Source: Rubrobacter calidifluminis (lineage in GTDB: Bacteria > Actinomycetota > Rubrobacteria > Rubrobacterales > Rubrobacteraceae). Taken from it: a DNA stretch of 64,000 bases. Shown here one piece after another: positions 1 through 64,000 of the stretch. Both the position numbers and the translations under genes were made by a program. A model generated the notes under the pieces. That model was given only the letters and a program-made list of their open reading frames with translations, had not been told where the DNA came from and did not search any database. Position 1 is the first letter of the stretch. Every line of letters starts with the position of its first letter. Location: the NCBI RefSeq assembly GCF_028617075.1, contig NZ_JAQKGV010000007.1, positions 1 through 64,000 of the forward strand, in the 5' to 3' direction.

Positions 1-142
1 CCTCTATCTCCCGCCGGGCCCCCTCCAGGCTCTCGCCGGTGCGGGCCACGAGGGCCACCGCAAACCCCTCCCGCGCGAAGCGCCGGGCCACCGCCGAGCC
101 GAGCCCCGGCCCCACCCCGACGACCGCCGCAACCGGGCTCAC
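1..142 (-). CDS. SDR-family oxidoreductase, N-terminal part only (runs off window)
   Basis: The first 47 codons of a leftward gene cut by the window edge. It starts at GTG 142, and that GTG overlaps the TGA of the fuconate dehydratase gene (GTGA, 139-142), so the two are translationally coupled. The N-terminus carries a glycine-rich Rossmann motif, GVGPGLGSAVA, followed by a basic VARTGESL segment, as in NADP-dependent short-chain dehydrogenases. As the last visible gene of the leftward sugar-acid operon it probably oxidises or reduces a pathway intermediate. The catalytic Tyr/Lys lies outside the window, so the substrate cannot be named. Confidence 0.75.
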   Translation of the reverse strand, partial: MSPVAAVVGVGPGLGSAVARRFAREGFAVALVARTGESLEGARREIE

Positions 143-1449
143 AGCTTACCCCCCTCCTCGCTCCACACCGGTCCTTCGGGGAAGGCATACCTCTCGAGCG
201 AGGCGCGCTTCATCTCTATCGAGTAGCCGGGGGCTTCCGGGGGCATGTATCGGCCGTCCTTTATCACGACCGGGTGGACGAAGTGCTCGTGCAGGTGGTC
301 GACGTACTCGAGGATGCGATCCTCGAGCGAGGCCCCAACGCAGATGTAGTCGAAGATCGAGAGGTGCTGGACGTACTCGCACAAGCCCACCCCGCCCGCG
401 TGCGGGCAGACCGGGATCCCGAACTTCTTCGCCAGAAGGAGCACCGCGATCACCTCGTTCACCCCGCCGAGCCGGCAGGCGTCTATCTGGCAGAAGCTTA
501 TGGCATCGGCCTGCATCAGCTGCTTGAAGACGATGCGGTTCTGGCAGTGTTCCCCGGTGGCGACCCCTATGGGTGCCACAGCTTTCGCTATGCGGGCGTG
601 GCCGAGGACGTCGTCGGGGCTGGTGGGCTCTTCGATCCAGTACGGCTCGAAGGGCGCGAGGCGCTCCATCCAGGCGATGGCCTCTTCCACGTCCCACACC
701 TGGTTGGCGTCGACCATGAGCTTCCTCTCCGGGCCTATTACCTCCCGGATGAGGGCGGCCCGTCTGACGTCGTCCTCAACGTCCGCCCCGACCTTCATCT
801 TGAAGTGGGTCCAGCCCCTCTCGACCCCCTCGCGGGCAAGCGCCCTCATCTTATCGTCGGGGTAGCCGAGCCAGCCCGCAGAGGTGGTGTATGCGGGGAA
901 ACCTTCCTCCAACATCTCCCGCTCGCGTTCGGCGCGGGTGGGTTCGTTCTCCCGGAGGATCTTGAGCGCCTCCTCCGGGGTCAACGCGTCGGTTATGTAC
1001 CTGAACGGCACGCAGGAGACGATCTCCTCCGGGCTCATGTCCGAGAGGAGCCTCCAGAGCGGTTTGCCCTCCTTCTTCGCCCACAGGTCCCACACGGCGT
1101 TGACGATGGCGGCGGTGGCCATGTGGATCACGCCCTTCTGCGGCCCGAGCCACCGTAGCTGCCCGTCGGAGGTCATCCGCTCCCAGAAGGCCCCCATGTC
1201 CGAGGTGAACCTCTCGAGCTCCTCCCCGACCACGAGCGAGGCGAGCGCCTCTATCCCGGAGACGATCACCTCGGTACCCCGCCCGCAGGTGAAGGCGAGC
1301 CCGTGGCCCTCGAGACCGGGTTCGTCGGTTTTGAGGATCACGTACGCCGCCGAGTAGTCGGGGGCGTGGTGCATCGCGTCCGAACCTGAGAGGTCGCGCG
1401 AGGTCGGGAAGCGCACGTCGTGGGCCTCAAGGCCAACTATCCTGGTCAT
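139..1449 (-). CDS. L-fuconate dehydratase-type enolase superfamily protein
   Basis: A 436-residue mandelate racemase-like enolase, close to the usual length of L-fuconate dehydratase (about 440), which converts L-fuconate to 2-keto-3-deoxy-L-fuconate. Visible active-site elements are the KxK pair K217/K219, metal ligands D247, E273 (in WIEEP) and E300 (in TGEH), and the D323/H350 dyad (QIDACRLGG and CPHAGG). These positions fit the fuconate dehydratase subgroup. The ATG at 1449 follows an AAAGGGGG ribosome site; the reading frame is open further upstream, but that part overlaps the transporter. It lies 11 bases after an MFS gene and overlaps an SDR by 4 bases. The exact substrate is inferred; a related 6-deoxy or aldonic acid is possible. 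Confidence 0.82.
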   Translation of the reverse strand: MTRIVGLEAHDVRFPTSRDLSGSDAMHHAPDYSAAYVILKTDEPGLEGHGLAFTCGRGTEVIVSGIEALASLVVGEELERFTSDMGAFWERMTSDGQLRWLGPQKGVIHMATAAIVNAVWDLWAKKEGKPLWRLLSDMSPEEIVSCVPFRYITDALTPEEALKILRENEPTRAEREREMLEEGFPAYTTSAGWLGYPDDKMRALAREGVERGWTHFKMKVGADVEDDVRRAALIREVIGPERKLMVDANQVWDVEEAIAWMERLAPFEPYWIEEPTSPDDVLGHARIAKAVAPIGVATGEHCQNRIVFKQLMQADAISFCQIDACRLGGVNEVIAVLLLAKKFGIPVCPHAGGVGLCEYVQHLSIFDYICVGASLEDRILEYVDHLHEHFVHPVVIKDGRYMPPEAPGYSIEMKRASLERYAFPEGPVWSEEGGKL

Positions 1450-1460
1450 CCATCCCCCTT

Positions 1461-2819
1461 TCAGATCACCCGCGCAGATTCCCTGCTTCCCGTCCTCTCC
1501 GCCGGCAGCGGCTCGACCCTGCCCACGATGAAGAGGTAGGAGAGCGCCCCGACGATCGCGAGGACGCCGGCGGTGATGAGCCCGCCGACGAACGAGCCCG
1601 TCGCTCCGAGAACAGCTCCGAGCACGGCGGGGCTCGCGATCCCGGCGAGGTTCGAGGCGAAGTTCTGGATGCCGCCGATCGAGGCGACCCAGGAGACGGA
1701 AGACCCCTCGGCGGCCTGCGGCGCGACATCCGCGGGGAGAGACCACACGCTCGCCGCCGCGAAGGTGAGGCTCGCGTAGGAAACCGAAAGCAACGCGAGC
1801 GCCCCGGCCGCCGTCGGCACCAGCGCGGCGAGGGCTATCACCGAGGAGAAGAGCATCCCGCCGACCAGGCACACCTTGCGCGCCACGGTGAGGCTCGCCC
1901 CCCGCCGGACCAGGAAGTCCGAGAAGAGCCCCCCGACCCAGCCACCGGGTATCGCGACGATCGCCGGGATCGTCCCGAAGATACCGAGCTGCAGGAGGTC
2001 GAAACCCCTGGCCTTCACCAGGTAACTCGGGAACCAGGTGATGAAGAAGTAGATGACGAAGTTGAGGCAGAAGAACCCGATCATCATCCCCCAGATCGTG
2101 CGGTAGCGGAAGAGATCCCGCCAGCGGATCTCGTTCGCTCTCCTCTGAGGCTGCCGGCTCCTGTCGTAGTCGGCGGTCCTGGCCCCGCCGGCCTCGATGT
2201 ACCGCAGCTCTTCCTCAGAAACCCTCGGATGCCTCCTCGGGCTGCGGTAGAGCAGCACCCAGAAGATGGCCCACACGATCCCCAAAGCCCCGGTCACGGC
2301 GAAGGAGACCCGCCACCCGAACGCCCCGATGAGCCCGGCGACTATCGGGAGCGAGAGCGCCGTGCCGACCCTGGCTCCGGAGTCGAAGATGCTGGTGGCA
2401 AAGGCCCGCTCCTGTTTGGGGAACCACTGGGAGACGACCTTGGCGCAGCTCGGATACCCTCCGGCCTCACCGGCGCCGAGCAGGAGCCGGAACCCGAAGA
2501 GCGAGGCGAAGTTCCTCGCGAGCCCGGTGGCCGCAGTAAAGACCGACCACCACACGACCGCCACCGTGTAGACGAGCCGCGCCCCGAACCGGTCGACCCA
2601 GTAGCCCATCGGGAGCTGGAAGAAGGCATAGGTGTAGAAGAACGCCCCGAGCGCGAGCCCCATCGCGAAATCGCCTATCCCGAGCTCCTTCTGGATGTGG
2701 GTCGCCGCTACCCCGAGGTTCGCCCGGTCGATGTAGTTTATGGCTATGCCGAAGAAGGCCAGGACGACCATCAGCCAGCGCACCCGGCTCCTCCCGGCGA
2801 CTCCCCTTCTCACAGACAC
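1461..2819 (-). CDS. MFS transporter, anion:cation symporter type
   Basis: A 452-residue membrane protein with about 12 hydrophobic segments. It carries the N-terminal NYIDRANLGVA motif and the PMGYWVDRFGAR loop typical of the ACS branch of the major facilitator superfamily, which imports hexuronates, galactonate and related organic anions with protons or sodium. The GTG at 2819 is preceded by GGGGAG 8 bases upstream; a second in-frame GTG two codons later is a possible alternative. Sitting between an SDR and fuconate dehydratase, it most likely imports the sugar acid or sugar degraded by this operon. The substrate is inferred from context. Confidence 0.85.
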   Translation of the reverse strand: MSVRRGVAGRSRVRWLMVVLAFFGIAINYIDRANLGVAATHIQKELGIGDFAMGLALGAFFYTYAFFQLPMGYWVDRFGARLVYTVAVVWWSVFTAATGLARNFASLFGFRLLLGAGEAGGYPSCAKVVSQWFPKQERAFATSIFDSGARVGTALSLPIVAGLIGAFGWRVSFAVTGALGIVWAIFWVLLYRSPRRHPRVSEEELRYIEAGGARTADYDRSRQPQRRANEIRWRDLFRYRTIWGMMIGFFCLNFVIYFFITWFPSYLVKARGFDLLQLGIFGTIPAIVAIPGGWVGGLFSDFLVRRGASLTVARKVCLVGGMLFSSVIALAALVPTAAGALALLSVSYASLTFAAASVWSLPADVAPQAAEGSSVSWVASIGGIQNFASNLAGIASPAVLGAVLGATGSFVGGLITAGVLAIVGALSYLFIVGRVEPLPAERTGSRESARVI

Positions 2820-2855
2820 CTGTTCACTCCCCCTTTCCCTTGCCCTGCCCCCACT

Positions 2856-3623
2856 CTAGCGGGCGGTGACACCCCCGTCCACCACCATGCACGCCCCGAC
2901 GACCGATTCGGCCTCCTCGGAGGCCAGGTAGGCGGCCATCGCGGCGATCTCGTCCGGCCTGACGAGCCGCCCGTGCGGCTGACGCGCCCGCATCCTGGCG
3001 CGCGCCTCCTCCGGGTCGTCGTAGCCGGCCGTGATCCTGGCGACCCACGGCGTGTCCACCGTCCCGGGTGCGATGCAGTTGACCCTCACCCCCTCCCCGA
3101 TGTGGTCCATCGCGCAGGCCCGGGTCATCGAGAGGATCGCACCCTTCGCCGCACAGTAGACCGCCCGGTCGGTGAGCCCCACCAGCGCCGCGATGGAAGA
3201 CATGTTTATGACCGACCCACCCCCGGAATCCCGGATGGCGGGGATGGCATACTTCATCCCGAGGAAGGTCCCCCGCACGCACACGTCCATCATCCTGTCG
3301 TAGTCCTCCTCGGTCGTATCGGGAGCGGTCGCCGCCACTCCCACCCCCGCGTTGTTGACCATCACGTCGAGCCCGCCCCACTCCTCGACGACCCGCCCGA
3401 CGAGCGCCTCCACCTCATCGGCCCGCCTCACGTCCACCTGATGAACCAGCGTCTCGCCCTCGATCTCCGCCGCCACCTTCCGGGCCGCCCCCTCGTCCAC
3501 GTCCGCCAGAACCACCCTCGCCCCCTCCGAAGCCATCCTGAGCGCTATCGCCCGCCCGATACCGCTCCCGGCCCCGGTCACCACGACCCGCTTCCCCTCG
3601 AGCCGCCTCATCCCCTGCGTCAT
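2856..3623 (-). CDS. SDR-family dehydrogenase, probably sugar or sugar-acid specific
   Basis: A 255-residue classical short-chain dehydrogenase. It shows the cofactor motif TGAGSGIG (residues 16-23), the NNAG motif near 90-93 and the catalytic Ser143, Tyr156 and Lys160 (SS, then YCAAK). It is the first gene of the leftward operon that continues with an MFS transporter and fuconate dehydratase, so a role such as L-fucose dehydrogenase or 2-keto-3-deoxyfuconate dehydrogenase is likely. The ATG at 3623 is chosen because GGAGGTGG lies just upstream; an ORF extension to 3686 runs through the regulatory region and is rejected. NAD versus NADP use cannot be decided from what I see, although Asp41 at the end of the second strand favours NAD. 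Confidence 0.85.
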   Translation of the reverse strand: MTQGMRRLEGKRVVVTGAGSGIGRAIALRMASEGARVVLADVDEGAARKVAAEIEGETLVHQVDVRRADEVEALVGRVVEEWGGLDVMVNNAGVGVAATAPDTTEEDYDRMMDVCVRGTFLGMKYAIPAIRDSGGGSVINMSSIAALVGLTDRAVYCAAKGAILSMTRACAMDHIGEGVRVNCIAPGTVDTPWVARITAGYDDPEEARARMRARQPHGRLVRPDEIAAMAAYLASEEAESVVGACMVVDGGVTAR

Positions 3624-3643
3624 CACCCACCTCCAGAGATTTG

Positions 3644-3658
3644 TTCCATTGAATGAAA
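3644..3658. promoter_or_regulatory. Candidate IclR-type operator (dyad 1)
   Basis: The 15-base sequence TTCCATTGAATGAAA is an imperfect palindrome of the form TTyCATTsAATGrAA. It lies in the divergent gap between the leftward SDR operon and the rightward iclR gene, 15 bases upstream of the iclR -35 box. IclR-family sites are commonly short TTCCA/TGGAA-type dyads, so this is the most likely operator for both arms. Confidence 0.5.
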
Positions 3659-3672
3659 ATTGCTTTCTTTCC

Positions 3673-3701
3673 TTGACACAGAACATGAAAGCATGTACCT
3701 T
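3673..3701 (+). promoter_or_regulatory. Promoter of the iclR-led operon
   Basis: TTGACA (3673-3678) and TACCTT (3696-3701) are separated by 17 bases, an almost ideal sigma-70/SigA-type promoter. Transcription would start near 3708 and give a leader of about 20 bases that carries the AAGGAG ribosome site before the GTG at 3729. Confidence 0.7.
3683..3696. promoter_or_regulatory. Candidate operator (dyad 2) inside the iclR promoter spacer
   Basis: ACATG-AAAG-CATGT is a perfect 5-base inverted repeat that sits between the -35 and -10 boxes of the iclR promoter. A repressor bound here would block RNA polymerase, so autoregulation is plausible. The sequence differs from dyad 1, so one protein may not recognise both. 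Confidence 0.35.
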
Positions 3702-3728
3702 GCGCTACTGCAAGGGGAAGGAGATCGG

Positions 3729-4547
3729 GTGGAAGGGAAGATCAGGGAGAGACGCGACGGCCGGGTAGAGACGCTGGCGCGGGGTTTGAGCCTTCTGGTG
3801 GCCTTCGGGGAGGGAGGCGGGGGCAAGACGCTCACGGAGCTGGCACGGGCTGCGGGTCTTCCGAAGCCGACTGCGATGCGGATGCTCCGTACTCTGGAAG
3901 AGTTCGGGTTCGTGAGCCGGGAAGGGAGGCTCTACCACGTGGGTCCACGGTGTCTTTCGCTCGGCAACCTCTACGATCTGGACGAGGATCTCAGGTGCTG
4001 GTCGCTCCCGGTGATGCGCGAGCTGACGCAAGAGGTCGGTGAGGTCGTACAGCTCGCGGTGTTGAAGGGGCGGGAGATCCTCTACCTCGAGCGCACCGAG
4101 CCGCGCCGGTCGGTCACGGTCGTACTCTCGCGGCCCGGCTCGACCCGCCCGGCGCACTGCACGGCTTTGGGCAAGGCGCTTCTGGCCTTCGGCGGCGAGA
4201 GGGAGCGGGAGGAGTATCTGGCGGTGGACAGGCTCGAGTCGCGCACGTCGAGATCGATCACCAGCCCGGAGGCGTTGCGTGCCGAGCTCGAGGTGACGCG
4301 GAGGCGCGGGTATGCGGTGGACGATACCGAGAGCGACGAAGAGGTAAGGTGCGTGGCCGCCCCCATCTTCGACGGGGTGGGGATGTGCATAGCCGCCATG
4401 AGCGTCTCCGCGCCCGCCTACCGTTTGCCGGAGGAGAGGCAGGCGGCGCTCGGGGCGCTGGTGCGGGAGTATGCCGGGAGGGTCACGCAGGCGTACTGCC
4501 GGGGGGTGGGACAGGTCCCGCCGGGTGCTGGGAGGAGGGAAGGATAA
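3729..4547 (+). CDS. IclR-family transcriptional regulator
   Basis: A 272-residue regulator with an N-terminal winged helix (LARGLSLLVAF, then LTELARAAGLPKPTAMRMLRTLEEFGFV) and the IclR effector domain (ALGKALLAF, VDDTESDEEVRCVAAPIFD). The open frame begins at 3660, but the -35 and -10 boxes lie inside that stretch, so GTG 3729 with AAGGAG 5-6 bases before it is the likely start. It is transcribed away from the SDR/fuconate dehydratase operon and is 3 bases ahead of an MFS gene, so it probably senses a sugar acid and controls both arms. KdgR-like repression or PcaR-like activation cannot be distinguished from sequence. Confidence 0.9.
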   Translation: MEGKIRERRDGRVETLARGLSLLVAFGEGGGGKTLTELARAAGLPKPTAMRMLRTLEEFGFVSREGRLYHVGPRCLSLGNLYDLDEDLRCWSLPVMRELTQEVGEVVQLAVLKGREILYLERTEPRRSVTVVLSRPGSTRPAHCTALGKALLAFGGEREREEYLAVDRLESRTSRSITSPEALRAELEVTRRRGYAVDDTESDEEVRCVAAPIFDGVGMCIAAMSVSAPAYRLPEERQAALGALVREYAGRVTQAYCRGVGQVPPGAGRREG

Positions 4548-4550
4548 CCG

Positions 4551-5867
4551 ATGGCCGGCGGTGCGACATCCCAGGGCAAGGCCGGGAGGATCTGGCGTTA
4601 TGTCCCACGGGGTCATCCCGTCTCCTGGTGGATGCTCCTCGTCACGACGGGGGCCATCCTGATCACCTCCATAGATCGCACGATACTGCCGACGGTCCTT
4701 CCGGCGATCCTCAGAGAGTTCGACCTCTCCACCGCTCAGGGCGGCTTGCTCGTCTCTTTGAGCTTCGCCGGTATGGCCGTCGGTGGCATCATACTCGGCA
4801 CCCTGGGCGACAGCCCTGGTCGCGGGCCTCGCCGGGCGTGGATGTGGGGCGTGGCGCTGCTCTTCGAGATAGTCGGGGCCGTGGCGACGGCACTCTCGAG
4901 CACCCTGAATCAGCTTCGGGCCTCCCGGATACTCGGGGGGATGGGCGAAGGTTCTATGGAGCCGGTGAACGTCGCGATGGTCGGGGAGTGGTGGCAGAAA
5001 GAGAACCGTGGCTTCGCCGTCGGCACCCATCATACGGGATTTCCCATCGGGCAGTTTGTGGGACCGGCACTCATCGGGGCACTCCTGGCGGTGGGCACCT
5101 GGCGGACCGCCTTCCTAGTCATCCCTCTCATAGGCATCCCAATCTTCGTGCTCCAGACCGTGCTCGCCAGGAAGCGGAACCTAGAGAAGGTCAACCGCTG
5201 GGTCAGGGAGCGCGGCATGACACCCTCGGTCACGGTCGACCAGATCGAGGGTGAGGGCTGGACCAACCCCTGGACCAACATCAGGCTCGCACTCTCCTAC
5301 CGCAACGTGAGGCTCGCGGTGCTGACCAACTTCCTGCTCCTGTTCTCCGAGTTCGGGATAGCGTCGTTCCTCACGCTGCAGCTTACCCAGAAAGCGGGCC
5401 TCTCCCTCGGAGAGGCGGCGGTAGTCTCCGGCGCTTCAGGGATAACCGGCTGGATCGGCCAGATCGTGTGGGGGACCGTCTCCGATCATCGGGGCAGGAA
5501 ATTCTCTTTGGGGATAATCTCGGTCGGGCTCGCGGTGGCCACACTCGCGATGATCTTCATAAACAGCGCGGCCCTGGGTTGGATCATCCTGATCGGGTGG
5601 GGGCTTTTCCGCAACTCGCCCTACCCGGTCCTCTACTCCTCGGTCATAGACACCGTCCCCGACGCGGCGTCTTCGGGGATGGGGCTCATGATCGGGGTGG
5701 GGCTCGGCGTCTCGGGGACGATAGTCGGATCGGTCTCCGGCTACATAATCGAACACTTCGGCTTCTCGTGGAACTATCTGCTGCTCGCCGCGATCTACCT
5801 CTCCACCCTCATCCCGGTGATGATGATGCGGGAGACGGCAGAAGGACGGGTTCCCACCCGGCGATGA
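4551..5867 (+). CDS. MFS transporter
   Basis: A 438-residue polytopic protein with about 12 hydrophobic segments. It has an SIDRTILPTVLPAIL first helix and the MFS loop motif DHRGRKFSLG between helices 8 and 9; the loop between helices 2 and 3 (GTLGDSPGRGPRRA) is less canonical. It follows iclR by 3 bases and precedes the cyclase gene, so it is in the same operon. This is one of three MFS genes in the locus; it belongs to a different branch from the NYIDR-type carriers at 1461 and 6629. Import of an organic acid or sugar acid is inferred from context only. Confidence 0.82.
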   Translation: MAGGATSQGKAGRIWRYVPRGHPVSWWMLLVTTGAILITSIDRTILPTVLPAILREFDLSTAQGGLLVSLSFAGMAVGGIILGTLGDSPGRGPRRAWMWGVALLFEIVGAVATALSSTLNQLRASRILGGMGEGSMEPVNVAMVGEWWQKENRGFAVGTHHTGFPIGQFVGPALIGALLAVGTWRTAFLVIPLIGIPIFVLQTVLARKRNLEKVNRWVRERGMTPSVTVDQIEGEGWTNPWTNIRLALSYRNVRLAVLTNFLLLFSEFGIASFLTLQLTQKAGLSLGEAAVVSGASGITGWIGQIVWGTVSDHRGRKFSLGIISVGLAVATLAMIFINSAALGWIILIGWGLFRNSPYPVLYSSVIDTVPDAASSGMGLMIGVGLGVSGTIVGSVSGYIIEHFGFSWNYLLLAAIYLSTLIPVMMMRETAEGRVPTRR

Positions 5868-5884
5868 CCCCGAAAGGAGGGAAT

Positions 5885-6607
5885 GTGACGCGAGCGCAAG
5901 AGAGCTCATCCTTCGCTCAGAAGCTGAACGAATACGAGTGGGTCGATCTCTCCCACACGCTGGAGGAAGGCATCCCGGCGTGGCCCACGCACGCCCGCTT
6001 CGGCCGCACCCTCTACGAGTCCTACGAGCTCGGGGATGCGGCCTGCCAGTACGCGCTCGCCATGGGCGAGCACACCGGCACCCACCTCGACGCCCCGCTG
6101 CACTTCATCGCGGAAGGCAGAGTCCACTACGGGATGGACGAAGTCCCCCTGAACCGGCTGGCGGGACGCGCCGCAACGATAGAGGCCACAGACCTCGCCC
6201 CGCGCGAGACACTTTCGGCGGAGCGTATACGCAGCTGGGAGCGGGAGTGGGGCGAGCTCGAGCCCGGGGACGCCGTCCTCATACGCTTCGGCTGGGACGA
6301 GCGCTGGGCAACGGGCAGGGAGGGCAGGGCCTTTCTCGAGGACTGGCCGGGCCTCGGCCGGGAGGCTGCAGAATACCTGGTGGAGAGGAAGGTGTCGCTC
6401 GTGGGCTGTGACACCCTGGCGATAGACGCCTCCGGCGACGAGACGTTCCCGGCCCACCACACGCTTCTCGGCAACGAGGTCTACATAGCTGAGAACCTCG
6501 CCAACCTGGGGTCGCTGCCGCCCTTCTGCATGTTCATGGCGTTCCCGCTCAAGATCCGCGGCGGCTCGGGATCTCCGGTCCGGGCCCTCGCGCTGGTACC
6601 TAAGTAG
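5885..6607 (+). CDS. Cyclase-family (kynurenine formamidase-like) hydrolase
   Basis: A 240-residue protein of the metal-dependent cyclase family. The signature HTGTHLDAPLHF (residues 63-74) supplies the conserved His/Asp metal ligands, and DLSHTLEEGIPAWP near residue 21 is the usual N-terminal motif. The family hydrolyses amides or lactones, for example N-formylkynurenine. The GTG at 5885 follows a strong AAAGGAGG site; an upstream ATG at 5864 overlaps the MFS stop codon but has no comparable site. In this sugar-acid operon it could open a lactone or act on a keto-acid product. That role is inferred, since no kynurenine pathway genes are present. Confidence 0.82.
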   Translation: MTRAQESSSFAQKLNEYEWVDLSHTLEEGIPAWPTHARFGRTLYESYELGDAACQYALAMGEHTGTHLDAPLHFIAEGRVHYGMDEVPLNRLAGRAATIEATDLAPRETLSAERIRSWEREWGELEPGDAVLIRFGWDERWATGREGRAFLEDWPGLGREAAEYLVERKVSLVGCDTLAIDASGDETFPAHHTLLGNEVYIAENLANLGSLPPFCMFMAFPLKIRGGSGSPVRALALVPK

Positions 6608-6628
6608 ATCCGGGAAAGGGGGAGAACC

Positions 6629-7930
6629 ATGCAAGACTCCGCAACGCCCGCTCCGGTGGGCCGGGCCCGCTGGGCCAGGCTCATCCCGGTGGCGATCATC
6701 GTGTACATCATCTCGTTCATGGACCGCACCAACATCGGCTTCGCCTTCGGCGGGATGGAGAAAGAGCTGGGGATAGGAGCCGAGGCCGCGGGGCTCGCCG
6801 GGGGGATCTTCTTCATCGGGTACCTCTTCCTGCAGATCCCCGGCGGACACCTCGCCGAGCACTGGAGCGCGAAGAAGTTCGTCGGGATCATGATCATCGT
6901 CTGGGGCATCTTCGCGGTCCTCTCGGGGCTGGTGCAGAACTACTGGCAGCTTCTGGCAGTACGCTTCCTGCTCGGCATCTCGGAAGGCGGCATCTGGCCC
7001 GCGATACTGGTGCTCATAAGCCACTGGTTCCCCGCACGCGAGCGCGCCCGGGCCTACGGTTTCTGGATCATGAACATCGCGATAGCCTCGATCATCACCG
7101 CGCCGCTCTCCGGCTGGATCCTGACGTTCGCCGACTGGCGGTGGCTGTTCATCATCGAGGGGCTCTTCCCGTTCTTCATCGCCGCCCCGCTGTGGTGGTG
7201 GCTCGCAGCGGACTGGCCCTCCGAAGCCTCCTGGGTCTCCGAGGAGGAACGCGACTACATAGAACGCACGATCGCCGAGGAGCGCCGCAACGCCCCCGAG
7301 GTGGGCGGCTACAGGGAGGCCCTGCGAAGCGGCGTGGTGTGGCAGCTCGTCCTGGTCTATTTCCTGATCCAGATAGGCTTCTACGGGCTGAACCTGTGGC
7401 TTCCGACCGTGATCCACGAGATGAGCCAGCGGGGTTACGGGGCGGTCGGGCTGCTCACGGCGATCCCCTACATCGTCGCCATGATCGGGCTGTGGGTCAA
7501 CGGCTGGGCCGCCGACAGGGACGGCCACTACTCGCTGCACGTCTTCCTCGCGATGCTCATCGCCGCGGTCGCCCTCGTCGCCTCGGTCGCCATCGGCAAG
7601 GGCAACATCGTGCCCTCGGTGGTGCTTTTGAGCCTGGCGATGGGCGGCGCCCTGGCCTACGACGGCCCGTTCTGGGCCGCGGCCTCCGAGGCGATGCCCG
7701 CGGCCGTGGCGGGTGGGGCGATGGGCCTGATCAACGCGCTCGGCAACCTGGGCGGGTTCGCAGGACCCTACCTGGGCGGCTACCTGCAGCAGAAGAGCGG
7801 CAGCTTCGTGAGCACCGCGAGCGTGCTCGCCGCAGCCCTCTTTCTGGCGGGGATAGTGATGATGACGGTGAGGGTGCGCCGCCAGCACGTGGAGGCGCGC
7901 ACAGAGGAAACCCAGGAGGTGAGGGGTTAG
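6629..7930 (+). CDS. MFS transporter, anion:cation symporter type
   Basis: A 433-residue transporter with about 12 membrane segments, an SFMDRTNIGFAFGGM first-helix motif and LQIPGGHLAEHWSAKK in the first cytoplasmic loop, matching the ACS branch that carries phthalate, tartrate, hexuronates and galactonate. The start follows AAAGGGGGAG. It lies between the cyclase and an alcohol dehydrogenase whose GTG begins 2 bases after its stop. It is similar in layout to the transporter at 24649. It probably feeds the D-galactonate dehydratase-type branch downstream. Confidence 0.85.
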   Translation: MQDSATPAPVGRARWARLIPVAIIVYIISFMDRTNIGFAFGGMEKELGIGAEAAGLAGGIFFIGYLFLQIPGGHLAEHWSAKKFVGIMIIVWGIFAVLSGLVQNYWQLLAVRFLLGISEGGIWPAILVLISHWFPARERARAYGFWIMNIAIASIITAPLSGWILTFADWRWLFIIEGLFPFFIAAPLWWWLAADWPSEASWVSEEERDYIERTIAEERRNAPEVGGYREALRSGVVWQLVLVYFLIQIGFYGLNLWLPTVIHEMSQRGYGAVGLLTAIPYIVAMIGLWVNGWAADRDGHYSLHVFLAMLIAAVALVASVAIGKGNIVPSVVLLSLAMGGALAYDGPFWAAASEAMPAAVAGGAMGLINALGNLGGFAGPYLGGYLQQKSGSFVSTASVLAAALFLAGIVMMTVRVRRQHVEARTEETQEVRG

Positions 7931-7931
7931 C

Positions 7932-8954
7932 GTGAAGGCACTGGTCTGGCAGGGGCCGAGGAGCATGGCTCTCGAGGAGAGCCCGGAGCCCGAGCCGGGT
8001 CCCGGAGAGGTGGTGCTGCGCACCGGCGCCGCCGGGATCTGCGGTTCGGAGGTCGAAGGGTACCTGGGCAGGATGGGCAACCGCACCCCGCCGCTCGTGA
8101 TGGGACACGAGTTCGCGGGCACGGTGTCGAAGGTCGGCGAGGGGGTGGAACCTTCGTGGGAGGGGAGGAGGGTCGCGGTCAATCCCCTGCTCCCGTGCGA
8201 CGAGTGCCCCATCTGCCGGGCCGGGATGGAGAACGCCTGCCCCAACCGCACCATGATCGGCATCCAGCACCCCGGAGCCTTCGCAGAGTACGTCCGCGTC
8301 CCCGCCGCGGCGCTGCTGCCGGTCCCCGACACCCTCCCGATGACCGCCGCGGCCCTCGCCGAACCGTTCGCCAACGGGGTGCACGCGGTACGCCTGGCGC
8401 AGGTTCGGGGGTCGATGGAGCGCGCCGTCGTCCTCGGCGCGGGCACCATCGGCACGATGGTCCTGCAGGCTGCGGTCCTGAGCGGGATCCCGGAGGTCAC
8501 CGTCGTCGAGCCGCACGAAAGGAGGAGGGAGAAGGCATTCTCCTTCGGGGCGAACGCAGCGTTCCCCTCGGGTGAAGACGCGAAGGAGGCGCTGCGCGAG
8601 GCCACGGGCGGCCTCGGTGCCGACGTCGTCTTCGACGCTGCCGGCACCTCTCAGACGCGGCGTCTCGCCGCCGGGCTGCTCCGTCCCGGAGGGATGGCCG
8701 TCCTCGTCGGGCTGCACGAGGACGAGAGCCTCATACCCTTCCACCACCTGGTGCGCAACCAGCTCGCGCTGCAGGGCTCCTACGCTTACACCCGCGAGGA
8801 CTTCCGGCAGGCGCTCGACTGGATCTCCGAGGGCCGCGCCGGGATCGGCGAGCTCCCCGACCCCCTGCCGCTCTCCGAGGGCCCCGAAGCGTTCCGCCGC
8901 CTGGCCGAAGGTCCCACAGACCAGGTGAAGATCTTTCTGGCGGAGGGGGCGTGA
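7932..8954 (+). CDS. Zinc-dependent medium-chain alcohol (polyol) dehydrogenase
   Basis: A 340-residue MDR-family enzyme. Catalytic zinc ligands appear as C37 and the H59/E60 pair (GHEF); structural zinc cysteines are C89, C92, C95 and C103. A Rossmann motif (GAGTIG) follows near residues 171-176. Such enzymes oxidise secondary alcohols, as in sorbitol, threonine or L-galactonate/idonate 5-dehydrogenases. The gene starts at GTG, 2 bases after the MFS stop, and its TGA overlaps the next GTG (8951-8954), so it belongs to a coupled catabolic operon. Oxidation of an aldonate or sugar alcohol is the likely job. Confidence 0.87.
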   Translation: MKALVWQGPRSMALEESPEPEPGPGEVVLRTGAAGICGSEVEGYLGRMGNRTPPLVMGHEFAGTVSKVGEGVEPSWEGRRVAVNPLLPCDECPICRAGMENACPNRTMIGIQHPGAFAEYVRVPAAALLPVPDTLPMTAAALAEPFANGVHAVRLAQVRGSMERAVVLGAGTIGTMVLQAAVLSGIPEVTVVEPHERRREKAFSFGANAAFPSGEDAKEALREATGGLGADVVFDAAGTSQTRRLAAGLLRPGGMAVLVGLHEDESLIPFHHLVRNQLALQGSYAYTREDFRQALDWISEGRAGIGELPDPLPLSEGPEAFRRLAEGPTDQVKIFLAEGA

Positions 8955-9736
8955 ACGGGCGTCCGCTCTCCGGGTGCACCGCGATCGTCACCGGGGCCTC
9001 GAGCGGGATCGGGCTCGCCACGGCGAACCTCTTCTGCGACTCCGGGGCCCGCGTCCACGCGGTGGCGCGCAGGAAGGAGGCCATGGAGAAGGGCGCCGGC
9101 GAAGAGCGCCTCGCCACGGGGCGTCTCATCCCGCACGCCCTCGACGTCTCGGACCGCGAGGGCGTGGAGGCGCTGGTCGCGGAGACGGGCGGGCGTGAGC
9201 GAATCGACCTCCTGGTGCTCGCGGCCGGGACCAACGTCCCCGACAGGAGCCTGGAGAAGCTCTCCCCGGAGGACTGGGAGCGCATCCTCTCGGTGAACCT
9301 CTGCGGGGCGTTCTACTTCCTCAAGGCCGCGCTTCCCCACCTCAGAACCTCGCGCGGCCAGGCCATCCTCATAGGCAGCGTCTCCGGGTTCTGGCCCGAC
9401 GCCTCCGGCCCTGCGTATCAGGCGTCGAAGGCAGGGATGGCCGCGCTCGCGCGGGCGGCGGGCATCGAGGAGCACGCGAGGGGTGTGCGCTTCTCGAGCG
9501 TGCTGCCCGGCATCGTGGACACGCCCCTGCTGGACGACCGGCCCGCACCGCCGCCCAGGGAGGTGCGCGAGCGGGCGCTCAGGCCCAGGGACGTGGCGCG
9601 GGCGTGCCTGTTCCTCGCCACGCTCCCGGAGCACGTCTGCGTGCCCGAGATGACCATCCTGCCGGCCGGGCTCCAGGCCCTCGGCAAGACCGGAGCGGCA
9701 ACCCCGCAACTTCCCCCGGAAGAGGAGGACGCGTGA
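8951..9736 (+). CDS. SDR-family oxidoreductase
   Basis: A 261-residue classical short-chain dehydrogenase with TGASSGIG (residues 14-21), catalytic Ser143 and Tyr156/Lys160 (YQASK). It starts at GTG inside the GTGA overlap with the alcohol dehydrogenase gene and ends in a second GTGA overlap with the enolase gene, so the three are translated as a coupled unit. The C-terminal 20 or so residues are proline- and glutamate-rich and probably disordered. Likely oxidation of a sugar acid or keto-deoxy acid; the substrate is not readable from sequence. Confidence 0.85.
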   Translation: MNGRPLSGCTAIVTGASSGIGLATANLFCDSGARVHAVARRKEAMEKGAGEERLATGRLIPHALDVSDREGVEALVAETGGRERIDLLVLAAGTNVPDRSLEKLSPEDWERILSVNLCGAFYFLKAALPHLRTSRGQAILIGSVSGFWPDASGPAYQASKAGMAALARAAGIEEHARGVRFSSVLPGIVDTPLLDDRPAPPPREVRERALRPRDVARACLFLATLPEHVCVPEMTILPAGLQALGKTGAATPQLPPEEEDA

Positions 9737-11004
9737 AGATAACGAGCATCAGCACGGCCGTCGTCGAGGCCAACTACGACTGGACCTTCATCCGCATCCG
9801 GACCGACGAGGGGATAACCGGGCTCGGCGAGAGCTACCTGGCGCCGGGGCTCACCGCGATCATCCGCGAGATGGGCCGGCTGCTCGTCGGGGAAGACCCG
9901 AGAGACATCGACCGGCTCTTCTCCAAGATGCGCTGGGCCGCCTCGGGTGCGGGTTCGATGGGCGGGATCGTCTACAACGCCATCTCCGGGATAGAGGCGG
10001 CGCTCTGGGACGTGCTCGGCAAGTACTGCGGCGTCCCCATCTACCGCCTGCTCGGCGGCAAGTATCGCGACCGCGTCCGCGTCTACGCCGACTGCCACGC
10101 CGGGGAGGCGCTCGAGGCGCTCGACTCGCTCATGGTCGCCCGCCGCCCGCGCTGGCTGACGGAGGAGGAGAGGACGGCGATCTCCGCCGAGATCAACCAC
10201 CCCGTCCACGGTCGGGCCTACGGGGAGGCCGAGACGGACGAGGTCTTCACCCCCGAGATGTACGCAGCCCGCGCCCGCGAGGTCGCCTCCCGCGGGTTCA
10301 CCGCGCTCAAGTTCGACCTCGACGTCCCGAACCCCCACACCCTGGACACCCACTCCGGCACCCTCACCCACGCCGAGGTCGGTTTCATGGTCTCGCTCGT
10401 CGAGGCCGTCCGGGAGGCGGTCGGGGAAACGGTGGACATCGCCTTCGACCTGCACTGGCGCTACGACGTCTCCGACGCGCTGCGGCTGGCCTGCGAGCTC
10501 GAGCCTTACGGGCTGATGTGGCTCGAGGACCCGATCCCGCCGGAGAACGTCGAGGCGCTGCGGCGCGTCACCGCGGGGACCCGCACCCCGATCTCGAGCG
10601 GTGAGAACCTCTACATGCGCTACGGCTTCCGCGAGGCTCTGGAGAGGGGCGCGCTGGACATCGCCGCCCCCGACCTGCAGAAGACCGGCGGGCTCCTGGA
10701 GGGACGAAAGATAGCCGACCTGGCAGACACCCACTACGTCGCCCTAGCCCCGCACTGCATCGCCTCTCCCGTCGGGACGCTCGCCTCGGCGCACTTGGCC
10801 GCCGCGATCCCGAATTTCCTCGCGCTGGAGTGGCACGGGATGAGCGTCCCGTTCTGGGAGGAGATGGTCACGGGCCTCGACCACCCCGTGATCGAGGACG
10901 GGTTCATCCGCGTTCCGGAAGCCCCGGGGCTCGGGGTCGAGCTGAACGAGGAGGTGGCCCGCCGCTACGCCCGTCCCGGCGAGCCGTTCTTCGAGGAGAC
11001 CTAG
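9733..11004 (+). CDS. D-galactonate dehydratase-like enolase superfamily protein
   Basis: A 423-residue mandelate racemase/muconate lactonizing family member. Metal ligands are D239, E265 (WLEDP) and E291 (SGENLY). H241 directly follows the first ligand pair (FDLHW), an arrangement typical of the GalD/ManD acid-sugar dehydratases, and D314/H341 (APDLQKTGG, LAPHC) form the second catalytic pair. It therefore probably dehydrates an aldonate such as galactonate or gluconate to a 2-keto-3-deoxy acid. GTG 9733 overlaps the SDR stop. Its TAG shares CTAG with the stop of the convergent amidase gene. The exact sugar is uncertain. Confidence 0.82.
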   Translation: MKITSISTAVVEANYDWTFIRIRTDEGITGLGESYLAPGLTAIIREMGRLLVGEDPRDIDRLFSKMRWAASGAGSMGGIVYNAISGIEAALWDVLGKYCGVPIYRLLGGKYRDRVRVYADCHAGEALEALDSLMVARRPRWLTEEERTAISAEINHPVHGRAYGEAETDEVFTPEMYAARAREVASRGFTALKFDLDVPNPHTLDTHSGTLTHAEVGFMVSLVEAVREAVGETVDIAFDLHWRYDVSDALRLACELEPYGLMWLEDPIPPENVEALRRVTAGTRTPISSGENLYMRYGFREALERGALDIAAPDLQKTGGLLEGRKIADLADTHYVALAPHCIASPVGTLASAHLAAAIPNFLALEWHGMSVPFWEEMVTGLDHPVIEDGFIRVPEAPGLGVELNEEVARRYARPGEPFFEET

Positions 11005-12410
11005 AGAGACGGACGCCGGCCTTCGAACCCCGTCGCCTGCTCGAAGGCGTGCGCGAGGCGCAGCACCCCGACCTCGTCGCGGGGACGACCCACGATCTGA
11101 AGCCCCACCGGAAGCCCCTCCGGGGTGAAACCTCCCGGCACCGAGATCGCGGGCAGGGCGGGCACGGTTATGTAGTAGCAGGACTTCATCCAGTCGATGT
11201 AGGTCTGCATCGGCTCGCCCGCCACCTCCGTCGGGTACTCCACCTTGACGTCGAACGGGAGGACCTGAACCGTCGGGAGGAGCAGGAAGTCGTAGAGATC
11301 GAGGAACTTTCGCACCCGGTGGTAGAGCTCCGTCCTGAACTTCTCGGCCCGCGCGAGGTCGTCCGGGGTGAGCCTCGCCCCCTGCTCGATGTTCCAGACA
11401 ACCGTCTTCTTCATCTCGTGCCGGTGCTCCGCGAGAAGCTCTCCGTAGGAGAGGTGGAACTGGAAGGCCCTGAAGACCTTGAACGCCTCGTCGGCCCCGG
11501 AGAAGTCCGGCGCGGCCTCCTCGACGGTGCACCCGATCTCTTCGAAGACACCGAGGGTGCCTTCGAGCGTCTCCAACACCTCCCGCTCGACGGGGAGCTC
11601 CCCGAGGGTGGAACTCCAGGCGAGACGCGCTCCGGAGAAGTCATGCTCCAGGGGTTCGAGGAAGATCTCCCCCGGCTCGGACAGAGAGAGCGGGGCGCGC
11701 GGGTCGGGGCCCGCGATCGCCGCGAGCATGAGCGCAACATCGGAGGCGCTCCGGGCCATCGGACCTTCGACCGAGAGCGGGGACCACGGGACGAGCGTGG
11801 GCCAGGTGGGGACCCTCCCGGGTGAGGGCCTCAAACCCACGACGTTGCAGAAGGAGGCCGGGTTGCGCAGCGATCCCCCCATGTCCGAGCCGTCGGCGAT
11901 CGGAACCATCCCGGCCGCGAGCGCGGCGGCTGCCCCGCCGCTCGACCCACCGCAGGTCTTCGAGAGGTTGTAGGGGTTTCTGGTCGCCCCGAAGATCGGG
12001 TTGAACGTCTGCGAGCCCGCGCCGAACTCTGGGGTGTTGCTCTTGCCCAGGGTTATCGCTCCGGCTCTCTTCAGGCGCTCGACGATGAGCGCATCGTCCT
12101 CCGGGACGAAGTCTCTGAAGGCCGGAGAGCCGAAGGTCGTGCGGATATCCCTGGTGGGAACGAGATCCTTGTGCACCACCGGGAGCCCGTGCAGGATCCC
12201 GACCTCCCCGCCCCGGGTGATCCTCCGGTCGGCCTCGCGCGCCTCCTCGATGGCACGCTCCGGCACCAGGGTGACGATGGCGTTCACCCTCGGATTCGTC
12301 TCCTCGAGGCGCCGGAGGTGGGCCTCGACGACCTCCACGGCGGAGAGCTCGCGCTCCCGGATCAGGCGAGCCATCTCCCGCGCCGGGAGGTAGATGATCT
12401 CGTCAGTCAA
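11001..12410 (-). CDS. Amidase-signature family hydrolase
   Basis: A 469-residue amidase with the full Ser-cisSer-Lys signature: K81 (VVHKD), S156 in the GGSSGG loop and nucleophile S180 (GSDMGGSLRNPA). Members hydrolyse amides such as indoleacetamide, peptide amides or the Gln of charged tRNA. No GatB or GatC is adjacent, so a catabolic role is more likely. TTG 12410 is chosen because GGAGGT stands 6 bases upstream; an in-frame ATG at 12440 has no ribosome site. It is the last gene of a leftward operon with an SSS symporter and an M20 peptidase, suggesting uptake and cleavage of an N-acyl or amide compound. Confidence 0.88.
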   Translation of the reverse strand: MTDEIIYLPAREMARLIRERELSAVEVVEAHLRRLEETNPRVNAIVTLVPERAIEEAREADRRITRGGEVGILHGLPVVHKDLVPTRDIRTTFGSPAFRDFVPEDDALIVERLKRAGAITLGKSNTPEFGAGSQTFNPIFGATRNPYNLSKTCGGSSGGAAAALAAGMVPIADGSDMGGSLRNPASFCNVVGLRPSPGRVPTWPTLVPWSPLSVEGPMARSASDVALMLAAIAGPDPRAPLSLSEPGEIFLEPLEHDFSGARLAWSSTLGELPVEREVLETLEGTLGVFEEIGCTVEEAAPDFSGADEAFKVFRAFQFHLSYGELLAEHRHEMKKTVVWNIEQGARLTPDDLARAEKFRTELYHRVRKFLDLYDFLLLPTVQVLPFDVKVEYPTEVAGEPMQTYIDWMKSCYYITVPALPAISVPGGFTPEGLPVGLQIVGRPRDEVGVLRLAHAFEQATGFEGRRPSL

Positions 12411-12479
12411 CCCTCCACCTCCCGTACGGGACGGCGACATCCGGGCATCCAGGGAGATGCGGCGTGGCGAGCCCGCGCA

Positions 12480-13937
12480 TCACGGCTGCTGGGGCACCAT
12501 CCGCCGGGCGGCCTCCTCGCGATCACGGCGGGTGGCCGTCGCCAGGCTCACCACCACCCCAACCAGGGTGTTCACGATGAGCCCGTAGAGGCCGCCGTTT
12601 ATCCCGAAGAGCGGATCGTGGCCGGTGGCGAACAGGATGAAGACTAAGGCCACCCCCGCAGCGTAGCCCGCGACCGCGCCCTTCGCGTTCATCCCGCGCC
12701 ACAGGAGCCCCAGGATCAGGACGGGAGCAAGCTGGGTTATCCCCTCGTAGGAGATAACCGAGAGCCGGACCAGGGTGGAGGGCAGCGTGATCGAGAAGAC
12801 CAGCGCGATCAGGCCGACCAGGAACGTCACGAGCTGCGAGAGCCGGTGCTGGGCCCTCTCCGAGCGGACGCCAAGCCCCAGGATGCTCCTGCCCCACATC
12901 GTCCCTATCACCAGCATGAAGACGGTCATCGGCACGATCGCCGAGAGCGCCCCCGCCACCCCGGTCAGGCCGACGAACCATGCCGGGAACGCCTTGATCG
13001 AGAGGGCGAGCAACGCCAGGTCGCCGTCCTTGAGGTGCGGCACGACGAAGACAGCCGCCATCCCGAGCAGCATCGGGACGAACAGCAGGATCTGGTAGCA
13101 GGGCAGAAAGATACTGTTGGTGCGGATGGTGCGGGCCGCCTGAGCCCCCAGGTAGGCGGCGAAGACGTTGGGGAAGACGATGTAGCCGAAGGAGTTGACG
13201 ATGGTGGTCGAAGCGAACCACCACGAATTCAGGTTCGGCGATTTCCCCGGCAGGGTGAGCATCTCCGGGTGGGTGTCCAGGAGCCTCTCGAAGAGCCCGC
13301 CGTAGCCGCCGAAGAAGTGGTAGGGGACGTAGAGGCCGATCACGATGACCGTCAGGATGACCAGCGAGTCCTTGAGCAGGCTCACCCAGGCGCTCCCTCG
13401 CAGTCCGCTCACCAGGATGAACCCCTCGGCGACGATGAAGGAGATCACGTACGCCCAGTCGAGGCTTATACCGCCGTAGGTCATCTGATTGACGACGAGG
13501 CCCATGCCGGTGATCTGGAGCTGCACGTACGGGATGAGGAAGATGGTCGTGATCAGGGCCATAAGAACCCCGAGCGTCTTGCTCCCATACCGGTGCGTCC
13601 CCATGTCCGATACGCTTATGAGGTTATGCTTCTTCGCGTAAGCCCAGAACAGGGGCCCGAAGAAGTACCCGAGTGCGTACCCGCCGCACAGGTAGGCGAA
13701 CTCGTAGTAGATCGGAGCCCCGTAGTCATAACCCCAACCGGCTGCGCCGAGGTAGCTGAACGCCGTGTACGTCTCGCCGGCGAGCAACACCCACAGAAGA
13801 ACCGACCCGAAGCTGCGCCCGCCGACCGACCACTCCGAGAAGTCAGGCTGCCGTCCCCTCACCGATAGCAGCCCGAGCGCGATCGTGAGGATCATGAAGA
13901 TTATGAAGATGGTGCTCGCCACCGCCGCGTTGGACAT
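12480..13937 (-). CDS. Sodium:solute symporter (SSS family)
   Basis: A 485-residue protein with about 13 hydrophobic helices. The segments GGRSFGSVLLWVLLAGETYTAFSYLG and GGYALGYFFGPLFWAYAKK are typical of the sodium/solute symporter family that includes PutP, PanF and the monocarboxylate carrier MctC. It is paired with the DUF3311 gene immediately upstream, 3 bases away, a pairing often seen for this branch. The neighbouring amidase and M20 peptidase suggest that it imports an amide, peptide-like compound or carboxylate for them. Confidence 0.87.
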   Translation of the reverse strand: MSNAAVASTIFIIFMILTIALGLLSVRGRQPDFSEWSVGGRSFGSVLLWVLLAGETYTAFSYLGAAGWGYDYGAPIYYEFAYLCGGYALGYFFGPLFWAYAKKHNLISVSDMGTHRYGSKTLGVLMALITTIFLIPYVQLQITGMGLVVNQMTYGGISLDWAYVISFIVAEGFILVSGLRGSAWVSLLKDSLVILTVIVIGLYVPYHFFGGYGGLFERLLDTHPEMLTLPGKSPNLNSWWFASTTIVNSFGYIVFPNVFAAYLGAQAARTIRTNSIFLPCYQILLFVPMLLGMAAVFVVPHLKDGDLALLALSIKAFPAWFVGLTGVAGALSAIVPMTVFMLVIGTMWGRSILGLGVRSERAQHRLSQLVTFLVGLIALVFSITLPSTLVRLSVISYEGITQLAPVLILGLLWRGMNAKGAVAGYAAGVALVFILFATGHDPLFGINGGLYGLIVNTLVGVVVSLATATRRDREEAARRMVPQQP

Positions 13938-13940
13938 GGC

Positions 13941-14162
13941 CTACCCTCCTCCCCCGTTCCTTTTTCTCCCGTAGAGCGGGTCGAAGCGGGCGGCGAGCCA
14001 GATCGCGAGCGGCGTCGCCACCACGCCGACGAGCATCCAGAAGGTGAAGAAAGGCATCCCGAAGACGAGCGGGTGGATGCGGTTGGCGAACGGCAGCCCC
14101 ACTATGAAGATGACGAACGGGACCAGAAGCAGCCACAGCGAGCTCCTACCCCGCATGGTCAT
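13941..14162 (-). CDS. DUF3311 small membrane protein
   Basis: A 73-residue protein with two hydrophobic helices (LWLLLVPFVIFIVGLPF and FFTFWMLVGVVATPLAIWL) ending in a basic tail, the pattern of DUF3311. It lies 3 bases before the SSS symporter and overlaps the end of the M20 peptidase gene by 17 bases, so it is an accessory subunit candidate for the symporter. ATG 14162 sits very close to its GGGAGGGAG ribosome site; ATG 14156, two codons later, has better spacing and may be the true start. Confidence 0.75.
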   Translation of the reverse strand: MTMRGRSSLWLLLVPFVIFIVGLPFANRIHPLVFGMPFFTFWMLVGVVATPLAIWLAARFDPLYGRKRNGGGG

Positions 14163-15444
14163 CTCCCTCCCCGGCCTCGAGGTATCCGCAGAGGATGAGC
14201 GCGAGAACCTTCGTGGCCGCCACCAGATCTTCGACCTCGACGTACTCGTCGGCGATGTGGGAGAGCGCGGTTCTGCCCGGCCCGTAGACTATGCAGTTCT
14301 CTATCCCCGCGCCGTGCACGACGAAGCGCTGGTCGTCGCTCCCGGCGGAGATCAGGAGCCGGGGCTCCATGCCCAAAGACCTGACGGCCTGCCGGGCCAC
14401 CCTGACGAGCGGCTCATCCTCCGGGATTATTACGGGCTCGGTGGCGTAGGTCTCCCGGTAGTCGTAGCGGATGCCGGTCTCCCCGGCGAACGCCTCCAGC
14501 AGAGAGAGGATCTCCTCCCGGGCCTCCTCCAGCCGCTCCTGCGGCACCAGGCGGCGGTTGAAGGTGAGGCGGCAGCGGTCGGGGACGGTGTTGGTGGCCG
14601 TCCCGCCCTGCACGGTGTCGAAGGAGAGGGTGGCGCAGACGGCCTCGGCGGGCGTCACCGCGAGGCTGCTCCTGCGCTGCGAAAGCCGGGGTTTCAGATC
14701 CTCCTCCACCCGCGAGACGAAGCGCGCCGCCAGCTCCACGGCGTTCAGCCCGAGCATCGGGGCGCTCCCGTGGGCCTTGCGGCCGAAGAAGGTGATCTCA
14801 CACCATATCGCACCCTTGTGCCCGAGGCCTATCCCCTCCGGGCCGAACGGCTCGGTGATGATAACTGCGTCGGTGTCCTCGGCACCGATCACCCCCCGTT
14901 CGACGAGGAACCCCATCCCGGCGTTTCTGTTCCCGACGGTCTCCTCGTCCGGGACCGCGCTCTGGACGATGCGCCCTCCCACATCCAACCCGGCCCTGCG
15001 CAGAGCCTCGACGGCGAAGATCTGACAGGCGAGCCCGCTCTTCTGATCGGCCGCTCCCCGGCCGTAGACCCTCCCGTCCTCGAGCTCCCCGCCGAAGGGA
15101 TCGTGACGCCAGTCGCTGCCGGCGGGCACCACATCGTAGTGACCGTTGAGGTGTATGGAGCCTCCCTCCCTGTCTCCCGGCAGCCGGGCGACGAGGTTGG
15201 GACGGGGTCTCCCCCCACCGTGCGGCGCGAGCTCGGGGAGGCGCTCCTCCGGCACCCGCAGCACCTCCACCTCGTAGCCGAGCCCGTCGAGCAGATCCCC
15301 CATGTAACCGACGAACTTTTCGTAGTGCTCCCCGGGCGGGTTCACCGTCGGTATCCGCACGAACTCCCGCAGCACGTCGACCATCCGGGGCGAGAGCTCT
15401 TCCACAGCCTCGAGGATGGCTCCGCGCAACCCCGTAACGCTCAA
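14146..15444 (-). CDS. M20-family metallopeptidase (ArgE/DapE-like)
   Basis: A 432-residue zinc hydrolase. Metal and catalytic motifs are HLNGHYDVVP, RGAADQKSG and PDEETVGNRNAG, in the order seen in acetylornithine deacetylase/succinyl-diaminopimelate desuccinylase. A lid/dimerisation domain follows (GRKAHGSAP). TTG 15444 is preferred because GGGAGG lies 7 bases before it. No arginine or lysine biosynthesis genes are nearby; the gene sits with an amidase and a sodium symporter. Deacylation of an imported N-acyl amino compound is therefore more likely than a biosynthetic role. Confidence 0.85.
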   Translation of the reverse strand: MSVTGLRGAILEAVEELSPRMVDVLREFVRIPTVNPPGEHYEKFVGYMGDLLDGLGYEVEVLRVPEERLPELAPHGGGRPRPNLVARLPGDREGGSIHLNGHYDVVPAGSDWRHDPFGGELEDGRVYGRGAADQKSGLACQIFAVEALRRAGLDVGGRIVQSAVPDEETVGNRNAGMGFLVERGVIGAEDTDAVIITEPFGPEGIGLGHKGAIWCEITFFGRKAHGSAPMLGLNAVELAARFVSRVEEDLKPRLSQRRSSLAVTPAEAVCATLSFDTVQGGTATNTVPDRCRLTFNRRLVPQERLEEAREEILSLLEAFAGETGIRYDYRETYATEPVIIPEDEPLVRVARQAVRSLGMEPRLLISAGSDDQRFVVHGAGIENCIVYGPGRTALSHIADEYVEVEDLVAATKVLALILCGYLEAGEGDDHAG

Positions 15445-15542
15445 GCAGGACCTCCCCAGTCGCCCCAACGGGATCAGTTCACACCCGAACCGGAGGGCAT
15501 GTCAAGACCATGATTCCGCAGGGCGGAAGACACCGGCCCCTT

Positions 15543-16505
15543 CTAGCGACACCTTGCGGGAGCGGAGTCCTGCACCACCGGGGAGGGGGTCTCGGGCTCG
15601 GGGGAGCGGGCACTGAGGCGTCCGAGCACGAAGACCGAGGCCCACAGGAGGAGGAAGCCCGCGATCTGGTTGGGTGTGACGCCCACCCCGAGCACGACCC
15701 AGTTGAGGACCACCGCGGTCGCGGGGAAGGCGAGCTCGGCGAGGGTGGCGTAGGAGGCGCGGGTGGAGGTCAGGCCCCGGTAATAGAGCAGGAGGGCGAT
15801 GAGCCCCGGGATCAGGGCGAGGAGCGCCACCCGCAGGGGGTGTGCGGCGATCCCCTCCCCGACGCCGCCCATCTTCCCCTGCCAGAGCACGACCACCCCG
15901 AGCAGCGGCAGGGCACTCAGAAGGCGGGCCCCGGTGAGGGTGTGGAAGGGGAGATCCCGTAACACGAAGCGACCCATGACCGTCGAGGAGCCCCAGAGGA
16001 ACGCCGCCCCGAGCGCGAAGAGCGAGGAGAGGAGCGCCCCGCTTCCGAGCTTCCCGAACGGCGAGAGGTCGGAGAAGGAGATCAGGTACGCCCCGGCCAT
16101 CGCGACGACGAAGCATCCCCAGTAGCGCCAGCCGAGCCGCTCGCGCAGGAGCAGCGAGGAGAGGGTTATCGCGAAGAGAGGCTGGGTCTTCTGCAGCAGG
16201 ATCGCGGCGGTCGGGTTCCCGAGGGCGAACGCCTCGGTGAACATCAGCGTGGCGAGCGCCGAGCCTCCCCAGCCTATGGTGAGCAGCGCGAGCCAGTGCA
16301 GCGCCCGGAAGCCGCGGAACGCACGCCAGCCGAGCGCGACCGCCGGGATCGAGTAGGCGGCCAGAAATAGGTGCTCGGAGAAGACGATCGCCGTCGGCGA
16401 CATGTACTTCAGGAGCGGCACCCGCAGCACCCCGTCGGTGCCCCAGAGCGCCGCCCCGACCGCGACCAGAAGGACCCCGACGAAGCTCCCCCTCTTCCAG
16501 CCCAA
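15543..16505 (-). CDS. EamA/DMT-family transporter
   Basis: A 320-residue protein with ten predicted membrane helices made of two EamA repeats. The first shows WGTDGVLRVPLL and the second FLWGSSTVMGRFVL, with the LLLRERLGWRYWGCFVV half-repeat end. DMT carriers usually export amino acids, metabolites or drugs. It appears to start at TTG 16505, a single base after the stop of the F420-dependent oxidoreductase gene. It is placed between that oxidoreductase and the M20 peptidase, and export of a by-product is possible. Confidence 0.82.
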   Translation of the reverse strand: MGWKRGSFVGVLLVAVGAALWGTDGVLRVPLLKYMSPTAIVFSEHLFLAAYSIPAVALGWRAFRGFRALHWLALLTIGWGGSALATLMFTEAFALGNPTAAILLQKTQPLFAITLSSLLLRERLGWRYWGCFVVAMAGAYLISFSDLSPFGKLGSGALLSSLFALGAAFLWGSSTVMGRFVLRDLPFHTLTGARLLSALPLLGVVVLWQGKMGGVGEGIAAHPLRVALLALIPGLIALLLYYRGLTSTRASYATLAELAFPATAVVLNWVVLGVGVTPNQIAGFLLLWASVFVLGRLSARSPEPETPSPVVQDSAPARCR

Positions 16506-16506
16506 G

Positions 16507-17511
16507 CTAGACCGCCCCCGGCCAGCGGAGCTTCGGGATCACCCGCTCCCCGTAGACGCGGATGAACTCCTCCTGGTTGCGCCCGACGTTGTGCACGTAG
16601 ACCTCGTCGAAGCCCAGGTCCACGTAGTGCTGGATGTGCTCCAGGTGCTCGTCGGGGTCGGCGGAGATGAGCACGCGGTTCGCGAAGTCCTCTATCCTGA
16701 CCTGCCTGGCCATCGCGGCGAAGTCCTCGGGGTTTCTGATGTCGGCTTTGGGGAAGGGCATCCCGCCGTTGGGCCACTCCCTGAGGGCGTTCTCCCCGGC
16801 CTCTTCCTGGCTCTTCGCGTAGGAGACGTGGAGCTGCAGGATGCGCGGCATCTCGGAGGGGTCCTTGTCCTCCTGTCGCGCTCCCTCCTCGAAGCGCTCC
16901 ATGAGCATCCTTATCTTCTCGTCCGGGGCGCCGACGGTGATGATCCCGTCGCACAACCTCCCGGTACGCCTGCTCATGACGGGCCCGGCGGTGGCGACGT
17001 AGATCGGGGGCGGGCTCTCCGGCAGGGTGTAGAGCCTCGCGCTCTCGAGCTTTATGTGCTCCCCCTGGTACTTGACCACATTCCCCGAGAAGAGCCGCCT
17101 TATCACCTCGATCGACTCCATCAGGATGCGCAGGCGGGTCGGGGCCTCTGGCCAGTAGTGCCCGACGACGTGCTCGTTCAGGGCCTCACCAGCTCCCAGT
17201 CCGAGCCAGAAGCGCCCGGGGTACATCGCCTCCAGCGTGGCCGCGGCCTGCGCGATCACCGCCGGGTGGTAGCGGAAGCCGGGCGGGGTAACCCCGGTCC
17301 CGAAGCGCAAAGAAGTCGTCGCCCCGAGCGCCCCGAGCCAGCTCCACACGAACGCGCTCTGCCCCTGCTGTGGGGTCCAGGGGTGGAAGTGGTCGGAGGC
17401 CATCACCGAGGTGAACCCGGCCTCCTCCGCCTGCTTCGACCACCTCAGGAGGTCCGTCGGGTGGAACTGCTCGAACATCGCCGCGTAGCCGAGAGTGCCG
17501 GTGGTCTTCAT
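16507..17511 (-). CDS. F420-dependent glucose-6-phosphate dehydrogenase-like LLM oxidoreductase
   Basis: A 334-residue luciferase-like monooxygenase-fold protein that follows the F420-dependent glucose-6-phosphate dehydrogenase pattern throughout: LGYAAMFEQFHP at the start, SDHFHPW (His and Trp of the active site), TGVTPPGFRYHPAVIAQA, LGLGAGEALNE and SADPDEHLEHIQHYV. The family reduces cofactor F420 while oxidising glucose-6-phosphate or other hydroxyl substrates. This implies that the host makes F420. It is the first gene of the leftward operon and has a TATAAT box 42 bases upstream of ATG 17511. The sugar phosphate substrate is not certain. Confidence 0.8.
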   Translation of the reverse strand: MKTTGTLGYAAMFEQFHPTDLLRWSKQAEEAGFTSVMASDHFHPWTPQQGQSAFVWSWLGALGATTSLRFGTGVTPPGFRYHPAVIAQAAATLEAMYPGRFWLGLGAGEALNEHVVGHYWPEAPTRLRILMESIEVIRRLFSGNVVKYQGEHIKLESARLYTLPESPPPIYVATAGPVMSRRTGRLCDGIITVGAPDEKIRMLMERFEEGARQEDKDPSEMPRILQLHVSYAKSQEEAGENALREWPNGGMPFPKADIRNPEDFAAMARQVRIEDFANRVLISADPDEHLEHIQHYVDLGFDEVYVHNVGRNQEEFIRVYGERVIPKLRWPGAV

Positions 17512-17553
17512 GCCCCTCCCTGATCTCGCCTGTAATAAGCAGGGTACCGGCCA

Positions 17554-17559
17554 ATTATA
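17554..17559 (-). promoter_or_regulatory. -10 box for the leftward F420 oxidoreductase operon
   Basis: TATAAT read on the minus strand, 42 bases before the ATG at 17511. No good -35 match lies at 16-18 bases, so it may need an activator. It almost touches the divergent rightward promoter. Confidence 0.4.
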
Positions 17560-17560
17560 T

Positions 17561-17590
17561 TTGCGATCCCGGCGGACGGGCGTGTATATT
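17561..17590 (+). promoter_or_regulatory. Promoter for the rightward MFS gene
   Basis: TTGCGA (17561-17566) and TATATT (17585-17590) are spaced by 18 bases. Transcription from about 17597 gives a 28-base leader that carries GGGGAGGAGG before GTG 17625. Confidence 0.5.
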
Positions 17591-17624
17591 CCGGGCCGTG
17601 TGAGACCTTTTCACGGGGAGGAGG

Positions 17625-18989
17625 GTGCGGACGCAGAGAACCCGGATCACGATAGCCTCGCGCCTGGACCGCCTGCCGGTCTACTCGATGCACCGCAGGC
17701 TCATCGCCGTGCTCGGTGTAGGCACCTTCTTCGACCTCTACGACATCTTCCTCGGCGGGGTCCTGGCGGCGGTGCTCGCGGACACCTTCAACCTGGGAGC
17801 CACGGGTAAGGCGCTCGTCATCGGCTCGGGCTTCGTCGGGATGTTCTTCGGGGCGAGCGTGCTCGGGATCGTCGCGGACTACGTCGGGCGGCGGGCGATG
17901 TACCAGGCGGACCTCCTGATCTACTCGATCTTCTCGCTCGCCGCCGCTTTCGCGCCCTCGCTGGCCCTTATCCTGATCTTCCGCTTCCTCGGCGGCCTCG
18001 GGCTCGGGGCGACGCTCCCGATGACGGATATCTACATGGGCGAGATGGTCCCGCGCCGGGTGCGCGGCCGGTTCACCGCGCTCGCCTACACCATAGGCTT
18101 CTTCGGGGTGCCGGTCGCCGGGCTCGCCGGGCGGCTTCTCGCCCCGAACGACCTGGGCGGGATCGCCGGCTGGCGGTGGCTCTTCGTCTTCGGCTCGCTC
18201 GGGGCGCTCATCGTCTGGTTCATGCGCCGCAGCCTCCCCGAATCGCCGCGGTGGTACGAGATCAAAGGTCGTCCTCTGGATGCCGAGGCGGCGATGCGCC
18301 GGATGGAGGAGGCGGCCCGCCGCGAGCGCGGCATCGACGAGCTGCCGGCGCCCGAGCCCGCCCCGGTCGAGCCCCAGCGCGGGGCGACCTTCCGGGAGAT
18401 CTTCGATGAGGGCTACGCCCGGCGTACGGTGATGCTCTTCGCCTTCCAGATCCTGCAGACCGTCGGCTACTACGGTTTCGGCTCGCTCGCCCCGGTAGTC
18501 CTCACCGACAAGGGCTTCGACATCGTCGAGACGCTCGGGTACACCGCGCTCATCTTCCTCGGCTACCCGATAGGCTCGATGATCTCGGTGCCCGTCGTCG
18601 AGCGTTTCGAGCGCAAGTGGATCATCGTCGGTTCGGCGATCCTGATGGCGATCCTCGGGATGGTCTTCGGCTTCGCATCGTCGGTACCCGTGATCGTCTT
18701 ATCCGGGTTCCTGCTCACCGCGGTGAGCAACCTCTTCTCCAACGCCTTCCACATCTACCAGGCGGAGATCTTCCCGACCCGCATGCGCGGCACGGCCGTC
18801 GGCACGGCGTACAGCCTGAGCCGCCTGACGAGCGCCGTCCTGCCGTTCGTCGCCGTTCCTTTCCTGGCAGCCTACGGCCCGGCGGCGACGTTCATCGGCT
18901 CGGCCGTGATCCTGGGGATCCTCTGCCTGGACGTGGGCATCCTCGGCCCCCGCTCGACGGGCCGCACCCTGGAGAAGATCGCGCGCTAG
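17625..18989 (+). CDS. MFS transporter, sugar-porter/aromatic-acid type
   Basis: A 454-residue MFS carrier. It carries TFFDLYDIFLGGVLAAVLA in helix 1, the GIVADYVGRRAM loop, and PESPRWYEIKGR after helix 6, which is a hallmark of sugar porters and SV2-like carriers. About 12 membrane helices are visible. GTG 17625 follows GGGGAGGAGG. It is transcribed divergently from the F420 oxidoreductase operon and seems to be a single-gene unit, sharing a CTAG stop with the convergent acetyltransferase gene. The substrate is unknown. Confidence 0.83.
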   Translation: MRTQRTRITIASRLDRLPVYSMHRRLIAVLGVGTFFDLYDIFLGGVLAAVLADTFNLGATGKALVIGSGFVGMFFGASVLGIVADYVGRRAMYQADLLIYSIFSLAAAFAPSLALILIFRFLGGLGLGATLPMTDIYMGEMVPRRVRGRFTALAYTIGFFGVPVAGLAGRLLAPNDLGGIAGWRWLFVFGSLGALIVWFMRRSLPESPRWYEIKGRPLDAEAAMRRMEEAARRERGIDELPAPEPAPVEPQRGATFREIFDEGYARRTVMLFAFQILQTVGYYGFGSLAPVVLTDKGFDIVETLGYTALIFLGYPIGSMISVPVVERFERKWIIVGSAILMAILGMVFGFASSVPVIVLSGFLLTAVSNLFSNAFHIYQAEIFPTRMRGTAVGTAYSLSRLTSAVLPFVAVPFLAAYGPAATFIGSAVILGILCLDVGILGPRSTGRTLEKIAR

Positions 18990-20152
18990 AAGTGGTCCGG
19001 GCGGAAGATCCACGGGTCCCGCACCGGGAGGATCTCCTCGAGAACCTCCAGCGCCCGCTCCGTGTCGGGCTCAATGAGCCCGCGCCGGGCGAGCTCGCGC
19101 GCGGGCAAATACCCGGCGTAGAGCTGCGCTAGCCGCCGCACGTCGAGCGTGACGCGCCCGGCGATCTCCCCCTCCCCCACGACGTGCTCCTCCTCGTTCT
19201 CCGGAAAGAGCTCATCTCGGACGTCGAGCGCGAGCGCCCGTGATCCCCGGGGCCGCAGGAGATCCAGGGCGCCGCGCACGTCGACGATCCGGAGCATCTG
19301 CTCGGGGCTCACCCGCGCCTCGACGTATGAGCTCCTCAGGTAGGGGTGCAGCGGCTCCCCGCGCGGGCTCCACATCCTGACGCCGAAGACCTCCGGGTCG
19401 AGCGAGGCGGGGAGCGAGAGGAGCCCGGCCAGGGCCTGGGGTGTCCGCCAGACGAGCTCGCGCACCCGCATCGTCCGGCGCGGCTCCCGGGCGGGCTCGA
19501 AGGGGCTCGTCTCGTAGAGCATGTACCCCTCCAGCTCGTCGCCCTGCTCGTAGACGGCGGCCTCGACCTCCTCCCGCCCCAGAAGCCTCTCCCAGTACGC
19601 CCGGCCGCGGCGCACGCAGAGCCGGTGGCGGGCGGCCGCCTCCTCGTGCAACCCCATCATCCGCACCAGGTCCTTCTCGCAGCAGGCCCGCACGTTCCGC
19701 TGCTCCGGAGACGTCGGCAGCTTCCCCGGCTCCAGCCGGTACTCGATGGCCTCGCCCGCGAGCTCGTAGCCGAAGGAGCGGTAGAAGGCGTGGGCGAAGG
19801 GCCAGAGCATCGAGAGCGAAACACCTCCCGCGCGCATCCGGCGCAGCGCCTCGCGCACGAGCTCCCCGGCGTAACCCCGCCTCCGGTACGCCGGGTGGGC
19901 GGCCACCGCGGCGACCCCGCCCACCGGCACCGCCCTCCCCTCAACATAGGCCTCGAGCGGGAGCACGGTCGCCGTCGCCCGCACCTCCCCGTCTTCCTCC
20001 AGCACGTAGACGCTCTCGGGATCCACCCGGGGGTTCTTCCCGGGGTCGAAGTAGTCCCTCCAGCGCCCGACGTCGTTCCCGAACGCGAGCGCGAGCAACC
20101 GGGAGAGGGTCTCGAGATCCTCCCCGGCGACCGTCCTCACCTCCAAAGCCAT
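18986..20152 (-). CDS. Eis-family GNAT N-acetyltransferase
   Basis: A 388-residue protein with the layout of Eis (enhanced intracellular survival). The N-terminal GNAT domain has the acetyl-CoA loop AAHPAYRRRGYAGELVREAL (about residues 84-103). A second degenerate GNAT domain follows, then a C-terminal sterol-carrier-like domain with a free carboxylate end (RPDHF). Family members acetylate lysines or aminoglycosides. ATG 20152 opens the frame at MALEVRTVAGEDL. Nothing nearby points to an antibiotic role. Its stop shares CTAG with the MFS gene. Confidence 0.83.
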   Translation of the reverse strand: MALEVRTVAGEDLETLSRLLALAFGNDVGRWRDYFDPGKNPRVDPESVYVLEEDGEVRATATVLPLEAYVEGRAVPVGGVAAVAAHPAYRRRGYAGELVREALRRMRAGGVSLSMLWPFAHAFYRSFGYELAGEAIEYRLEPGKLPTSPEQRNVRACCEKDLVRMMGLHEEAAARHRLCVRRGRAYWERLLGREEVEAAVYEQGDELEGYMLYETSPFEPAREPRRTMRVRELVWRTPQALAGLLSLPASLDPEVFGVRMWSPRGEPLHPYLRSSYVEARVSPEQMLRIVDVRGALDLLRPRGSRALALDVRDELFPENEEEHVVGEGEIAGRVTLDVRRLAQLYAGYLPARELARRGLIEPDTERALEVLEEILPVRDPWIFRPDHF

Positions 20153-20190
20153 CCTCCCTTCCGCTCGACTCCGAAGGGATTGTAACCGGA

Positions 20191-20913
20191 TCAGGCGAGG
20201 CGGCTGATCAGGAACATGAACAACACCCCGACAAGCGCGAGCAGCGTGCTCCTTCGGAACCCGAGCGGCGCGGCGAGCGGCAGCAGCCTCCCCGTCGCGG
20301 CGAAGATGAAGAGCCCGGAGAAGAACCCGATCGCCACCGGGAACACCACGCCCGGAACCGGCAGTACCATCGCCACGACCGCCCCGACGAGCGGGGTGAG
20401 CGCGTCCGCCACAAGCATCCCCACGGACCGCTTCACCGGCTGGCCGTGGGCGACCATGTAAGAGACGGTGTCAAGCCCGTCGGAGAAATCGTGCCCGATG
20501 ACCGCGAGCGCGACCAGCACCCCCACGCTCAGGCTGACCTCGAACCCCAGCCCGATGGTGAGCCCGTCGAAGAAGCTGTGCACCACGAAACCACCGGCCC
20601 CGACGAGCCCCGCGAGGCCTCCCTTCCCGGCCCCCTCATGCCGGTGCCCCGCGGACCGCTCGAGCAGGCCGAACACGAGGTACCCGGCGAGCGCAGCCCC
20701 GAGCGGCACCACCGGCTGCATCCCGAGCTCCGAGGCCCGGCCCACCGCGTCCGGCAACAGGTCGAAGAACGCCGCCCCGAGCACCACGCCCCCGGCTAGA
20801 GCCATCAGAACCTGCCGGCGGCCCGGCCAGCGCAGCGCCGCTATCCCCCCGGCCATCGTCGAGAAGAACGTGACCGCCGAGAACACGAGCGTGGCTATCG
20901 TCGCCCCGCTCAC
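20191..20913 (-). CDS. ZIP-family metal (zinc) transporter
   Basis: A 240-residue membrane protein with eight predicted helices. The metal-binding motifs are HSFFDGLTIG in helix 4 and HDFSDGLDT in helix 5, the signature of ZIP transporters. A short His-containing loop (GHRHEG) follows helix 3. GTG 20913 overlaps the TGA of the Fur-family gene (GTGA) and has GGGGGAGGG before it; an upstream TTG at 20931 is less likely. Coupling to a Fur/Zur regulator supports zinc uptake into the cytoplasm under zinc limitation. Confidence 0.87.
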   Translation of the reverse strand: MSGATIATLVFSAVTFFSTMAGGIAALRWPGRRQVLMALAGGVVLGAAFFDLLPDAVGRASELGMQPVVPLGAALAGYLVFGLLERSAGHRHEGAGKGGLAGLVGAGGFVVHSFFDGLTIGLGFEVSLSVGVLVALAVIGHDFSDGLDTVSYMVAHGQPVKRSVGMLVADALTPLVGAVVAMVLPVPGVVFPVAIGFFSGLFIFAATGRLLPLAAPLGFRRSTLLALVGVLFMFLISRLA

Positions 20914-21290
20914 GCTCCCTCCCCCGAACAACGGGGACAGAGGCCGGTGAAGAGCAACTCGTGCCCGAAGACCCGGAACCCCGTCGCCTCCTCGACCTTA
21001 CCCTCACACCCGCCGACGATGCACCCCTCGACGGCGGAAATCGTTCCGCACCGCTCGCACCTGACGTGCTCATGGTGCCCGCGGGCCGCCTCGTAGCGCG
21101 CCTTCCCATCCCCGAACTCCACCCGCCTCAATACCCCCTCCTCCTCCAGCCGCCGCATCGCCCGCCACACCGTCGAGAAATCCACCCCCCCACCAAGCGC
21201 CCGCGCAACATCCTCCACCGACCAGTCGTGCCTCCCCGAAGAGCCCACGAGCCTCTCCACCGCCTCCTTGGTGTGCGCCGGTCGTGCCAA
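20910..21290 (-). CDS. Fur-family metalloregulator, probably Zur
   Basis: A 126-residue Fur-family repressor: winged helix (WSVEDVARAL, then FSTVWRAMRRLEEEGVL), a GHHEHVRCERCG metal site, and a second CxxC (GLCPRC) at the C-terminus, giving the structural zinc pairs. The open frame starts at 21494 but that part spans the promoter, so TTG 21290 is proposed; its ribosome site is only fair. It is coupled to a ZIP zinc transporter by a GTGA overlap, which favours Zur over Fur. A promoter with an overlapping dyad lies directly upstream, suggesting autoregulation. Confidence 0.82.
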   Translation of the reverse strand: MARPAHTKEAVERLVGSSGRHDWSVEDVARALGGGVDFSTVWRAMRRLEEEGVLRRVEFGDGKARYEAARGHHEHVRCERCGTISAVEGCIVGGCEGKVEEATGFRVFGHELLFTGLCPRCSGEGA

Positions 21291-21332
21291 CCTTAAAAAA
21301 CCTCCCTCTCGAAAAGCTTCCCGCCACCGGGC

Positions 21333-21360
21333 AGTATAGCCCCGAAACAACGTTTTGCAA
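21333..21360 (-). promoter_or_regulatory. Promoter of the zur-like/ZIP operon
   Basis: On the minus strand TTGCAA (21360-21355) and TATACT (21338-21333) are 16 bases apart. The start point would be near 21326, with a leader of about 36 bases to TTG 21290. Confidence 0.55.
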
Positions 21361-21373
21361 GTCGTTTGCGAAA
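21353..21373. promoter_or_regulatory. Candidate Fur/Zur operator
   Basis: Inverted repeat TTTTGCAA-N5-TTGCGAAA (one mismatch between the 8-base arms). It overlaps the -35 box of the zur-like promoter, where a zinc-loaded repressor would block polymerase. The arms are not the classical GATAAT Fur box, so the assignment rests on position. Confidence 0.45.
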
Positions 21374-21441
21374 TCGGGCGAGGTGGTGGAGGAAGGGTTA
21401 TGGTTAGGGAAGCTGGCGAGAGGAGGCCGGGAGGTCCGTGC

Positions 21442-21918
21442 ATGGAGCGGGGAAGGTTCACGGCTGGCATGGAAGGTTCGTTCGTGGTGTTCATCTTCGG
21501 GATCAGGGTGAACAGGCTCCGTGCCGTCGGGAGGTGGCTTCCGGTGTTGAGGGCGCTGCGGGGCGTGTTACGGGAGCTCCGCGGGCACCGGGGGAGAGGC
21601 TTCTTCGGGGCGGAGACCTTTTTCTATTGGCGGGGGGTGGCGGTGGTCCAGTACTGGCGTTCGCGGGAGGATCTGGAGCGCTTCGCGCGTGATCCGGAGG
21701 ACGTACACCTGCCGGCCTGGAGACAGTTCAACCGGGAGGTGAGGAAGAGCAGGGTGGTCGGCGTCTGGCACGAGGCGTATGCGGTAGAAGACGGGCGCTA
21801 CGAGGCCGTCTACGCCAACATGCCGCCGTTCGGGCTGGCGCGGGCCACCGGGCGCGTCCCGGCCGTGGGGGGCGGGAAGGGCGCCCGGCGGCGTACGCGG
21901 GGCGGGGAGGAGGGCTAG
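21442..21918 (+). CDS. DUF4188 (monooxygenase-like) protein
   Basis: A 158-residue protein beginning MERGRFTAGMEGSFVVFIFG, the typical DUF4188 start, followed by RVNRLRAVGRWLPV and a WRGVAVVQYWRSREDLERFARD segment. The fold is a dimeric alpha-beta barrel similar to antibiotic-biosynthesis monooxygenases; biochemical function is unknown. ATG 21442 follows GGGAGG by 7 bases and is preferred over an ATG at 21400. The C-terminal 20 residues are basic and low complexity. Its TAG shares CTAG with the convergent aldo/keto reductase stop. Confidence 0.72.
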   Translation: MERGRFTAGMEGSFVVFIFGIRVNRLRAVGRWLPVLRALRGVLRELRGHRGRGFFGAETFFYWRGVAVVQYWRSREDLERFARDPEDVHLPAWRQFNREVRKSRVVGVWHEAYAVEDGRYEAVYANMPPFGLARATGRVPAVGGGKGARRRTRGGEEG

Positions 21919-22973
21919 CCCCGCTTTTCGAGGTGCGAAGCGAGGAGCGGCATGTCCGCCGGGCCGAGCCGGTCGGAGGCCGTCTTGAGCTGGTGCCAGA
22001 ACGGGTAGATGAGCGGCGGGGCGCTCACCTCGTCGAGGCGGGCGCGCTCCTCTGCGGTGAGCTCGAGGTCCGCGGCCTTCAGGTTGTCCGCGAGCTGTTC
22101 GTCGGTGCGTGCCCCTATTATCACGGAGGCGACGCCGGGACGGCCCAAAAGCCAGGCCAGCGCGACCTGGGCGGCGGAGACACCGCGGTCTCCGGCGATC
22201 TCGACGAGGGTCTCTATCGTGTCGTAGAGCCTCTCCTCGTCGCGCACGGGGGGTTCGTTCCAGCCAGCGAGGTGGCGGCCCTCCTTCGCGTCCTGTCCCC
22301 GGCGGTACTTGCCCGAGAGGAGGCCGCCGGCGAGCGGGCTCCACACCAGGATCGAGCAGTCCTGGTCTATGGCTATGGGCACGTTCTCGTACTCGGCGTC
22401 GCGCGATTCGAGGGAGTAGTAGATCTGCTGGCTCACGAAGCGCTCGTAGCCGAGGCGTTCGGAGATCCCGAGCGCCTTCATCAGCTGCCAGCCCGCGTAG
22501 TTCGAGCAGCCGACGTAGCGCACCTTGCCGGACTTGACCAGAGTGTCCAGGGCCTCGAGCGTCTCCTCGAGCGGGGTGAGGCCGTCCCACTCGTGCACCT
22601 GGTAGAGGTCTATGTAGTCGGTGCCGAGGCGCCTGAGGCTGGCCTCGCACTCCCGGATGAGGTGGTGGCGGGAGAGACCGGAGTCGTTGGGCCCCTCGCC
22701 GATGCGCATGCGGGCCTTGGTCGCGAGCAGCAGCCTGTCGCGCTTACCGGCTATGGCCTTTCCGAGGATCTCCTCCGACTCGCCCGCGGAGTAGATGTTC
22801 GCGGTGTCGAAGAGGTTCACGCCGGCGTCCAGGCACATGTCCACCTGGCGGGTGGCCGCTTTGACGTCGGTGGAGCCGACGGCCTTGAAGCCGCCCTTCC
22901 CGCCGAAGGTCATCGTGCCGAGCGAGAGCGTCGAGACCATGAGCCCCGAGCGCCCGAGCCTGCGGTACTCCAT
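21915..22973 (-). CDS. Aldo/keto reductase
   Basis: A 352-residue NADPH-dependent TIM-barrel oxidoreductase. It has the catalytic tetrad region FDTANIYSAGESEE (Asp and Tyr), the Lys in LLLATKAR and the His in QVHEWD, and the cofactor-binding C-terminal motif SVIIGARTDEQLADNL. It resembles the YajO/AKR11-type general reductases that reduce aldehydes and ketones. It is a single-gene unit that converges on the DUF4188 gene. No pathway context identifies the substrate. Confidence 0.87.
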   Translation of the reverse strand: MEYRRLGRSGLMVSTLSLGTMTFGGKGGFKAVGSTDVKAATRQVDMCLDAGVNLFDTANIYSAGESEEILGKAIAGKRDRLLLATKARMRIGEGPNDSGLSRHHLIRECEASLRRLGTDYIDLYQVHEWDGLTPLEETLEALDTLVKSGKVRYVGCSNYAGWQLMKALGISERLGYERFVSQQIYYSLESRDAEYENVPIAIDQDCSILVWSPLAGGLLSGKYRRGQDAKEGRHLAGWNEPPVRDEERLYDTIETLVEIAGDRGVSAAQVALAWLLGRPGVASVIIGARTDEQLADNLKAADLELTAEERARLDEVSAPPLIYPFWHQLKTASDRLGPADMPLLASHLEKRG

Positions 22974-23030
22974 CCCTCCTCCTTCCGTGGATGTCTCCTG
23001 TTCGTGCCAGGTCGAAGCCTAGCACAGCGC

Positions 23031-24554
23031 TCAGCGCCCGACGCTCGGGCGCACCCGCTTCATCGCGGTGCGGAAGTCGTAGGTGGTGACCCGGAGCGAG
23101 TCGAGCCGGTGCGGGGGGATACGACGCTCGAGGGAGCGCAGGTCTACGGTGCGGCGCATGCAGGCGAGCGCCGCCTCCCGGCAGAGCGCCTCGATGTCCG
23201 CGCCGGAGTAGCCGCGGGTGAGGCGGGACAGCTCGTCGAGGTCGAGGGCGGGGTCGGTGGGCATCCTGCGGGTGTGTATCTCGAAGATCTGGCGCCGCCC
23301 GGCTTCGTCGGGCAGGCCCACCTCGATCTCGTGGTCGAAACGACCGGGACGGCGCAGGGCCGGGTCGAGAGCGTCCGGGCGGTTGGTGGTGGCGATCACG
23401 CAGACCCGCCCGGGCTCGCCCAGCCCGTCCATCAGCGAGAGGAGCTGAGAGACGAGCGTCGCCTCGAAGCTCTCGCTCATCGCCTCGCGCGCGGAGGCGA
23501 AGGAGTCGATCTCGTCGAAGAGGATGATCGAGGGGGCCTTCGCCCTCGCCTCGGCGAAGATGGCCCGGAGCTTCGCCTCGCTCTGGCCCCAGAAGCGGCT
23601 CAGGATCTCGGGCCCGGAGACCGCGATGAAGTGCGCCCCGCACTCGTGCGCGACCGCCCGCGCCAGAAGCGTCTTACCGGTGCCCGGCGGGCCGTGGAAG
23701 AGTACGCCCCGATGCGGCTTTATCCCCAGCCGGCGGAAGATCTCCGGGTGGGTTATGGGGAGCTCGACGGCCTCCCGGACACGCTCGACCGCCTCGCCCA
23801 GGCCGCCCACGTCTCCGTAGCCGGCGGCCGGGACGTTGCGGTTGCTGGGGGAGTTGCCGCCCGCTGCGACCCCCGCACCCCCGCTGCGGACGTTCCTCGC
23901 CAGCCGCTCGAAGAGGCTCTCTCCCTCCGGAGTCTCCTCCCGGGCGTCGTCTCTGGTCACACCCCAGTTCGAGACCGGCCCTCCCTCCTGCCGGTAGCTC
24001 CAGCCCGCATCGCGTGAGGGGTCTATGTCGTCTGGCAGGCGGGCTATCGTCTCCGCGATGCCATCGAGGTCGAGGATCGGGCAGTGCGCGTAGGCGCCCA
24101 GATCGGAGACGACCCTGGAAGTTATCGCCTCCTTGTCAACCCGGAAGACGCCGTCCTCCCCCATCCTGCCGAACGAGTACCAGGAGTTCGGAGTCCTGCG
24201 CGGGTTGTCGTAGACGTGGATCTGCCGGCAGGGGAAGAGCTGCCTCTCCGAGAGGGAGCGCGGCGTGCACCACTCCCGGGCCAGGCTCCCCGCGCGCTCC
24301 TTCCTGAAGAAGCACCGCAGCCCGGCGAACAGTTCCTCACCCCTCACCGCCCTGCCATCCACCGCGTACTCGGCCCGCCCCTCGCCGCGCAGCAGGACCG
24401 AGAGCTCGTAGAGGGCCCGCCACTCGGAGGGCAGGTTCAGCTTTACTGAGGCTGTCTCCCCTTCGACGCGGTAACCCGGACATCCCGCGACGACTTCCCT
24501 CGCCCGGCCGAGCGGGCCACCTTCCTGCAGAGGGAACCGTACGAGGATCTCCAT
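23031..24554 (-). CDS. Cdc48/p97-like single-ring AAA ATPase with unrecognised N-terminal domain
   Basis: A 507-residue ATPase. The C-terminal half is a classical AAA module: YGDVGGLGEAVERVREAVELP, Walker A GPPGTGKT (288-295), Walker B ILFDEID (344-350), sensor-1 N391 and the arginine-finger segment RRPGRFD (401-407), closest to Cdc48/VAT/ARC-type unfoldases. Residues 1-225 match nothing I know; they contain a compact region with cysteines at 25, 81, 96, 109 and 158 and end in a Gly/Asn-rich linker. Only one AAA ring is present and it has no HbYX tail (ends SVGR). It is probably a protein-remodelling ATPase whose N-domain selects substrates. The gene stands alone. Confidence 0.8.
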   Translation of the reverse strand: MEILVRFPLQEGGPLGRAREVVAGCPGYRVEGETASVKLNLPSEWRALYELSVLLRGEGRAEYAVDGRAVRGEELFAGLRCFFRKERAGSLAREWCTPRSLSERQLFPCRQIHVYDNPRRTPNSWYSFGRMGEDGVFRVDKEAITSRVVSDLGAYAHCPILDLDGIAETIARLPDDIDPSRDAGWSYRQEGGPVSNWGVTRDDAREETPEGESLFERLARNVRSGGAGVAAGGNSPSNRNVPAAGYGDVGGLGEAVERVREAVELPITHPEIFRRLGIKPHRGVLFHGPPGTGKTLLARAVAHECGAHFIAVSGPEILSRFWGQSEAKLRAIFAEARAKAPSIILFDEIDSFASAREAMSESFEATLVSQLLSLMDGLGEPGRVCVIATTNRPDALDPALRRPGRFDHEIEVGLPDEAGRRQIFEIHTRRMPTDPALDLDELSRLTRGYSGADIEALCREAALACMRRTVDLRSLERRIPPHRLDSLRVTTYDFRTAMKRVRPSVGR

Positions 24555-24648
24555 GACCGGTGATTCTAACCCGCCGGGGTGCAGGATGGCACGCGGCGGG
24601 CCTTCGACGATGCTAGATTACGGGTTTGGAAGGAGGAAGGGAGGGTCC

Positions 24649-25965
24649 ATGTCCGACGCATCTTCCGGGCTGAATCCCGGCTCTGCACTCTCCAGCCAGC
24701 GCTGGAAGATAATAGTTCCGATTTCCTTCGTCACCTACAGCCTTGCCTATCTGGACCGCTCGAACTATTCCATCGGGACCGCCGGCGGACTCTCGCGAGA
24801 TCTCGGGATAACCCCTGGCGCGGACGCGCTCCTCGGGGCGCTTTTCTTCCTGGGATACTTCCTCTTCCAGATCCCGGCCGCCCACTACGCCGAGAACCGG
24901 AGCGTGAAGCGTCTGATCACCTGGTGTCTGGTTCTGTGGGGCATCTTCGCCGCGGCCCAGGGGGTCATCCCCTGGCTCTGGCTGTTCTTCGTAGACCGCT
25001 TCCTGCTCGGGGTGGTCGAGGCGGCCATCCTGCCGGCGATGCTCATCTTCCTCGCCCACTGGTTCACCAGCCGCGAGCGGGCCCGCGCCAACTCCTTCCT
25101 CATCCTGGGCAACCCGGTGACCGTGATGTGGATGTCCGCGGTCTCCGGCTACCTGATCGCCGCGACGAACTGGCGCTGGATGTTCATCATAGAGGGGCTC
25201 CCCGCCGTTCTGTGGGCGTTCGCATTCTGGAGGCTGACGGCCGACCATCCGAAGGACGCGCGCTGGCTGGACCAGGAGGAGAAGGAGGCCATAGAGGACG
25301 CCCTCGCCGCCGAGCAGCGGGAGATACCGCCGGTGGAGAGCTACCGCGAGGCGCTCGGCTCGAGAAACGTGATCATCCTCTCGATCCAGTACCTGCTGTG
25401 GAGCATCGGGGTCTACGGCTTCGTCTTCTGGCTCCCGACGATCATAAAGGCTGCCTCCCATCATGGCATCGGCTCCACGGGCGCGCTCTCTGCCATCCCC
25501 TACGCCTTCGCCGTGGTGGCGATGATCGTCGTCTCGCATTTCTCGGACCGTTCCTCGAGGCGCCGGGCGTTCGTATGGCCGTTCCTTCTCGTCGGGACCA
25601 TTGCCTTCTACCTCTCCTACAGGATAGGACCGGGACACTTCTGGCTCTCGTTCGTGCTGCTGGTCATAGCGGGGGCGGTGATGTACGCTCCCTACGGGCC
25701 GTACTTCGCTTTCATACCGGAGATGCTGCCTCGCAACGTCTCCGGAGCGGCGATAGCGCTCGTGAACAGCTTCGGTGCGCTGGGCGGGTTCGTGGGCGCC
25801 TACGTGGTGGGCTGGCTCAACGGAAACTTCGGCTCCGGGGTGGCGTTCATCTTCATGGCTGCGGCGCTCCTGGCCGCCGCCCTGTTGATGCTGCTCGTCC
25901 GGGGTACGCGCTCACACACGACCGGCCCGGCCGCCGGCACGCAGAAGACGCGAAGGAGAGCTTGA
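24649..25965 (+). CDS. MFS transporter, anion:cation symporter type
   Basis: A 438-residue carrier with about 12 helices. YLDRSNYSIGTAGGL in helix 1 and LFQIPAAHYAENRSVKR in the first loop place it in the ACS branch, near the transporter at 6629. ATG 24649 follows an extended AAGGAGGAAGGGAGG site; the longer frame from 24553 is rejected. Its stop overlaps the start of the cobalamin adenosyltransferase by one base (TGATG), so the two are coupled. Whether it carries a substrate linked to a B12-dependent pathway is unknown. Confidence 0.82.
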   Translation: MSDASSGLNPGSALSSQRWKIIVPISFVTYSLAYLDRSNYSIGTAGGLSRDLGITPGADALLGALFFLGYFLFQIPAAHYAENRSVKRLITWCLVLWGIFAAAQGVIPWLWLFFVDRFLLGVVEAAILPAMLIFLAHWFTSRERARANSFLILGNPVTVMWMSAVSGYLIAATNWRWMFIIEGLPAVLWAFAFWRLTADHPKDARWLDQEEKEAIEDALAAEQREIPPVESYREALGSRNVIILSIQYLLWSIGVYGFVFWLPTIIKAASHHGIGSTGALSAIPYAFAVVAMIVVSHFSDRSSRRRAFVWPFLLVGTIAFYLSYRIGPGHFWLSFVLLVIAGAVMYAPYGPYFAFIPEMLPRNVSGAAIALVNSFGALGGFVGAYVVGWLNGNFGSGVAFIFMAAALLAAALLMLLVRGTRSHTTGPAAGTQKTRRRA

Positions 25966-26498
25966 TGGGCGAGAAGGACAACCCACCGGTCTCGACCGGC
26001 AGAGGAGACGACGGAACGACGACCCTGCTCGGGGCGGGGCGCCTGCGCAAGGACGATCCGCGCATAAGGGTGCTCGGGGACATAGACGAAGCGAGCTCCT
26101 TTCTCGGGCTCGCCCGCGCCGAGGCCGGGGAGGGAGAACTCGGGGGGCTGCTGCTCTCCCTGCAGCGGCTCCTCTACCGCATCATGGGCGACGTCGCCAT
26201 GCCGAACGAGGAGAACTCGGTGGGAGAGAGAGACCTGGAGGCGGTAGAGGAAGCCCTCGCGCGCTGGAGGGAGCGGACGGAGATCCCGCGCGAGTTCGTC
26301 GTGCCAGGGGAGAGCCGGCTCGGCGCGCTAATAGACGTTGCCCGCTCGGTGGTGCGCCGGGCGGAGCGGAGCCTCGTCGCCGCCGGCTACGCCGGGACCC
26401 ACCCGCAGGCTCTGCGGGTTGTCAACAGAACCTCGGATCTGCTCTTCGTCGTCGCGCGCAACGCCGACGGCGGGAGCCGGCTCTCGAAGGAGGCCTAG
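25965..26498 (+). CDS. Cob(I)alamin adenosyltransferase, PduO type
   Basis: A 177-residue protein that attaches the 5-deoxyadenosyl group of ATP to reduced cob(I)alamin, making coenzyme B12. Family motifs are the N-terminal ATP loop STGRGDDGTTTLLGAGRLRKDDPR, the GDIDEASSFLGLAR helix and the C-terminal RSVVRRAERSLV and NRTSDLLFVVAR segments. ATG 25965 overlaps the MFS stop. No cobalamin riboswitch or B12-dependent enzyme is seen nearby. Its TAG shares CTAG with the stop of the convergent GGDEF-EAL gene. Confidence 0.88.
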   Translation: MGEKDNPPVSTGRGDDGTTTLLGAGRLRKDDPRIRVLGDIDEASSFLGLARAEAGEGELGGLLLSLQRLLYRIMGDVAMPNEENSVGERDLEAVEEALARWRERTEIPREFVVPGESRLGALIDVARSVVRRAERSLVAAGYAGTHPQALRVVNRTSDLLFVVARNADGGSRLSKEA

Positions 26499-28558
26499 CA
26501 CCCTCCGCGCGCGGAGAGCAGATCGTCCAGACGCCACCCGGGCAGCAGCCCGGCGAAACGGCTCCCCTGCATCGTGGTGCAACCGAGCTCCAGCAGCGTC
26601 TCGACCTGGGCGTCACGCTCGACCCCATCGGCGACCGGCTCGAATCCGAGAGACCGGGCGAGCGTTACCGCCGAGCCAACCGCTACCCGGGAGGCCGGGT
26701 CCGAACCGAGTCCCGCGAGCAGCGAGCGGTGGATCTTCACCGAATCCACCGGCAATCTACACAGATGCGAGATCGATACCCCAAAGGCTCCGAAGTCGCA
26801 CAGCTCCAGCCTCACGCCGAGGCGCTTGAGATGATCCAGCGAACGCTCCATACCTTCCGGGGCACCCATCAGGGCACCCTCGGAGATCTGCAACACCAGC
26901 GCCCGCGGGTCGGTGCCACCCTCTGGCAGGAGACGGGCGAGGAGGCCGACGAGGGCGGGCACCATGCGCTCCGAGAGGGCGACGCCGACGGAGATCGCAT
27001 CCCCGGCAACCGCCTCCGACCAGGCCAGCGCCCGGTGGCACGCCTCCCGCAGTACCATCCTCCTCAGCTGTTCCTCCAGGCCGGTCTCCCCGGCGATCTC
27101 GAAAAGCTCCGCCGGAGGGATCCTGCCCCGCTCCGGATGCTCCCAGCTCGGGAGGGCCTCGGCGCCGATCAAGCGCGGTGTCCCGCCCCGCAGGCTCACC
27201 CTCGGCCTGAACAGGAGCTCCACCCCACCACACTCGAGCGCCCGGCGCAGATCCGCCTCCAGCCTCAGTTGCCCGAAGGCTCGCACCTCCTCCTCCATCT
27301 CGAAGAAACCACACCCGGCCCCGCCCCGGTCCCTGATCCTGGAGGCCGCGGTCTCGGCCTCGAGCAGCAGCTCCTCGGGTGCGGCACCCGTCCTCCCGAG
27401 CGAGATGCCGATGCTGGCGCTCACGAGGACGTCGGTGCCGCCTATCTCGAGGGGACGCCGGAGCTTTCGTTCGAGTTCCCGGGTGAAGCGGGCAGCACCG
27501 GCGGCGTCGCGCACCCCCTCGAGCAGCACGGCGAACTCGTCATCCCCGGTCCGAGCCGCGCTATCCCGGTCGCGCAGCGAAGAGGAGATCCTGCGCCCCG
27601 TAGCCCGGATCAGCTCCCTGGCCCCCTCCTCCCCCAGTGCATCCCTGGCAAGCCTGAACCCATCGAGGTCCAGGTAGAGCACGGCAGGGAGTGCGCCATC
27701 CTCCGGGCAGCGGGCCAACGCCCGCGAGATCAGCTCGAGCAAAAGCTCCCTGCGCAGAAGACCCGTCAGGTCGTCGTGGAGTGCCTCCCCCCGCTCACCC
27801 TCCCCGGCCAGCTTGAGGCCGGTGATGTCGATCATGACACCCCACCAGCGCACCCGCCCCTCCTCCTCGACCGGCGCGCTGGCGTCGCGCACCCAGATCA
27901 CGCGCCCGTCGCGCGAGATCATCCGGTACTCCATCTCGAGCGGCTCCCGGGCCATCCGGGCGCGCACCGCGGTGGTCAGGACCCGCTCGCGGTCCTCGGG
28001 GTGCAGGATCTTGAGGAAGAGGTTCCCGTCGGCCAGCCACTCCTCCGGAGAGAACCCGAGCAGCCCCTCGACGCAGGGGCTCATGTACGGCAGGGGCTCG
28101 AGGCCCTCGGCGTCGTCCACGTAGAAGACCACGCCGGGTATGGCCCGGGACAGTGCACGCCGGCCCACCCCCACCTCCCGCACCACACCCTGCAACGCGG
28201 CATCGATCCCGCACCCGGAGTCCTCACGCACGGTGCAGACCACCGAGCGGGCGCCATCCCAGTCCACCGGCCCCGCGCTGACACGGACAGCGACCTCACC
28301 TCCTCCAGCCCCACGGTGCGCGGTCTCGTACCAGACTGGCCCTCTCAGGGCACGCAGCAGCTGGCCCCGCTCGACCGACGGCTGTCCAGAGATCTGTGAG
28401 ATTCCGGCCCCGGCTCCGGAGATGCCGTAGAGCTCGCGGGCCCGGGCGTTGGCAGCCAGGATCCTCCCGCTCTCCGGCTCGACCACCAGGGCGACATCCG
28501 CGAGCCGCTCGAAGATCGCGCGGTATCTTTCTCCTTCCTGCCGTCCCCCGCTCGCCAC
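26495..28558 (-). CDS. PAS-PAS-GGDEF-EAL protein with degenerate catalytic motifs
   Basis: A 687-residue signalling protein: PAS-like domain (about 10-115), second PAS/PAC (about 135-250, ending WWGVMIDITGLK), GGDEF-like domain (about 260-420) and EAL-like domain (about 430-687). The cyclase signature reads GDDEF (338-342). In the EAL domain E467 is kept, but the preceding Gln of the YQP motif is Arg451, the Asn of the VNLS motif is missing (SVGVALS), DDFG is CDFG (587-590), KID is KIH (608-610) and AEGVE is ADGVE. It is therefore probably a c-di-GMP receptor or regulator, not an active phosphodiesterase. No membrane segment is visible. Confidence 0.88.
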   Translation of the reverse strand: MASGGRQEGERYRAIFERLADVALVVEPESGRILAANARARELYGISGAGAGISQISGQPSVERGQLLRALRGPVWYETAHRGAGGGEVAVRVSAGPVDWDGARSVVCTVREDSGCGIDAALQGVVREVGVGRRALSRAIPGVVFYVDDAEGLEPLPYMSPCVEGLLGFSPEEWLADGNLFLKILHPEDRERVLTTAVRARMAREPLEMEYRMISRDGRVIWVRDASAPVEEEGRVRWWGVMIDITGLKLAGEGERGEALHDDLTGLLRRELLLELISRALARCPEDGALPAVLYLDLDGFRLARDALGEEGARELIRATGRRISSSLRDRDSAARTGDDEFAVLLEGVRDAAGAARFTRELERKLRRPLEIGGTDVLVSASIGISLGRTGAAPEELLLEAETAASRIRDRGGAGCGFFEMEEEVRAFGQLRLEADLRRALECGGVELLFRPRVSLRGGTPRLIGAEALPSWEHPERGRIPPAELFEIAGETGLEEQLRRMVLREACHRALAWSEAVAGDAISVGVALSERMVPALVGLLARLLPEGGTDPRALVLQISEGALMGAPEGMERSLDHLKRLGVRLELCDFGAFGVSISHLCRLPVDSVKIHRSLLAGLGSDPASRVAVGSAVTLARSLGFEPVADGVERDAQVETLLELGCTTMQGSRFAGLLPGWRLDDLLSARGGC

Positions 28559-28628
28559 ATGACTGTTATCGGCTGGAATAGGGAATGGGTTTAGCTAACG
28601 CCCGCGCGACATCCGAAACCAGGCAATA

Positions 28629-29819
28629 TCACTGGTAGTCGACGACCGCCGGGGCAGGATCCATCCTGACCACCTCTGTGGGAGAGAAGAGCGGCCTGTC
28701 CTGCCGGTAGAAGAGCTTAAAGCCCCCGTACTGAACCGGGCGGTTCCGGACGAGCATCCGGTACTTGGCGAGCTTGTCCCTGGGCACCCCGAACCCATCC
28801 GCGTTGAGGACTACCTCGACGTGGCGGGTGGGCCTTACGAGCCCGACGTTCCTCACCACCCCGCTCTGGAACTGGTGCACGAGCACCACCTTGGCCGGGA
28901 GGTCGTTCCTGCGGACGAGGTGGTCCACGTAGCGCACGGCCTGCTCGATCTCGGAGCCGTCGACGCTCCCGAGGTCCCGCCCGGGCACCTCACCCGGCTC
29001 CACGTGGTACTCGGTGTCTATCGCGAGCTCAACGTAGGGGAGCTTCAAAAACGGCGCGAGCGCCTTGACCTCGTCCATCACCGAGTCGCGCCCGGGCTGC
29101 ACGTCGAGCATCAGGAGGGCGTGGTTCTCCTTCGCCAGGGTGGCGTAGCGGCGTATCACCTTCGGGTCGAGGCGCGAGACGTAGAGCCCTCCAGGACCGG
29201 GATCGCGTTGAGCCACGGAGGATATGAGCTCCACGACCGGGATGGCGGGATGCCGGGGGTCGGCCTTCGAATACGCTCTGGCCTGCGCCTTCAGACGCCG
29301 CATCATCTCCTTCGGGTGGTACTCGCCCAGGATGCCCATCTGGTCCGAGAGGGGGCTGCCGTAGTACATCACGAGCCGGTGGCTCTCGAGCGGACCTCCG
29401 GAGGTATCCCTGGCCCCGGCATGCAGCGTACGCCCGAGGGGTACGCTGCGCTCCATCACGTGACCGCCGTCCCCGGAGGTTCGCCAGGTGAGCGGCACGC
29501 TCTCCATCCTCAAGACCTTCCTCGCGAGCTGGTCGTTCGAGGGTAGCGCGGCACCCCCGGGTGGGGAGATAGCCTCGTAGGGCTCCTTCCGGGGAGCGCT
29601 CTTCCGGGCCTGGTGGTCCCCAGGAGTTTTGGTTCCACCCCCGATAGGGGGTGAGCCGGTGGAGGGGGGGCGAACCCCGATGAACACGGCCGCGAACAAG
29701 ACGACCACCATCCCGGCGAGCAGAGCCCCGGCGCGCCTCCTCTGCCCGTAGCCCATCCTCCGGCGTCTTCTCCCACCCAAGCTTCCTCGCTCTTTCCGCC
29801 TGCAGGCCAGGGCTCGCAT
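28629..29819 (-). CDS. Membrane-anchored or exported protein of unknown function
   Basis: A 396-residue protein I do not recognise. It has an Arg-rich start (GGRRRRRMGYGQRRRAG) followed by one hydrophobic helix (LLAGMVVVLFAAVFIGV, about residues 34-50), then a Pro/Gly-rich linker of about 60 residues and a globular domain of about 250 residues. Segments such as HRLVMYYGSPLS, IPVVELISSVAQ, ALLMLDVQPGRDSV and YVELAIDTEYHV alternate strands and helices as in a TIM barrel, with acidic residues at strand ends, so a glycosidase-like fold is conceivable. The start is uncertain: neither ATG 29819 nor ATG 29756 has a well-spaced ribosome site. Confidence 0.6.
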   Translation of the reverse strand: MRALACRRKERGSLGGRRRRRMGYGQRRRAGALLAGMVVVLFAAVFIGVRPPSTGSPPIGGGTKTPGDHQARKSAPRKEPYEAISPPGGAALPSNDQLARKVLRMESVPLTWRTSGDGGHVMERSVPLGRTLHAGARDTSGGPLESHRLVMYYGSPLSDQMGILGEYHPKEMMRRLKAQARAYSKADPRHPAIPVVELISSVAQRDPGPGGLYVSRLDPKVIRRYATLAKENHALLMLDVQPGRDSVMDEVKALAPFLKLPYVELAIDTEYHVEPGEVPGRDLGSVDGSEIEQAVRYVDHLVRRNDLPAKVVLVHQFQSGVVRNVGLVRPTRHVEVVLNADGFGVPRDKLAKYRMLVRNRPVQYGGFKLFYRQDRPLFSPTEVVRMDPAPAVVDYQ

Positions 29820-29840
29820 GCTAGAGGTTTCCCGGCGCCA

Positions 29841-29869
29841 TTTCCAAGGCCCCCCATATGGTCTACACT
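29841..29869 (+). promoter_or_regulatory. Possible promoter of the cupin gene
   Basis: TTTCCA (29841-29846) and TACACT (29864-29869) with a 17-base spacer. A transcript from about 29876 would carry GAGGAG before TTG 29896. Confidence 0.38.
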
Positions 29870-29895
29870 AATAGCCCGCGAGAGGAGATGTAACC

Positions 29896-30258
29896 TTGGA
29901 CCAGAGACCGAAATCCATAAAAGTAGACAAACCGTGGGGCAGGTTCGAGCAGTACACCCACAACCTCCCGTGCACCGTCAAGATCATCACGGTGGCCCCC
30001 GGTGGAATACTCTCCCGCCAGTACCACGACCGGCGGGACGAGCTGTGGGTGATACTCGACCAAGGGGCGAAAGTGGAGCTCGGCGACAAGACGCTCTACC
30101 CCGACCCCGAGGAGAAGCTCTTCATACCGCGCGGCACGATCCATCGCCTGGCCTGCGTCGGTGATTCCCCGGTCAGGATCCTCGAGATCTCCTTCGGCGT
30201 CTTCGACGAGGAGGACATCGTCAGGCTCGAGGACGTCTACGGCCGGGTAGGACCCTGA
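29896..30258 (+). CDS. Cupin protein, type II phosphomannose isomerase-like
   Basis: A 120-residue single-domain cupin. PWGRFEQYTHN at the N-terminus and SRQYHDRRDELWVIL plus FIPRGTIHRLACVG match the type II mannose-6-phosphate isomerase fold found at the C-terminus of ManC/GDP-mannose pyrophosphorylases. The metal ligands would be H44, E49 and H84. It starts at TTG 29896 after GAGGAG. As a free-standing domain it may interconvert mannose and fructose phosphates or bind a sugar phosphate. It is followed 13 bases later by a YIP1-like membrane gene. Confidence 0.75.
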   Translation: MDQRPKSIKVDKPWGRFEQYTHNLPCTVKIITVAPGGILSRQYHDRRDELWVILDQGAKVELGDKTLYPDPEEKLFIPRGTIHRLACVGDSPVRILEISFGVFDEEDIVRLEDVYGRVGP

Positions 30259-30271
30259 CCGACCAGACACC

Positions 30272-30853
30272 GTGTCCCCGGGTTACGGAGCGCCGTACCC
30301 GTCCTCTCCGGAAGGGTTCTGGTATGCCCTCAGGGAGGTGTGGCTCGCCCCGAGACGTTTCTTTCGCAGGCTCGACCCCGGGGGCGGCATCGTGCGACCC
30401 GCGCTCTTCGCGGCCGCCGTGCTCTATCTGAACCTGCTGCTCGGCACATTCCTAAGGTCCATCCTAGCCGGCGGTTTCGAGTACTCACTCCTCTATGCCC
30501 CGCTGCTCGGGCTCGCGGTCTCCGCGGTGCTCGGGCCGCTGCTCGTGGCCGCCTTCGCTGCGCTGGTCCTGTTCGTACTCGACGGCACCCCTTCGGCCCG
30601 CCGCATGGGCCCGTTGTTTCGCGCCCTGTGCTACTCGACGGGCCCAGGTGTTATCCTCTGGGTACCGTACGGTCCGGTGCTCGCCGTCCCATACGGCGCA
30701 TACGTCGCGACCCTCGCCGTGCGGGAGACACTCGGAGTCGGATGGAGGCGGGCCGCACCGGCGACGCTCATCCCCCTGATCGCCCTGATGGTCCTGCTGG
30801 CGCTGCTCGGCGCGCCCCTGGTCTCCTACCCGCTCCCCGGAAGCCCTCTCTGA
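30272..30853 (+). CDS. YIP1-family membrane protein
   Basis: A 193-residue protein with a soluble, proline-rich N-terminus and a DPGGGIVRPALFAAAVLYLN motif leading into four or five membrane helices, the layout of bacterial YIP1-domain proteins. LCYSTGPGVILWVPYGPVLAVPYGAY is the characteristic central segment. Function in bacteria is unknown. GTG 30272 lies just after the cupin gene with no clear ribosome site. The C-terminal end overlaps the convergent M20 hydrolase gene by 28 bases. Confidence 0.65.
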   Translation: MSPGYGAPYPSSPEGFWYALREVWLAPRRFFRRLDPGGGIVRPALFAAAVLYLNLLLGTFLRSILAGGFEYSLLYAPLLGLAVSAVLGPLLVAAFAALVLFVLDGTPSARRMGPLFRALCYSTGPGVILWVPYGPVLAVPYGAYVATLAVRETLGVGWRRAAPATLIPLIALMVLLALLGAPLVSYPLPGSPL

Positions 30854-32031
30854 GAGGACGCCTCGAGCGCGAGCGCCGCGAGCAGAGCGGAGCCCACGGG
30901 CATCACGCTCTCGTCGAAGGAGAAGGTTGGGGTGTGGAGCCCGGAGACGTCTCCGACCCCGAGCCAGATGTACGCCCCGGGGACGGCCTCGAGCATGAAC
31001 GCGAAGTCCTCGGCCCCCATCGAGGGCCGCGCGGCCTCCACCGCCCGTCCCTCGCCGAGCACCTTCCCGGCGACGTCGAGGGCCAGCCGGGCGGCCTCGG
31101 GGTCGTTGCGCGTCACCGGGTAGGAGAACTCGTAGTCGAGCCGCGCATCCCCCCTCATACCGCGGGCAACACCGCGGGCGAGCTCCTCTATACGCTGCGG
31201 CATGACCCGGCGCAGCTCCTCGTCGAGCGTGCGCACCGTCCCGCTCACACGCGCGGTCTCGGGGATGATGTTGAAGGCGGTACCGGCTTCCAGCTGCCCC
31301 ACGGTCACCACCGCGGGTTCCGTCGGGTCGACCTCGCGCGCGACGAGACTCTGCAACAGGGTGACGATCTGCGAGGCGATGAGGACGGCGTCGGTCCCGA
31401 GATGCGGCATCGCGCCGTGGGCGCCCTTCCCCTCCACGAAAAGCTCGAAGGCGTCGGCGGCGGCCATTATCGGACCAGGCCTGGTCGAGGCACACCCGAG
31501 TGGTAACCCGGGCCACAGGTGCAGCGCGAACGCCGCTGAGACGCCCTCGAGCACCCCCTCCTCCACCATGACCCTGCCCCCACCGCCACCTTCCTCGGCC
31601 GGCTGGAAGACGAACCTGACGTCCCCCTCGAGGTGCCGGCGCAACCCGTCCTCGCACAGGGCCCGCGCTGCCCCGAAGAGCATCGCCGTGTGGGCGTCGT
31701 GCCCGCAGGCGTGCATCTTCCCGTCGAACTCGGAGGCGAACGGGAACCCGGTCTCCTCCCGTATGGGGAGCGCGTCCATGTCCGCCCGCAGGACGACGAC
31801 CGGGCCTCCCCCGTTGCCCTCGAGCGTCGCGACGACCCCGTTCTCGGCCACACCGCTCTCCACCCTGAGCGGGAGCCCCTCGAGCGCCGAGAGCACCTTC
31901 TGCGCAGTCCGCTCTGTCTCGAAGCCGAGCTCCGGCTCGCGGTGTATGTCGCGGCGCAGGGCCGTGATCTCCTCCCCGAACCGCCCGGCTATCTTCTCCG
32001 CAAGCCCTCCGAAGCCGCGGGTCGCGTCCAC
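30826..32031 (-). CDS. M20 amidohydrolase (hippurate/IAA-amino acid hydrolase type)
   Basis: A 401-residue M20D-type metallohydrolase: RRDIHREPELGFET at the start, RADMDALPI, the metal motif MHACGHDAHTAML and EEGGGGGRVMVEEG, then the dimer/lid domain (GKGAHGAMPHLGTDAV) and SMGAEDFAFML near the end. These enzymes cleave N-acyl or indole-acetyl amino acids. GTG 32031 is chosen; GGGGG stands 5-8 bases upstream, and the longer frame to 32202 overlaps the GntR gene. It follows gntR by 19 bases, so its expression is probably controlled by that regulator. Confidence 0.87.
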   Translation of the reverse strand: MDATRGFGGLAEKIAGRFGEEITALRRDIHREPELGFETERTAQKVLSALEGLPLRVESGVAENGVVATLEGNGGGPVVVLRADMDALPIREETGFPFASEFDGKMHACGHDAHTAMLFGAARALCEDGLRRHLEGDVRFVFQPAEEGGGGGRVMVEEGVLEGVSAAFALHLWPGLPLGCASTRPGPIMAAADAFELFVEGKGAHGAMPHLGTDAVLIASQIVTLLQSLVAREVDPTEPAVVTVGQLEAGTAFNIIPETARVSGTVRTLDEELRRVMPQRIEELARGVARGMRGDARLDYEFSYPVTRNDPEAARLALDVAGKVLGEGRAVEAARPSMGAEDFAFMLEAVPGAYIWLGVGDVSGLHTPTFSFDESVMPVGSALLAALALEASSQRGLPGSG

Positions 32032-32050
32032 ACAAGCCCCCTTTCGTCTT

Positions 32051-32437
32051 CTACCTGCGGCGCAACCGCTCGAACTCCGCCTCGAAACACTCCCAGAGCT
32101 CGTCTTCCGTGATCCCGAGCCCCGCCGCGTCGCGCACGATCTCTTCCACCCGCCGGTAGATCTCCTGCACCCGGCGCTTCCTGTCTCCGGAGCCGGGATC
32201 ACCCGCCACCACCGTCCCCACCCCGGGACGGCTCTCTATGAGCCCTTCCCGCTGCAGCTCTCCGTAGGCCCTGACGACGGTGTTCGGAGCCACCCCGAGT
32301 CGCCGCGCCAGGGCGCGCACGGTGGGTAGCCGCTGCCCGGCTTCCAGGCTCCCGACCTCCAGCGCATGCCTGATGTAACCGACGATCTGAAGGTAGATCG
32401 GGATGCCACTCCCGTGGTCGACCTCCGGCAGGATCAA
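32051..32437 (-). CDS. GntR-family regulator, YtrA-like subfamily
   Basis: A 128-residue regulator with the GntR winged helix (IPIYLQIVGYIRHALEVGSLEAGQRLPTVR, RLGVAPNTVVRAYGELQREGLI) and a short C-terminal helical segment in place of a ligand-binding domain, as in YtrA. YtrA-type proteins usually control ABC transporter genes; here the downstream gene is an M20 amidohydrolase, which is unusual. The start is TTG 32437. A 23-base dyad lies 26 bases upstream of the start and is the likely operator. Confidence 0.85.
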   Translation of the reverse strand: MILPEVDHGSGIPIYLQIVGYIRHALEVGSLEAGQRLPTVRALARRLGVAPNTVVRAYGELQREGLIESRPGVGTVVAGDPGSGDRKRRVQEIYRRVEEIVRDAAGLGITEDELWECFEAEFERLRRR

Positions 32438-32462
32438 GTCTTTACCCCCAGCCCACGCTCAA

Positions 32463-32485
32463 TGTCGTATACACCTGATACAACA
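32463..32485. promoter_or_regulatory. Candidate GntR operator
   Basis: Inverted repeat with arms TGTCGTAT (32463-32470) and ATACAACA (32478-32485) separated by 7 bases, one mismatch. It lies immediately upstream of the gntR start in an AT-rich patch, so autoregulation is likely. YtrA-type sites commonly have GTAT/ATAC half-sites. Confidence 0.5.
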
Positions 32486-32531
32486 TAGCGGGGGGCGGCG
32501 GAGACTTCAAGCGCCCCCGGGCGCGGGAGCT

Positions 32532-33305
32532 TCAGAGGGTCCAGACCTGGACGGGCTCATCGCGTGGCAGGGAGCTCAGGACCACGTTCTCGACGCCCAT
32601 CCCCCACAGCTCGCGCGCGATGAGGGAAGCGTCGGACATCACGAGCCCGGGGCGCACCCCGGTGATGAGCACTGCCTTCCGACATCCCCCGGGGACCTTC
32701 CCGAGTGAACCCTGTGCCAGCGCCCGGGCGAAGGCGGAGGCGGTTATGGTGTGCCCGGCGCCGACCCCGGTGAGCTCGGAGAAGACCTCCGGCCGGTGGA
32801 CGTAGCGCTCGTCGACCGGCTTGCCGAGCGCCTCGACGTTGCCCACGGCCACGACCAGGGTCGCGGAAGCCGGGATGACCGGCTCGTGCTCCGCCGTGCC
32901 CTTGATCAGGCGCCGCCTGGCACCATCCGCCTCGACCAGCACGATGTCGGCGAGCGGAACCAGCGCGTCCACCCACGCCGGCTCCACCCCCCCCACCCGC
33001 TCCTTCGAGAGCAGCGCGCTGCCCGCCACGACGGCCCGCGCCACGCCGAAGGACTCCTCAATCCTCCCCCGGAGCTCGCTCAGGTTCTCCGAGGTCAGAA
33101 CGGGCCCTATCCTCGAAGCCTCCTCCAGAAACATCTTGGTAGTCGGCACCACGAGGACTCTGAACCCCTCGCCGGCAGCCTCTCCGCAGACGCCGATGAT
33201 CGCACCGGACTTGCCCCCCGCCCCGGCGAACGCGACCACGTCTCCGCTCCTTATCCCCAAGGCCTCAAGCAGCTTCAACCTCTCCTCCTCTACGAGAGCA
33301 ACCAC
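32532..33305 (-). CDS. yqeC: YqeC-like selenium-dependent hydroxylase maturation protein
   Basis: A 257-residue protein with a P-loop-like start VVAFAGAGGKSGAI, VVPTTKMF, ADIVLVEADGARRRLIKGTAEHEPVIP and VGNVEALGKPVDERYVHRPEVF, all marks of YqeC. YqeC proteins are linked to maturation of molybdenum hydroxylases that carry a labile selenium or a modified cofactor. No molybdenum hydroxylase or SelD lies in the window, so its partner is elsewhere. It is the first gene of a leftward run but is separated from gntR by about 90 bases. Confidence 0.8.
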   Translation of the reverse strand: MVALVEEERLKLLEALGIRSGDVVAFAGAGGKSGAIIGVCGEAAGEGFRVLVVPTTKMFLEEASRIGPVLTSENLSELRGRIEESFGVARAVVAGSALLSKERVGGVEPAWVDALVPLADIVLVEADGARRRLIKGTAEHEPVIPASATLVVAVGNVEALGKPVDERYVHRPEVFSELTGVGAGHTITASAFARALAQGSLGKVPGGCRKAVLITGVRPGLVMSDASLIARELWGMGVENVVLSSLPRDEPVQVWTL

Positions 33306-33518
33306 CAGTGGGCCACACCCGCAGCCGAAATCCAGTCCTCTCGATCCAGTACTCTTGTATGCCCATGTTCATATTACATCACGTGTTTCGATAACGCCTT
33401 TATGCTATGTTGATAACTAAGCGTATCGCGCACGCGAATCGGCCGGGCAGAGAAACATTACGGAAGTTATATTTACGTTACGGTTCGTGTCGAGATGCAG
33501 GCGGAGAAAGGAGAACCG

Positions 33519-33962
33519 TTGACGGATCAGAGCGAGCGGGTGGCAGCTGTCACCCGGGAGGTGGAGGAAGGTCCACCGCCTTCGGACCGGAGCATAAAGG
33601 AGATAATAGAGGCCCTGCGACCCCAGTTGCAGGAGCTGGTCAGCAAGCAGATGGAGCTCACGAAGGCCGAGCTGGCCCCGAGCGGCCGGCGCGCGGGGCT
33701 GAGCATAGGGCTGTTGCTCACCGGGGCGGCCTTCATGCTCCTGTTCACGATCTTCATCTGCTTCACCGTGGTCTACGCGATCTCGCTCGCCCTCCCCTTG
33801 TGGCTATCGTTCCTTATAGTCTCTGTTATACTGCTCGTGCTCGGCGCGATACTGGCCGGGGCGGGTGCGGCATCGCTGCGCAAGGTCGACCCGGTGCCGC
33901 GCCGGTCCATACGGGCGCTGCGTCAGAACATCGACTGGGTGAAGGGGCAGCTCAAAAGGTGA
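33519..33962 (+). CDS. Phage-holin-superfamily (Actinobacterial Holin-X-like) membrane protein
   Basis: A 147-residue protein with a charged amphipathic N-terminus (LRPQLQELVSKQMELTKAELAPSGRRAG) and two membrane helices (IGLLLTGAAFMLLFTIFICFTV and LPLWLSFLIVSVILLVLGAILA). This matches DUF1469/Holin-X proteins, common in actinobacteria as envelope proteins without any prophage. TTG 33519 follows AAAGGAG; an ATG 24 bases upstream is possible. Its stop overlaps the DUF3618 start (GTGA). Confidence 0.78.
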   Translation: MTDQSERVAAVTREVEEGPPPSDRSIKEIIEALRPQLQELVSKQMELTKAELAPSGRRAGLSIGLLLTGAAFMLLFTIFICFTVVYAISLALPLWLSFLIVSVILLVLGAILAGAGAASLRKVDPVPRRSIRALRQNIDWVKGQLKR

Positions 33963-34321
33963 GCGAGATACCTGAACGCATAGAGAGGGAGATGTTCGAG
34001 ATCCGGAGCCGCATGACCCGGGATCTCGTGGACCTGCGCAAGCACGTGGACCCGAAGGTCGTCGGCGAGCGGGTCAAGGAGAACGCCCGCCAGCGGGCGC
34101 GGAAGCTGCTCGGCCGGTTGCAGAAAGAGCTGCGCCAGCGGGCGGAGAGGACGATCGCCTCGGCGCGGGGCCAGCTGCTCGCGGCGCGCGAGGCGGGCGA
34201 GAAGCGCGACCCCTCGATACTCACCGACGCGGTGCGCAGCGACCCGGTCCCGGCTGCGATCCTGGTCGCCGTGGTGGTGTTGATGGCGAGCGCGGCCCGG
34301 CGGTCGAACGGAGCGAGGTAA
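33959..34321 (+). CDS. DUF3618 membrane protein
   Basis: A 120-residue protein: IPERIEREMFEIRSRMTRDLVDLRK at the start is the DUF3618 signature. A long charged helix with coiled-coil character follows, then one C-terminal membrane helix (PAAILVAVVVLMASAA). DUF3618 genes regularly follow Holin-X-like genes in actinobacteria, and the GTGA overlap with the upstream gene fits that pairing. An envelope or stress role is assumed for the pair, but no activity is known. Confidence 0.75.
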   Translation: MSEIPERIEREMFEIRSRMTRDLVDLRKHVDPKVVGERVKENARQRARKLLGRLQKELRQRAERTIASARGQLLAAREAGEKRDPSILTDAVRSDPVPAAILVAVVVLMASAARRSNGAR

Positions 34322-34327
34322 GGCTCT

Positions 34328-35530
34328 CTGAGCCACGTACACTTCCAGCCCTTCGGCGGGGTCGCGGGCGACATGTCGCTCGCGGCCCTCATCCAGGCAG
34401 GAGCTCCCGCTGAGGAGGTCTCGGCCGGCCTCGAGGCCCTCGGTCTCGAGCTCGATCTGCATCTCGAAGAGGTGCAGATAAGCGGGGTGCGGGCGCTGCA
34501 CCTCTACTTTCACGCTCCTCCCGAGCACGCCCACCGTACCCTGCGCGACATCCGGCGCATGGTCGAGGGCTCTGGGCTCCCCGACCGCGCCGTCGGTCGG
34601 GCGATGGACGCCTTCACAAGGCTCGCCGAGGCCGAGGGCGAGGTACACGGCAACCCTCCCGAGGAGGTCACCTTCCACGAAGTGGGGGCGGCGGATTCGA
34701 TCGCGGACATCGTCGGGGTCTGCCTGGCGCTGGAGCTGCTCGGGGCAGATTCGGTGAGCTGCGCCCCGCTCCCCCTCGGGGGCGGCGTCACCCGCAGCGC
34801 CCACGGCCCGCTCCCCGCCCCCGGGCCGGCCACGCTCGAAGTACTGCGCGGGGCGAGGATCAGGTGGGAGGAGGTTCCCCACGAGATGACCACCCCGACC
34901 GGGGCCGCGCTCATGGTCTCGCTGACCGGCGGACGCTTCACCGGTGCCGCCCCGCCGATGACGCTCTCCTCCTGCGGCTACGGCGCCGGGAGCGCCCGCT
35001 TCGAGGAGGTGCCGAACCTGCTGCGCGCGGTGGTCGGCCAGCTCGAAGGCCCCGCCGGGGACATAGAACTGCTCGAGGCCAACGTCGACGACGCTTCGGG
35101 GGAGATCCTCGGCTCCGTCGTCGGGAGGCTGCTGGAGGCCGGGGCGCTCGACGCCTGGCTTGAACCGATCGTGATGAAGAAGGGGCGCGGGGCGTACAAG
35201 CTGTGCGCCCTCGCCGGAGGCGCGGACGTCGAGAAGCTGGCGCGGCTCGCGATGCGCGAGACGGGTACTCTGGGCGTCCGGCACCATCCCGTCTCCCGCA
35301 CCGTCGCCGAGCGGCGTACCGTGAGCGTGACCCTCCCCTACGGGAGCTGTCGGGTGAAGGTCGGGAGCATCGACGGGGAGGATTTCATCGCCTCACCCGA
35401 GCACGAAGACGTCGAGAGGCTCTCCAGGGAGGCCGGGCTCCCTCTGGCGCGCGTGTACGCCGACGCGCGGGAGGCCTGCACCCGCTACCCGGGGAAGCTG
35501 GACGCGAGCAGAGCCTCGCAGTCGCGGTAG
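34328..35530 (+). CDS. larC: LarC-type nickel-insertion protein, apparently with a CTG start
   Basis: A 400-residue protein of the LarC/DUF111 family, which inserts nickel into the pincer cofactor of lactate racemase in a CTP-dependent step. Motifs include FHEVGAADSIADIVG, a GGGVTRSAHGPLPAPGPAT loop and EANVDDASGE. The conserved N-terminus (VHFQPFGGVAGDM) lies upstream of the first ATG at 34373. The only start-like codon in that open stretch is CTG 34328, with GAGGT 8 bases before it. It follows the DUF3618 stop by 6 bases. LarB, LarE and LarA are not in the window. The 3-prime end overlaps the convergent HAD gene by 46 bases. Confidence 0.82.
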   Translation: MSHVHFQPFGGVAGDMSLAALIQAGAPAEEVSAGLEALGLELDLHLEEVQISGVRALHLYFHAPPEHAHRTLRDIRRMVEGSGLPDRAVGRAMDAFTRLAEAEGEVHGNPPEEVTFHEVGAADSIADIVGVCLALELLGADSVSCAPLPLGGGVTRSAHGPLPAPGPATLEVLRGARIRWEEVPHEMTTPTGAALMVSLTGGRFTGAAPPMTLSSCGYGAGSARFEEVPNLLRAVVGQLEGPAGDIELLEANVDDASGEILGSVVGRLLEAGALDAWLEPIVMKKGRGAYKLCALAGGADVEKLARLAMRETGTLGVRHHPVSRTVAERRTVSVTLPYGSCRVKVGSIDGEDFIASPEHEDVERLSREAGLPLARVYADAREACTRYPGKLDASRASQSR

Positions 35531-36129
35531 ACCCCCGCGGCGCCCGCCTCGCGCAGCTCCGCCTCGCTGAAAGCGCCGCCGGTAAGCACGGCGAACGTCC
35601 GGATCCCCGCCGCCCCGGCGGCCTCGACGTCCCACACCGAGTCCCCCACCGCGACGGTCTCCTCCGGGGAGGCTCCGGCCCGCTCGAGGGCGAGCTCGAA
35701 GATGTCCGGGGCCGGCTTGGACTGCTCGACGTCGCCGGATGAGACGACGCCGGAGAGATGATCCCCGGCGTCGAGCGCCCGCAGGTGATGCTCGAGCTCC
35801 TCGGGCTTCGCGCTGGTGACGAACCATACCTGGTAGCCCCGCTCCGAGAGGGTTTGGATCATCTCGGACGCCCCGGGAAGGGGGTAGCCGAACTCCTGGA
35901 ACCCGGCGTAGAGTTCGCTGTGCAGCTCGTTGACCCTCCCTGCCACCTCCTCGTCTCGTGTGAAGCGGGCGATGAGCTGGTCCGATCCGCGCCCTATCTG
36001 TTTGTGTACGGCGGCCCGCGGGATCCTCATCCCGACCTCCTCGAAGGCCCGGGCCCAGGCCTCGACGTGCAGATAATTCGTGTCCATGAGCGTCCCGTCG
36101 ACGTCCAGAACGACGTTCCTCGTCACCAT
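35485..36129 (-). CDS. HAD-superfamily phosphatase (phosphoglycolate phosphatase/beta-PGM-like)
   Basis: A 214-residue HAD hydrolase with all four motifs: DVDGT (nucleophile D9, acid D11), the Ser of VTSAKPEELEHHL, the Lys of SKPAPDIFE and VGDSVWDVEAA. A helical C1 cap follows motif I. Substrates of this branch are small phosphorylated compounds such as phosphoglycolate. ATG 36129 has GAGGAG upstream. It diverges from ygfZ with only 46 bases between starts and its end overlaps larC. Confidence 0.85.
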   Translation of the reverse strand: MVTRNVVLDVDGTLMDTNYLHVEAWARAFEEVGMRIPRAAVHKQIGRGSDQLIARFTRDEEVAGRVNELHSELYAGFQEFGYPLPGASEMIQTLSERGYQVWFVTSAKPEELEHHLRALDAGDHLSGVVSSGDVEQSKPAPDIFELALERAGASPEETVAVGDSVWDVEAAGAAGIRTFAVLTGGAFSEAELREAGAAGVYRDCEALLASSFPG

Positions 36130-36163
36130 CGGCTCTCCTCGTGGTCGCTGGGCTTCGATGGCA

Positions 36164-36169
36164 TAGAAT
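36164..36169 (+). promoter_or_regulatory. -10 box placed for leaderless transcription of ygfZ
   Basis: TAGAAT ends 6 bases before the ATG at 36176, and there is no ribosome site in between, so the transcript would begin at or next to the start codon. No convincing -35 box is present. Confidence 0.5.
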
Positions 36170-36175
36170 ACCCCC

Positions 36176-37147
36176 ATGGAGAGAGCGAGAACCCCGGACG
36201 CAAAAGATAGCGGCCACCAAGCCCTCTTCGAGAAAGCGGCGATCGTGGACCTCGGGGGCTGGACGGTGCTGCGCCTCTCCGGACGCGACCCGGTCGGGAT
36301 GCTTGACGCCGTCCTGACGCGCAACCTCCCCACAGAGGAGAATGGGGGGGTCTACGCGGCGCTTCTCAACCCCAAGGGCCGTATCCAGACGGACCTGCGG
36401 GCCGTCAGATGCGAGGGCGGGGTGCTGGTCGTCACAGGCAGCGCGGGGGGTGGCGCGGCGCGTGAGATCCTGGGGCGCTACGCCCCGTTCTCCCGCGTGA
36501 GGCTCGAAGACCTCTCCGCCGGCGGGGAGCGCTGGTCGGTCCTCGGCCTCTACGGGCCGGGCTCCCGCGACCTGCTCGGGCTCCCTGAGATGGCCGAGCA
36601 CGAGGGCCGCCCGCTGGAGCCGGCGCTCATCGCCATCCGGGTGGAGCTCCCGGTGCCCGGCTACGACCTGATCGGCGCCCGCAGCGCACTCGCGCGGGTG
36701 CGCCGGACCCTCGAGGACCGTGGGGCCGTCGTGGCGGACGAACGAGCCTACGAGACTGCCCGCATCTCCGCCGGCATCCCCCGCTTCGGCGTGGACCTCA
36801 CCCCGGAGAACTTCCCCGGTGAGTGCCCCACGTTCCTGCAGCGGGCGGTCAGCTTCGAGAAGGGCTGCTACCCGGGCCAGGAGACAGTCTCCCGGATGCA
36901 CTACCGGGGACACCCGAACAGGACGCTGCACCGCTTCGAGGTAGAGGGGAAGGCGCCGCAGACCGGCGCCCCCATCACCCAGCGCGGCGAAGAGGTCGGC
37001 CGGGTGACGAGCGTCGCGCCGCTGCCGGTGGGCGGCAGGGTCTTCGCCCTCGGATACCTCTCGCGCAGGGCGGAGCCGAAAGGCGAACCCCTGTACGCCT
37101 CGTCCGCGGTGCTTCACCCGGGCGATCCGGCCGAGAAGGCCCGGTAG
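36176..37147 (+). CDS. ygfZ: YgfZ/GcvT-like folate-binding iron-sulfur protein
   Basis: A 323-residue aminomethyltransferase-fold protein. The YgfZ signature K-G-C-Y-x-G-Q-E appears as KGCYPGQETVSRMHYRG in the C-terminal third. YgfZ/IBA57 proteins use tetrahydrofolate to help build or repair iron-sulfur clusters of certain enzymes. Its position about 1 kb upstream of the suf operon fits that job. Start ATG 36176 sits directly behind a TAGAAT box, suggesting a leaderless mRNA. A GC hairpin follows the stop. Confidence 0.83.
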   Translation: MERARTPDAKDSGHQALFEKAAIVDLGGWTVLRLSGRDPVGMLDAVLTRNLPTEENGGVYAALLNPKGRIQTDLRAVRCEGGVLVVTGSAGGGAAREILGRYAPFSRVRLEDLSAGGERWSVLGLYGPGSRDLLGLPEMAEHEGRPLEPALIAIRVELPVPGYDLIGARSALARVRRTLEDRGAVVADERAYETARISAGIPRFGVDLTPENFPGECPTFLQRAVSFEKGCYPGQETVSRMHYRGHPNRTLHRFEVEGKAPQTGAPITQRGEEVGRVTSVAPLPVGGRVFALGYLSRRAEPKGEPLYASSAVLHPGDPAEKAR

Positions 37148-37158
37148 AGAGAAGTGCA

Positions 37159-37181
37159 GCGCCCCTTCACCTGCGGGGCGC
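37159..37181 (+). terminator. Terminator-like hairpin after ygfZ
   Basis: Perfect 7-base stem GCGCCCC/GGGGCGC with a 9-base loop, followed by GTTTGCC in place of a long T-run. The loop holds the -35 of the next gene, so termination and initiation elements overlap here. Confidence 0.45.
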
Positions 37182-37194
37182 GTTTGCCTAAAAT
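37166..37194 (+). promoter_or_regulatory. Leaderless-type promoter of the terpene cyclase-like gene
   Basis: TTCACC (37166-37171) and TAAAAT (37189-37194) are 17 bases apart. Only 6 bases separate the -10 box from ATG 37201, so the transcript should start at the A of the ATG. Confidence 0.55.
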
Positions 37195-37200
37195 ACCCGC

Positions 37201-37854
37201 ATGTTCTACGGGGTGATGCTCCTCTCGGGAGCGCTGTGGACGCTCGCCTACCTGCTCATCCTGCGCCAGGGATACCTGGACCGCACCTACGGGATGCCGC
37301 TCGCAGCACTCAGCGCGAACATCTCCTGGGAGTTCGTCTTCTCCTTCATCTACCCCCCGCACTCGATCCAACACCCCGTCAACGTGGTCTGGTTCTTCCT
37401 GGACCTGCTCATCGTGCTGCAGACGCTCGGCTTCGGACCCCGCGAGTTCCCCGACCTCTCCCGGCCCCTCTTCTACGCCACCTTCGCCCTGATGGTCGCC
37501 ATCGCCCTCCCCACCATCATCCTCATGAGCCGTACCTTCGGAGATTACGACGGCGCCTACTCGGCCTTCGGCCAGAACCTCATGATGTCCGCCCTGTTCA
37601 TCGCCATGCTCTACAACCGACGCTCACTGCGCGGACAGTCACTTTCGATAGCCCTCTGCAAGCTCTTCGGTACGGCCGCGGCCTCCTTCGCCTTCTACTT
37701 CTACTCCACCGACTACAGCGGCTCCCCCCTCCTCACCTCCCTCTACCTCGCCATCTTCGCCCTCGACCTCCTCTACACCCTCCTGGTCCTCGCCGCGACC
37801 AGGATGCGCCCCACAGCACGGGACAAAAGACCTCCCGCCAGCACCAGCATATAG
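37201..37854 (+). CDS. Small polytopic protein resembling Pyr4/PaxB transmembrane terpene cyclases
   Basis: A 217-residue integral membrane protein with seven predicted helices. The segment DRTYGMPLAALSANISWEF (27-45) closely follows the DRTYGM...N-I-x-W-E pattern of fungal Pyr4/PaxB-type cyclases, which protonate epoxide or olefin groups of meroterpenoids within the membrane. Two acidic residues are at the expected places: E44 in helix 2 and D189 in the last helix (FALDLLYTLLV). No terpenoid precursor genes are adjacent; neighbours are ygfZ and sufC. A leaderless promoter is present. The cyclase activity is inferred from motif similarity and is unproven for most bacterial relatives. Confidence 0.62.
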   Translation: MFYGVMLLSGALWTLAYLLILRQGYLDRTYGMPLAALSANISWEFVFSFIYPPHSIQHPVNVVWFFLDLLIVLQTLGFGPREFPDLSRPLFYATFALMVAIALPTIILMSRTFGDYDGAYSAFGQNLMMSALFIAMLYNRRSLRGQSLSIALCKLFGTAAASFAFYFYSTDYSGSPLLTSLYLAIFALDLLYTLLVLAATRMRPTARDKRPPASTSI

Positions 37855-38002
37855 AGAACCATTACCGATAAAACCCCGCCAGAAGCCAGTCTCTGTTACA
37901 AACTTCCGGCCGCCCTCACGTTAACGACAATCGTTCCCGGTAAGTCTGTGAAGAAGCATGAGCCGCCCGAAAATCCCTTTGCAGAGCGCTTTTCAGGGTC
38001 TT

Positions 38003-38019
38003 TCAGGAAATATTCTTGA
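38003..38019. promoter_or_regulatory. Inverted repeat upstream of the suf operon
   Basis: TCAGGAA-ATA-TTCTTGA forms a TCARGAA/TTCYTGA dyad with a 3-base centre. It lies about 50 bases upstream of the predicted suf start point, a position suited to a regulator. It matches neither the classical Fur box nor the IscR site, and no SufR gene is adjacent. Confidence 0.4.
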
Positions 38020-38035
38020 TACAGGTCACGCCTTG

Positions 38036-38064
38036 TTGTTGGTCGGGTGGTGCTGTGATTAAAT
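38036..38064 (+). promoter_or_regulatory. Possible suf operon promoter
   Basis: TTGTTG (38036-38041) and TTAAAT (38059-38064) with a 17-base spacer in the AT-richer part of the 252-base gap between 37854 and 38107. The rest of that gap shows no gene. Confidence 0.35.
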
Positions 38065-38106
38065 AGCCCTGGAGTAGCAAGCTTGTCAAAGCACAGCGGG
38101 GGTTAG

Positions 38107-38859
38107 ATGCTAAAGATAGAGAACCTGCACGCCGGGATAGAAGGCAAGGAGATCCTCAAGGGCGTCGATCTGGAGGTAGGGCTCGGGGAGATCCACGCCA
38201 TAATGGGCCCGAACGGTGGGGGCAAGAGCACGCTGGCGAGCGTTCTGATGGGGCACCCCCGCTACGAGGTCACCGAGGGGTCTGTGACCTTCGACGGGCA
38301 CGACGTGCTCGAGCTCGAGCCCGACGAGCGGGCGAAGCTGGGGATGTTTCTGGCGTTCCAGTATCCGAGCGAGGTACCGGGAGTCTCCGTAGCGAACTTC
38401 CTGCGCACGGCGGTCAATTCGGTCAGGGAGCAGGAGCTCTCCCCGATGGAGATGTACCGGCTCCTGCAGGAGAAGATGAAGATCATGAAGATGGACCCGA
38501 GCTTCGCCGAGAGGTATCTCAACGAGGGCTTCTCCGGCGGGGAGAAGAAGCGCAACGAGATCCTGCAGATGCTCATGCTCGAGCCAAAGCTCGCCATCCT
38601 GGACGAGACTGACTCCGGGCTCGACATAGACGCGCTGCAGGTCGTGGCCGACGGGGTCAACAGCATGCGCGGCCCCGACTTCTCGGCGATCGTGATCACG
38701 CACTACCAGAGGATCCTGCGTTACATCGAGCCCGACTACGTGCACGTCATACTCGACGGCAGGATCGCCACCTCCGGCGGCAAAGAGCTCGCCGAGGAGC
38801 TGGAGCAGAAGGGCTACGACTGGGTCCGGCAGGAGTTCGGCGCCGGGGCCCAGAGCTGA
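38107..38859 (+). CDS. sufC: SufC, ATPase of the SUF iron-sulfur assembly complex
   Basis: A 250-residue ABC-type ATPase with Walker [10 protein letters not shown], the SufC-type signature [10 protein letters not shown] and Walker [17 protein letters not shown]. It energises the SufBCD scaffold on which clusters are built in the cytoplasm. It is the first gene of the operon here, before sufB and sufD; many actinobacteria place sufR and sufB first. ATG 38107 follows GGGGG. The sufB gene begins 12 bases after its stop. Confidence 0.96.
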
Positions 38860-38871
38860 AGGAGGAGAAAG

Positions 38872-40284
38872 ATGCCTGAAGAGAAGAGCATCACCGAACT
38901 CGGTCTCGACGAGTACAAGTACGGGTTCCGCGACCCGGAGGAGTACTTCTTCAAGACCCCGCGCAAGGGGATAGACCCCGAGGTCGTGGCGATGATCTCC
39001 AAGCACAAGGGCGAGCCACAGTGGATGCTCGAGTTTCGCCTCAAGGCGCTCGAGTCGTTCCTGGAGAAGCCGCTGCCCACGTGGGGTGCGGACCTCTCCG
39101 ACCTCGACTTCGACGACATCTACTACTACATAAAGCCGGTCGAGAACCAGGGGCGCTCGTGGGATGAGGTCCCCGAGACGATAAAGAACACCTTTGAGAA
39201 GCTCGGCATCCCGCAGGCCGAGCGCGAGTCGCTCGCCGGTGTCGGGGCGCAGTACGAATCTGAGGTCGTCTACCACTCGCTCAGGAAGGAGCTCGAGGAG
39301 CAGGGGGTCATCTTCCTGGACATGGACGGCGGCCTCCGCGAGCACGAAGACATCGTGCGCGAGTACTTCGGGACGGTCATCCCGCCCGACGACAACAAGT
39401 TCGCCTCGTTAAACAGCGCGGTCTGGAGCGGCGGGTCGTTCGTCTACGTGCCCAAGGGCGTGCACGTGGACATCCCGCTGCAGGCGTACTTCCGGATCAA
39501 CGCCCAGAACATGGGCCAGTTCGAGCGGACGCTCATAATCGCGGACGAGGGCTCCTACGTCCACTACATCGAGGGGTGCACCGCCCCGACCTACACGACC
39601 AACTCGCTGCACTCGGCGGTGGTCGAGCTCATCGCCAAGCCGGGCGCGCGCATCCGCTACTCGACGATCCAGAACTGGTCGCACAACACCTACAACTTGG
39701 TGACCAAGCGCGGGGTGGCCTACGAGAACGCGACCATCGAGTGGGTCGACGGCAACCTGGGCTCGAAGACCACGATGAAGTACCCGGCGGTCTACCTGAT
39801 GGGCGAAGGGGCGCGCGGCGAGATCCTCTCGGTCGCCTACGCCGGGGACGGCCAGCACCAGGACACCGGCGGCAAGGTCGTGCACGTCGCGCCGAACACC
39901 TCGAGCCGCATAACCTCCAAGTCGATCTCGAAGGGCACGGGCAGGGCCAGCTACCGGGGGCTCCTGAAGGTACACCCCGGGGCGGTCAACTCCAAGAGCC
40001 GGGTCGAGTGCGACGCCTTGTTGCTCGACGAGCAGGCCCGCACCGACACCTACCCGTACATCGAGATCGAGGAGAAGAAGGTAACGACCGAGCACGAGGC
40101 CTCGGTCTCGAAGGTCGGCGAGGACCAGCTCTTCTACCTGATGAGCCGCGGGCTCTCCGAGGACGAGGCGATGGCGATGGTCGTCAACGGCTTCATCGAG
40201 CCGATCGCCAAGGAGCTCCCGCTCGAGTACGCGATCGAGCTGAACCGTCTGATCCAGCTGGAGATGGAAGGTTCGGTCGGGTAG
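38872..40284 (+). CDS. sufB: SufB, scaffold subunit of the SUF complex
   Basis: A 470-residue protein of normal SufB length. It has the [21 protein letters not shown]-terminus, the beta-helix core ([40 protein letters not shown]) and the C-terminal [20 protein letters not shown]242 in EGCTAP is a candidate sulfur acceptor. No intein is present, unlike mycobacterial SufB. ATG 38872 has AAGGAGG before it. A strong hairpin lies between this gene and sufD. Confidence 0.96.
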
Positions 40285-40323
40285 GAGGCCGGGAGGCTCG
40301 CGGTCCGGCAGAGAACGTGCTTT

Positions 40324-40354
40324 CGGGGCGGGCTCCCTCCGGGGGTCCGCCCCG
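40324..40354 (+). terminator. Attenuator-like hairpin between sufB and sufD
   Basis: A 14-pair stem (two G-T pairs) with a TCC loop: CGGGGCGGGCTCCC pairs with GGGGGTCCGCCCCG, followed by TTTCCT. It occupies the middle of a 119-base gap inside the otherwise compact suf operon, so it may partly terminate or process the mRNA and set the SufBC:SufD ratio. Confidence 0.6.
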
Positions 40355-40403
40355 TTTCCTGAGAGAGACGGGCGTAAGTATCAAACGCAGAGAGAGGTGG
40401 AAG

Positions 40404-41771
40404 ATGAGCGAGAACGGCGTGCCGGAGGTTCTGAAGAGCAGGGGCCTGAGCGTCGAGGTGGTGAAGGCGCTCTCGGCGTACAAGGACGAGCCGCGCTGGC
40501 TGGCGGAGAAGCGGCTCGCGGCGTGGCACCTCTTCGAGAAGACGCCGATGCCGACGCTGCGCGACGAGGAGTGGCGCTACACCGACGTCTCGGACATAGA
40601 CCTGAACTCGTTCGTCCCCTACGCCGCGAGCCCGGACGTGGAGCGCGAGGGGGATCTGCCCGACGCCGTACAGACCATGATCCGGGAGGGCGAAGAGAAC
40701 TCGGCCCTTCTCGTGCAGCACAACTCCGAGACCACCCTGAGCCGGGTTGACGAGGAGCTCACGGCGAAGGGCGTCGTCTTCACCGACCTGCACACCGCCC
40801 TCAGGGAGCACGGGGAGCTGCTCGAGGAGAAGCTCTTCGGGCTCGTCCCGGCCGACTACGACAAGTTCGCCTCGCTCTCGGCGGCGCTGTTCTCCGGGGG
40901 ATCGTTCCTGTACGTGCCGCGCGGCGTCGAGATAGAGGTCCCGATCCAGAGCTACCGCTGGCTGGACGTGACCGGATCGATCATGCCGCGCACGCTGGTC
41001 ATCGTCGAGGAGGGCGCCGTCGTCACCTACATCGACGAGTACGCCTCCTCCGGCGGAGAGGACGACGAGTTCGCCCTCTCCAACGGTGCGGTCGAGCTCT
41101 ACGTCGGCGAGGGGGCCAGCCTGCGCTACGTCTCGCTGCAGAACTGGGGGCGCAACGTGGTGCACTTCAACACCATCCGCGGGGAGACCGGACGCGACGC
41201 CACGCTCAACAGCCTGGTCGTCTCCTTCGGGGCCGACCTCTCGCGCACCAACGTCGAGGCAGGCCTGGCCGCCCCGGGGAGCGACTCGGAGATGCTCGGG
41301 CTCTACTTCGCCGACTCCAACCAGGTCATAGACCACCACACCCTGCAGGACCACCTCGCCCACGACGCCCACTCCGACCTGCTGTACAAGGGCGCGGCGC
41401 GGGATGAGGCGCTCACGGTCTTCTCCGGCCTGATCCGGGTCGAGCCCGGGGCACAGAAGACCGACGCCTACCAGACCAACCGCAACCTGATCCTGGGCAC
41501 CGAGGACGCGATGGCGATCTCGCTGCCCAAGCTCGAGATACAGGCCGACGACGTCAAGTGCTCGCACGGCTCGACGACGGGGCAGGTCGACGAGGAGGAG
41601 CTCTTCTACATGATGAGCCGCGGCGTCCCGCGCGTGGAGGCGGAGAAGCTGGTCGTCTTCGGGTTCTTCGGCGAGGTGACGAGCCGTATCCCGCTTGAGG
41701 GCGTCCGGGAGAAGCTCGACCGGGTGATCGAGGAGAAGATCGGGCTCAGCGCCGGGGAGCGTGTGGCCTAG
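40404..41771 (+). CDS. sufD: SufD, scaffold partner of SufB
   Basis: A 455-residue SufB/SufD-family protein. The N-terminal helical part contains RDEEWRYTDVSDIDLNSF, typical of SufD, followed by the beta-helix core (FLYVPRGVEIEVPIQSYR, NQVIDHHTLQDHLAHDAHSD) and the C-terminal SHGSTTGQVDEEELFYMMSRGV. The conserved His in the VIDHHT region is the usual SufD residue used in cluster assembly. ATG 40404 is chosen after AGAGAGGTGG. The Rieske gene starts 1 base after its stop. Confidence 0.95.
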   Translation: MSENGVPEVLKSRGLSVEVVKALSAYKDEPRWLAEKRLAAWHLFEKTPMPTLRDEEWRYTDVSDIDLNSFVPYAASPDVEREGDLPDAVQTMIREGEENSALLVQHNSETTLSRVDEELTAKGVVFTDLHTALREHGELLEEKLFGLVPADYDKFASLSAALFSGGSFLYVPRGVEIEVPIQSYRWLDVTGSIMPRTLVIVEEGAVVTYIDEYASSGGEDDEFALSNGAVELYVGEGASLRYVSLQNWGRNVVHFNTIRGETGRDATLNSLVVSFGADLSRTNVEAGLAAPGSDSEMLGLYFADSNQVIDHHTLQDHLAHDAHSDLLYKGAARDEALTVFSGLIRVEPGAQKTDAYQTNRNLILGTEDAMAISLPKLEIQADDVKCSHGSTTGQVDEEELFYMMSRGVPRVEAEKLVVFGFFGEVTSRIPLEGVREKLDRVIEEKIGLSAGERVA

Positions 41772-41772
41772 G

Positions 41773-42129
41773 ATGGCGGAGTTCCACAAGCTGGCGGCCG
41801 CAGGAGAGATAGGGCCCGGCCAGATCCGGCGCTACACCGTCGCGGAGAGGCCCGTCGCCCTGTGCAACATCGAAGGCGAGTTTCACGCCTTCGAGGACAT
41901 CTGCACCCACCAGTACGCCCACCTGAGCGAGGGCGAGCTGCTTGAGGGCGGCCGCATCAAGTGCCCGCTGCACGGCGCCGTCTTCGACGTCCGGACCGGG
42001 GAGGCGAAGAGCCTCCCCGCCGTCAAGCCCGTCCCCAAGCACGAGGTGAAGATCGAGGACGGCTTCGTCTACGTCGCGCTCAACCCCGAGCGGGTGAAGG
42101 TCGGCGGGAGGCGCCGCCGCAGGAGGTAG
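41773..42129 (+). CDS. Rieske-type [2Fe-2S] ferredoxin in the suf operon
   Basis: A 118-residue single-domain Rieske protein. The cluster ligands are C44/H46 (CTHQYAHL) and C64/H67 (CPLHGAVFD), as in the small ferredoxins of aromatic dioxygenases. It lies between sufD and sufS with gaps of 1 and 2 bases, an arrangement known in actinobacterial suf operons. A role as electron donor in cluster assembly is inferred from position; it could also be the ferredoxin of an oxygenase elsewhere. The C-terminus is a run of Arg/Gly residues. Confidence 0.87.
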   Translation: MAEFHKLAAAGEIGPGQIRRYTVAERPVALCNIEGEFHAFEDICTHQYAHLSEGELLEGGRIKCPLHGAVFDVRTGEAKSLPAVKPVPKHEVKIEDGFVYVALNPERVKVGGRRRRRR

Positions 42130-42131
42130 AA

Positions 42132-43361
42132 GTGTACGACGTGGAGAAGGTCCGCTCGGACTTCCCGATCCTCTCGCGCGAGGTAAACGGCCACCCCCTC
42201 GCCTACCTGGACAACGCGGCGACCTCCCAGAAACCCCGCCAGGTTCTCGCGGCGCTGGAGGAGTACTACACCCACCACAACGCCAACGTCAAGCGCGGTG
42301 TGCACCGCCTCGCGGAGGAGGCGACCTCGCTCTACGAGGGCGCGAGGGAGAAGGTCGCCCGCTTCATCGGGGCGCCGGATGCACGCGGGCTGGTCTTCAC
42401 CCGCGGGACGACCGAGGCGATAAACCTGGTCGCCCACGGCTGGGCGAGGAAGTTCCTGCGCGAGGGCGACGAGGTAGTCCTGACCGAGGCCGAGCACCAC
42501 TCGAACCTCGTGCCCTGGCAGCTCGCCGCGGGGGCGACCGGAGCCCGTCTGCGCTTCATCCCGATACGCGAGGACGGAACGCTCGACATGGAGGAGGCAG
42601 AGCGCATCATCGGGGAGCGCACCCGCCTCGTCTGCTGCGCCCACGCCTCGAACGTGCTCGCGACCGTCAACCCCGTCGAGCGCCTGGCGCGGATGGCCCA
42701 CGCACACGGAGCGCTCCTGCTCGTCGACGGGGCGCAGAGCGCGCCGCACCTGCCGGTGGACGTGGAAGAGCTCGGCTGCGACTTCTTCGCCGCGAGCGGG
42801 CACAAGATGCTCGGTCCCACGGGGGTGGGGTTCCTGTGGAGCCGTCCCGGGCTGCTCGAGGAGATGGACCCCTTCCTGGGCGGCGGGGAGATGATCCGGG
42901 AGGTGCACCTTGACCACTCCACCTGGAACGACATCCCGTACAAGTTCGAGGCCGGGACGATGAACATCGCGCAGGCCGTGGGGCTCGGCAAAGCGGTAGA
43001 CTATCTGCGGGAGCTCGGCATGGATGAGATAAGAGAGCACGAGAGCAGGCTCGGGCGCTACGCCTGCGAGCTGCTCTCCGCGGAGGTCGAAGACGCCGTC
43101 ATCTACGGCCCCGGGGAGGAGCGCACCGGGGTCCTCGCGTTCAGCCTGCCCGACGTGCACCCGCACGACCTGGCGCAGCTTCTGGACCAGGAAGGCATCG
43201 CGATAAGGAGCGGCCACCACTGCTGCCAGCCGCTCATGCGCCGCCTCGGCGTCGTGGCGACCGCGCGGGCGAGCTTCTACCTCTACAACACGGAGGATGA
43301 GGTACAAAGGTTCGTCGGCGCGGTGAAGAAGGCCCGCGAGTTCTTCGGAGCGTTCGCCTGA
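42132..43361 (+). CDS. sufS: SufS, group II cysteine desulfurase
   Basis: A 409-residue PLP enzyme that takes sulfur from L-cysteine as a persulfide and passes it to SufU. PLP lysine K225 (SGHKMLGPTG) and the active-site loop RSGHHCCQPLMRR are visible; C364 is the likely persulfide cysteine, next to a second Cys. The EAEHHSN motif binds the cofactor ring. GTG 42132 follows AGGAGG. The next gene, sufU, starts 1 base after its stop. Confidence 0.95.
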   Translation: MYDVEKVRSDFPILSREVNGHPLAYLDNAATSQKPRQVLAALEEYYTHHNANVKRGVHRLAEEATSLYEGAREKVARFIGAPDARGLVFTRGTTEAINLVAHGWARKFLREGDEVVLTEAEHHSNLVPWQLAAGATGARLRFIPIREDGTLDMEEAERIIGERTRLVCCAHASNVLATVNPVERLARMAHAHGALLLVDGAQSAPHLPVDVEELGCDFFAASGHKMLGPTGVGFLWSRPGLLEEMDPFLGGGEMIREVHLDHSTWNDIPYKFEAGTMNIAQAVGLGKAVDYLRELGMDEIREHESRLGRYACELLSAEVEDAVIYGPGEERTGVLAFSLPDVHPHDLAQLLDQEGIAIRSGHHCCQPLMRRLGVVATARASFYLYNTEDEVQRFVGAVKKAREFFGAFA

Positions 43362-43362
43362 G

Positions 43363-43776
43363 ATGATGCGCGACCTCTACGGCCAGATCATCATGGACCA
43401 CTACAGGCGCCCCCGCAATCGGGGCGAGCTGGAAGGTGCCGGGCTCACCGAGCACCTGCTGAACCCACTCTGCGGCGACGAGGTGACCGTCTACGCCACC
43501 TTCGAGGAGGACAGGCTCGCCGATGTCAGGTTCACCGGGCGGGGGTGTTCGATCTCGCAGGCCTCGGCCTCGATGATGACCGAGCGGCTCAAAGGCAAGA
43601 GCCGGGAGGAGGCAGAGCAGGAGATAAAGCGCTTCAAGCGGATGATGACCGGTGAGGAGGAGTTTCCCGAAGGCGAGGAGCTCTACGCCCTCAAGGGCGT
43701 GATCCAGTACCCCTCCCGCGTCCGCTGCGCCACGCTCGCCTGGGACGCCTTCGAGCGGGGGCTCGGGAAGACATGA
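43363..43776 (+). CDS. sufU: SufU, zinc-dependent sulfurtransferase
   Basis: A 137-residue IscU-like protein of the SufU branch. Zinc and persulfide ligands are C37, D39 (LCGDE), C62 (GRGCSIS) and C122 (RVRCATL). The SufU-specific insertion before the last cysteine is present (GEELYALKGVIQYPSR). It accepts sulfur from SufS and hands it to SufBCD. ATG ATG at 43363 gives two possible starts. Its TGA overlaps the ATG of the next small gene. Confidence 0.95.
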   Translation: MMRDLYGQIIMDHYRRPRNRGELEGAGLTEHLLNPLCGDEVTVYATFEEDRLADVRFTGRGCSISQASASMMTERLKGKSREEAEQEIKRFKRMMTGEEEFPEGEELYALKGVIQYPSRVRCATLAWDAFERGLGKT

Positions 43777-44129
43777 CGCGGGGCATCTTGATCGGTGGTC
43801 TGGTCGAACGACCGGGGATACTGGGCGAGCGGGAGGACGTGCTCTCGCTCGCCGGTCCAGAGATAGAGGGCGGGTACATCCGGGTGAGCTCGGGCGGGTT
43901 CTCCGCCGTCGTCGGGCGCGAGGAGGCCGGCGAACGGGCGATGGTCGCGACCCGGCACAACGCAGAAGAGATCACGCCCGAGCGCGGCGGCCCGTGGCGG
44001 CTGGTCGTCCTCGGCGGCCCCTGCTACCGGAGCGTCAAGAACCTGGAGCGCGTCGAGCTGCTCGCGGAGACCCCGAGGGAGACGGCGAAGGAGATCGCGC
44101 TCGGGCGCATCTCCGGCGGGGAACGGTAG
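43773..44129 (+). CDS. Small protein resembling half of a sulfite-oxidase molybdopterin domain
   Basis: A 118-residue protein translationally coupled to sufU by an ATGA overlap. The stretch from residue 35, through FSAVV, ATRHNAEEITPE and GGPWRLVVLGGPCYRSVKNLERVEL, follows the C-terminal half of the sulfite-oxidase Moco domain, where GGPLRLVVP...G..SVKW is typical. The N-terminal half with the molybdenum-binding cysteine is absent, so it cannot hold Moco in the usual way. C84 is its only cysteine. Placement in the suf operon suggests a link to sulfur or cluster transfer, but that is inference. Confidence 0.6.
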   Translation: MTRGILIGGLVERPGILGEREDVLSLAGPEIEGGYIRVSSGGFSAVVGREEAGERAMVATRHNAEEITPERGGPWRLVVLGGPCYRSVKNLERVELLAETPRETAKEIALGRISGGER

Positions 44130-44162
44130 AGAGCGGTCGCTGCTGCTAAAATCTCCCGTACT

Positions 44163-44387
44163 ATGATGCTCTCACGTCGTACCGCGAACATTCTGCTCGT
44201 TATCGGACTCTACACCCTCTTCGTCTGGGGTACCCGGGCGATAACCTTCTACCAGCAGCTCAGGGACGGGACGATGGTCGCGCCGGCCGTCCACTTCACG
44301 CTCGTCGTGATAGGGGTGGTCATAGGGATCTACCTGACCTACCTGGGCTTCAAGGGACGCTCCGCCGCTCCCCGTAGGAAGGGCTAG
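44163..44387 (+). CDS. Small two-helix membrane protein (SCO4848-like)
   Basis: A 74-residue protein beginning MMLSRRTANILLVIGLYTLFVW, with a second helix (VHFTLVVIGVVIGIYLTYLGF) and a basic tail. The pattern resembles actinobacterial SCO4848-family membrane proteins of unknown function. A TAAAAT box ends 10 bases before the first ATG and there is no ribosome site, so its mRNA is nearly leaderless. It closes the rightward block and shares CTAG with the convergent epimerase gene. Confidence 0.62.
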   Translation: MMLSRRTANILLVIGLYTLFVWGTRAITFYQQLRDGTMVAPAVHFTLVVIGVVIGIYLTYLGFKGRSAAPRRKG

Positions 44388-46318
44388 GAGCCGTCCCTCC
44401 ACCAGCTGTCCGTGTCCTGCCGCGAAGGCTCCGATCCTCGCGCGGTGGAGTAGTTGGGGACCAGCCGGCGCAGGATCTCGAGCGCCCTGCGGTCATCCTG
44501 GGCGCGGGCGTAGAAGACCATCTCCTCCGCGAGCGCGAGCGGGTCCTCCTCGGGAACCACCTCCGATGAGAGCCTGAAGACCATCGGGTGGTCCGTGGGT
44601 TCGCGGCGCTCGTCGATCCCGGAGAGTTCCTCCCGGATCTTCTCCCCCGGCCTCAGGCCGGTGTAGCGGATCTCCACGCCCGCAGCGCCCATTACCTCGA
44701 TCATCTTGCGCGCCAGGTCGACTATCCTGACCGGCTCGCCCATCTCGAGCAGGTAGGTGCCGTAGGAGTCGGCCATCGCCCCGGCCTGCAGGATCAGGGA
44801 GACCGCCTCCGGGATGGTCATGAAGTAGCGGGTCATCTCGGGATGGGTGACGGTGACGGGGCCCCCGGCCTCTATCTGCCGGCGGAAGGTCGGCACCACC
44901 GACCCCCGGCTCCCGAGGACGTTCCCGAAGCGCACCGAGGCGTAGACCGTCTCCGGGTACTCCTCGGAGAACGCCCGCACGATGATCTCCGCCAGGCGCT
45001 TGGTCGCCCCCATCACGTTCGCCGGGTTGACGGCCTTGTCGGTCGAGACGTTGACGAACTTCTCGGCCCCGTACTCCCCGGCGGCCCGGGCGACGTTTAT
45101 CGTGCCGTAGACGTTGTTGACGATGGCCTCGGTCGCCTGCAGCTCCATCATCGGAACGTGCTTGTACGCAGCGGCGTGGAAGACGAGCTCGGGCCGGAAG
45201 CGCTCGAAGGCGTGGCCCACCCGGTCGGGGAGCGTGACGTCCCCGACGAAGAGCTCGGCCTCGGAGAAGTCCTCGCGCGAGAGCTCCTCGCTCAGGTAGT
45301 AGAGCCCGCTCTCGTCGCGGTCGAAGAGGATGAGCTTCGCCGGCCCGAGCCGCGAGATCTGGCGGGAGAGCTCCCGCCCGATCGAACCGCTCGCCCCGGT
45401 CACCAGAACCCGCCGTCCGTTTATGTACCCCGAGAGCGCGTCGAGGTCTATGTCCACAGGCTCGCGCCCGAGCAGATCCTCTATCTGCAGCTCCCTGAGC
45501 CTTATCGTGCCGTGCGAGAGCACCTCGTCGAGCTCTGGCATGACCTTCACCTCGACCCCGGCCCTCACGCAGCTGCGCCAGATCGAATCCATCCACTCCC
45601 GGCTCGCCCGCGGCACGGCGATGATCACCTGGTCGACGCCGTGCCGGGATATGACCTCCTCCACGTCGCCGGGGCCGCCGAGCACCGGAACCCCCTCGAT
45701 GTGCCGCCCCACGTCCTCCCCCGACTCGCTGATGAACCCGACCACCTGCGCGTTCATCGCCGGCGTGCGCCAGATGTGCGAGGCGAGCGCCACCCCGGCC
45801 TCCTCGGCCCCCACGATCACCGTGCGCGTCCTGCGTCCGATCTCCCTCAAAGAAAGCTCGTAGAAGACCCTGGGATACAGCCTGACCGCGACGAGCTGCA
45901 CGTACGCCAGGACCGCCCCCACCAGGACCACCGAGAGCGGGACCGGCCGGTAAGGCAGGATCAGCTCGCCTATCGCGTAGTCGGCGATGAGCATGACCCC
46001 GGCCGCGATCGCCGTCGCGCTCGCCACCTGTACTCCCTGGTAGATCCCGGTGTAGCGCAATATGCTCTGGTAGACCCCGCTCTCCCAGAGCAGCAGCACG
46101 AAGACCACCGCCCCGAAGAGCGCAAAAGGCCAGAAAGCCTCCCACCAGGTGTCCCTCACCTGGCCGTCGAACCTGAAAAGAAGCCCCACGACGAGCGACT
46201 CGAGCACGATCGCCGCATCCACCAGCATCGCCGCCCCGCGCCTGAGCGTCGGCGGCGATTGGCGCAGCCGCTGCTGCGCCCTCCCGAGTAGCTCCGTCCC
46301 CCTCTCTTTAAGCATCAT
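44384..46318 (-). CDS. CapD/WbpM-type UDP-sugar 4,6-dehydratase
   Basis: A 644-residue inner-membrane protein: four N-terminal helices (about 30-135), a first nucleotide-binding domain (RTRTVIVGAEEAGVALASHI) and a catalytic SDR domain (VTGASGSIGRELSRQI, FHAAAYKHVPMME, then SVRFGNVLGSRGSVVPTF). Such enzymes convert UDP-GlcNAc to a 4-keto-6-deoxy sugar for capsule, O-antigen or glycoprotein sugars. The catalytic Tyr is replaced by Met in the YKHVPMM-type family, as is normal for this class. ATG 46318 lies 6 bases after a TAAAAT box, suggesting a leaderless transcript. Confidence 0.9.
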   Translation of the reverse strand: MMLKERGTELLGRAQQRLRQSPPTLRRGAAMLVDAAIVLESLVVGLLFRFDGQVRDTWWEAFWPFALFGAVVFVLLLWESGVYQSILRYTGIYQGVQVASATAIAAGVMLIADYAIGELILPYRPVPLSVVLVGAVLAYVQLVAVRLYPRVFYELSLREIGRRTRTVIVGAEEAGVALASHIWRTPAMNAQVVGFISESGEDVGRHIEGVPVLGGPGDVEEVISRHGVDQVIIAVPRASREWMDSIWRSCVRAGVEVKVMPELDEVLSHGTIRLRELQIEDLLGREPVDIDLDALSGYINGRRVLVTGASGSIGRELSRQISRLGPAKLILFDRDESGLYYLSEELSREDFSEAELFVGDVTLPDRVGHAFERFRPELVFHAAAYKHVPMMELQATEAIVNNVYGTINVARAAGEYGAEKFVNVSTDKAVNPANVMGATKRLAEIIVRAFSEEYPETVYASVRFGNVLGSRGSVVPTFRRQIEAGGPVTVTHPEMTRYFMTIPEAVSLILQAGAMADSYGTYLLEMGEPVRIVDLARKMIEVMGAAGVEIRYTGLRPGEKIREELSGIDERREPTDHPMVFRLSSEVVPEEDPLALAEEMVFYARAQDDRRALEILRRLVPNYSTARGSEPSRQDTDSWWRDGS

Positions 46319-46324
46319 TGCGTT

Positions 46325-46330
46325 ATTTTA
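46325..46330 (-). promoter_or_regulatory. -10 box placed for leaderless transcription of the capD-like gene
   Basis: TAAAAT on the minus strand, separated from ATG 46318 by exactly 6 bases with no ribosome site between. No clear -35 box. Confidence 0.5.
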
Positions 46331-46388
46331 CAGTTTGTTGAGGACGCAGGTCCAGAGAGAACACCTCCCACCCTTCGATCATACACCG

Positions 46389-47369
46389 CTAGGAGGAGAA
46401 AACCTTCAGCGAGGGCAACGCGGCGAGCGCGCAGCAGACGGCGGCGGCGAGGGCGATCCCGGCGACGGCGGTCCCTCCACCCCGGGCGAACAGGAGGGCG
46501 GCGAAGCCGGAGAGCACGCTCGCGCCGTAGTAGAGGTTGCTCGTGCGGCGGTGCAGCGCGGTCGAGGGGGTTATGCGCTGGTAGACGTGCTCCCGGTGGG
46601 CGGAGAAGACGTTCTTCCCGGCCAGGAGCCTGCGGAGGAGCGTGTAGGCGGTGTCGAAGAGGTAGGGGGTGAAGACGAGCGCGCAGGCCACCGACCCGAT
46701 GGGGGACCATACGTCACCCGGCACGGGGGCGTAGAGGGTGACGGCGGCGAGCGCGAACCCCAGGAAGTAGCTGCCCGCGTCGCCGCAGAAGGTGGAGGCC
46801 GGGCTCACGTTCCAGACGAGGAAGCCCGCGGCGGCCCCCGCGAGGGCGGGGAGGAAGGCTCCCGCGCCGCCGGAGAGGGCGTGCAGGAAGAAGGCGCTCG
46901 AGATGGCCACCCCGCCGGTGATGCCGTCTATACCATCCATGAAGTTGAAGGCGTTGGAGAGGGCCGAGACCCAGAGCACCCCGACGACGAAGACCGCGGC
47001 GGCCAGGAGCCCGTCGGCGCGGGCCAAGAGCTGCGGTGGGTCGTAGAGGAGGAGCCCGGCGGCGGCCAGGAGCTGGGCGAGCGCCTTCGTCCCGAAGTGC
47101 AGCCCCCGCAGGTCGTCGGCGAGCCCGACCACCCCGATCAGGGTGGCCGCCACCAAAAGCGGCCAGACGTCCGAGGGGCGCGCGGCGGCGAACCCGACCC
47201 AGGTCGCGACGATTATCGCGGGGCCGCCGAGCCGGGGGGTCGGAACCTCGTGCGAGCTGCGGTCGTTGGGTACGTCGAGCAGGTTGCGCCCGAGCGCGTA
47301 GCGCACCAGGAGCGGCACGGCCGCGAGCGCGACGAGGAAGGCGAGCCCGAAGGAGACCGTCTCCCTCAC
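46389..47369 (-). CDS. Polyprenyl-phosphate hexosaminyl-1-phosphate transferase (WecA/GT4 family)
   Basis: A 326-residue membrane enzyme with about ten helices. Conserved loops are LDVPNDRSSHEVPTPRLGG, the Mg-binding LADDLRGL, NAFNFMDGIDGITGG and the His-containing NVFSAHREHVYQRI, all typical of the WecA/TagO/MraY family. It links a sugar-1-phosphate to undecaprenyl (or polyprenyl) phosphate, starting a surface polysaccharide. The GTG at 47369 overlaps the stop of the epimerase gene (GTGA). It follows the two sugar-modifying genes in a leftward operon. Confidence 0.9.
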   Translation of the reverse strand: MRETVSFGLAFLVALAAVPLLVRYALGRNLLDVPNDRSSHEVPTPRLGGPAIIVATWVGFAAARPSDVWPLLVAATLIGVVGLADDLRGLHFGTKALAQLLAAAGLLLYDPPQLLARADGLLAAAVFVVGVLWVSALSNAFNFMDGIDGITGGVAISSAFFLHALSGGAGAFLPALAGAAAGFLVWNVSPASTFCGDAGSYFLGFALAAVTLYAPVPGDVWSPIGSVACALVFTPYLFDTAYTLLRRLLAGKNVFSAHREHVYQRITPSTALHRRTSNLYYGASVLSGFAALLFARGGGTAVAGIALAAAVCCALAALPSLKVFSS

Positions 47370-48244
47370 CGGCGCACCAGCCCGACCTCGCGCAGCCGCT
47401 CCGCCTCGAGCGCTATCCCCTCCTCGAAGGTGCGCGGCGCGTAGCCGAGGTCCCGTCTCGCGGCTTCGTACGGGTAGGCCTTGTCCTCCCTGAGGCGCAT
47501 CACCTGCTCGGATTTTACCGGCAACGGGAGCCCCACCCTCTCGGCGAGGGCGAGTGCCCGGCGGGCGGGCTCGAGCGGGAGATGCACGAGATGAACCTTC
47601 CTGCCCAGCGCCCGGGCCGCCGCGAGCACGAGGTCCCGGTAGGCGAGCGGACGCCTTCCGGGCAGGTCGTAGGTCCTCCCCACGGCGGCGTCCCGCTCCA
47701 GCGCGGCGAGCATGCCCCGCGCGAGGTCCTCGTGGTAGACCGGCTGCCAGAGGTTCTCCCCATCCCCGAAGACGAGGAAGACGGGCGACCGGTCGAGGAA
47801 TCGCAAGAGAAGGTGCATGTTCCTGTCCAGCTCGGTGCCGTAGACCATCGTCGGACGCACGATCGTCCAGGCGAGGTCGCTCTCCCGCACCACCCTCTCG
47901 CCCTCCCGCTTGGGACGCGAGCGTGAGGGGTAGGCGGAGTGGGCGCTCGTGCTGCTCACCGCGAGCAGCCGCTCCACCCCGGCGCGGCGCACCGCCTCCA
48001 CGACTGCGGGAGCGTACTCCACGCCCGCCACGTGAGCGACGGCCTCCACCCCGGCGAACGCGCGGGAGAGCGCACCGGGGTCGCGTACGTCGGCCCGGAG
48101 GATCTCCACGTCGTGCCCGGCGAGGCGGCCCGCATTCGGGCTCTCCGGTCGCACCACGCAGCGTACGTCGTGCCCCGAGCGCAAGAGCGCCTCGAGCAGG
48201 GCGAGCCCGGGAAGGCTCGTCGCGCCTGTGAGCACGACCCTCAT
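47366..48244 (-). CDS. NAD-dependent epimerase/dehydratase family protein
   Basis: A 292-residue extended SDR. The start MRVVLTGATSLPGLALLEALL carries the TGxxxxxG NAD motif; VAHVAGVEYA and LAVSSTSAHSAYPSRSRPKREGE follow. The catalytic tyrosine position is unclear because YxxxK is written SRPKRE, so it may be an atypical member. It sits between dTDP-glucose dehydratase and the phosphoglycosyltransferase with tight spacing, so modification of a nucleotide or lipid-linked sugar is likely. Confidence 0.82.
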   Translation of the reverse strand: MRVVLTGATSLPGLALLEALLRSGHDVRCVVRPESPNAGRLAGHDVEILRADVRDPGALSRAFAGVEAVAHVAGVEYAPAVVEAVRRAGVERLLAVSSTSAHSAYPSRSRPKREGERVVRESDLAWTIVRPTMVYGTELDRNMHLLLRFLDRSPVFLVFGDGENLWQPVYHEDLARGMLAALERDAAVGRTYDLPGRRPLAYRDLVLAAARALGRKVHLVHLPLEPARRALALAERVGLPLPVKSEQVMRLREDKAYPYEAARRDLGYAPRTFEEGIALEAERLREVGLVRR

Positions 48245-48260
48245 CCCGGAGGGGACGACA

Positions 48261-49262
48261 TCAGCCGGCCAGGCCCGCGGAGACCTTCTCGGCCCACGCG
48301 GCGTTCTCCACGTACCAGGCGACCGTCTCGCGGATGCCGCGCTCGAAGGGGTGCTCCTGCCTCCAGCCGAGTTCCCGCCGCAGGAGGGAGGAATCGGTCG
48401 CGTAGCGGCGGTCGTGCCCGGGACGATCGGTGACGAAGGAGATCAGGTCGTGAGGTTTGCCCAGGGCGTCGAGGACGATCCTGGTTATCTCCAGGTTGGT
48501 GTGCTCGTTGCCCCCGCCGACGTTGTACACCCGCCCCGGCCTGCCCCTCTCCAGGACGAGCGCCACCGCCCGGCAGTGGTCCTCGACGTGCAGCCAGTCG
48601 CGGACGTTCATCCCGTCGCCGTAGAGGGGGACCGGCTCGTCCCTGAGCGCGTGGCGGATGAAGGAGGGGATGAGCTTCTCCGGGTACTGGTAGGGACCGT
48701 AGTTGTTCGAGCAGCGGGTTATGAGCACGTCCATCCCGTAGGTCTTGTGGTAGGCGCGGCACAGCAGATCCGCCGAAGCCTTCGAGGCCGCGTACGGGGA
48801 GTTGGGACGCAGCGGGGTCTCTTCGGTGAAAGGCGGGTCGTCGGGGCCGAGTGAGCCGTAGACCTCGTCCGTCGAGATCTGCAGGAAGCGCGAAACACCG
48901 TGCCGGCGGGCCGCCTCGAGCAGGTTCTGGGTACCGAGCACGTTCGTCTCGACGAAGACGCGCGGTCCGGCGATGCTGCGGTCGACGTGGCTCTCGGCGG
49001 CGAAGTTCACCACCGCGTCGAAGCCCCCGGAGAAGAGCGCCTCGACGAGCTGCGCGTCCTCTATGCTGCCGTGCACGAAGCGGTAGTTCGGCGCGTCCGC
49101 GAAGTCTTCGGTGTTCTCGAGCCAGCCCGCGTAGGTGAGGGCGTCGAGGTTCACCCACTCGGTCTCGGGACGCTCGCGGACCATCAGGCGCAGGAAGTTG
49201 CACCCGATGAAGCCGCAACCGCCGGTGACGAGGACCCGCCTCATGGAGACATCTGCCGACAC
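48261..49262 (-). CDS. rfbB: dTDP-glucose 4,6-dehydratase (RmlB)
   Basis: A 333-residue extended SDR that converts dTDP-glucose to dTDP-4-keto-6-deoxyglucose. It has TGGCGFIGCNFLR, NFAAESHVDRSI, STDEVYGSLG, YAASKASADLLCRAYHKTYG (catalytic YxxxK) and RCSNNYGPYQYPEKLIP, all standard RmlB motifs. Proposed start GTG 49262 lies exactly 6 bases after a TTAAAT box (TTGAGC at -35), implying a leaderless mRNA; ATG 49244 is the alternative. The rmlA, rmlC and rmlD genes are not in the window, so the final deoxysugar is unknown. Confidence 0.92.
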   Translation of the reverse strand: MSADVSMRRVLVTGGCGFIGCNFLRLMVRERPETEWVNLDALTYAGWLENTEDFADAPNYRFVHGSIEDAQLVEALFSGGFDAVVNFAAESHVDRSIAGPRVFVETNVLGTQNLLEAARRHGVSRFLQISTDEVYGSLGPDDPPFTEETPLRPNSPYAASKASADLLCRAYHKTYGMDVLITRCSNNYGPYQYPEKLIPSFIRHALRDEPVPLYGDGMNVRDWLHVEDHCRAVALVLERGRPGRVYNVGGGNEHTNLEITRIVLDALGKPHDLISFVTDRPGHDRRYATDSSLLRRELGWRQEHPFERGIRETVAWYVENAAWAEKVSAGLAG

Positions 49263-49268
49263 GGGGGC

Positions 49269-49297
49269 ATTTAACCACCCGGCGGCAGGTCGCTCAA
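49269..49297 (-). promoter_or_regulatory. Leaderless-type promoter of the rfbB operon
   Basis: On the minus strand TTGAGC (49297-49292) and TTAAAT (49274-49269) are 17 bases apart. Six bases follow to GTG 49262, so the message should begin at or near that codon. Confidence 0.5.
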
Positions 49298-49299
49298 GA

Positions 49300-50487
49300 T
49301 CACCCCTCCGGCAGCCGCCCCCTGAGGTCATCCGCGGAGAAGGGCCCCTTCTCGGCGATGAGGGCACGGGCGTTCTCGACCTGATCCCAGACGTTCCAGA
49401 GCAGCACCCCCCGCACCCGTCCGTCACGCAGGTAGTAGACGACCCCCTCGCGGCCGGGTTCCTTCCAGTCGGAGACGGTCTCGAGGGTGGAGTCGAGCTC
49501 GCCGACGGCCTCGTAGCCCAGCTCGAAGAGGTCCGAGTAGAAGAAGGGCAGGTGGTGGTAGGGCTCTCCGGCCCCGGCCATGTTCCGGCCGGCCTGCTGG
49601 CCCATCGTGTTGGCGTTGTCCTCGTGCTCGACCCGCAGCCGGCTCCCGAGCGCGGGGTTGTAGAAGCGGGCGACGTCACCCGCCGCGTAGACGTCGGGCG
49701 CGCCGGTGAGCAGGTGCTCGTCGACGATGATGCCGTCGTCCACCTCGAGCCCGGCCGCCTCGGCCAGGGAGGTCTCGGGGCGTATCCCGAGCCCGGCGAC
49801 GACGCCATCGGCCTCGATCTCCCTGCCCTCCGAGGTACGCACCACCTTCCTGCCGCCGCGATCTCCGATGCCCTCGACCGTCTGCCCGGCGAGCACCTCG
49901 ACGCCCTTCTCCCGGTAGTAGTCGTTGAGGAAGCCGGAGAGCTCGGACGGGAAGGTGCGTGCCCCGATCCCGTCCTCCGGGAAGACCATCGTCACCCGAC
50001 GGTCGTTCATCGCGAGCGCCGCCGCGATCTCCGAGCCGATGAACCCCCCGCCTATGACCACGAAGCGCTCTCCCCGCTCCGCCAGGTCGCGCAGCCTCTC
50101 GTAGTCCGCGAAGGTGCGGAAGTAGATCACGCCCTCGTCCCCGCCGGAGGGCAGCCGGCGCGGCGTCCCCCCCGTCGCCAGAAGCAGCTTCCCGAAGGTG
50201 TGCTCCTGACCCCGCTCGTCGGTGACGCGCCGGCCCTGCAGGTCCAGCGCCCGCGCCCGCACCCCGAGGTGCAGCTCTACCCCCCCGATATCCTGCGTGT
50301 CACGCCAGATGCCATCGACCGGGTCACCCTGCCAGAGCCCCTTCGAGAGCGGGGGCCTGTCGTAGGGGGGTACGTCCTCCCCGCAGAATATCCCTATGGT
50401 GCCACCCTCGTCCAGCTGCCGGATGCCGCGTACGGCCGCGTCGGCGGTCATCCCGCCCCCTATCACCAGGTAATCGTAGTGCGCCAC
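49300..50487 (-). CDS. AIF-like NAD(P)H/FAD oxidoreductase
   Basis: A 395-residue flavoprotein with an N-terminal FAD motif (YLVIGGGMTADAA), YDRPPLSKGLWQGD, the NAD motif VVIGGGFIGSEIAAALA, VYAAGDVARFYNP, and a C-terminal domain containing PFFYSDLFELGYEAVGE, characteristic of apoptosis-inducing-factor-like reductases and rubredoxin/ferredoxin reductases. It passes electrons between NAD(P)H and a carrier. GTG 50487 is chosen because it directly precedes AHYDYLVIGGG; its AGGAGG site is rather far (11 bases). An in-frame ATG at 50547 with a TACCAT box 5 bases upstream is an alternative leaderless start. Confidence 0.83.
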   Translation of the reverse strand: MAHYDYLVIGGGMTADAAVRGIRQLDEGGTIGIFCGEDVPPYDRPPLSKGLWQGDPVDGIWRDTQDIGGVELHLGVRARALDLQGRRVTDERGQEHTFGKLLLATGGTPRRLPSGGDEGVIYFRTFADYERLRDLAERGERFVVIGGGFIGSEIAAALAMNDRRVTMVFPEDGIGARTFPSELSGFLNDYYREKGVEVLAGQTVEGIGDRGGRKVVRTSEGREIEADGVVAGLGIRPETSLAEAAGLEVDDGIIVDEHLLTGAPDVYAAGDVARFYNPALGSRLRVEHEDNANTMGQQAGRNMAGAGEPYHHLPFFYSDLFELGYEAVGELDSTLETVSDWKEPGREGVVYYLRDGRVRGVLLWNVWDQVENARALIAEKGPFSADDLRGRLPEG

Positions 50488-50699
50488 CTTCTCGACGACC
50501 TCCTCTCGCCACGTTCGCCGGCCTCCTCCCGAAGAAGGCCACGCCATCCGAAATGGTATCGCAGTCCGCTGGGGAAACCCATCCACATAAACTGCTAGAA
50601 TCCCCGGCGGCCGCGCCGCCACGCAACCTCGCGGTGGAGTGCGCCGTACCCGTTCAGGCATGGTATACGACCAGAGTACATGGAGGTGAGCGACCGCCC

Positions 50700-50921
50700 T
50701 TGCGAAACCACCGTTACGCGGCAGCCATAGCCGCGGTAGGGGTCCTGCTGCTGGCGGCCTACGTCTCGGCTACCATGCTGGATTCCGGCGAGCCCCCCCT
50801 GCCCTTCCCCCCCAACACGCTCTGGAGCCCTGGAGGAGCCGGGCTACTCGTGCAGGCTGGCGCCGTCCTCTTCGGCTCCCTCATCCTCGCGCTCGTGGCC
50901 CTGACGGACGACGAGAGGTGA
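50700..50921 (+). CDS. Small two-helix membrane protein, unknown function
   Basis: A short protein of 73 residues if started at TTG 50700, where GGAGG lies about 10 bases upstream. Two hydrophobic helices (YAAAIAAVGVLLLAAYVSA and AGLLVQAGAVLFGSLILALVAL) are joined by a proline-rich loop (GEPPLPFPPN). I do not recognise a family. It is the only rightward gene between the flavoprotein and the sulfotransferase operon, and its stop is 6 bases from the convergent sulfotransferase stop. Confidence 0.5.
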   Translation: MRNHRYAAAIAAVGVLLLAAYVSATMLDSGEPPLPFPPNTLWSPGGAGLLVQAGAVLFGSLILALVALTDDER

Positions 50922-50927
50922 CGGCGC

Positions 50928-51965
50928 TCACCCGTGCCTCTGGCGGGAGACGCCGGAGAGGGTCCCGCTCTGAAAGGCGTTCTTCCCCGGCCACTCCTCC
51001 CACAACACGGACTCGTACAGCGGGTAGGTGATCGTCTCCCCCTCGGGGGGACTCTCTATGAGCCTCTCGGCGCAGTAGCGCCAGAAGGAGGCGTACCCGC
51101 CGAAGCGTTCGTCGAGACGTTCGATCAGGCCGCGGTAGGTCTTCGCCAGGTGCACCGCCATGCGGGTGGGCATAGCTTCGGAGGAGCGGGTGTGGATCTT
51201 CTCCTTCCTGACCCTGAAGCCTGCATCGGGGTCCACCCCCAGGAAGGCGTACACCTCCCGCATCAGGCGTTCGGGATGGAAGTGGACGTCTTCGAGGAAG
51301 CCGACGAAGATCCGCTCCGGCGGGTAGTACTCCCCCCAGTTCTCGAGCACCCCCAGGTAATCCGTCTGCAGCCGGGAGTCCCTGCGCCGGAACTCGGCGA
51401 GCACATCCTCGTCTCTTCCCGGGTCCGTCCGGCCGCGCTCTCCCTTGTCGAAGCTCATCATCGCGTGCGACCAGGCCCGCTCTATGGGGTTGCGCATCAT
51501 GTAGATGATCTTCGCTTCCGGCATCAGCCGGTGGACGCGCGAGATCATGTACGGCCTGAGGATGGCGTACCCCGGCGTGATATCCCCGGTGATCTTCGTC
51601 CGCCCCGGCTCGAAGAGCGAGGCGTACCACCCGTCGCCGGGGGGCCTGAAGTAGTAGTTGACCTCCCAGAGAACGTTTTGCAGCCTGAATTTTCTCCGGT
51701 GCCGCAGGGCCCGCGCCCGCACCTGCCTGCGCCACCTGGCGTCCTCCGGACGATCCCCGAAAAACTTCTGCATCAGGAAAGGTACCACGTGCCGTGGATC
51801 ACCCATCCTTACGTCGAAGTAGTGGAGCTCTTTGATCGGGGGAAGCCAGACCTGCGGGTGTGCCCGCAGGTTGCGGTCCAGCCACGTCGTGCCCGCCTTC
51901 TGCGCCCCTATGCATAGAAAATCCGGAAACAACCCTGCCGCCTTCCCCCTTCGTATAGATCTCAC
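50928..51965 (-). CDS. PAPS-dependent sulfotransferase
   Basis: A 345-residue carbohydrate-type sulfotransferase. The 5-prime phosphosulfate loop is CIGAQKAGTTWLDRNLRAHP, with KELHYFD after it, and the 3-prime phosphate site is IYMMRNPIERAWSHAMM. It transfers sulfate from PAPS to a hydroxyl group, as in heparan N-sulfotransferase-like families. GTG 51965 overlaps the stop of the glycosyltransferase gene (GTGA). It is the last gene of a six-gene leftward operon, so sulfation of the glycan made by that operon is likely. Confidence 0.87.
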   Translation of the reverse strand: MRSIRRGKAAGLFPDFLCIGAQKAGTTWLDRNLRAHPQVWLPPIKELHYFDVRMGDPRHVVPFLMQKFFGDRPEDARWRRQVRARALRHRRKFRLQNVLWEVNYYFRPPGDGWYASLFEPGRTKITGDITPGYAILRPYMISRVHRLMPEAKIIYMMRNPIERAWSHAMMSFDKGERGRTDPGRDEDVLAEFRRRDSRLQTDYLGVLENWGEYYPPERIFVGFLEDVHFHPERLMREVYAFLGVDPDAGFRVRKEKIHTRSSEAMPTRMAVHLAKTYRGLIERLDERFGGYASFWRYCAERLIESPPEGETITYPLYESVLWEEWPGKNAFQSGTLSGVSRQRHG

Positions 51966-52969
51966 CCGGCTCGCTTCAGCCTCTCCTCCAGATGCTCCAT
52001 GAAACGCGCAAACCCCTCCCGCTCCTGCTCCAGGGTGTGCCTCGCCGCCGTGGCGTACCCATTCTGCCGCAACCGCTCCAGCTCCTCAAGGCTCATGCGG
52101 CGCAGGGCTTCGAGCGCCCGCACGTAGCTCTTCTCGTCGTCGAGGGCGACCTCGAGGCAGTTCTCGCCGAAGCGGCAGTAGGCCAGGTTCCCCCCGGCGT
52201 CGGGCGTGAGCAGTATCGCGCCCGCGGCCATCGCCTCGAGCCCCGGCATGTAGAACCCCTCCTCGGCGAGCGGGGTCGCCAGGAACACGTCCGCCCAGTG
52301 GTAGAGGTCCCTGAGCTCGTCCCAGCCGACCGGGTCGCGGACGGCCCGGAACTCGAAGCCACGCCCGTCCAGGATCCCCGCCACCCTGTCCCCGACGTCG
52401 GACTTCCATGTCGTATATCCGACCCGCACCGGGGAACCCAACCCCCCGGAGCGCTCCCGGTGGAAGAACCCGACGTCGTGCCCCAGCGGGATCACCTCGT
52501 TGAGCGACGAGGTGTTCAGGTATGGCTTTACCGCCTCCAGCACCACCTCGTTGGTCATGATGCGGGCCATCGGGCGGGTGAGGAGCCTCAGGGCGTATCC
52601 CCCCGTGAACTTAGGATTGGCCCAGCGGACGTTCTGCACGATGCAGATCACCTGCTCGTGCAGCGTCCAGCGGCTCATCCTCCGCTCGACGATCTCGTAA
52701 TGCTCTGGCCAGGAGACGAACGCCAGCTCGAAGGGCCCGACGGCCGCCTTCTCCAGGTCGGTGAACCTGATGCCGTTCTCCGGCGAGATGCCGGAGAACC
52801 GCTCGTTGCGGAAGAGGGGCATCGTGGGCTTGTAGGTCTCCGGGCAGCAGACGACCGGCTCGTAGCCCAAAGAGAGCGCGTGGTTTACGTAGTCGAAGAT
52901 CTTCACCACCCCACCCACCGGGGTGAAGGTGGGGGTGAGAAAGTAGATCCTGCGCCCTCTTCCAGCCAC
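51962..52969 (-). CDS. Glycosyltransferase, GT-B fold (group 1-like)
   Basis: A 335-residue protein starting IYFLTPTFTPVGGVVKIFDYV, the glycine loop of GT-B enzymes. The C-terminal donor site reads ADVFLATPLAEEGFYMPGLEAMAAGAILLTPDAGG, as in GT4-like transferases, with E-x7-E spacing. It probably adds one sugar to the operon product on the cytoplasmic side. It overlaps the sulfotransferase start and begins 1 base after the upstream glycosyltransferase stop. Confidence 0.82.
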   Translation of the reverse strand: MAGRGRRIYFLTPTFTPVGGVVKIFDYVNHALSLGYEPVVCCPETYKPTMPLFRNERFSGISPENGIRFTDLEKAAVGPFELAFVSWPEHYEIVERRMSRWTLHEQVICIVQNVRWANPKFTGGYALRLLTRPMARIMTNEVVLEAVKPYLNTSSLNEVIPLGHDVGFFHRERSGGLGSPVRVGYTTWKSDVGDRVAGILDGRGFEFRAVRDPVGWDELRDLYHWADVFLATPLAEEGFYMPGLEAMAAGAILLTPDAGGNLAYCRFGENCLEVALDDEKSYVRALEALRRMSLEELERLRQNGYATAARHTLEQEREGFARFMEHLEERLKRAG

Positions 52970-52970
52970 G

Positions 52971-54128
52971 CTAGAGCCCCTCCAGGATGCGCGCCAGCGG
53001 CTCCACCGCGACCTCCGGATCGACCATCTCCCGCGCTAGCGTGCGGGCGTTCTTCTTCTTGCGGTAGACCTCCTCCGGGTTCGCGATGATCTCATCGAAG
53101 ACCCTCCCGACCTCCCGCGGTCTCGCCGGGTCGACGAGCCATCCGGCGTCGTAGCGTGAGATCATGCGCGAGACCTCCGTGAAGGGTGGATGAACGACCG
53201 GCACCCCGCACGCGAGCGCCACCACCGAGCGGGTCACCATCGCGTACTCCCGCTCCAGGTTGTGCTCGAAGAGGTCGACCGCGACGTCTACCCCGGCGAG
53301 GAACCTCCTGAAGTCCGAGAAGCGCATCTGTCCGTGCGCCGTGACCGAAGGATGGGCGGCGATGCGATCCAGGTCTCCCTTGGAGGCGTGTGCACGCTCG
53401 ACGTTCCCGCCCCAGTGCCAGGGAGTGAGGAGATCAAGACTCACCCCCGGACGGTCGAGCCGTCCCTCCAGCTCCCCGACCCACGCCCCGAGCGTGCCCC
53501 ACTGCTGCAGGTAGCCCGCGATCGCGAACCGCACCCCCTCGCGCATCTCCGGCTCCCCACCCCCGAAGGCGAGCGGGACGCACATGTTCACCACCTCGAA
53601 CGGCAGGTGCCTTACGTCGCGTCCGGCCTGCAGGAGCCAGGCCAGGAAGTAGGGCACCTTCTTCTCGCCGTTGACGATGAAGGCGTCGGCGAGCCGGATC
53701 GCGCGCAGCTTGCGCTCCCGAAGGAGTTCGAGCTCCCCGGCCGGGTACTCCTCGCCTCGCTGGTAGAGCGTCTCGAGCATCTTGGGGGCGAAGAAATCCA
53801 GCACGTAGCGCACGCCTTCGACGGGGCGCAGGTGGTCGGCCTGGTTCGAGTTGATCATGATCGCAACCGCCGGGGAGTTGGCCTCCAGGAACCCCGCGAG
53901 CCTCCGGGCGGCCACCACCACGGTATCCGGCGCGGTGGGATGAGGGACGGCGCTCCCGAACCTGAACCACTGCCGCTCGGCGAACCCCCGCGTCAGTACG
54001 GTCTTCACCTCGAAGCCGTGCGCCCGCAGCCCCTCGGCGAGCCCGAACGCCCTCAACCCCGGGGCGGCGACCGGCATCTCCTGGGCCGGCACGATGTCGT
54101 TCGAGATCACGAAGACTCTCCTCACCAT
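52971..54128 (-). CDS. Glycosyltransferase-like protein, GT-B fold
   Basis: A 385-residue protein with an N-terminal RVFVISNDIVPAQEMPVAAPGLRAFGLAEGL glycine-rich loop and a C-terminal donor region (VDVAVDLFEHNLEREYAMVTRSVVALACGVPVVHPPF). HLPFEVVNMC and TPWHWGGNVERA lie between. It looks like a GT4-type transferase acting on a nucleotide sugar. The start overlaps the methyltransferase stop by 7 bases. Position in the sulfation operon suggests that it builds the same glycan. Confidence 0.75.
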   Translation of the reverse strand: MVRRVFVISNDIVPAQEMPVAAPGLRAFGLAEGLRAHGFEVKTVLTRGFAERQWFRFGSAVPHPTAPDTVVVAARRLAGFLEANSPAVAIMINSNQADHLRPVEGVRYVLDFFAPKMLETLYQRGEEYPAGELELLRERKLRAIRLADAFIVNGEKKVPYFLAWLLQAGRDVRHLPFEVVNMCVPLAFGGGEPEMREGVRFAIAGYLQQWGTLGAWVGELEGRLDRPGVSLDLLTPWHWGGNVERAHASKGDLDRIAAHPSVTAHGQMRFSDFRRFLAGVDVAVDLFEHNLEREYAMVTRSVVALACGVPVVHPPFTEVSRMISRYDAGWLVDPARPREVGRVFDEIIANPEEVYRKKKNARTLAREMVDPEVAVEPLARILEGL

Positions 54129-55309
54129 CGCCGCGGCACCCCCAGCCTGGAGACGACCATGAGCCCGCCCCGGTGGAAGTCGTCGTGCGGGTACTTCACG
54201 GACTCGAAGTGCTCCAGCGTCGCCTCCCCCCCGCTCACCCCGACGAGGAGCTCGACGAACGCGGAGACGGACATCGGGTAGACGGTCTCGTCATCCGAGC
54301 GCCTCACCCCGACGAAGTCCTCCAGAAAGGCGAGCCTCCCCCCCGGGCGCACCACCCGCCACATCTCCGAGAGCAGCCTCCGTTTGATCTCCGTGGGATT
54401 GTGGTGCAGCACGGTGACGGTGAACGCCAGGTCGAAGCTCTCGTCCTCGAAGGGGATTTCGAGATCGTCTTCCAGCACCTCGAAGCGCGCCCACGGGAAG
54501 TTCTCCCCCGCCGCCCCGACCATCGCCTCGCTCACGTCCAGCCCCGTATAGCGGGCCCCGAGCCGGCCCAGGCTCGCCGCCCACCGCCCGACCCCGCAGC
54601 CGACCTCGAGCACCTCCAGCGGCAGATCCTCCGCCCGCGCGGAGCGGACCGCCGCGAGCTGCGGCTCTAGGGCGGCGGCCTGCACCCCGTGGATGGCCTT
54701 GTTGAAGGCCCGGCCGTGCGCGGCGCTGCAGATGGCCCGGTGGGGAGCCTCCCGCGCGAACCTCTCCCCCCGCCTGCGCCAGTACTCCCGCGCCTCGTAA
54801 GACCCTCTGCCGGAAGGAAGCTCCGCCCCCTCCTCGGACAGCAGCACCCCGCAAACCTCCCGGGCAACACCCGCCGGGTCCTCGCTCGCAGGCCGTATCC
54901 GCTGGCAGGCCGCCCACCCGTAGCGCACGCCGAGGGCTTCCCAGAGCGCATCGTCGGCGGTCGCGACGAGGTCGAAGAACCCGAGCCGCTCGAAGAGCGG
55001 TTTTTCCAGCACGCTCACGAGGAACTCCTCGTCGTGCTCCTGAGGCAGCACCGCGGCCACTGGCACGTCCCACCGTCCGCGGGACATCGCCTCGTAGGGG
55101 AAGGAGAGCAGGTCGAGGAGGACCAGGGCTCCGGCGCGGCGCAAAACCCCCGAGAGGCGGTGCGGGAGCACGTCCCACTCCCCCAACACCTCGCAGCCCT
55201 CGGGGAGCCCGGCTCCTTCCACCCGGTCCCGGTAGCGCCCGGCGTAGACCGCCACCGGCCGCCCGAGCGCCGCACCCCGCTTCCCGGCCTCCTGCACCGG
55301 ACCGCTCAC
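54122..55309 (-). CDS. Two-domain protein: glycosyltransferase-like N-terminus plus SAM methyltransferase
   Basis: A 395-residue protein. The C-terminal part (about 185-395) is a class I SAM methyltransferase with EVLEVGCGVGRWAASLG, TGLDVSEAMV, EDDLEIPFEDESFDLAFTVTVLHH and RVVRPGGRLAF. The first 160 residues resemble the N-lobe of a GT-B glycosyltransferase (VAVYAGRYRDR, GALVLLDLLSFPYEAMSRGRWDVPV, ATADDALWEALGVRYG) but lack a donor site I can identify. GTG 55309 overlaps the stop of the repeat protein gene. It may methylate a sugar or lipid in the glycan made here. Confidence 0.78.
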   Translation of the reverse strand: MSGPVQEAGKRGAALGRPVAVYAGRYRDRVEGAGLPEGCEVLGEWDVLPHRLSGVLRRAGALVLLDLLSFPYEAMSRGRWDVPVAAVLPQEHDEEFLVSVLEKPLFERLGFFDLVATADDALWEALGVRYGWAACQRIRPASEDPAGVAREVCGVLLSEEGAELPSGRGSYEAREYWRRRGERFAREAPHRAICSAAHGRAFNKAIHGVQAAALEPQLAAVRSARAEDLPLEVLEVGCGVGRWAASLGRLGARYTGLDVSEAMVGAAGENFPWARFEVLEDDLEIPFEDESFDLAFTVTVLHHNPTEIKRRLLSEMWRVVRPGGRLAFLEDFVGVRRSDDETVYPMSVSAFVELLVGVSGGEATLEHFESVKYPHDDFHRGGLMVVSRLGVPRRW

Positions 55310-55743
55310 AGGTAACGCTCTTCCAGGGTGCGGAAGTTCCTGTTGCGGCGCAGGGCGGGAGCGAGGGGGCTGGAGGCCATCCTCCGCAGCAGCAGCTTCA
55401 GGTCCCGCTCGGCCCCCTCCAGGTAGGCGACCCGCCGGGGCGAGGATCCCCCCGGGTGAGGGGATCTGAGATAACGATCTTCCAGCGTCCTGAAGTTGCC
55501 GTTGAGCCTGAGTGCCGGAGCGAAAGGGCTCGACGCCATCTTACGCAGCAGCAGCCTGAGGTCGGTCTCCGCGGCCTCGAGCTGCGAGAGGCGGCTGAGC
55601 GAGACGGAGGACGGGGTGCCGGCCGTCCCCCATCCACCGCTGTTCAGCCTCGCCTTCAGGTAGCGGACTTCGAAGGCGAGAAGCTCGTTCTCCATCCGGA
55701 GCCTGTCCAGATTGGTCGGGGTATAGAACTCATCGTCGGGCAT
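55306..55743 (-). CDS. Unrecognised protein with two 38-residue tandem repeats
   Basis: A 145-residue protein of unknown family. After a short helical coiled-coil-like N-terminus (LRMENELLAFEVRYLKARL) it holds two near-copies of a 38-residue unit, about 55-92 and 108-145. Both contain DLxLLLRxMASSPxAPALR followed by NFRTLExRYL. The repeats share about 80 percent of residues but are diverged in DNA, so the duplication is old and under selection. It overlaps both the upstream sulfotransferase and the downstream methyltransferase genes, so it is a core member of the operon, perhaps an adaptor or membrane-surface scaffold. Confidence 0.72.
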   Translation of the reverse strand: MPDDEFYTPTNLDRLRMENELLAFEVRYLKARLNSGGWGTAGTPSSVSLSRLSQLEAAETDLRLLLRKMASSPFAPALRLNGNFRTLEDRYLRSPHPGGSSPRRVAYLEGAERDLKLLLRRMASSPLAPALRRNRNFRTLEERYL

Positions 55744-56539
55744 CTCTCATCTCCCCAAGAAGCATCGCTTCCGTCCTCCTGCTCAGGGCCTCCAGCTCCC
55801 GCCAGACGGCACGCACCCGCCCGATGAGCCTGCGGTCGGAGACCGGCTGCCTGCCCGGGCGTCCGGTCGTGGCGCCCGTGTCGAAGACCTCGCCGACGGG
55901 CACGTCCGGGAGCCCGAGGCCCCAGCGCCGCTCCAGCGCCCGGATCAGGGGAAAGCCGTCCTGCAGCATCCGCATCGAGACGACCATCGTGTCCTGCGGG
56001 TGGGTGCGGGCGAACGCGAGCAGCGCCTCGTTGCCCGCGAGCCACATCCTGAGCGCGAGGTCCGGCTCACTCCAGAACCTGCGGTGCAACTCCGCGGGTC
56101 CCTCGCCGTCGAAGAGGTTCTGCGCGTGGCGCCGGGCGAGCGAGTAGGTCGAGTCGGCGAAGTGCCGGTAGACGACGAGCACCTTCGCGTCGGGCAGGAC
56201 GTACTTCCAGAGCCCGAGGAAGTGGCAGACCCGCGGGTCCTTGAAACCCCACAGCCGGTGCTCCGCGTTGCGGCGCTCGGCGATCTCGCGCAGCCGCCGC
56301 CAGCGGACCTCTCCGACCACCGGGAGCAACGGCCCGGCGACCTGCCAGGTGAGATCGTTGTCGCCGAGGATCTGCTGGTGCAGATCGACGACCTCCCGGT
56401 CCTCGAAGTGGCCGTAAGGGTTCGAAGGGTTGGCTTCGAGCATCTCGTAGCCCAGGAAGAGACCCGCCCGGTGCAGAAGCTGCGCCGTCAGCGAAGTCCC
56501 GCTGCGATGGAAGCCCGCGATGATCAGTTGTTTACTCAA
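55730..56539 (-). CDS. Sulfotransferase family protein
   Basis: A 269-residue protein with the PAPS loop IIAGFHRSGTSLTAQLLHRAG and the 3-prime phosphate motif VVYRHFADSTYSLARRH. LEANPSNPYGHFEDREVVDLH is typical of the sulfotransferase_3 group found beside bacterial glycosyltransferases. It opens the leftward operon from TTG 56539, and its end overlaps the repeat protein gene by 14 bases. It shares an AT-rich 74-base divergent gap with the frameshifted sulfotransferase. The acceptor is probably a sugar of the locus product. Confidence 0.83.
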   Translation of the reverse strand: MSKQLIIAGFHRSGTSLTAQLLHRAGLFLGYEMLEANPSNPYGHFEDREVVDLHQQILGDNDLTWQVAGPLLPVVGEVRWRRLREIAERRNAEHRLWGFKDPRVCHFLGLWKYVLPDAKVLVVYRHFADSTYSLARRHAQNLFDGEGPAELHRRFWSEPDLALRMWLAGNEALLAFARTHPQDTMVVSMRMLQDGFPLIRALERRWGLGLPDVPVGEVFDTGATTGRPGRQPVSDRRLIGRVRAVWRELEALSRRTEAMLLGEMRDARR

Positions 56540-56613
56540 CGGCCCTTTTCTTTTCGATTTCCATCATTACGTACCCTAACAAAATCATGACGTTTTGATA
56601 ATGTTCTTCCACT

Positions 56614-57677
56614 ATGAATCAGCAAAACCTCGTTCTCGTCGGAGCACCGCGAAGCGGGACCACGCTGTGTTGCTGGCTTCTGAACCGGTTGCCCGGCGTA
56701 CTCGCCCTGCACGAGCCGATACGTCCGGCACGTTTTCTATCTGAGGACGAGGGACCCGCCCTCGCGGCCCGTCGTCTGGAACACCTCTTCAAAAGATCAC
56801 GCCGGACGGTCGACGAACGCGGCGTCGTCTTCACCAAGCAAAGCGCCGGGGCGATTCCGTCCGATCCCTACGAGCGAAGTATCCGGGAGGGAGGCGTCAG
56901 GCGACAGCTCTCCGGGGAAGAGTGGTCCGAGATCCCGGTGGACCGTGAAAGGCTCGGTGAAGGATATCATCTGGTCGTGAAGGATATAGGCACCCTGCCG
57001 GCGCTCCTGCCGCTGATCAGAAAAAGCTTTCCCTGTTACACCATCGTGCGCAACCCCCTGGCGACGCTCGCCTCCTGGAACAGCGTAAACCACCCGGTGC
57101 GTGAAGGGCACTCTTTCGGCGCCGAGCGCCATGACCCCCTCCTCGCTCAGAGGCTCTCCGGCATAGAAGATCGCCACGAGAGACAGGTGGTCCTTCTCGG
57201 GTGGTTCTTCAAACGGTTCGTCTCGTGTCTGCCGAAGGAGCACATCCTCCGCTACGAGGATCTGATTACTTCCGGGGGCGCGAGCTCTCCGGCCTGGTGC
57301 CGCAGGCAGAGACATTGCGAGAGGATCTCCAGATCAGAGGTTGCAATCACTACACACTGGCCCGCAAGGATGCACTCGAGCTGGGACGAATGCTGCTCGA
57401 CCTCGAAGATGCTCCGTTCTGGTGTTTTTACAGCACGCGGGAGGTCAGGGATCTTCTCACCCGTCTGCAGGAAGACCCCTGGACCCGAGGGTACCGTGAC
57501 GCCCGGTCGGGCAGGCCGGCACGCAGCCTCGTGGACGTGAAGTTCGAGGAAGAGGCAGCCGTCAGAGAGGAGACAGAGTACACCTCGGGCTACGCGTCAG
57601 CGCTCACGAACGACTACAATCACCCCTTTTCCATCTACGCGGCGGGCTTAGCAGGATCTCACCCAACAAAAAGCTGA
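56614..57677 (+). pseudogene. Frameshifted sulfotransferase gene
   Basis: The first frame (56614 onwards) encodes a sulfotransferase start (VGAPRSGTTLCCWLLNRLPG) and 3-prime phosphate motif (YTIVRNPLATLASWNSV) up to LRYEDLITSGG. After the GGGGG run at 57274-57278 the sensible sequence continues in another frame (RELSGLVPQAETLRED ... FYSTREVRDLL) to the stop at 57677. One added G in that run would restore a protein of about 354 residues. Either the gene is a recent pseudogene, or the base was lost in sequencing. A GATAAT box lies 11 bases before the ATG. It is the only rightward gene in this part of the sulfation locus. Confidence 0.75.
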
Positions 57678-57779
57678 CCAAAGGCAGGAAGGAGCAGGCT
57701 CCACAACCATCGCTCACGCTTATTCATCAAACGACCATACTCCGCGGGCACACCTTCGGACGTGCCAGCCGGGTTCGCG

Positions 57780-59330
57780 TCAAGATCTCAGCGCGAGTTT
57801 ACCCGACGTGCCGATCACCCGCCCGGATCCATCCAGAGCCTGCAAGGAGATGTAATGCTCTCCGGTATCGACGGCAATCTTGGTCTCGAAACCGCTACGC
57901 CGGACGAAACCAATGGGTCTCAACCCGGACGGCCCAGGGCCGGCCAGCACCCGCCATCCGGCCAGTTCGGTCGCCCCATTCCAGCTCGCGTAGACCACCT
58001 TTTCGCCTCCAGATGAAGGCCTGACCACTACAGAAGGAGCTTCCTTCGGCCGCCCCTTCCAGGGAAACCGGAAGGCCCTGTAGGAGTCGTCCCCGGGAGG
58101 CAGCGTGGCATCCAGGAACATCTTTCCTTTTCGGGTGTATTCGGAGAACATCCGCTCGCTTCCCCACCCGATGAACACGTTGCCATCAGGGAGTACCTGC
58201 AGGTTTCCCTGGTTGGCAGCGAGCAGCCTCTTTCCGGGATGAGTGTATTCGCGTACCAGCTCTGCTCTCATCTTCTGTTCGTCCAATCCCAGAACGATCC
58301 CGCGTGACATGGCGTGCACCTTCGGATTCGCTCCGTTGTCGAAGATGGTGAGCGTTCCATCCGGCTGACGCCTGGCATCATGCTGGTAGGCGGTCCTGGT
58401 GCCGGCTCCCATCTCGAAGTCGCTCTTCTTTCCCCCCAGGCGCCACATGATCTCTCCGCTGTTACGGTCCACCTTGTAGACGGTCCAAGTGTTGCGGGCA
58501 GAGATCAGAAGATTACCGTCCTGGTCTACGTCTATGGAGTTGATATGAAAGTAGTCGTAGGGGACAGAGAAACTCCGGGAGGGTCGCAGGTAAGATTCCT
58601 CGAGGCCGACATGATCGAGGCTGTGCCACTCGAAGATTACCTCGCCGCTCTGGATGTCCACCTCCTGGGCGATCCCATCCAGTACCGTCCCCCGAGCCGA
58701 ACCGCCGACCGCAGAGAGATCCGCATGAACCGGGCCATATATGGTAAACAATGCGGTATCCTGCGGCGTTATGAGAAATTCGTGTAAATCCCCCTCGTAG
58801 CCGTTACCCGCCCTGACCCTCTTTACCTGCTGGTAGTTATCGTCGAGGATTACGTACTCGCCCGCACCATTATGAAAGACCAACCGCCCCTCCCACCAGG
58901 TAAGGACGGGTCTGCCACGATACTCCTGGACCTTGAAGTCCGTGGCATACTCCTTCTCGCCTTTCAGAGGACAAAACCATATTAGCTCCCCACGATCGTC
59001 GACGATCATGGGACCGTACTGCCCGGGTCCCTTCTTCGGGGCGATGAATATGTAACCCTCCGAATCATCGTCTGCATCGAGCGACACTTCGATGGAAGGA
59101 GGAGCAAAATCCGGACGCGATAGGAACCTGCGCACGGCGGAACCTTCTCGCACATCGTGTCCCGCGGACCGTACACTACCGGCAACAGAGGTGCGCCCGC
59201 GTCTCGTCCTGCCGCCATGCAGCCGTGCATCATCGGTCCCACACCCGGAGAGCCACAGAAACGACATCCCCGCGATTCCCGCACCAACCGCCCCGATAAA
59301 CCTGCGTCTACTGTACCTCTTCGCGTTCAA
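57780..59330 (-). CDS. Exported arylsulfotransferase-family (ASST-like) lipoprotein
   Basis: A 516-residue protein. It begins with a Tat-type signal (SRRRFIGAVGAG) that runs into a lipobox-like LWLSGC, so it is probably exported folded and lipid-anchored. The rest is a beta-propeller-like domain: LIWFCPLKG, LTWWEGRLVFHNGAGEYVI, LHEFLITPQDTALFTIY, HINSIDVDQDGNLLISARNTW, GEIMWRLGGK and QHDARRQPDGTLTIFDNGA, which is the arylsulfotransferase_2 pattern. ASST enzymes move sulfate between phenolic esters without PAPS. TTG 59330 follows GGGGAG. It trails the GT39 gene in the same operon. Confidence 0.82.
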   Translation of the reverse strand: MNAKRYSRRRFIGAVGAGIAGMSFLWLSGCGTDDARLHGGRTRRGRTSVAGSVRSAGHDVREGSAVRRFLSRPDFAPPSIEVSLDADDDSEGYIFIAPKKGPGQYGPMIVDDRGELIWFCPLKGEKEYATDFKVQEYRGRPVLTWWEGRLVFHNGAGEYVILDDNYQQVKRVRAGNGYEGDLHEFLITPQDTALFTIYGPVHADLSAVGGSARGTVLDGIAQEVDIQSGEVIFEWHSLDHVGLEESYLRPSRSFSVPYDYFHINSIDVDQDGNLLISARNTWTVYKVDRNSGEIMWRLGGKKSDFEMGAGTRTAYQHDARRQPDGTLTIFDNGANPKVHAMSRGIVLGLDEQKMRAELVREYTHPGKRLLAANQGNLQVLPDGNVFIGWGSERMFSEYTRKGKMFLDATLPPGDDSYRAFRFPWKGRPKEAPSVVVRPSSGGEKVVYASWNGATELAGWRVLAGPGPSGLRPIGFVRRSGFETKIAVDTGEHYISLQALDGSGRVIGTSGKLALRS

Positions 59331-59389
59331 GATCTCCCCCTCCCCGGGCCCATCAGATGAGCCCTATAGCCAATCCTGATCTCCCGGGC

Positions 59390-61468
59390 TCAGGGCCCGG
59401 ATTGCTGGTATCCCGGGGTAGTGTTTCGTCCCCGGTAGATCCGCTCGAGCACCTCGCGCGCCCTGGCGTCGAGCCCCGGCTGCGCCTTTTCGGGGACGAG
59501 CACGATCCCTTGAGGAAACTTCGAAGTTATCCTCCGTTCGTACCCCGGTCCACGGTCCCGCTCGCATCGTACGAGCCCCAGGATCGTCCTCGCCCCCATC
59601 CAGGTCGGAACGGGCCTCGGAGGGTCACCGGTGCGCTCCAGCAACGCAAAACCAGCGTTTCCCTGATCCCTTCCTTCCTGGTGTAGCCTCACGAAGAGCC
59701 GGCTCTCCACCAGCCCGTCAGAAGACACCATAAGCCCGGTAAGTCTGGGATCGCCGGCAACCATCAGATAGCGGGCGTTTTCCCTCCTCAACTGAGACAT
59801 TATGTGTGGTATGGAATAAGAGAGCACCGTGCAGTTCGATTCATCACTGCTCATCATCACCCAGAGGGCCCGCGGCGGGGTCTGGTAGATGGTGCCGGTA
59901 TCCACGTCCTCGGAGTATCCCTTGGCAGCCGTGGGGTTGGTGATCGGAGGGGATTGATCGAGCCCCAGAGTCGTCCAGCGGTGGCGCCCGCCGTCCTTGA
60001 AAACGAGGTACGACGCATGAAACGGCATGGTGACCACCATGCTCCCCGGAGGCACCTCCCTCTCCATCCAGCGCACCATGTTCGTGGCCTCCACGACGGT
60101 CCTGCCGCCTCCGGAGGGCCTGACGGGGTGATCGTAGAGCAGGTTGTGGACTTCTTCCGTGGCGACCACCAGCGGGTATACACCCAGGATCAACGCCGAG
60201 ACGGCGGCGATCCAATCAGGGAAACGCCTCACCTTCACATCTCGTGCCACGATGGCGAAGACGTCCGTCACGAGTACGGCGAGCGCGCAGAGCAAGAGGG
60301 TCTGCGGGATGAGAAACTGCCTCTGGTTCCATCCTTCCAGGGTCACGAACAGGACTATGGGAGCCTGGAACAACAGAGAGATGGAGAACACGCGCCACAT
60401 CTGGCCCCCCTTCACGGCCCTCCAGACGGCGTAGCCAGCCGCCACCGGCATGAGAGGCCACAGCGCGATGTAGGGCGCGAGGTGACTCGCGAAATAATCT
60501 CTCAGGGCGGCGAGCGATGCTTCCGGAAACACCGAGCCCCCGGTCTTCGACAGCAGCAAGAAGACGACCACGGGCCACACAGCGAGAATGCTCCAGCCGG
60601 TCCAGGATCGCCTGCGACCGCCGGCGAGAAACCGGTCGAAGGCACCGGAAAAAACGGATACCCCGACGAGCACGACGACCGCCGCCGCCGCGCCCAGGGC
60701 CATCGGGCGCTGCAGATCGGGAGAGAGCCGCCCCACCAGGTATATCTGGCCGCTGGCGGCGCAAACCCAGGCCCACCACGGCAGGCAGGTCAGAACCACC
60801 CCGAGGTAGTGCAGGAAGGCCCTTCGCAACCCCCAGCCGAAGAAAAGCACCGCCAGCAGCGCCAGAGGAAGGTTTACGAGCGCGGTCTCTTTGACGAGTA
60901 TGGCGGCGCCGAGCGCCACCCCGGACAGGAAAGCCGACAGACGGGTGTTCCGCCGGAGGGCGTACATCAACGCCAGCAAAGAAAGGAGGTAGGCGGTCAG
61001 GAGCACCGCGTCTATGTTGAGGGCCTGCGTGTTCATCGCGGTGTACCCGAGGAGCGTGACGGCCGCGGCGGCGACGAGCGCGGCGATGGGGGACGCGAGC
61101 CGCCTGACCAGCAGATAGGCGAGGAGGGGGTTGAGCAGCGCCAGGAGACGCACGGTGAGCGCCAGGGTTCCGGTATCCCGTCCCAGGAACGTCATCAGCC
61201 CGCCCAGCAGGCCCGGGAACAGGGGGCCTCTCTTGATGAAGGGTGCCCCGTTGATGAGGGTGTAGCCCCGGCCGGAGACCAGATGCCACCCGGCGAGGAG
61301 ATATTGTTCCGCATCCTGGGTCAGAACCCACTCGTACCTGAACCATACGAGGGGAGGGGTCGAGAGGAACAAGACGATGGGCAGGAGCGCGAGATCGGTC
61401 CACCCGAACCGGCGTGTGACCTTTCCTGATAGAGCTTTTGCCGAAAGCTTCCCGTCCGTACGCCTCAT
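59390..61468 (-). CDS. Membrane glycosyltransferase, GT-C/GT39-like
   Basis: A 692-residue protein with about 12 membrane helices in its first 420 residues and a soluble C-terminal domain of about 230 residues. The first outside loop carries LTQDAEQYLLAGWHLVSGRGY, with a DAE acidic motif, and INGAPFIKRGPLFPGLLGG, as in ArnT/PMT-type transferases that use polyprenyl-phosphate sugars outside the membrane. It probably adds a sugar to a lipid, protein or polysaccharide. ATG 61468 has a GGGGGG site. A promoter with an overlapping dyad lies upstream. Confidence 0.82.
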   Translation of the reverse strand: MRRTDGKLSAKALSGKVTRRFGWTDLALLPIVLFLSTPPLVWFRYEWVLTQDAEQYLLAGWHLVSGRGYTLINGAPFIKRGPLFPGLLGGLMTFLGRDTGTLALTVRLLALLNPLLAYLLVRRLASPIAALVAAAAVTLLGYTAMNTQALNIDAVLLTAYLLSLLALMYALRRNTRLSAFLSGVALGAAILVKETALVNLPLALLAVLFFGWGLRRAFLHYLGVVLTCLPWWAWVCAASGQIYLVGRLSPDLQRPMALGAAAAVVVLVGVSVFSGAFDRFLAGGRRRSWTGWSILAVWPVVVFLLLSKTGGSVFPEASLAALRDYFASHLAPYIALWPLMPVAAGYAVWRAVKGGQMWRVFSISLLFQAPIVLFVTLEGWNQRQFLIPQTLLLCALAVLVTDVFAIVARDVKVRRFPDWIAAVSALILGVYPLVVATEEVHNLLYDHPVRPSGGGRTVVEATNMVRWMEREVPPGSMVVTMPFHASYLVFKDGGRHRWTTLGLDQSPPITNPTAAKGYSEDVDTGTIYQTPPRALWVMMSSDESNCTVLSYSIPHIMSQLRRENARYLMVAGDPRLTGLMVSSDGLVESRLFVRLHQEGRDQGNAGFALLERTGDPPRPVPTWMGARTILGLVRCERDRGPGYERRITSKFPQGIVLVPEKAQPGLDARAREVLERIYRGRNTTPGYQQSGP

Positions 61469-61513
61469 CCCCCCGGCCCGGATCAGAGCGGCGATCTCCT
61501 CGGATTATCGGGA

Positions 61514-61543
61514 AGTATAGAAAAGAGCCGTGCGAGGCATCAA
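61514..61543 (-). promoter_or_regulatory. Promoter of the GT39/arylsulfotransferase operon
   Basis: On the minus strand TTGATG (61543-61538) and TATACT (61519-61514) are 18 bases apart. The transcript would start near 61507, 39 bases before ATG 61468. Confidence 0.5.
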
Positions 61544-61549
61544 TGCCTC
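61534..61549. promoter_or_regulatory. Palindrome over the -35 of the GT39 promoter
   Basis: GAGGCAT-CA-ATGCCTC has two perfect 7-base arms with a 2-base centre and covers the -35 box, a typical repressor position. The 2-base centre is too short for an RNA hairpin loop, which favours a DNA-binding site. Confidence 0.45.
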
Positions 61550-61610
61550 TCAGAACCGCTCGTAGCCGGGTCCGAGGTGAGAACTACCTATCGTGGACCA
61601 CCGGCATATT

Positions 61611-61631
61611 TTGTGGCACAATGTGGCCACA
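61611..61631. promoter_or_regulatory. Paired dyads upstream of the toxin-antitoxin genes
   Basis: TTGTGGCACAA (61611-61621) and TGTGGCCACA (61622-61631) are two adjacent palindromes sharing a TGTGGC core, 34 bases upstream of the antitoxin start. Phd/YefM antitoxins bind such repeated short palindromes, so this is the likely autoregulatory operator. Confidence 0.5.
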
Positions 61632-61664
61632 CTCTGGTCAGATCTTCCCCATGCGAGGAGTTTA

Positions 61665-61925
61665 GTGAGAGAAGTAGGAGTGAGAGAGTTCAGGGATCAC
61701 GCCTCCAGCTACCTGTCCAGTGGCGAGCCTCTGGCCGTACGGAGGCACGGCCGCGTAATTGGTTTCTACTTCCCGGTGAAGCAGAAGAACGATACGGAGG
61801 AGCTGCGCGCTGCTCTGCGCGACCTGAGCGAAAGTCTGGCAGAACTGCGGCGCGAGAGCGGCCTCTCGGAAGAAGAACTCGTTCGGGAGCTGGTGCCCCG
61901 CGAGCATGAAAGCCCGGGCAGTTAG
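61665..61925 (+). CDS. Phd/YefM-family antitoxin
   Basis: An 86-residue protein whose N-terminal half (VGVREFRDHASSYLSSGEPLAVRRHGRVIGFYFP) is the DNA-binding Phd/YefM fold, followed by a charged helical C-terminus that would wrap the toxin. GTG 61665 with GAGGAG 5-6 bases upstream is preferred over an ATG at 61593, which would place the operator dyads inside the gene. The PIN toxin gene starts 6 bases after its stop. Confidence 0.85.
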   Translation: MREVGVREFRDHASSYLSSGEPLAVRRHGRVIGFYFPVKQKNDTEELRAALRDLSESLAELRRESGLSEEELVRELVPREHESPGS

Positions 61926-61931
61926 GGCAGC

Positions 61932-62369
61932 TTGCGCCTGGTCATAGACGCCAGCACGCTCGTCGCGGAGCTGCTTCGAGAACGAGGACTGGAACTACTC
62001 GCCAACTCCAATCTCGATCTGTACGTACCCACCCGGATGTGGGAGGAGACCCGGCATGAGGTATCCAGGCGGCTCGAAGTCCGGGTATCCCGGGGGCTTC
62101 CCGCTCCGGTTGCCGCGCGCTTTTGGGACGCTGCCCTGCGTGTTAAGGAACACAGCGTCACGGAGGTACCAGAAGAGGTCTACGAAGGTTCGAAGGGCGA
62201 AGCGCTGTCCAGGTTACCACGGGATGAGAAAGACTGGCAGGTGGTCGCGCTCGCTCTTTCACTCGAAGCAGCCATCCTCACCGAGGATAGAGATTTCTTC
62301 GGCTGCGGGGTTGCAACGTGGACGGCAGACACCATGATCACCTGGCTGCAACGCCATGGTTTATCTTAG
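61932..62369 (+). CDS. PIN-domain (VapC-like) toxin
   Basis: A 145-residue PIN-domain ribonuclease. Acidic active-site residues are D6 (LVIDASTLVAELL), E38 or E39 (WEETRHEV), D101 (DEKDWQVVALAL) and D119 (ILTEDRDFFG). VapC-type toxins cut tRNA or rRNA and are held inactive by their antitoxin. It starts at TTG 61932 with a weak ribosome site (AGGGCAG), suiting lower expression than the antitoxin. Pairing of PIN with Phd/YefM is common. It lies inside the sulfation locus, where it may stabilise the region. Confidence 0.83.
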   Translation: MRLVIDASTLVAELLRERGLELLANSNLDLYVPTRMWEETRHEVSRRLEVRVSRGLPAPVAARFWDAALRVKEHSVTEVPEEVYEGSKGEALSRLPRDEKDWQVVALALSLEAAILTEDRDFFGCGVATWTADTMITWLQRHGLS

Positions 62370-62441
62370 CCCGAGGATTCCTGCTTTTCTCACGCAGGAC
62401 CGGGACCATGAACCCGGCAAGTAGTCGGCTTACCCGGCTCA

Positions 62442-63596
62442 TCAGCTACTGTTTCGCTCGTAGCCGAGCCGGGCGAGGGTCTCGCCGGCCGTCTCCTCGA
62501 AGATCTCACGATCCTTCGTAGTGAAGAGCCTCCGCCAGTCGCCCGCCACGCCCTTGCGGAAGAACGAGGAGGCATCCTCCTCGCCGCGCCCGCGACCGCC
62601 GGAGAGACGCTCGAAGCTCTGCGAGCGGACGCACCCGGCGACTGTCTCTTCGTCGGAGACGGCACCGAGGAAGGAGAAGATGTTTCGCATGTGCCGTTCG
62701 GGGTCTGCGACGAGGTCCTCGTAGCGCACCTCCATGTAGCGGTCCCCGAGCAGGGCTGGACCATCCTGCGCCGCGCCGCCCGTGTAGGAGGACCAGTCGG
62801 AGGCGAGGGTTCGGAGCTGGTCCCCGGTGAAGATGCTCCTGCCGGAGCGGACGAAGCCCTCCGGGTCGGCGCGGTAGGCGGCGCGCTTTTCGGCGATCTC
62901 CGTCCCCTCCTTCACGTTGCCGAAGTTCCAGAGGTGGAAGGCGGCTGAGACGGCGACGTCGCGTCCGTCCCTGATTATGTGGATCACCCGCGCCTCGGGG
63001 TAGATGCGCGAGATCTCACGCACCATCCGGTCGTTGAGGAGCGGGGACTTGTCGCCGACGAGGCGCTTGCCGCTCTTCAAGAGCTCCCGCGTCATGAAGT
63101 AGCCCGCGGCCATGCGGGTCATGGCTTCGATGTGTTCCCGCGGATCTCCGTCGCGGCTCCAGACGGAACGTTCGACCCAGAGCCTCAGGTACTCCGCGTC
63201 GAGCAGAGCCTCGTAGAGCGAGCTCGCCGGGCGGTCGACGTCGTTCTTCTTCAAGGCTTTGCGCTTCCATCCCGCGCCGAAGATGCGCCCCTCGCCCCGG
63301 CAGAGGACCTCGGGGTGGGCGTCGAGCATCCGCATCAGCCAGGTCGTCCCCGAGCGCATGAACCCGACGACGAAGAAGACGGGCGAGGCAGCCTCCGGCG
63401 GCCGCAGCCCGCATCTCCGCAGCTCCTCCTCGAGCGCAGCGATGCGGGCGTCGCGGGTCGAGATCTCCCGGCGAGCCCGCGCCCCCGGAACGAGACCGCG
63501 CACGAAGCCGGCCGGGTCCCTCAGCGCCCGTCTGGCCAGCCTTTCCAACCTCTCGTACGTGTCCGGAGCCATCCTCCGCGGCGAGCGATACGGCAT
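62442..63596 (-). CDS. Sulfotransferase family protein
   Basis: A 384-residue sulfotransferase. An N-terminal helical region of about 65 residues (RLERLARRALRDPAGF, then a coiled-coil-like IAALEEELRR) precedes the PAPS loop FFVVGFMRSGTTWLMRMLDAHP. The 3-prime phosphate motif is VIHIIRDGRDVAVSAAFH, and MEVRYEDLVADPERHMRNIFSFLG closes the fold. ATG 63596 opens the frame. It is leftward, next to the PIN toxin gene, and is the fourth sulfotransferase (including the frameshifted one) in 13 kb. Confidence 0.86.
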   Translation of the reverse strand: MPYRSPRRMAPDTYERLERLARRALRDPAGFVRGLVPGARARREISTRDARIAALEEELRRCGLRPPEAASPVFFVVGFMRSGTTWLMRMLDAHPEVLCRGEGRIFGAGWKRKALKKNDVDRPASSLYEALLDAEYLRLWVERSVWSRDGDPREHIEAMTRMAAGYFMTRELLKSGKRLVGDKSPLLNDRMVREISRIYPEARVIHIIRDGRDVAVSAAFHLWNFGNVKEGTEIAEKRAAYRADPEGFVRSGRSIFTGDQLRTLASDWSSYTGGAAQDGPALLGDRYMEVRYEDLVADPERHMRNIFSFLGAVSDEETVAGCVRSQSFERLSGGRGRGEEDASSFFRKGVAGDWRRLFTTKDREIFEETAGETLARLGYERNSS

Positions 63597-63634
63597 GCGG
63601 GTATTCTAAGCCAGGACGGCCGGGTTTCCCCGCC

Positions 63635-63856
63635 TCACGAGCGGCGGGCTTCAATCATCTCCTTGGGCTCTCTCCAGCTTATAGTCTGCACGGCGCTCTC
63701 GAAGCGCACCTCGAGCCCCCGGCGCGTCAGGCGGACTTCGCTTCTCCCGCGGTCGAGCCAGCGGTTGCTCAGCGGCCCCTCCGCGAGAACGGCCCGGTGG
63801 GCCCTGCGCCACCCGAAGCGCCGCAGATTGTACTCCAGGTCCCGGTAGCGATCCAT
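63635..63856 (-). CDS. Small unrecognised protein
   Basis: A 73-residue basic protein beginning MDRYRDLEYNLRRFGWRRAHRAV. It has no membrane segment or signal; the middle (GRSEVRLTRRGLEVRFESAVQTISW) looks like short beta strands. The ATG at 63856 has only a weak site. It lies 38 bases before the sulfotransferase start on the same strand, so the two could be cotranscribed. No family recognised; it may not be real, although its codon use suits the region. Confidence 0.45.
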   Translation of the reverse strand: MDRYRDLEYNLRRFGWRRAHRAVLAEGPLSNRWLDRGRSEVRLTRRGLEVRFESAVQTISWREPKEMIEARRS

Positions 63857-63871
63857 CGAGCAGACAAGCGA

Positions 63872-63893
63872 TGGCCCCGGGTCTCCGGGGCCA
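63872..63893 (-). terminator. Hairpin after the gene at the window edge
   Basis: A perfect 9-base stem TGGCCCCGG/CCGGGGCCA with a 4-base loop, 15 bases after the stop codon at 63908 on the minus strand. It lacks a T-run, as many terminators in high-GC actinobacteria do. Confidence 0.5.
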
Positions 63894-63907
63894 CCGGGAT
63901 AGAGGTC

Positions 63908-64000
63908 TTACTTTCCGCTGCTTCCGGCGGTATCAGGAGCACTCTGGTCACCCTGCTGGAGCTGCTGCCCGGGTCCCTGCTGCAGGTTGTCCCTGTCGGG
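63908..64000 (-). CDS. C-terminal end of a gene cut by the window edge
   Basis: The last 30 codons of a leftward gene ending in TAA (63910-63908). The tail is rich in Gln, Gly, Asp and Ser (LQQGPGQQLQQGDQSAPD), low complexity and probably disordered, as at the end of many exported or cell-surface proteins. A terminator-like hairpin follows the stop, which supports the frame. Function cannot be told. Confidence 0.5.
   Translation of the reverse strand, partial: PDRDNLQQGPGQQLQQGDQSAPDTAGSSGK

Follow-up and report, generated by a model that had tools for sequence, protein, structure and literature searches.

What a membrane protein resembling the Pyr4-type terpene cyclases does when its gene stands alone in a bacterial genome is the question raised by a single open reading frame of Rubrobacter calidifluminis. 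The frame lies in the window, by which we mean the whole 64,000-nt stretch of contig NZ_JAQKGV010000007.1 that was analysed. We consider in turn whether the gene is real, what its product is, and on which substrate it may act.

The gene and its locus

The open reading frame starts with ATG and encodes a product of 217 aa; the translation agrees exactly with the initial annotation, which had placed DRTYGM at residues 27–32, followed by N40-I-S-W-E44 and D189, in a 217-residue protein. Because GC3 is 0.90, in favour of coding, and dN/dS is 0.34 relative to the same-genus copy and 0.28 relative to the next-genus copy, the frame is confirmed as a real, constrained gene under purifying selection. 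The element TAAAAT ends six bases before the ATG; since two same-genus genomes keep it and the next genus has none at that spacing, its reading as a leaderless-type promoter is unproven. The features of the locus are as follows.

37189..37194, + strand: TAAAAT, possible -10 element, seen in the sequence
37201..37854, + strand: Pyr4-family transmembrane terpene cyclase gene, 217 aa (open reading frame, PF25129, seven predicted helices, dN/dS)
36176..37147, + strand: YgfZ/GCV_T-type gene, upstream flank, ancestral neighbour of sufC and not a pathway part (Pfam GCV_T, synteny)
38107..38859, + strand: sufC, downstream flank, not a pathway part (Pfam ABC_tran, order-wide synteny)
38872..40284, + strand: sufB, downstream flank, not a pathway part (Pfam SUFBD_core, order-wide synteny)

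The neighbours of the cyclase gene encode LarC, a HAD hydrolase and the YgfZ/GCV_T protein, then SufC and SufB. No prenyltransferase or epoxidase gene is among these immediate neighbours, in keeping with the earlier statement that no terpenoid genes adjoin it. The order ygfZ-sufC-sufB is the usual arrangement across the Rubrobacterales. The cyclase gene lies between ygfZ and sufC in genomes G000–G003, and in G033 it is found on another contig, with a ygfZ-sufC junction that lacks it. Since the junction is without the cyclase in most relatives, the gene looks like a movable single-gene insertion. A methyltransferase gene is also found at the junction in G003, G016 and G017 (L065:6637-7485; L097; L098), that of G016 and G017 being similar-looking and unaccompanied by a cyclase; the junction therefore seems to be a slot that accepts accessory genes. 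Separately, the sufC match of a near-complete genome (G012:C1:2810518-2811270) contains one in-frame TAG, which may mark a pseudogene, a sequencing error or an alignment artefact.

Family membership and conserved residues

The protein matches the Pfam family of Pyr4-like transmembrane terpene cyclases, PF25129, with a score of 112.3 bits, the cut-off being 27 (E = 3.7e-32), over residues 4–197 and profile positions 19–222 of 227, and its gene is the only PF25129 gene in its own genome. A profile search had been proposed as a check on the initial annotation, and the PF25129 match upholds its family assignment. NCBIfam and PHROGs held no match to the protein, a sequence search of solved structures yielded only a chance hit with the single protein and none with the alignment, and a viral-contig scan with the homologue alignment retrieved no relatives. 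Eight residues are invariant in all 41 aligned homologues (W13, N40, W43, E44, D68, K154, D189 and Y192), and they fall within or beside the following motifs.

37237..37251, + strand: W13 to Y17, helix 1; W13 invariant and Y17 more than 90% conserved in 41 homologues
37279..37296, + strand: DRTYGM, residues 27–32, loop before helix 2; T29, G31 and M32 at least 90% conserved in 41 homologues
37318..37332, + strand: N40-I-S-W-E44, helix 2; N40, W43 and E44 invariant, E44 being the proposed proton donor
37402..37404, + strand: D68, helix 3, a further membrane acid, invariant in 41 homologues
37660..37662, + strand: K154, helix 6, a membrane lysine, invariant in 41 homologues
37765..37776, + strand: D189 to Y192, helix 7; both invariant, D189 being the second proposed catalytic acid

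The bacterial cyclase DmtA1 has been mutated at W29, Y33, N56, W59, E60, D214 and Y217; E60A and E60Q abolished the product, D214A left very little, and neither W29A nor W59A gave complementation (PMC6173783). D94 is also needed by DmtA1, and was described as unique to DmtA1-3 (PMC6173783). All seven mutated residues are kept in the window protein, as W13, Y17, N40, W43, E44, D189 and Y192, with a numbering offset of 16 for the first five and 25 for the last two, this equivalence being drawn by spacing and not by direct alignment with the DmtA1 sequence.

Like the fungal cyclases Pyr4, PaxB and AtmB, the window protein has seven helices, paired membrane acids and an NIxWE-type block; unlike theirs, its gene is alone, outside any meroterpenoid cluster. 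The bacterial enzymes DmtA1, XiaE/XiaH, TylF, GroF and ZigF are of the same size class (PMC6173783, PMC13307353), and DmtA1 alone of this cluster-borne set was matched residue for residue, by spacing. Their genes are clustered with those of prenyltransferases and often of oxidases, whereas the window gene has no such company. The family match, the DmtA1 residues and the gene context support the earlier assignment to a Pyr4/PaxB-type membrane cyclase with paired acids. From the sequence we infer isoprenoid cyclisation, and the protein is probably a Pyr4-type cyclase that acts on an isoprenoid chain and is encoded by a stand-alone gene.

Orphan relatives and candidate substrates

Across the phylum, PF25129 matches occur in 11 of 396 sampled genomes, with 9 above the cut-off, six Rubrobacterales included. 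A scan of public genomes retrieved 45 relatives at 40–93% identity, and favours close relatives because it used peptide patterns taken from the window protein. Bacterial relatives belong to the Chloroflexota, Actinomycetota, Planctomycetota, Bacteroidota, Cyanobacteriota, Fibrobacterota, Myxococcota and Pseudomonadota; archaeal relatives come from the Nitrososphaerota (Nitrosopumilus, Nitrososphaera/Nitrosocosmicus) and from Methanoperedens. The archaeal members group together in a single supported clade (100/99), and the two that were compared with PF25129 scored 104–105 bits. Clustering of neighbouring open reading frames at 51 loci uncovered no partner conserved more widely than by synteny within a lineage; the remaining larger clusters were shadow frames or broad families. 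By contrast, in a 7.8-Mb actinobacterial genome (L068) a Pyr4-like gene lies near genes for a flavin monooxygenase and a P450. Since close relatives are solitary genes in many bacteria as well as in ammonia- and methane-oxidising archaea, the orphan branch may have a role outside antibiotic-type pathways.

Two further neighbourhoods can be mentioned. On a plasmid of Nostoc sp. C057 (L072:11989-13809), a gene annotated as isopentenyl phosphate kinase lies 372 bases downstream of the cyclase relative; its Pfam match is to the broad AA_kinase only, and it is the sole isoprenoid-related hint among orphan neighbours. In Nitrososphaera sp. bin14 (L026:5965-12616), the archaeal relative is ∼1.6 kb away from genes of the suf type that resemble those flanking the window gene, probably by coincidence.

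The gene content of the carriers limits the choice of substrate. No member of the squalene/phytoene synthase family (SQS_PSY) was found in G001 or G002, which are 96% and 99% complete and encode cyclases 95% identical to that of the window, nor in 10 of 15 other carriers, all six archaea tested included, although gene absence from draft genomes can reflect incompleteness. The carriers without SQS_PSY include the isolates Catelliglobosispora koreensis and Actinomadura logoneensis. That so many carriers lack the family argues against squalene or a carotenoid as substrate, and the carotenoid-like lipid of the initial annotation has lost ground with the absence of phytoene/squalene synthase beside 95%-identical cyclases. 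In a separate observation, G001 and G002 differ in this absence from the other tested Rubrobacterales genomes that are more than 90% complete, which suggests carotenoid loss.

Dependence on an epoxide, whether of squalene, a carotenoid or another polyprenyl, as in many fungal pathways, is an unlikely alternative in light of the same genomes. Many fungal relatives do take epoxides from flavin monooxygenases, and the window's own genome holds one SQS_PSY gene and a full-length FAD_binding_3 protein, the latter common to G001–G003. Against this stand the same-genus carriers without SQS_PSY, and the absence of FAD_binding_3 at E <= 1e-12 from 5 of 19 carriers (G399, G401, G409, G410 and G422), in which epoxidation by a P450, as by ZigK, would be possible; carriers G398, G402 and G413 contain partial matches only. 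The lack of a candidate flavin epoxidase of the usual type in several carriers weakens the idea that an epoxide substrate is necessary. Direct protonation of an alkene, as has been proposed for DmtA1 and ZigF, may also apply.

The likeliest substrates, we infer, are a polyprenyl quinone tail or some other polyprenyl lipid rather than squalene or a carotenoid. UbiA-family proteins are encoded in all 18 of the Rubrobacterales genomes tested. In chemical terms a polyprenyl quinone is a prenylated aromatic, as the Pyr4 family's meroterpenoid substrates are. Menaquinone with ring-closed tails is known from Nocardia (PMC3621993). On these three grounds menaquinone in particular would be the leading candidate, if a tentative one. 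The patchy spread of the cyclase, carried by 6 of the 39 genomes in the order, gives no sign of an indispensable quinone step.

The cyclase could also belong to a dispersed meroterpenoid pathway, acting together with an unlinked cluster for a polyprenyl synthase, a class II cyclase and UbiA on contig C12, but this seems quite improbable. Such a cluster is present in the window's own genome and in G001–G003, each of which carries the Pyr4-type gene; it is not linked to that gene on the chromosome, however, and outside a single lineage the presence of one does not follow that of the other. The complete genome G016 and the genome G026 encode the class II cyclase but no Pyr4-type protein, while G011 and G033, both incomplete, have a Pyr4-type gene without the class II cyclase. 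As an observation in its own right, the C12-type cluster (L075:8269-11806 in the own genome; L076:8258-11804) encodes a polyprenyl synthase, a squalene-hopene-type class II cyclase of 557 aa that bears a DSDD motif, and a UbiA prenyltransferase. It was found in G000–G003, G016 and G026 only, and has the look of a Rubrobacterales terpenoid pathway that has yet to be characterised.

Predicted fold, proposed reaction and wider meaning

AlphaFold2 run on the homologue alignment gave a model with a mean pLDDT of 94.3, a pTM of 0.88 and seven helices, the number expected from the initial annotation; E44 and D189 are both mid-helix in the model. Loop charge would place the N-terminus outside and the C-terminus inside. 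The best solved matches found by Foldseek were cystinosin, SWEET and the KDEL receptor, none with E <0.001. VIA aligned 185 residues of the predicted model with the KDEL receptor at 4.0 Å and a Z of 14.4, a value that helical bundles can approach through arrangement alone; the stronger argument is therefore the gap to the next fold, the top 16 entries all having the 3+1+3 fold at Z 9.6–14.4 and the next fold reaching 6.6. SWEET, PQ-loop proteins, the KDEL receptor and cystinosin thus share the 3+1+3 helix architecture of the model, at 6–14% identity and with other conserved residues.

The window protein has no PQ-loop Pfam match; of 41 near relatives, 1 has PQ-loop proteins, and none of the family does. 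Comparison by hhalign with a SemiSWEET profile built from the carrier genomes gave E of 0.05–0.11, which is not significant, in a register that fits the fold; controls scored as high in 1 of 60 cases and in 4 of 60. Because this comparison is not significant, shared ancestry with the SWEET/PQ-loop fold is put forward as a proposal. In hhalign the N-terminal and C-terminal halves align weakly (P 0.015), pairing D68 with D189 as they would after an internal duplication. A SWEET/KDEL-receptor-type transporter or sensor on a retained cyclase fold, to which the best structural matches (KDEL receptor, cystinosin, SWEET) could point, is very unlikely given that all the mutated residues required for DmtA1 activity are kept, by spacing, and that sequence comparison with PQ-loop proteins gave nothing significant.

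Returning to a stand-alone cyclase, our best guess at its mechanism is an acid-initiated ring closure in the tail of some common polyprenyl lipid. An isoprenoid tail belonging to such a membrane lipid would enter the cavity between the two three-helix bundles, where E44 in helix 2 would protonate one of its alkene or epoxide groups. Residues such as W13 and W43 would steady the cation with their aromatic side chains while one or more rings close on the tail, and D189/Y192 may then aid proton transfer or deprotonation. As an accessory single gene at the ygfZ-sufC junction, the cyclase would work alone, its substrate drawn from the cell's general pool of isoprenoids, which unlinked genes supply.

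Kakumu and Helfrich (2026) reported 1107 bacterial Pyr4-like candidates and kept the 264 with terpenoid genes nearby (PMC13307353); a bacterial orphan class is thus already implicit in published work. In a literature search with most subscription journals outside its scope, we found no report of archaeal PF25129-family members or of a SWEET/PQ-loop/KDEL-receptor-type fold for the Pyr4 family; nor did we find one of genome-level limits on the substrate of orphan cyclases. We advance as speculation the broader idea that a Pyr4 branch of bacteria and ammonia- and methane-oxidising archaea cyclises ordinary membrane isoprenoid tails, for example of menaquinone, and that the whole family arose from a SWEET/PQ-loop transporter scaffold.

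Pyr4-type cyclases have been studied as natural-product enzymes and located through their clusters, and cluster-guided mining drops this one-gene branch, which could prove a variant with its own role. The SWEET/KDEL-receptor-like predicted fold suggests a possible origin of the Pyr4 family. If common lipids are the substrate, a natural-product enzyme family would be tied to membrane physiology, and its orphan members could lead to whatever enzymes cyclise quinone tails of the Nocardia type.
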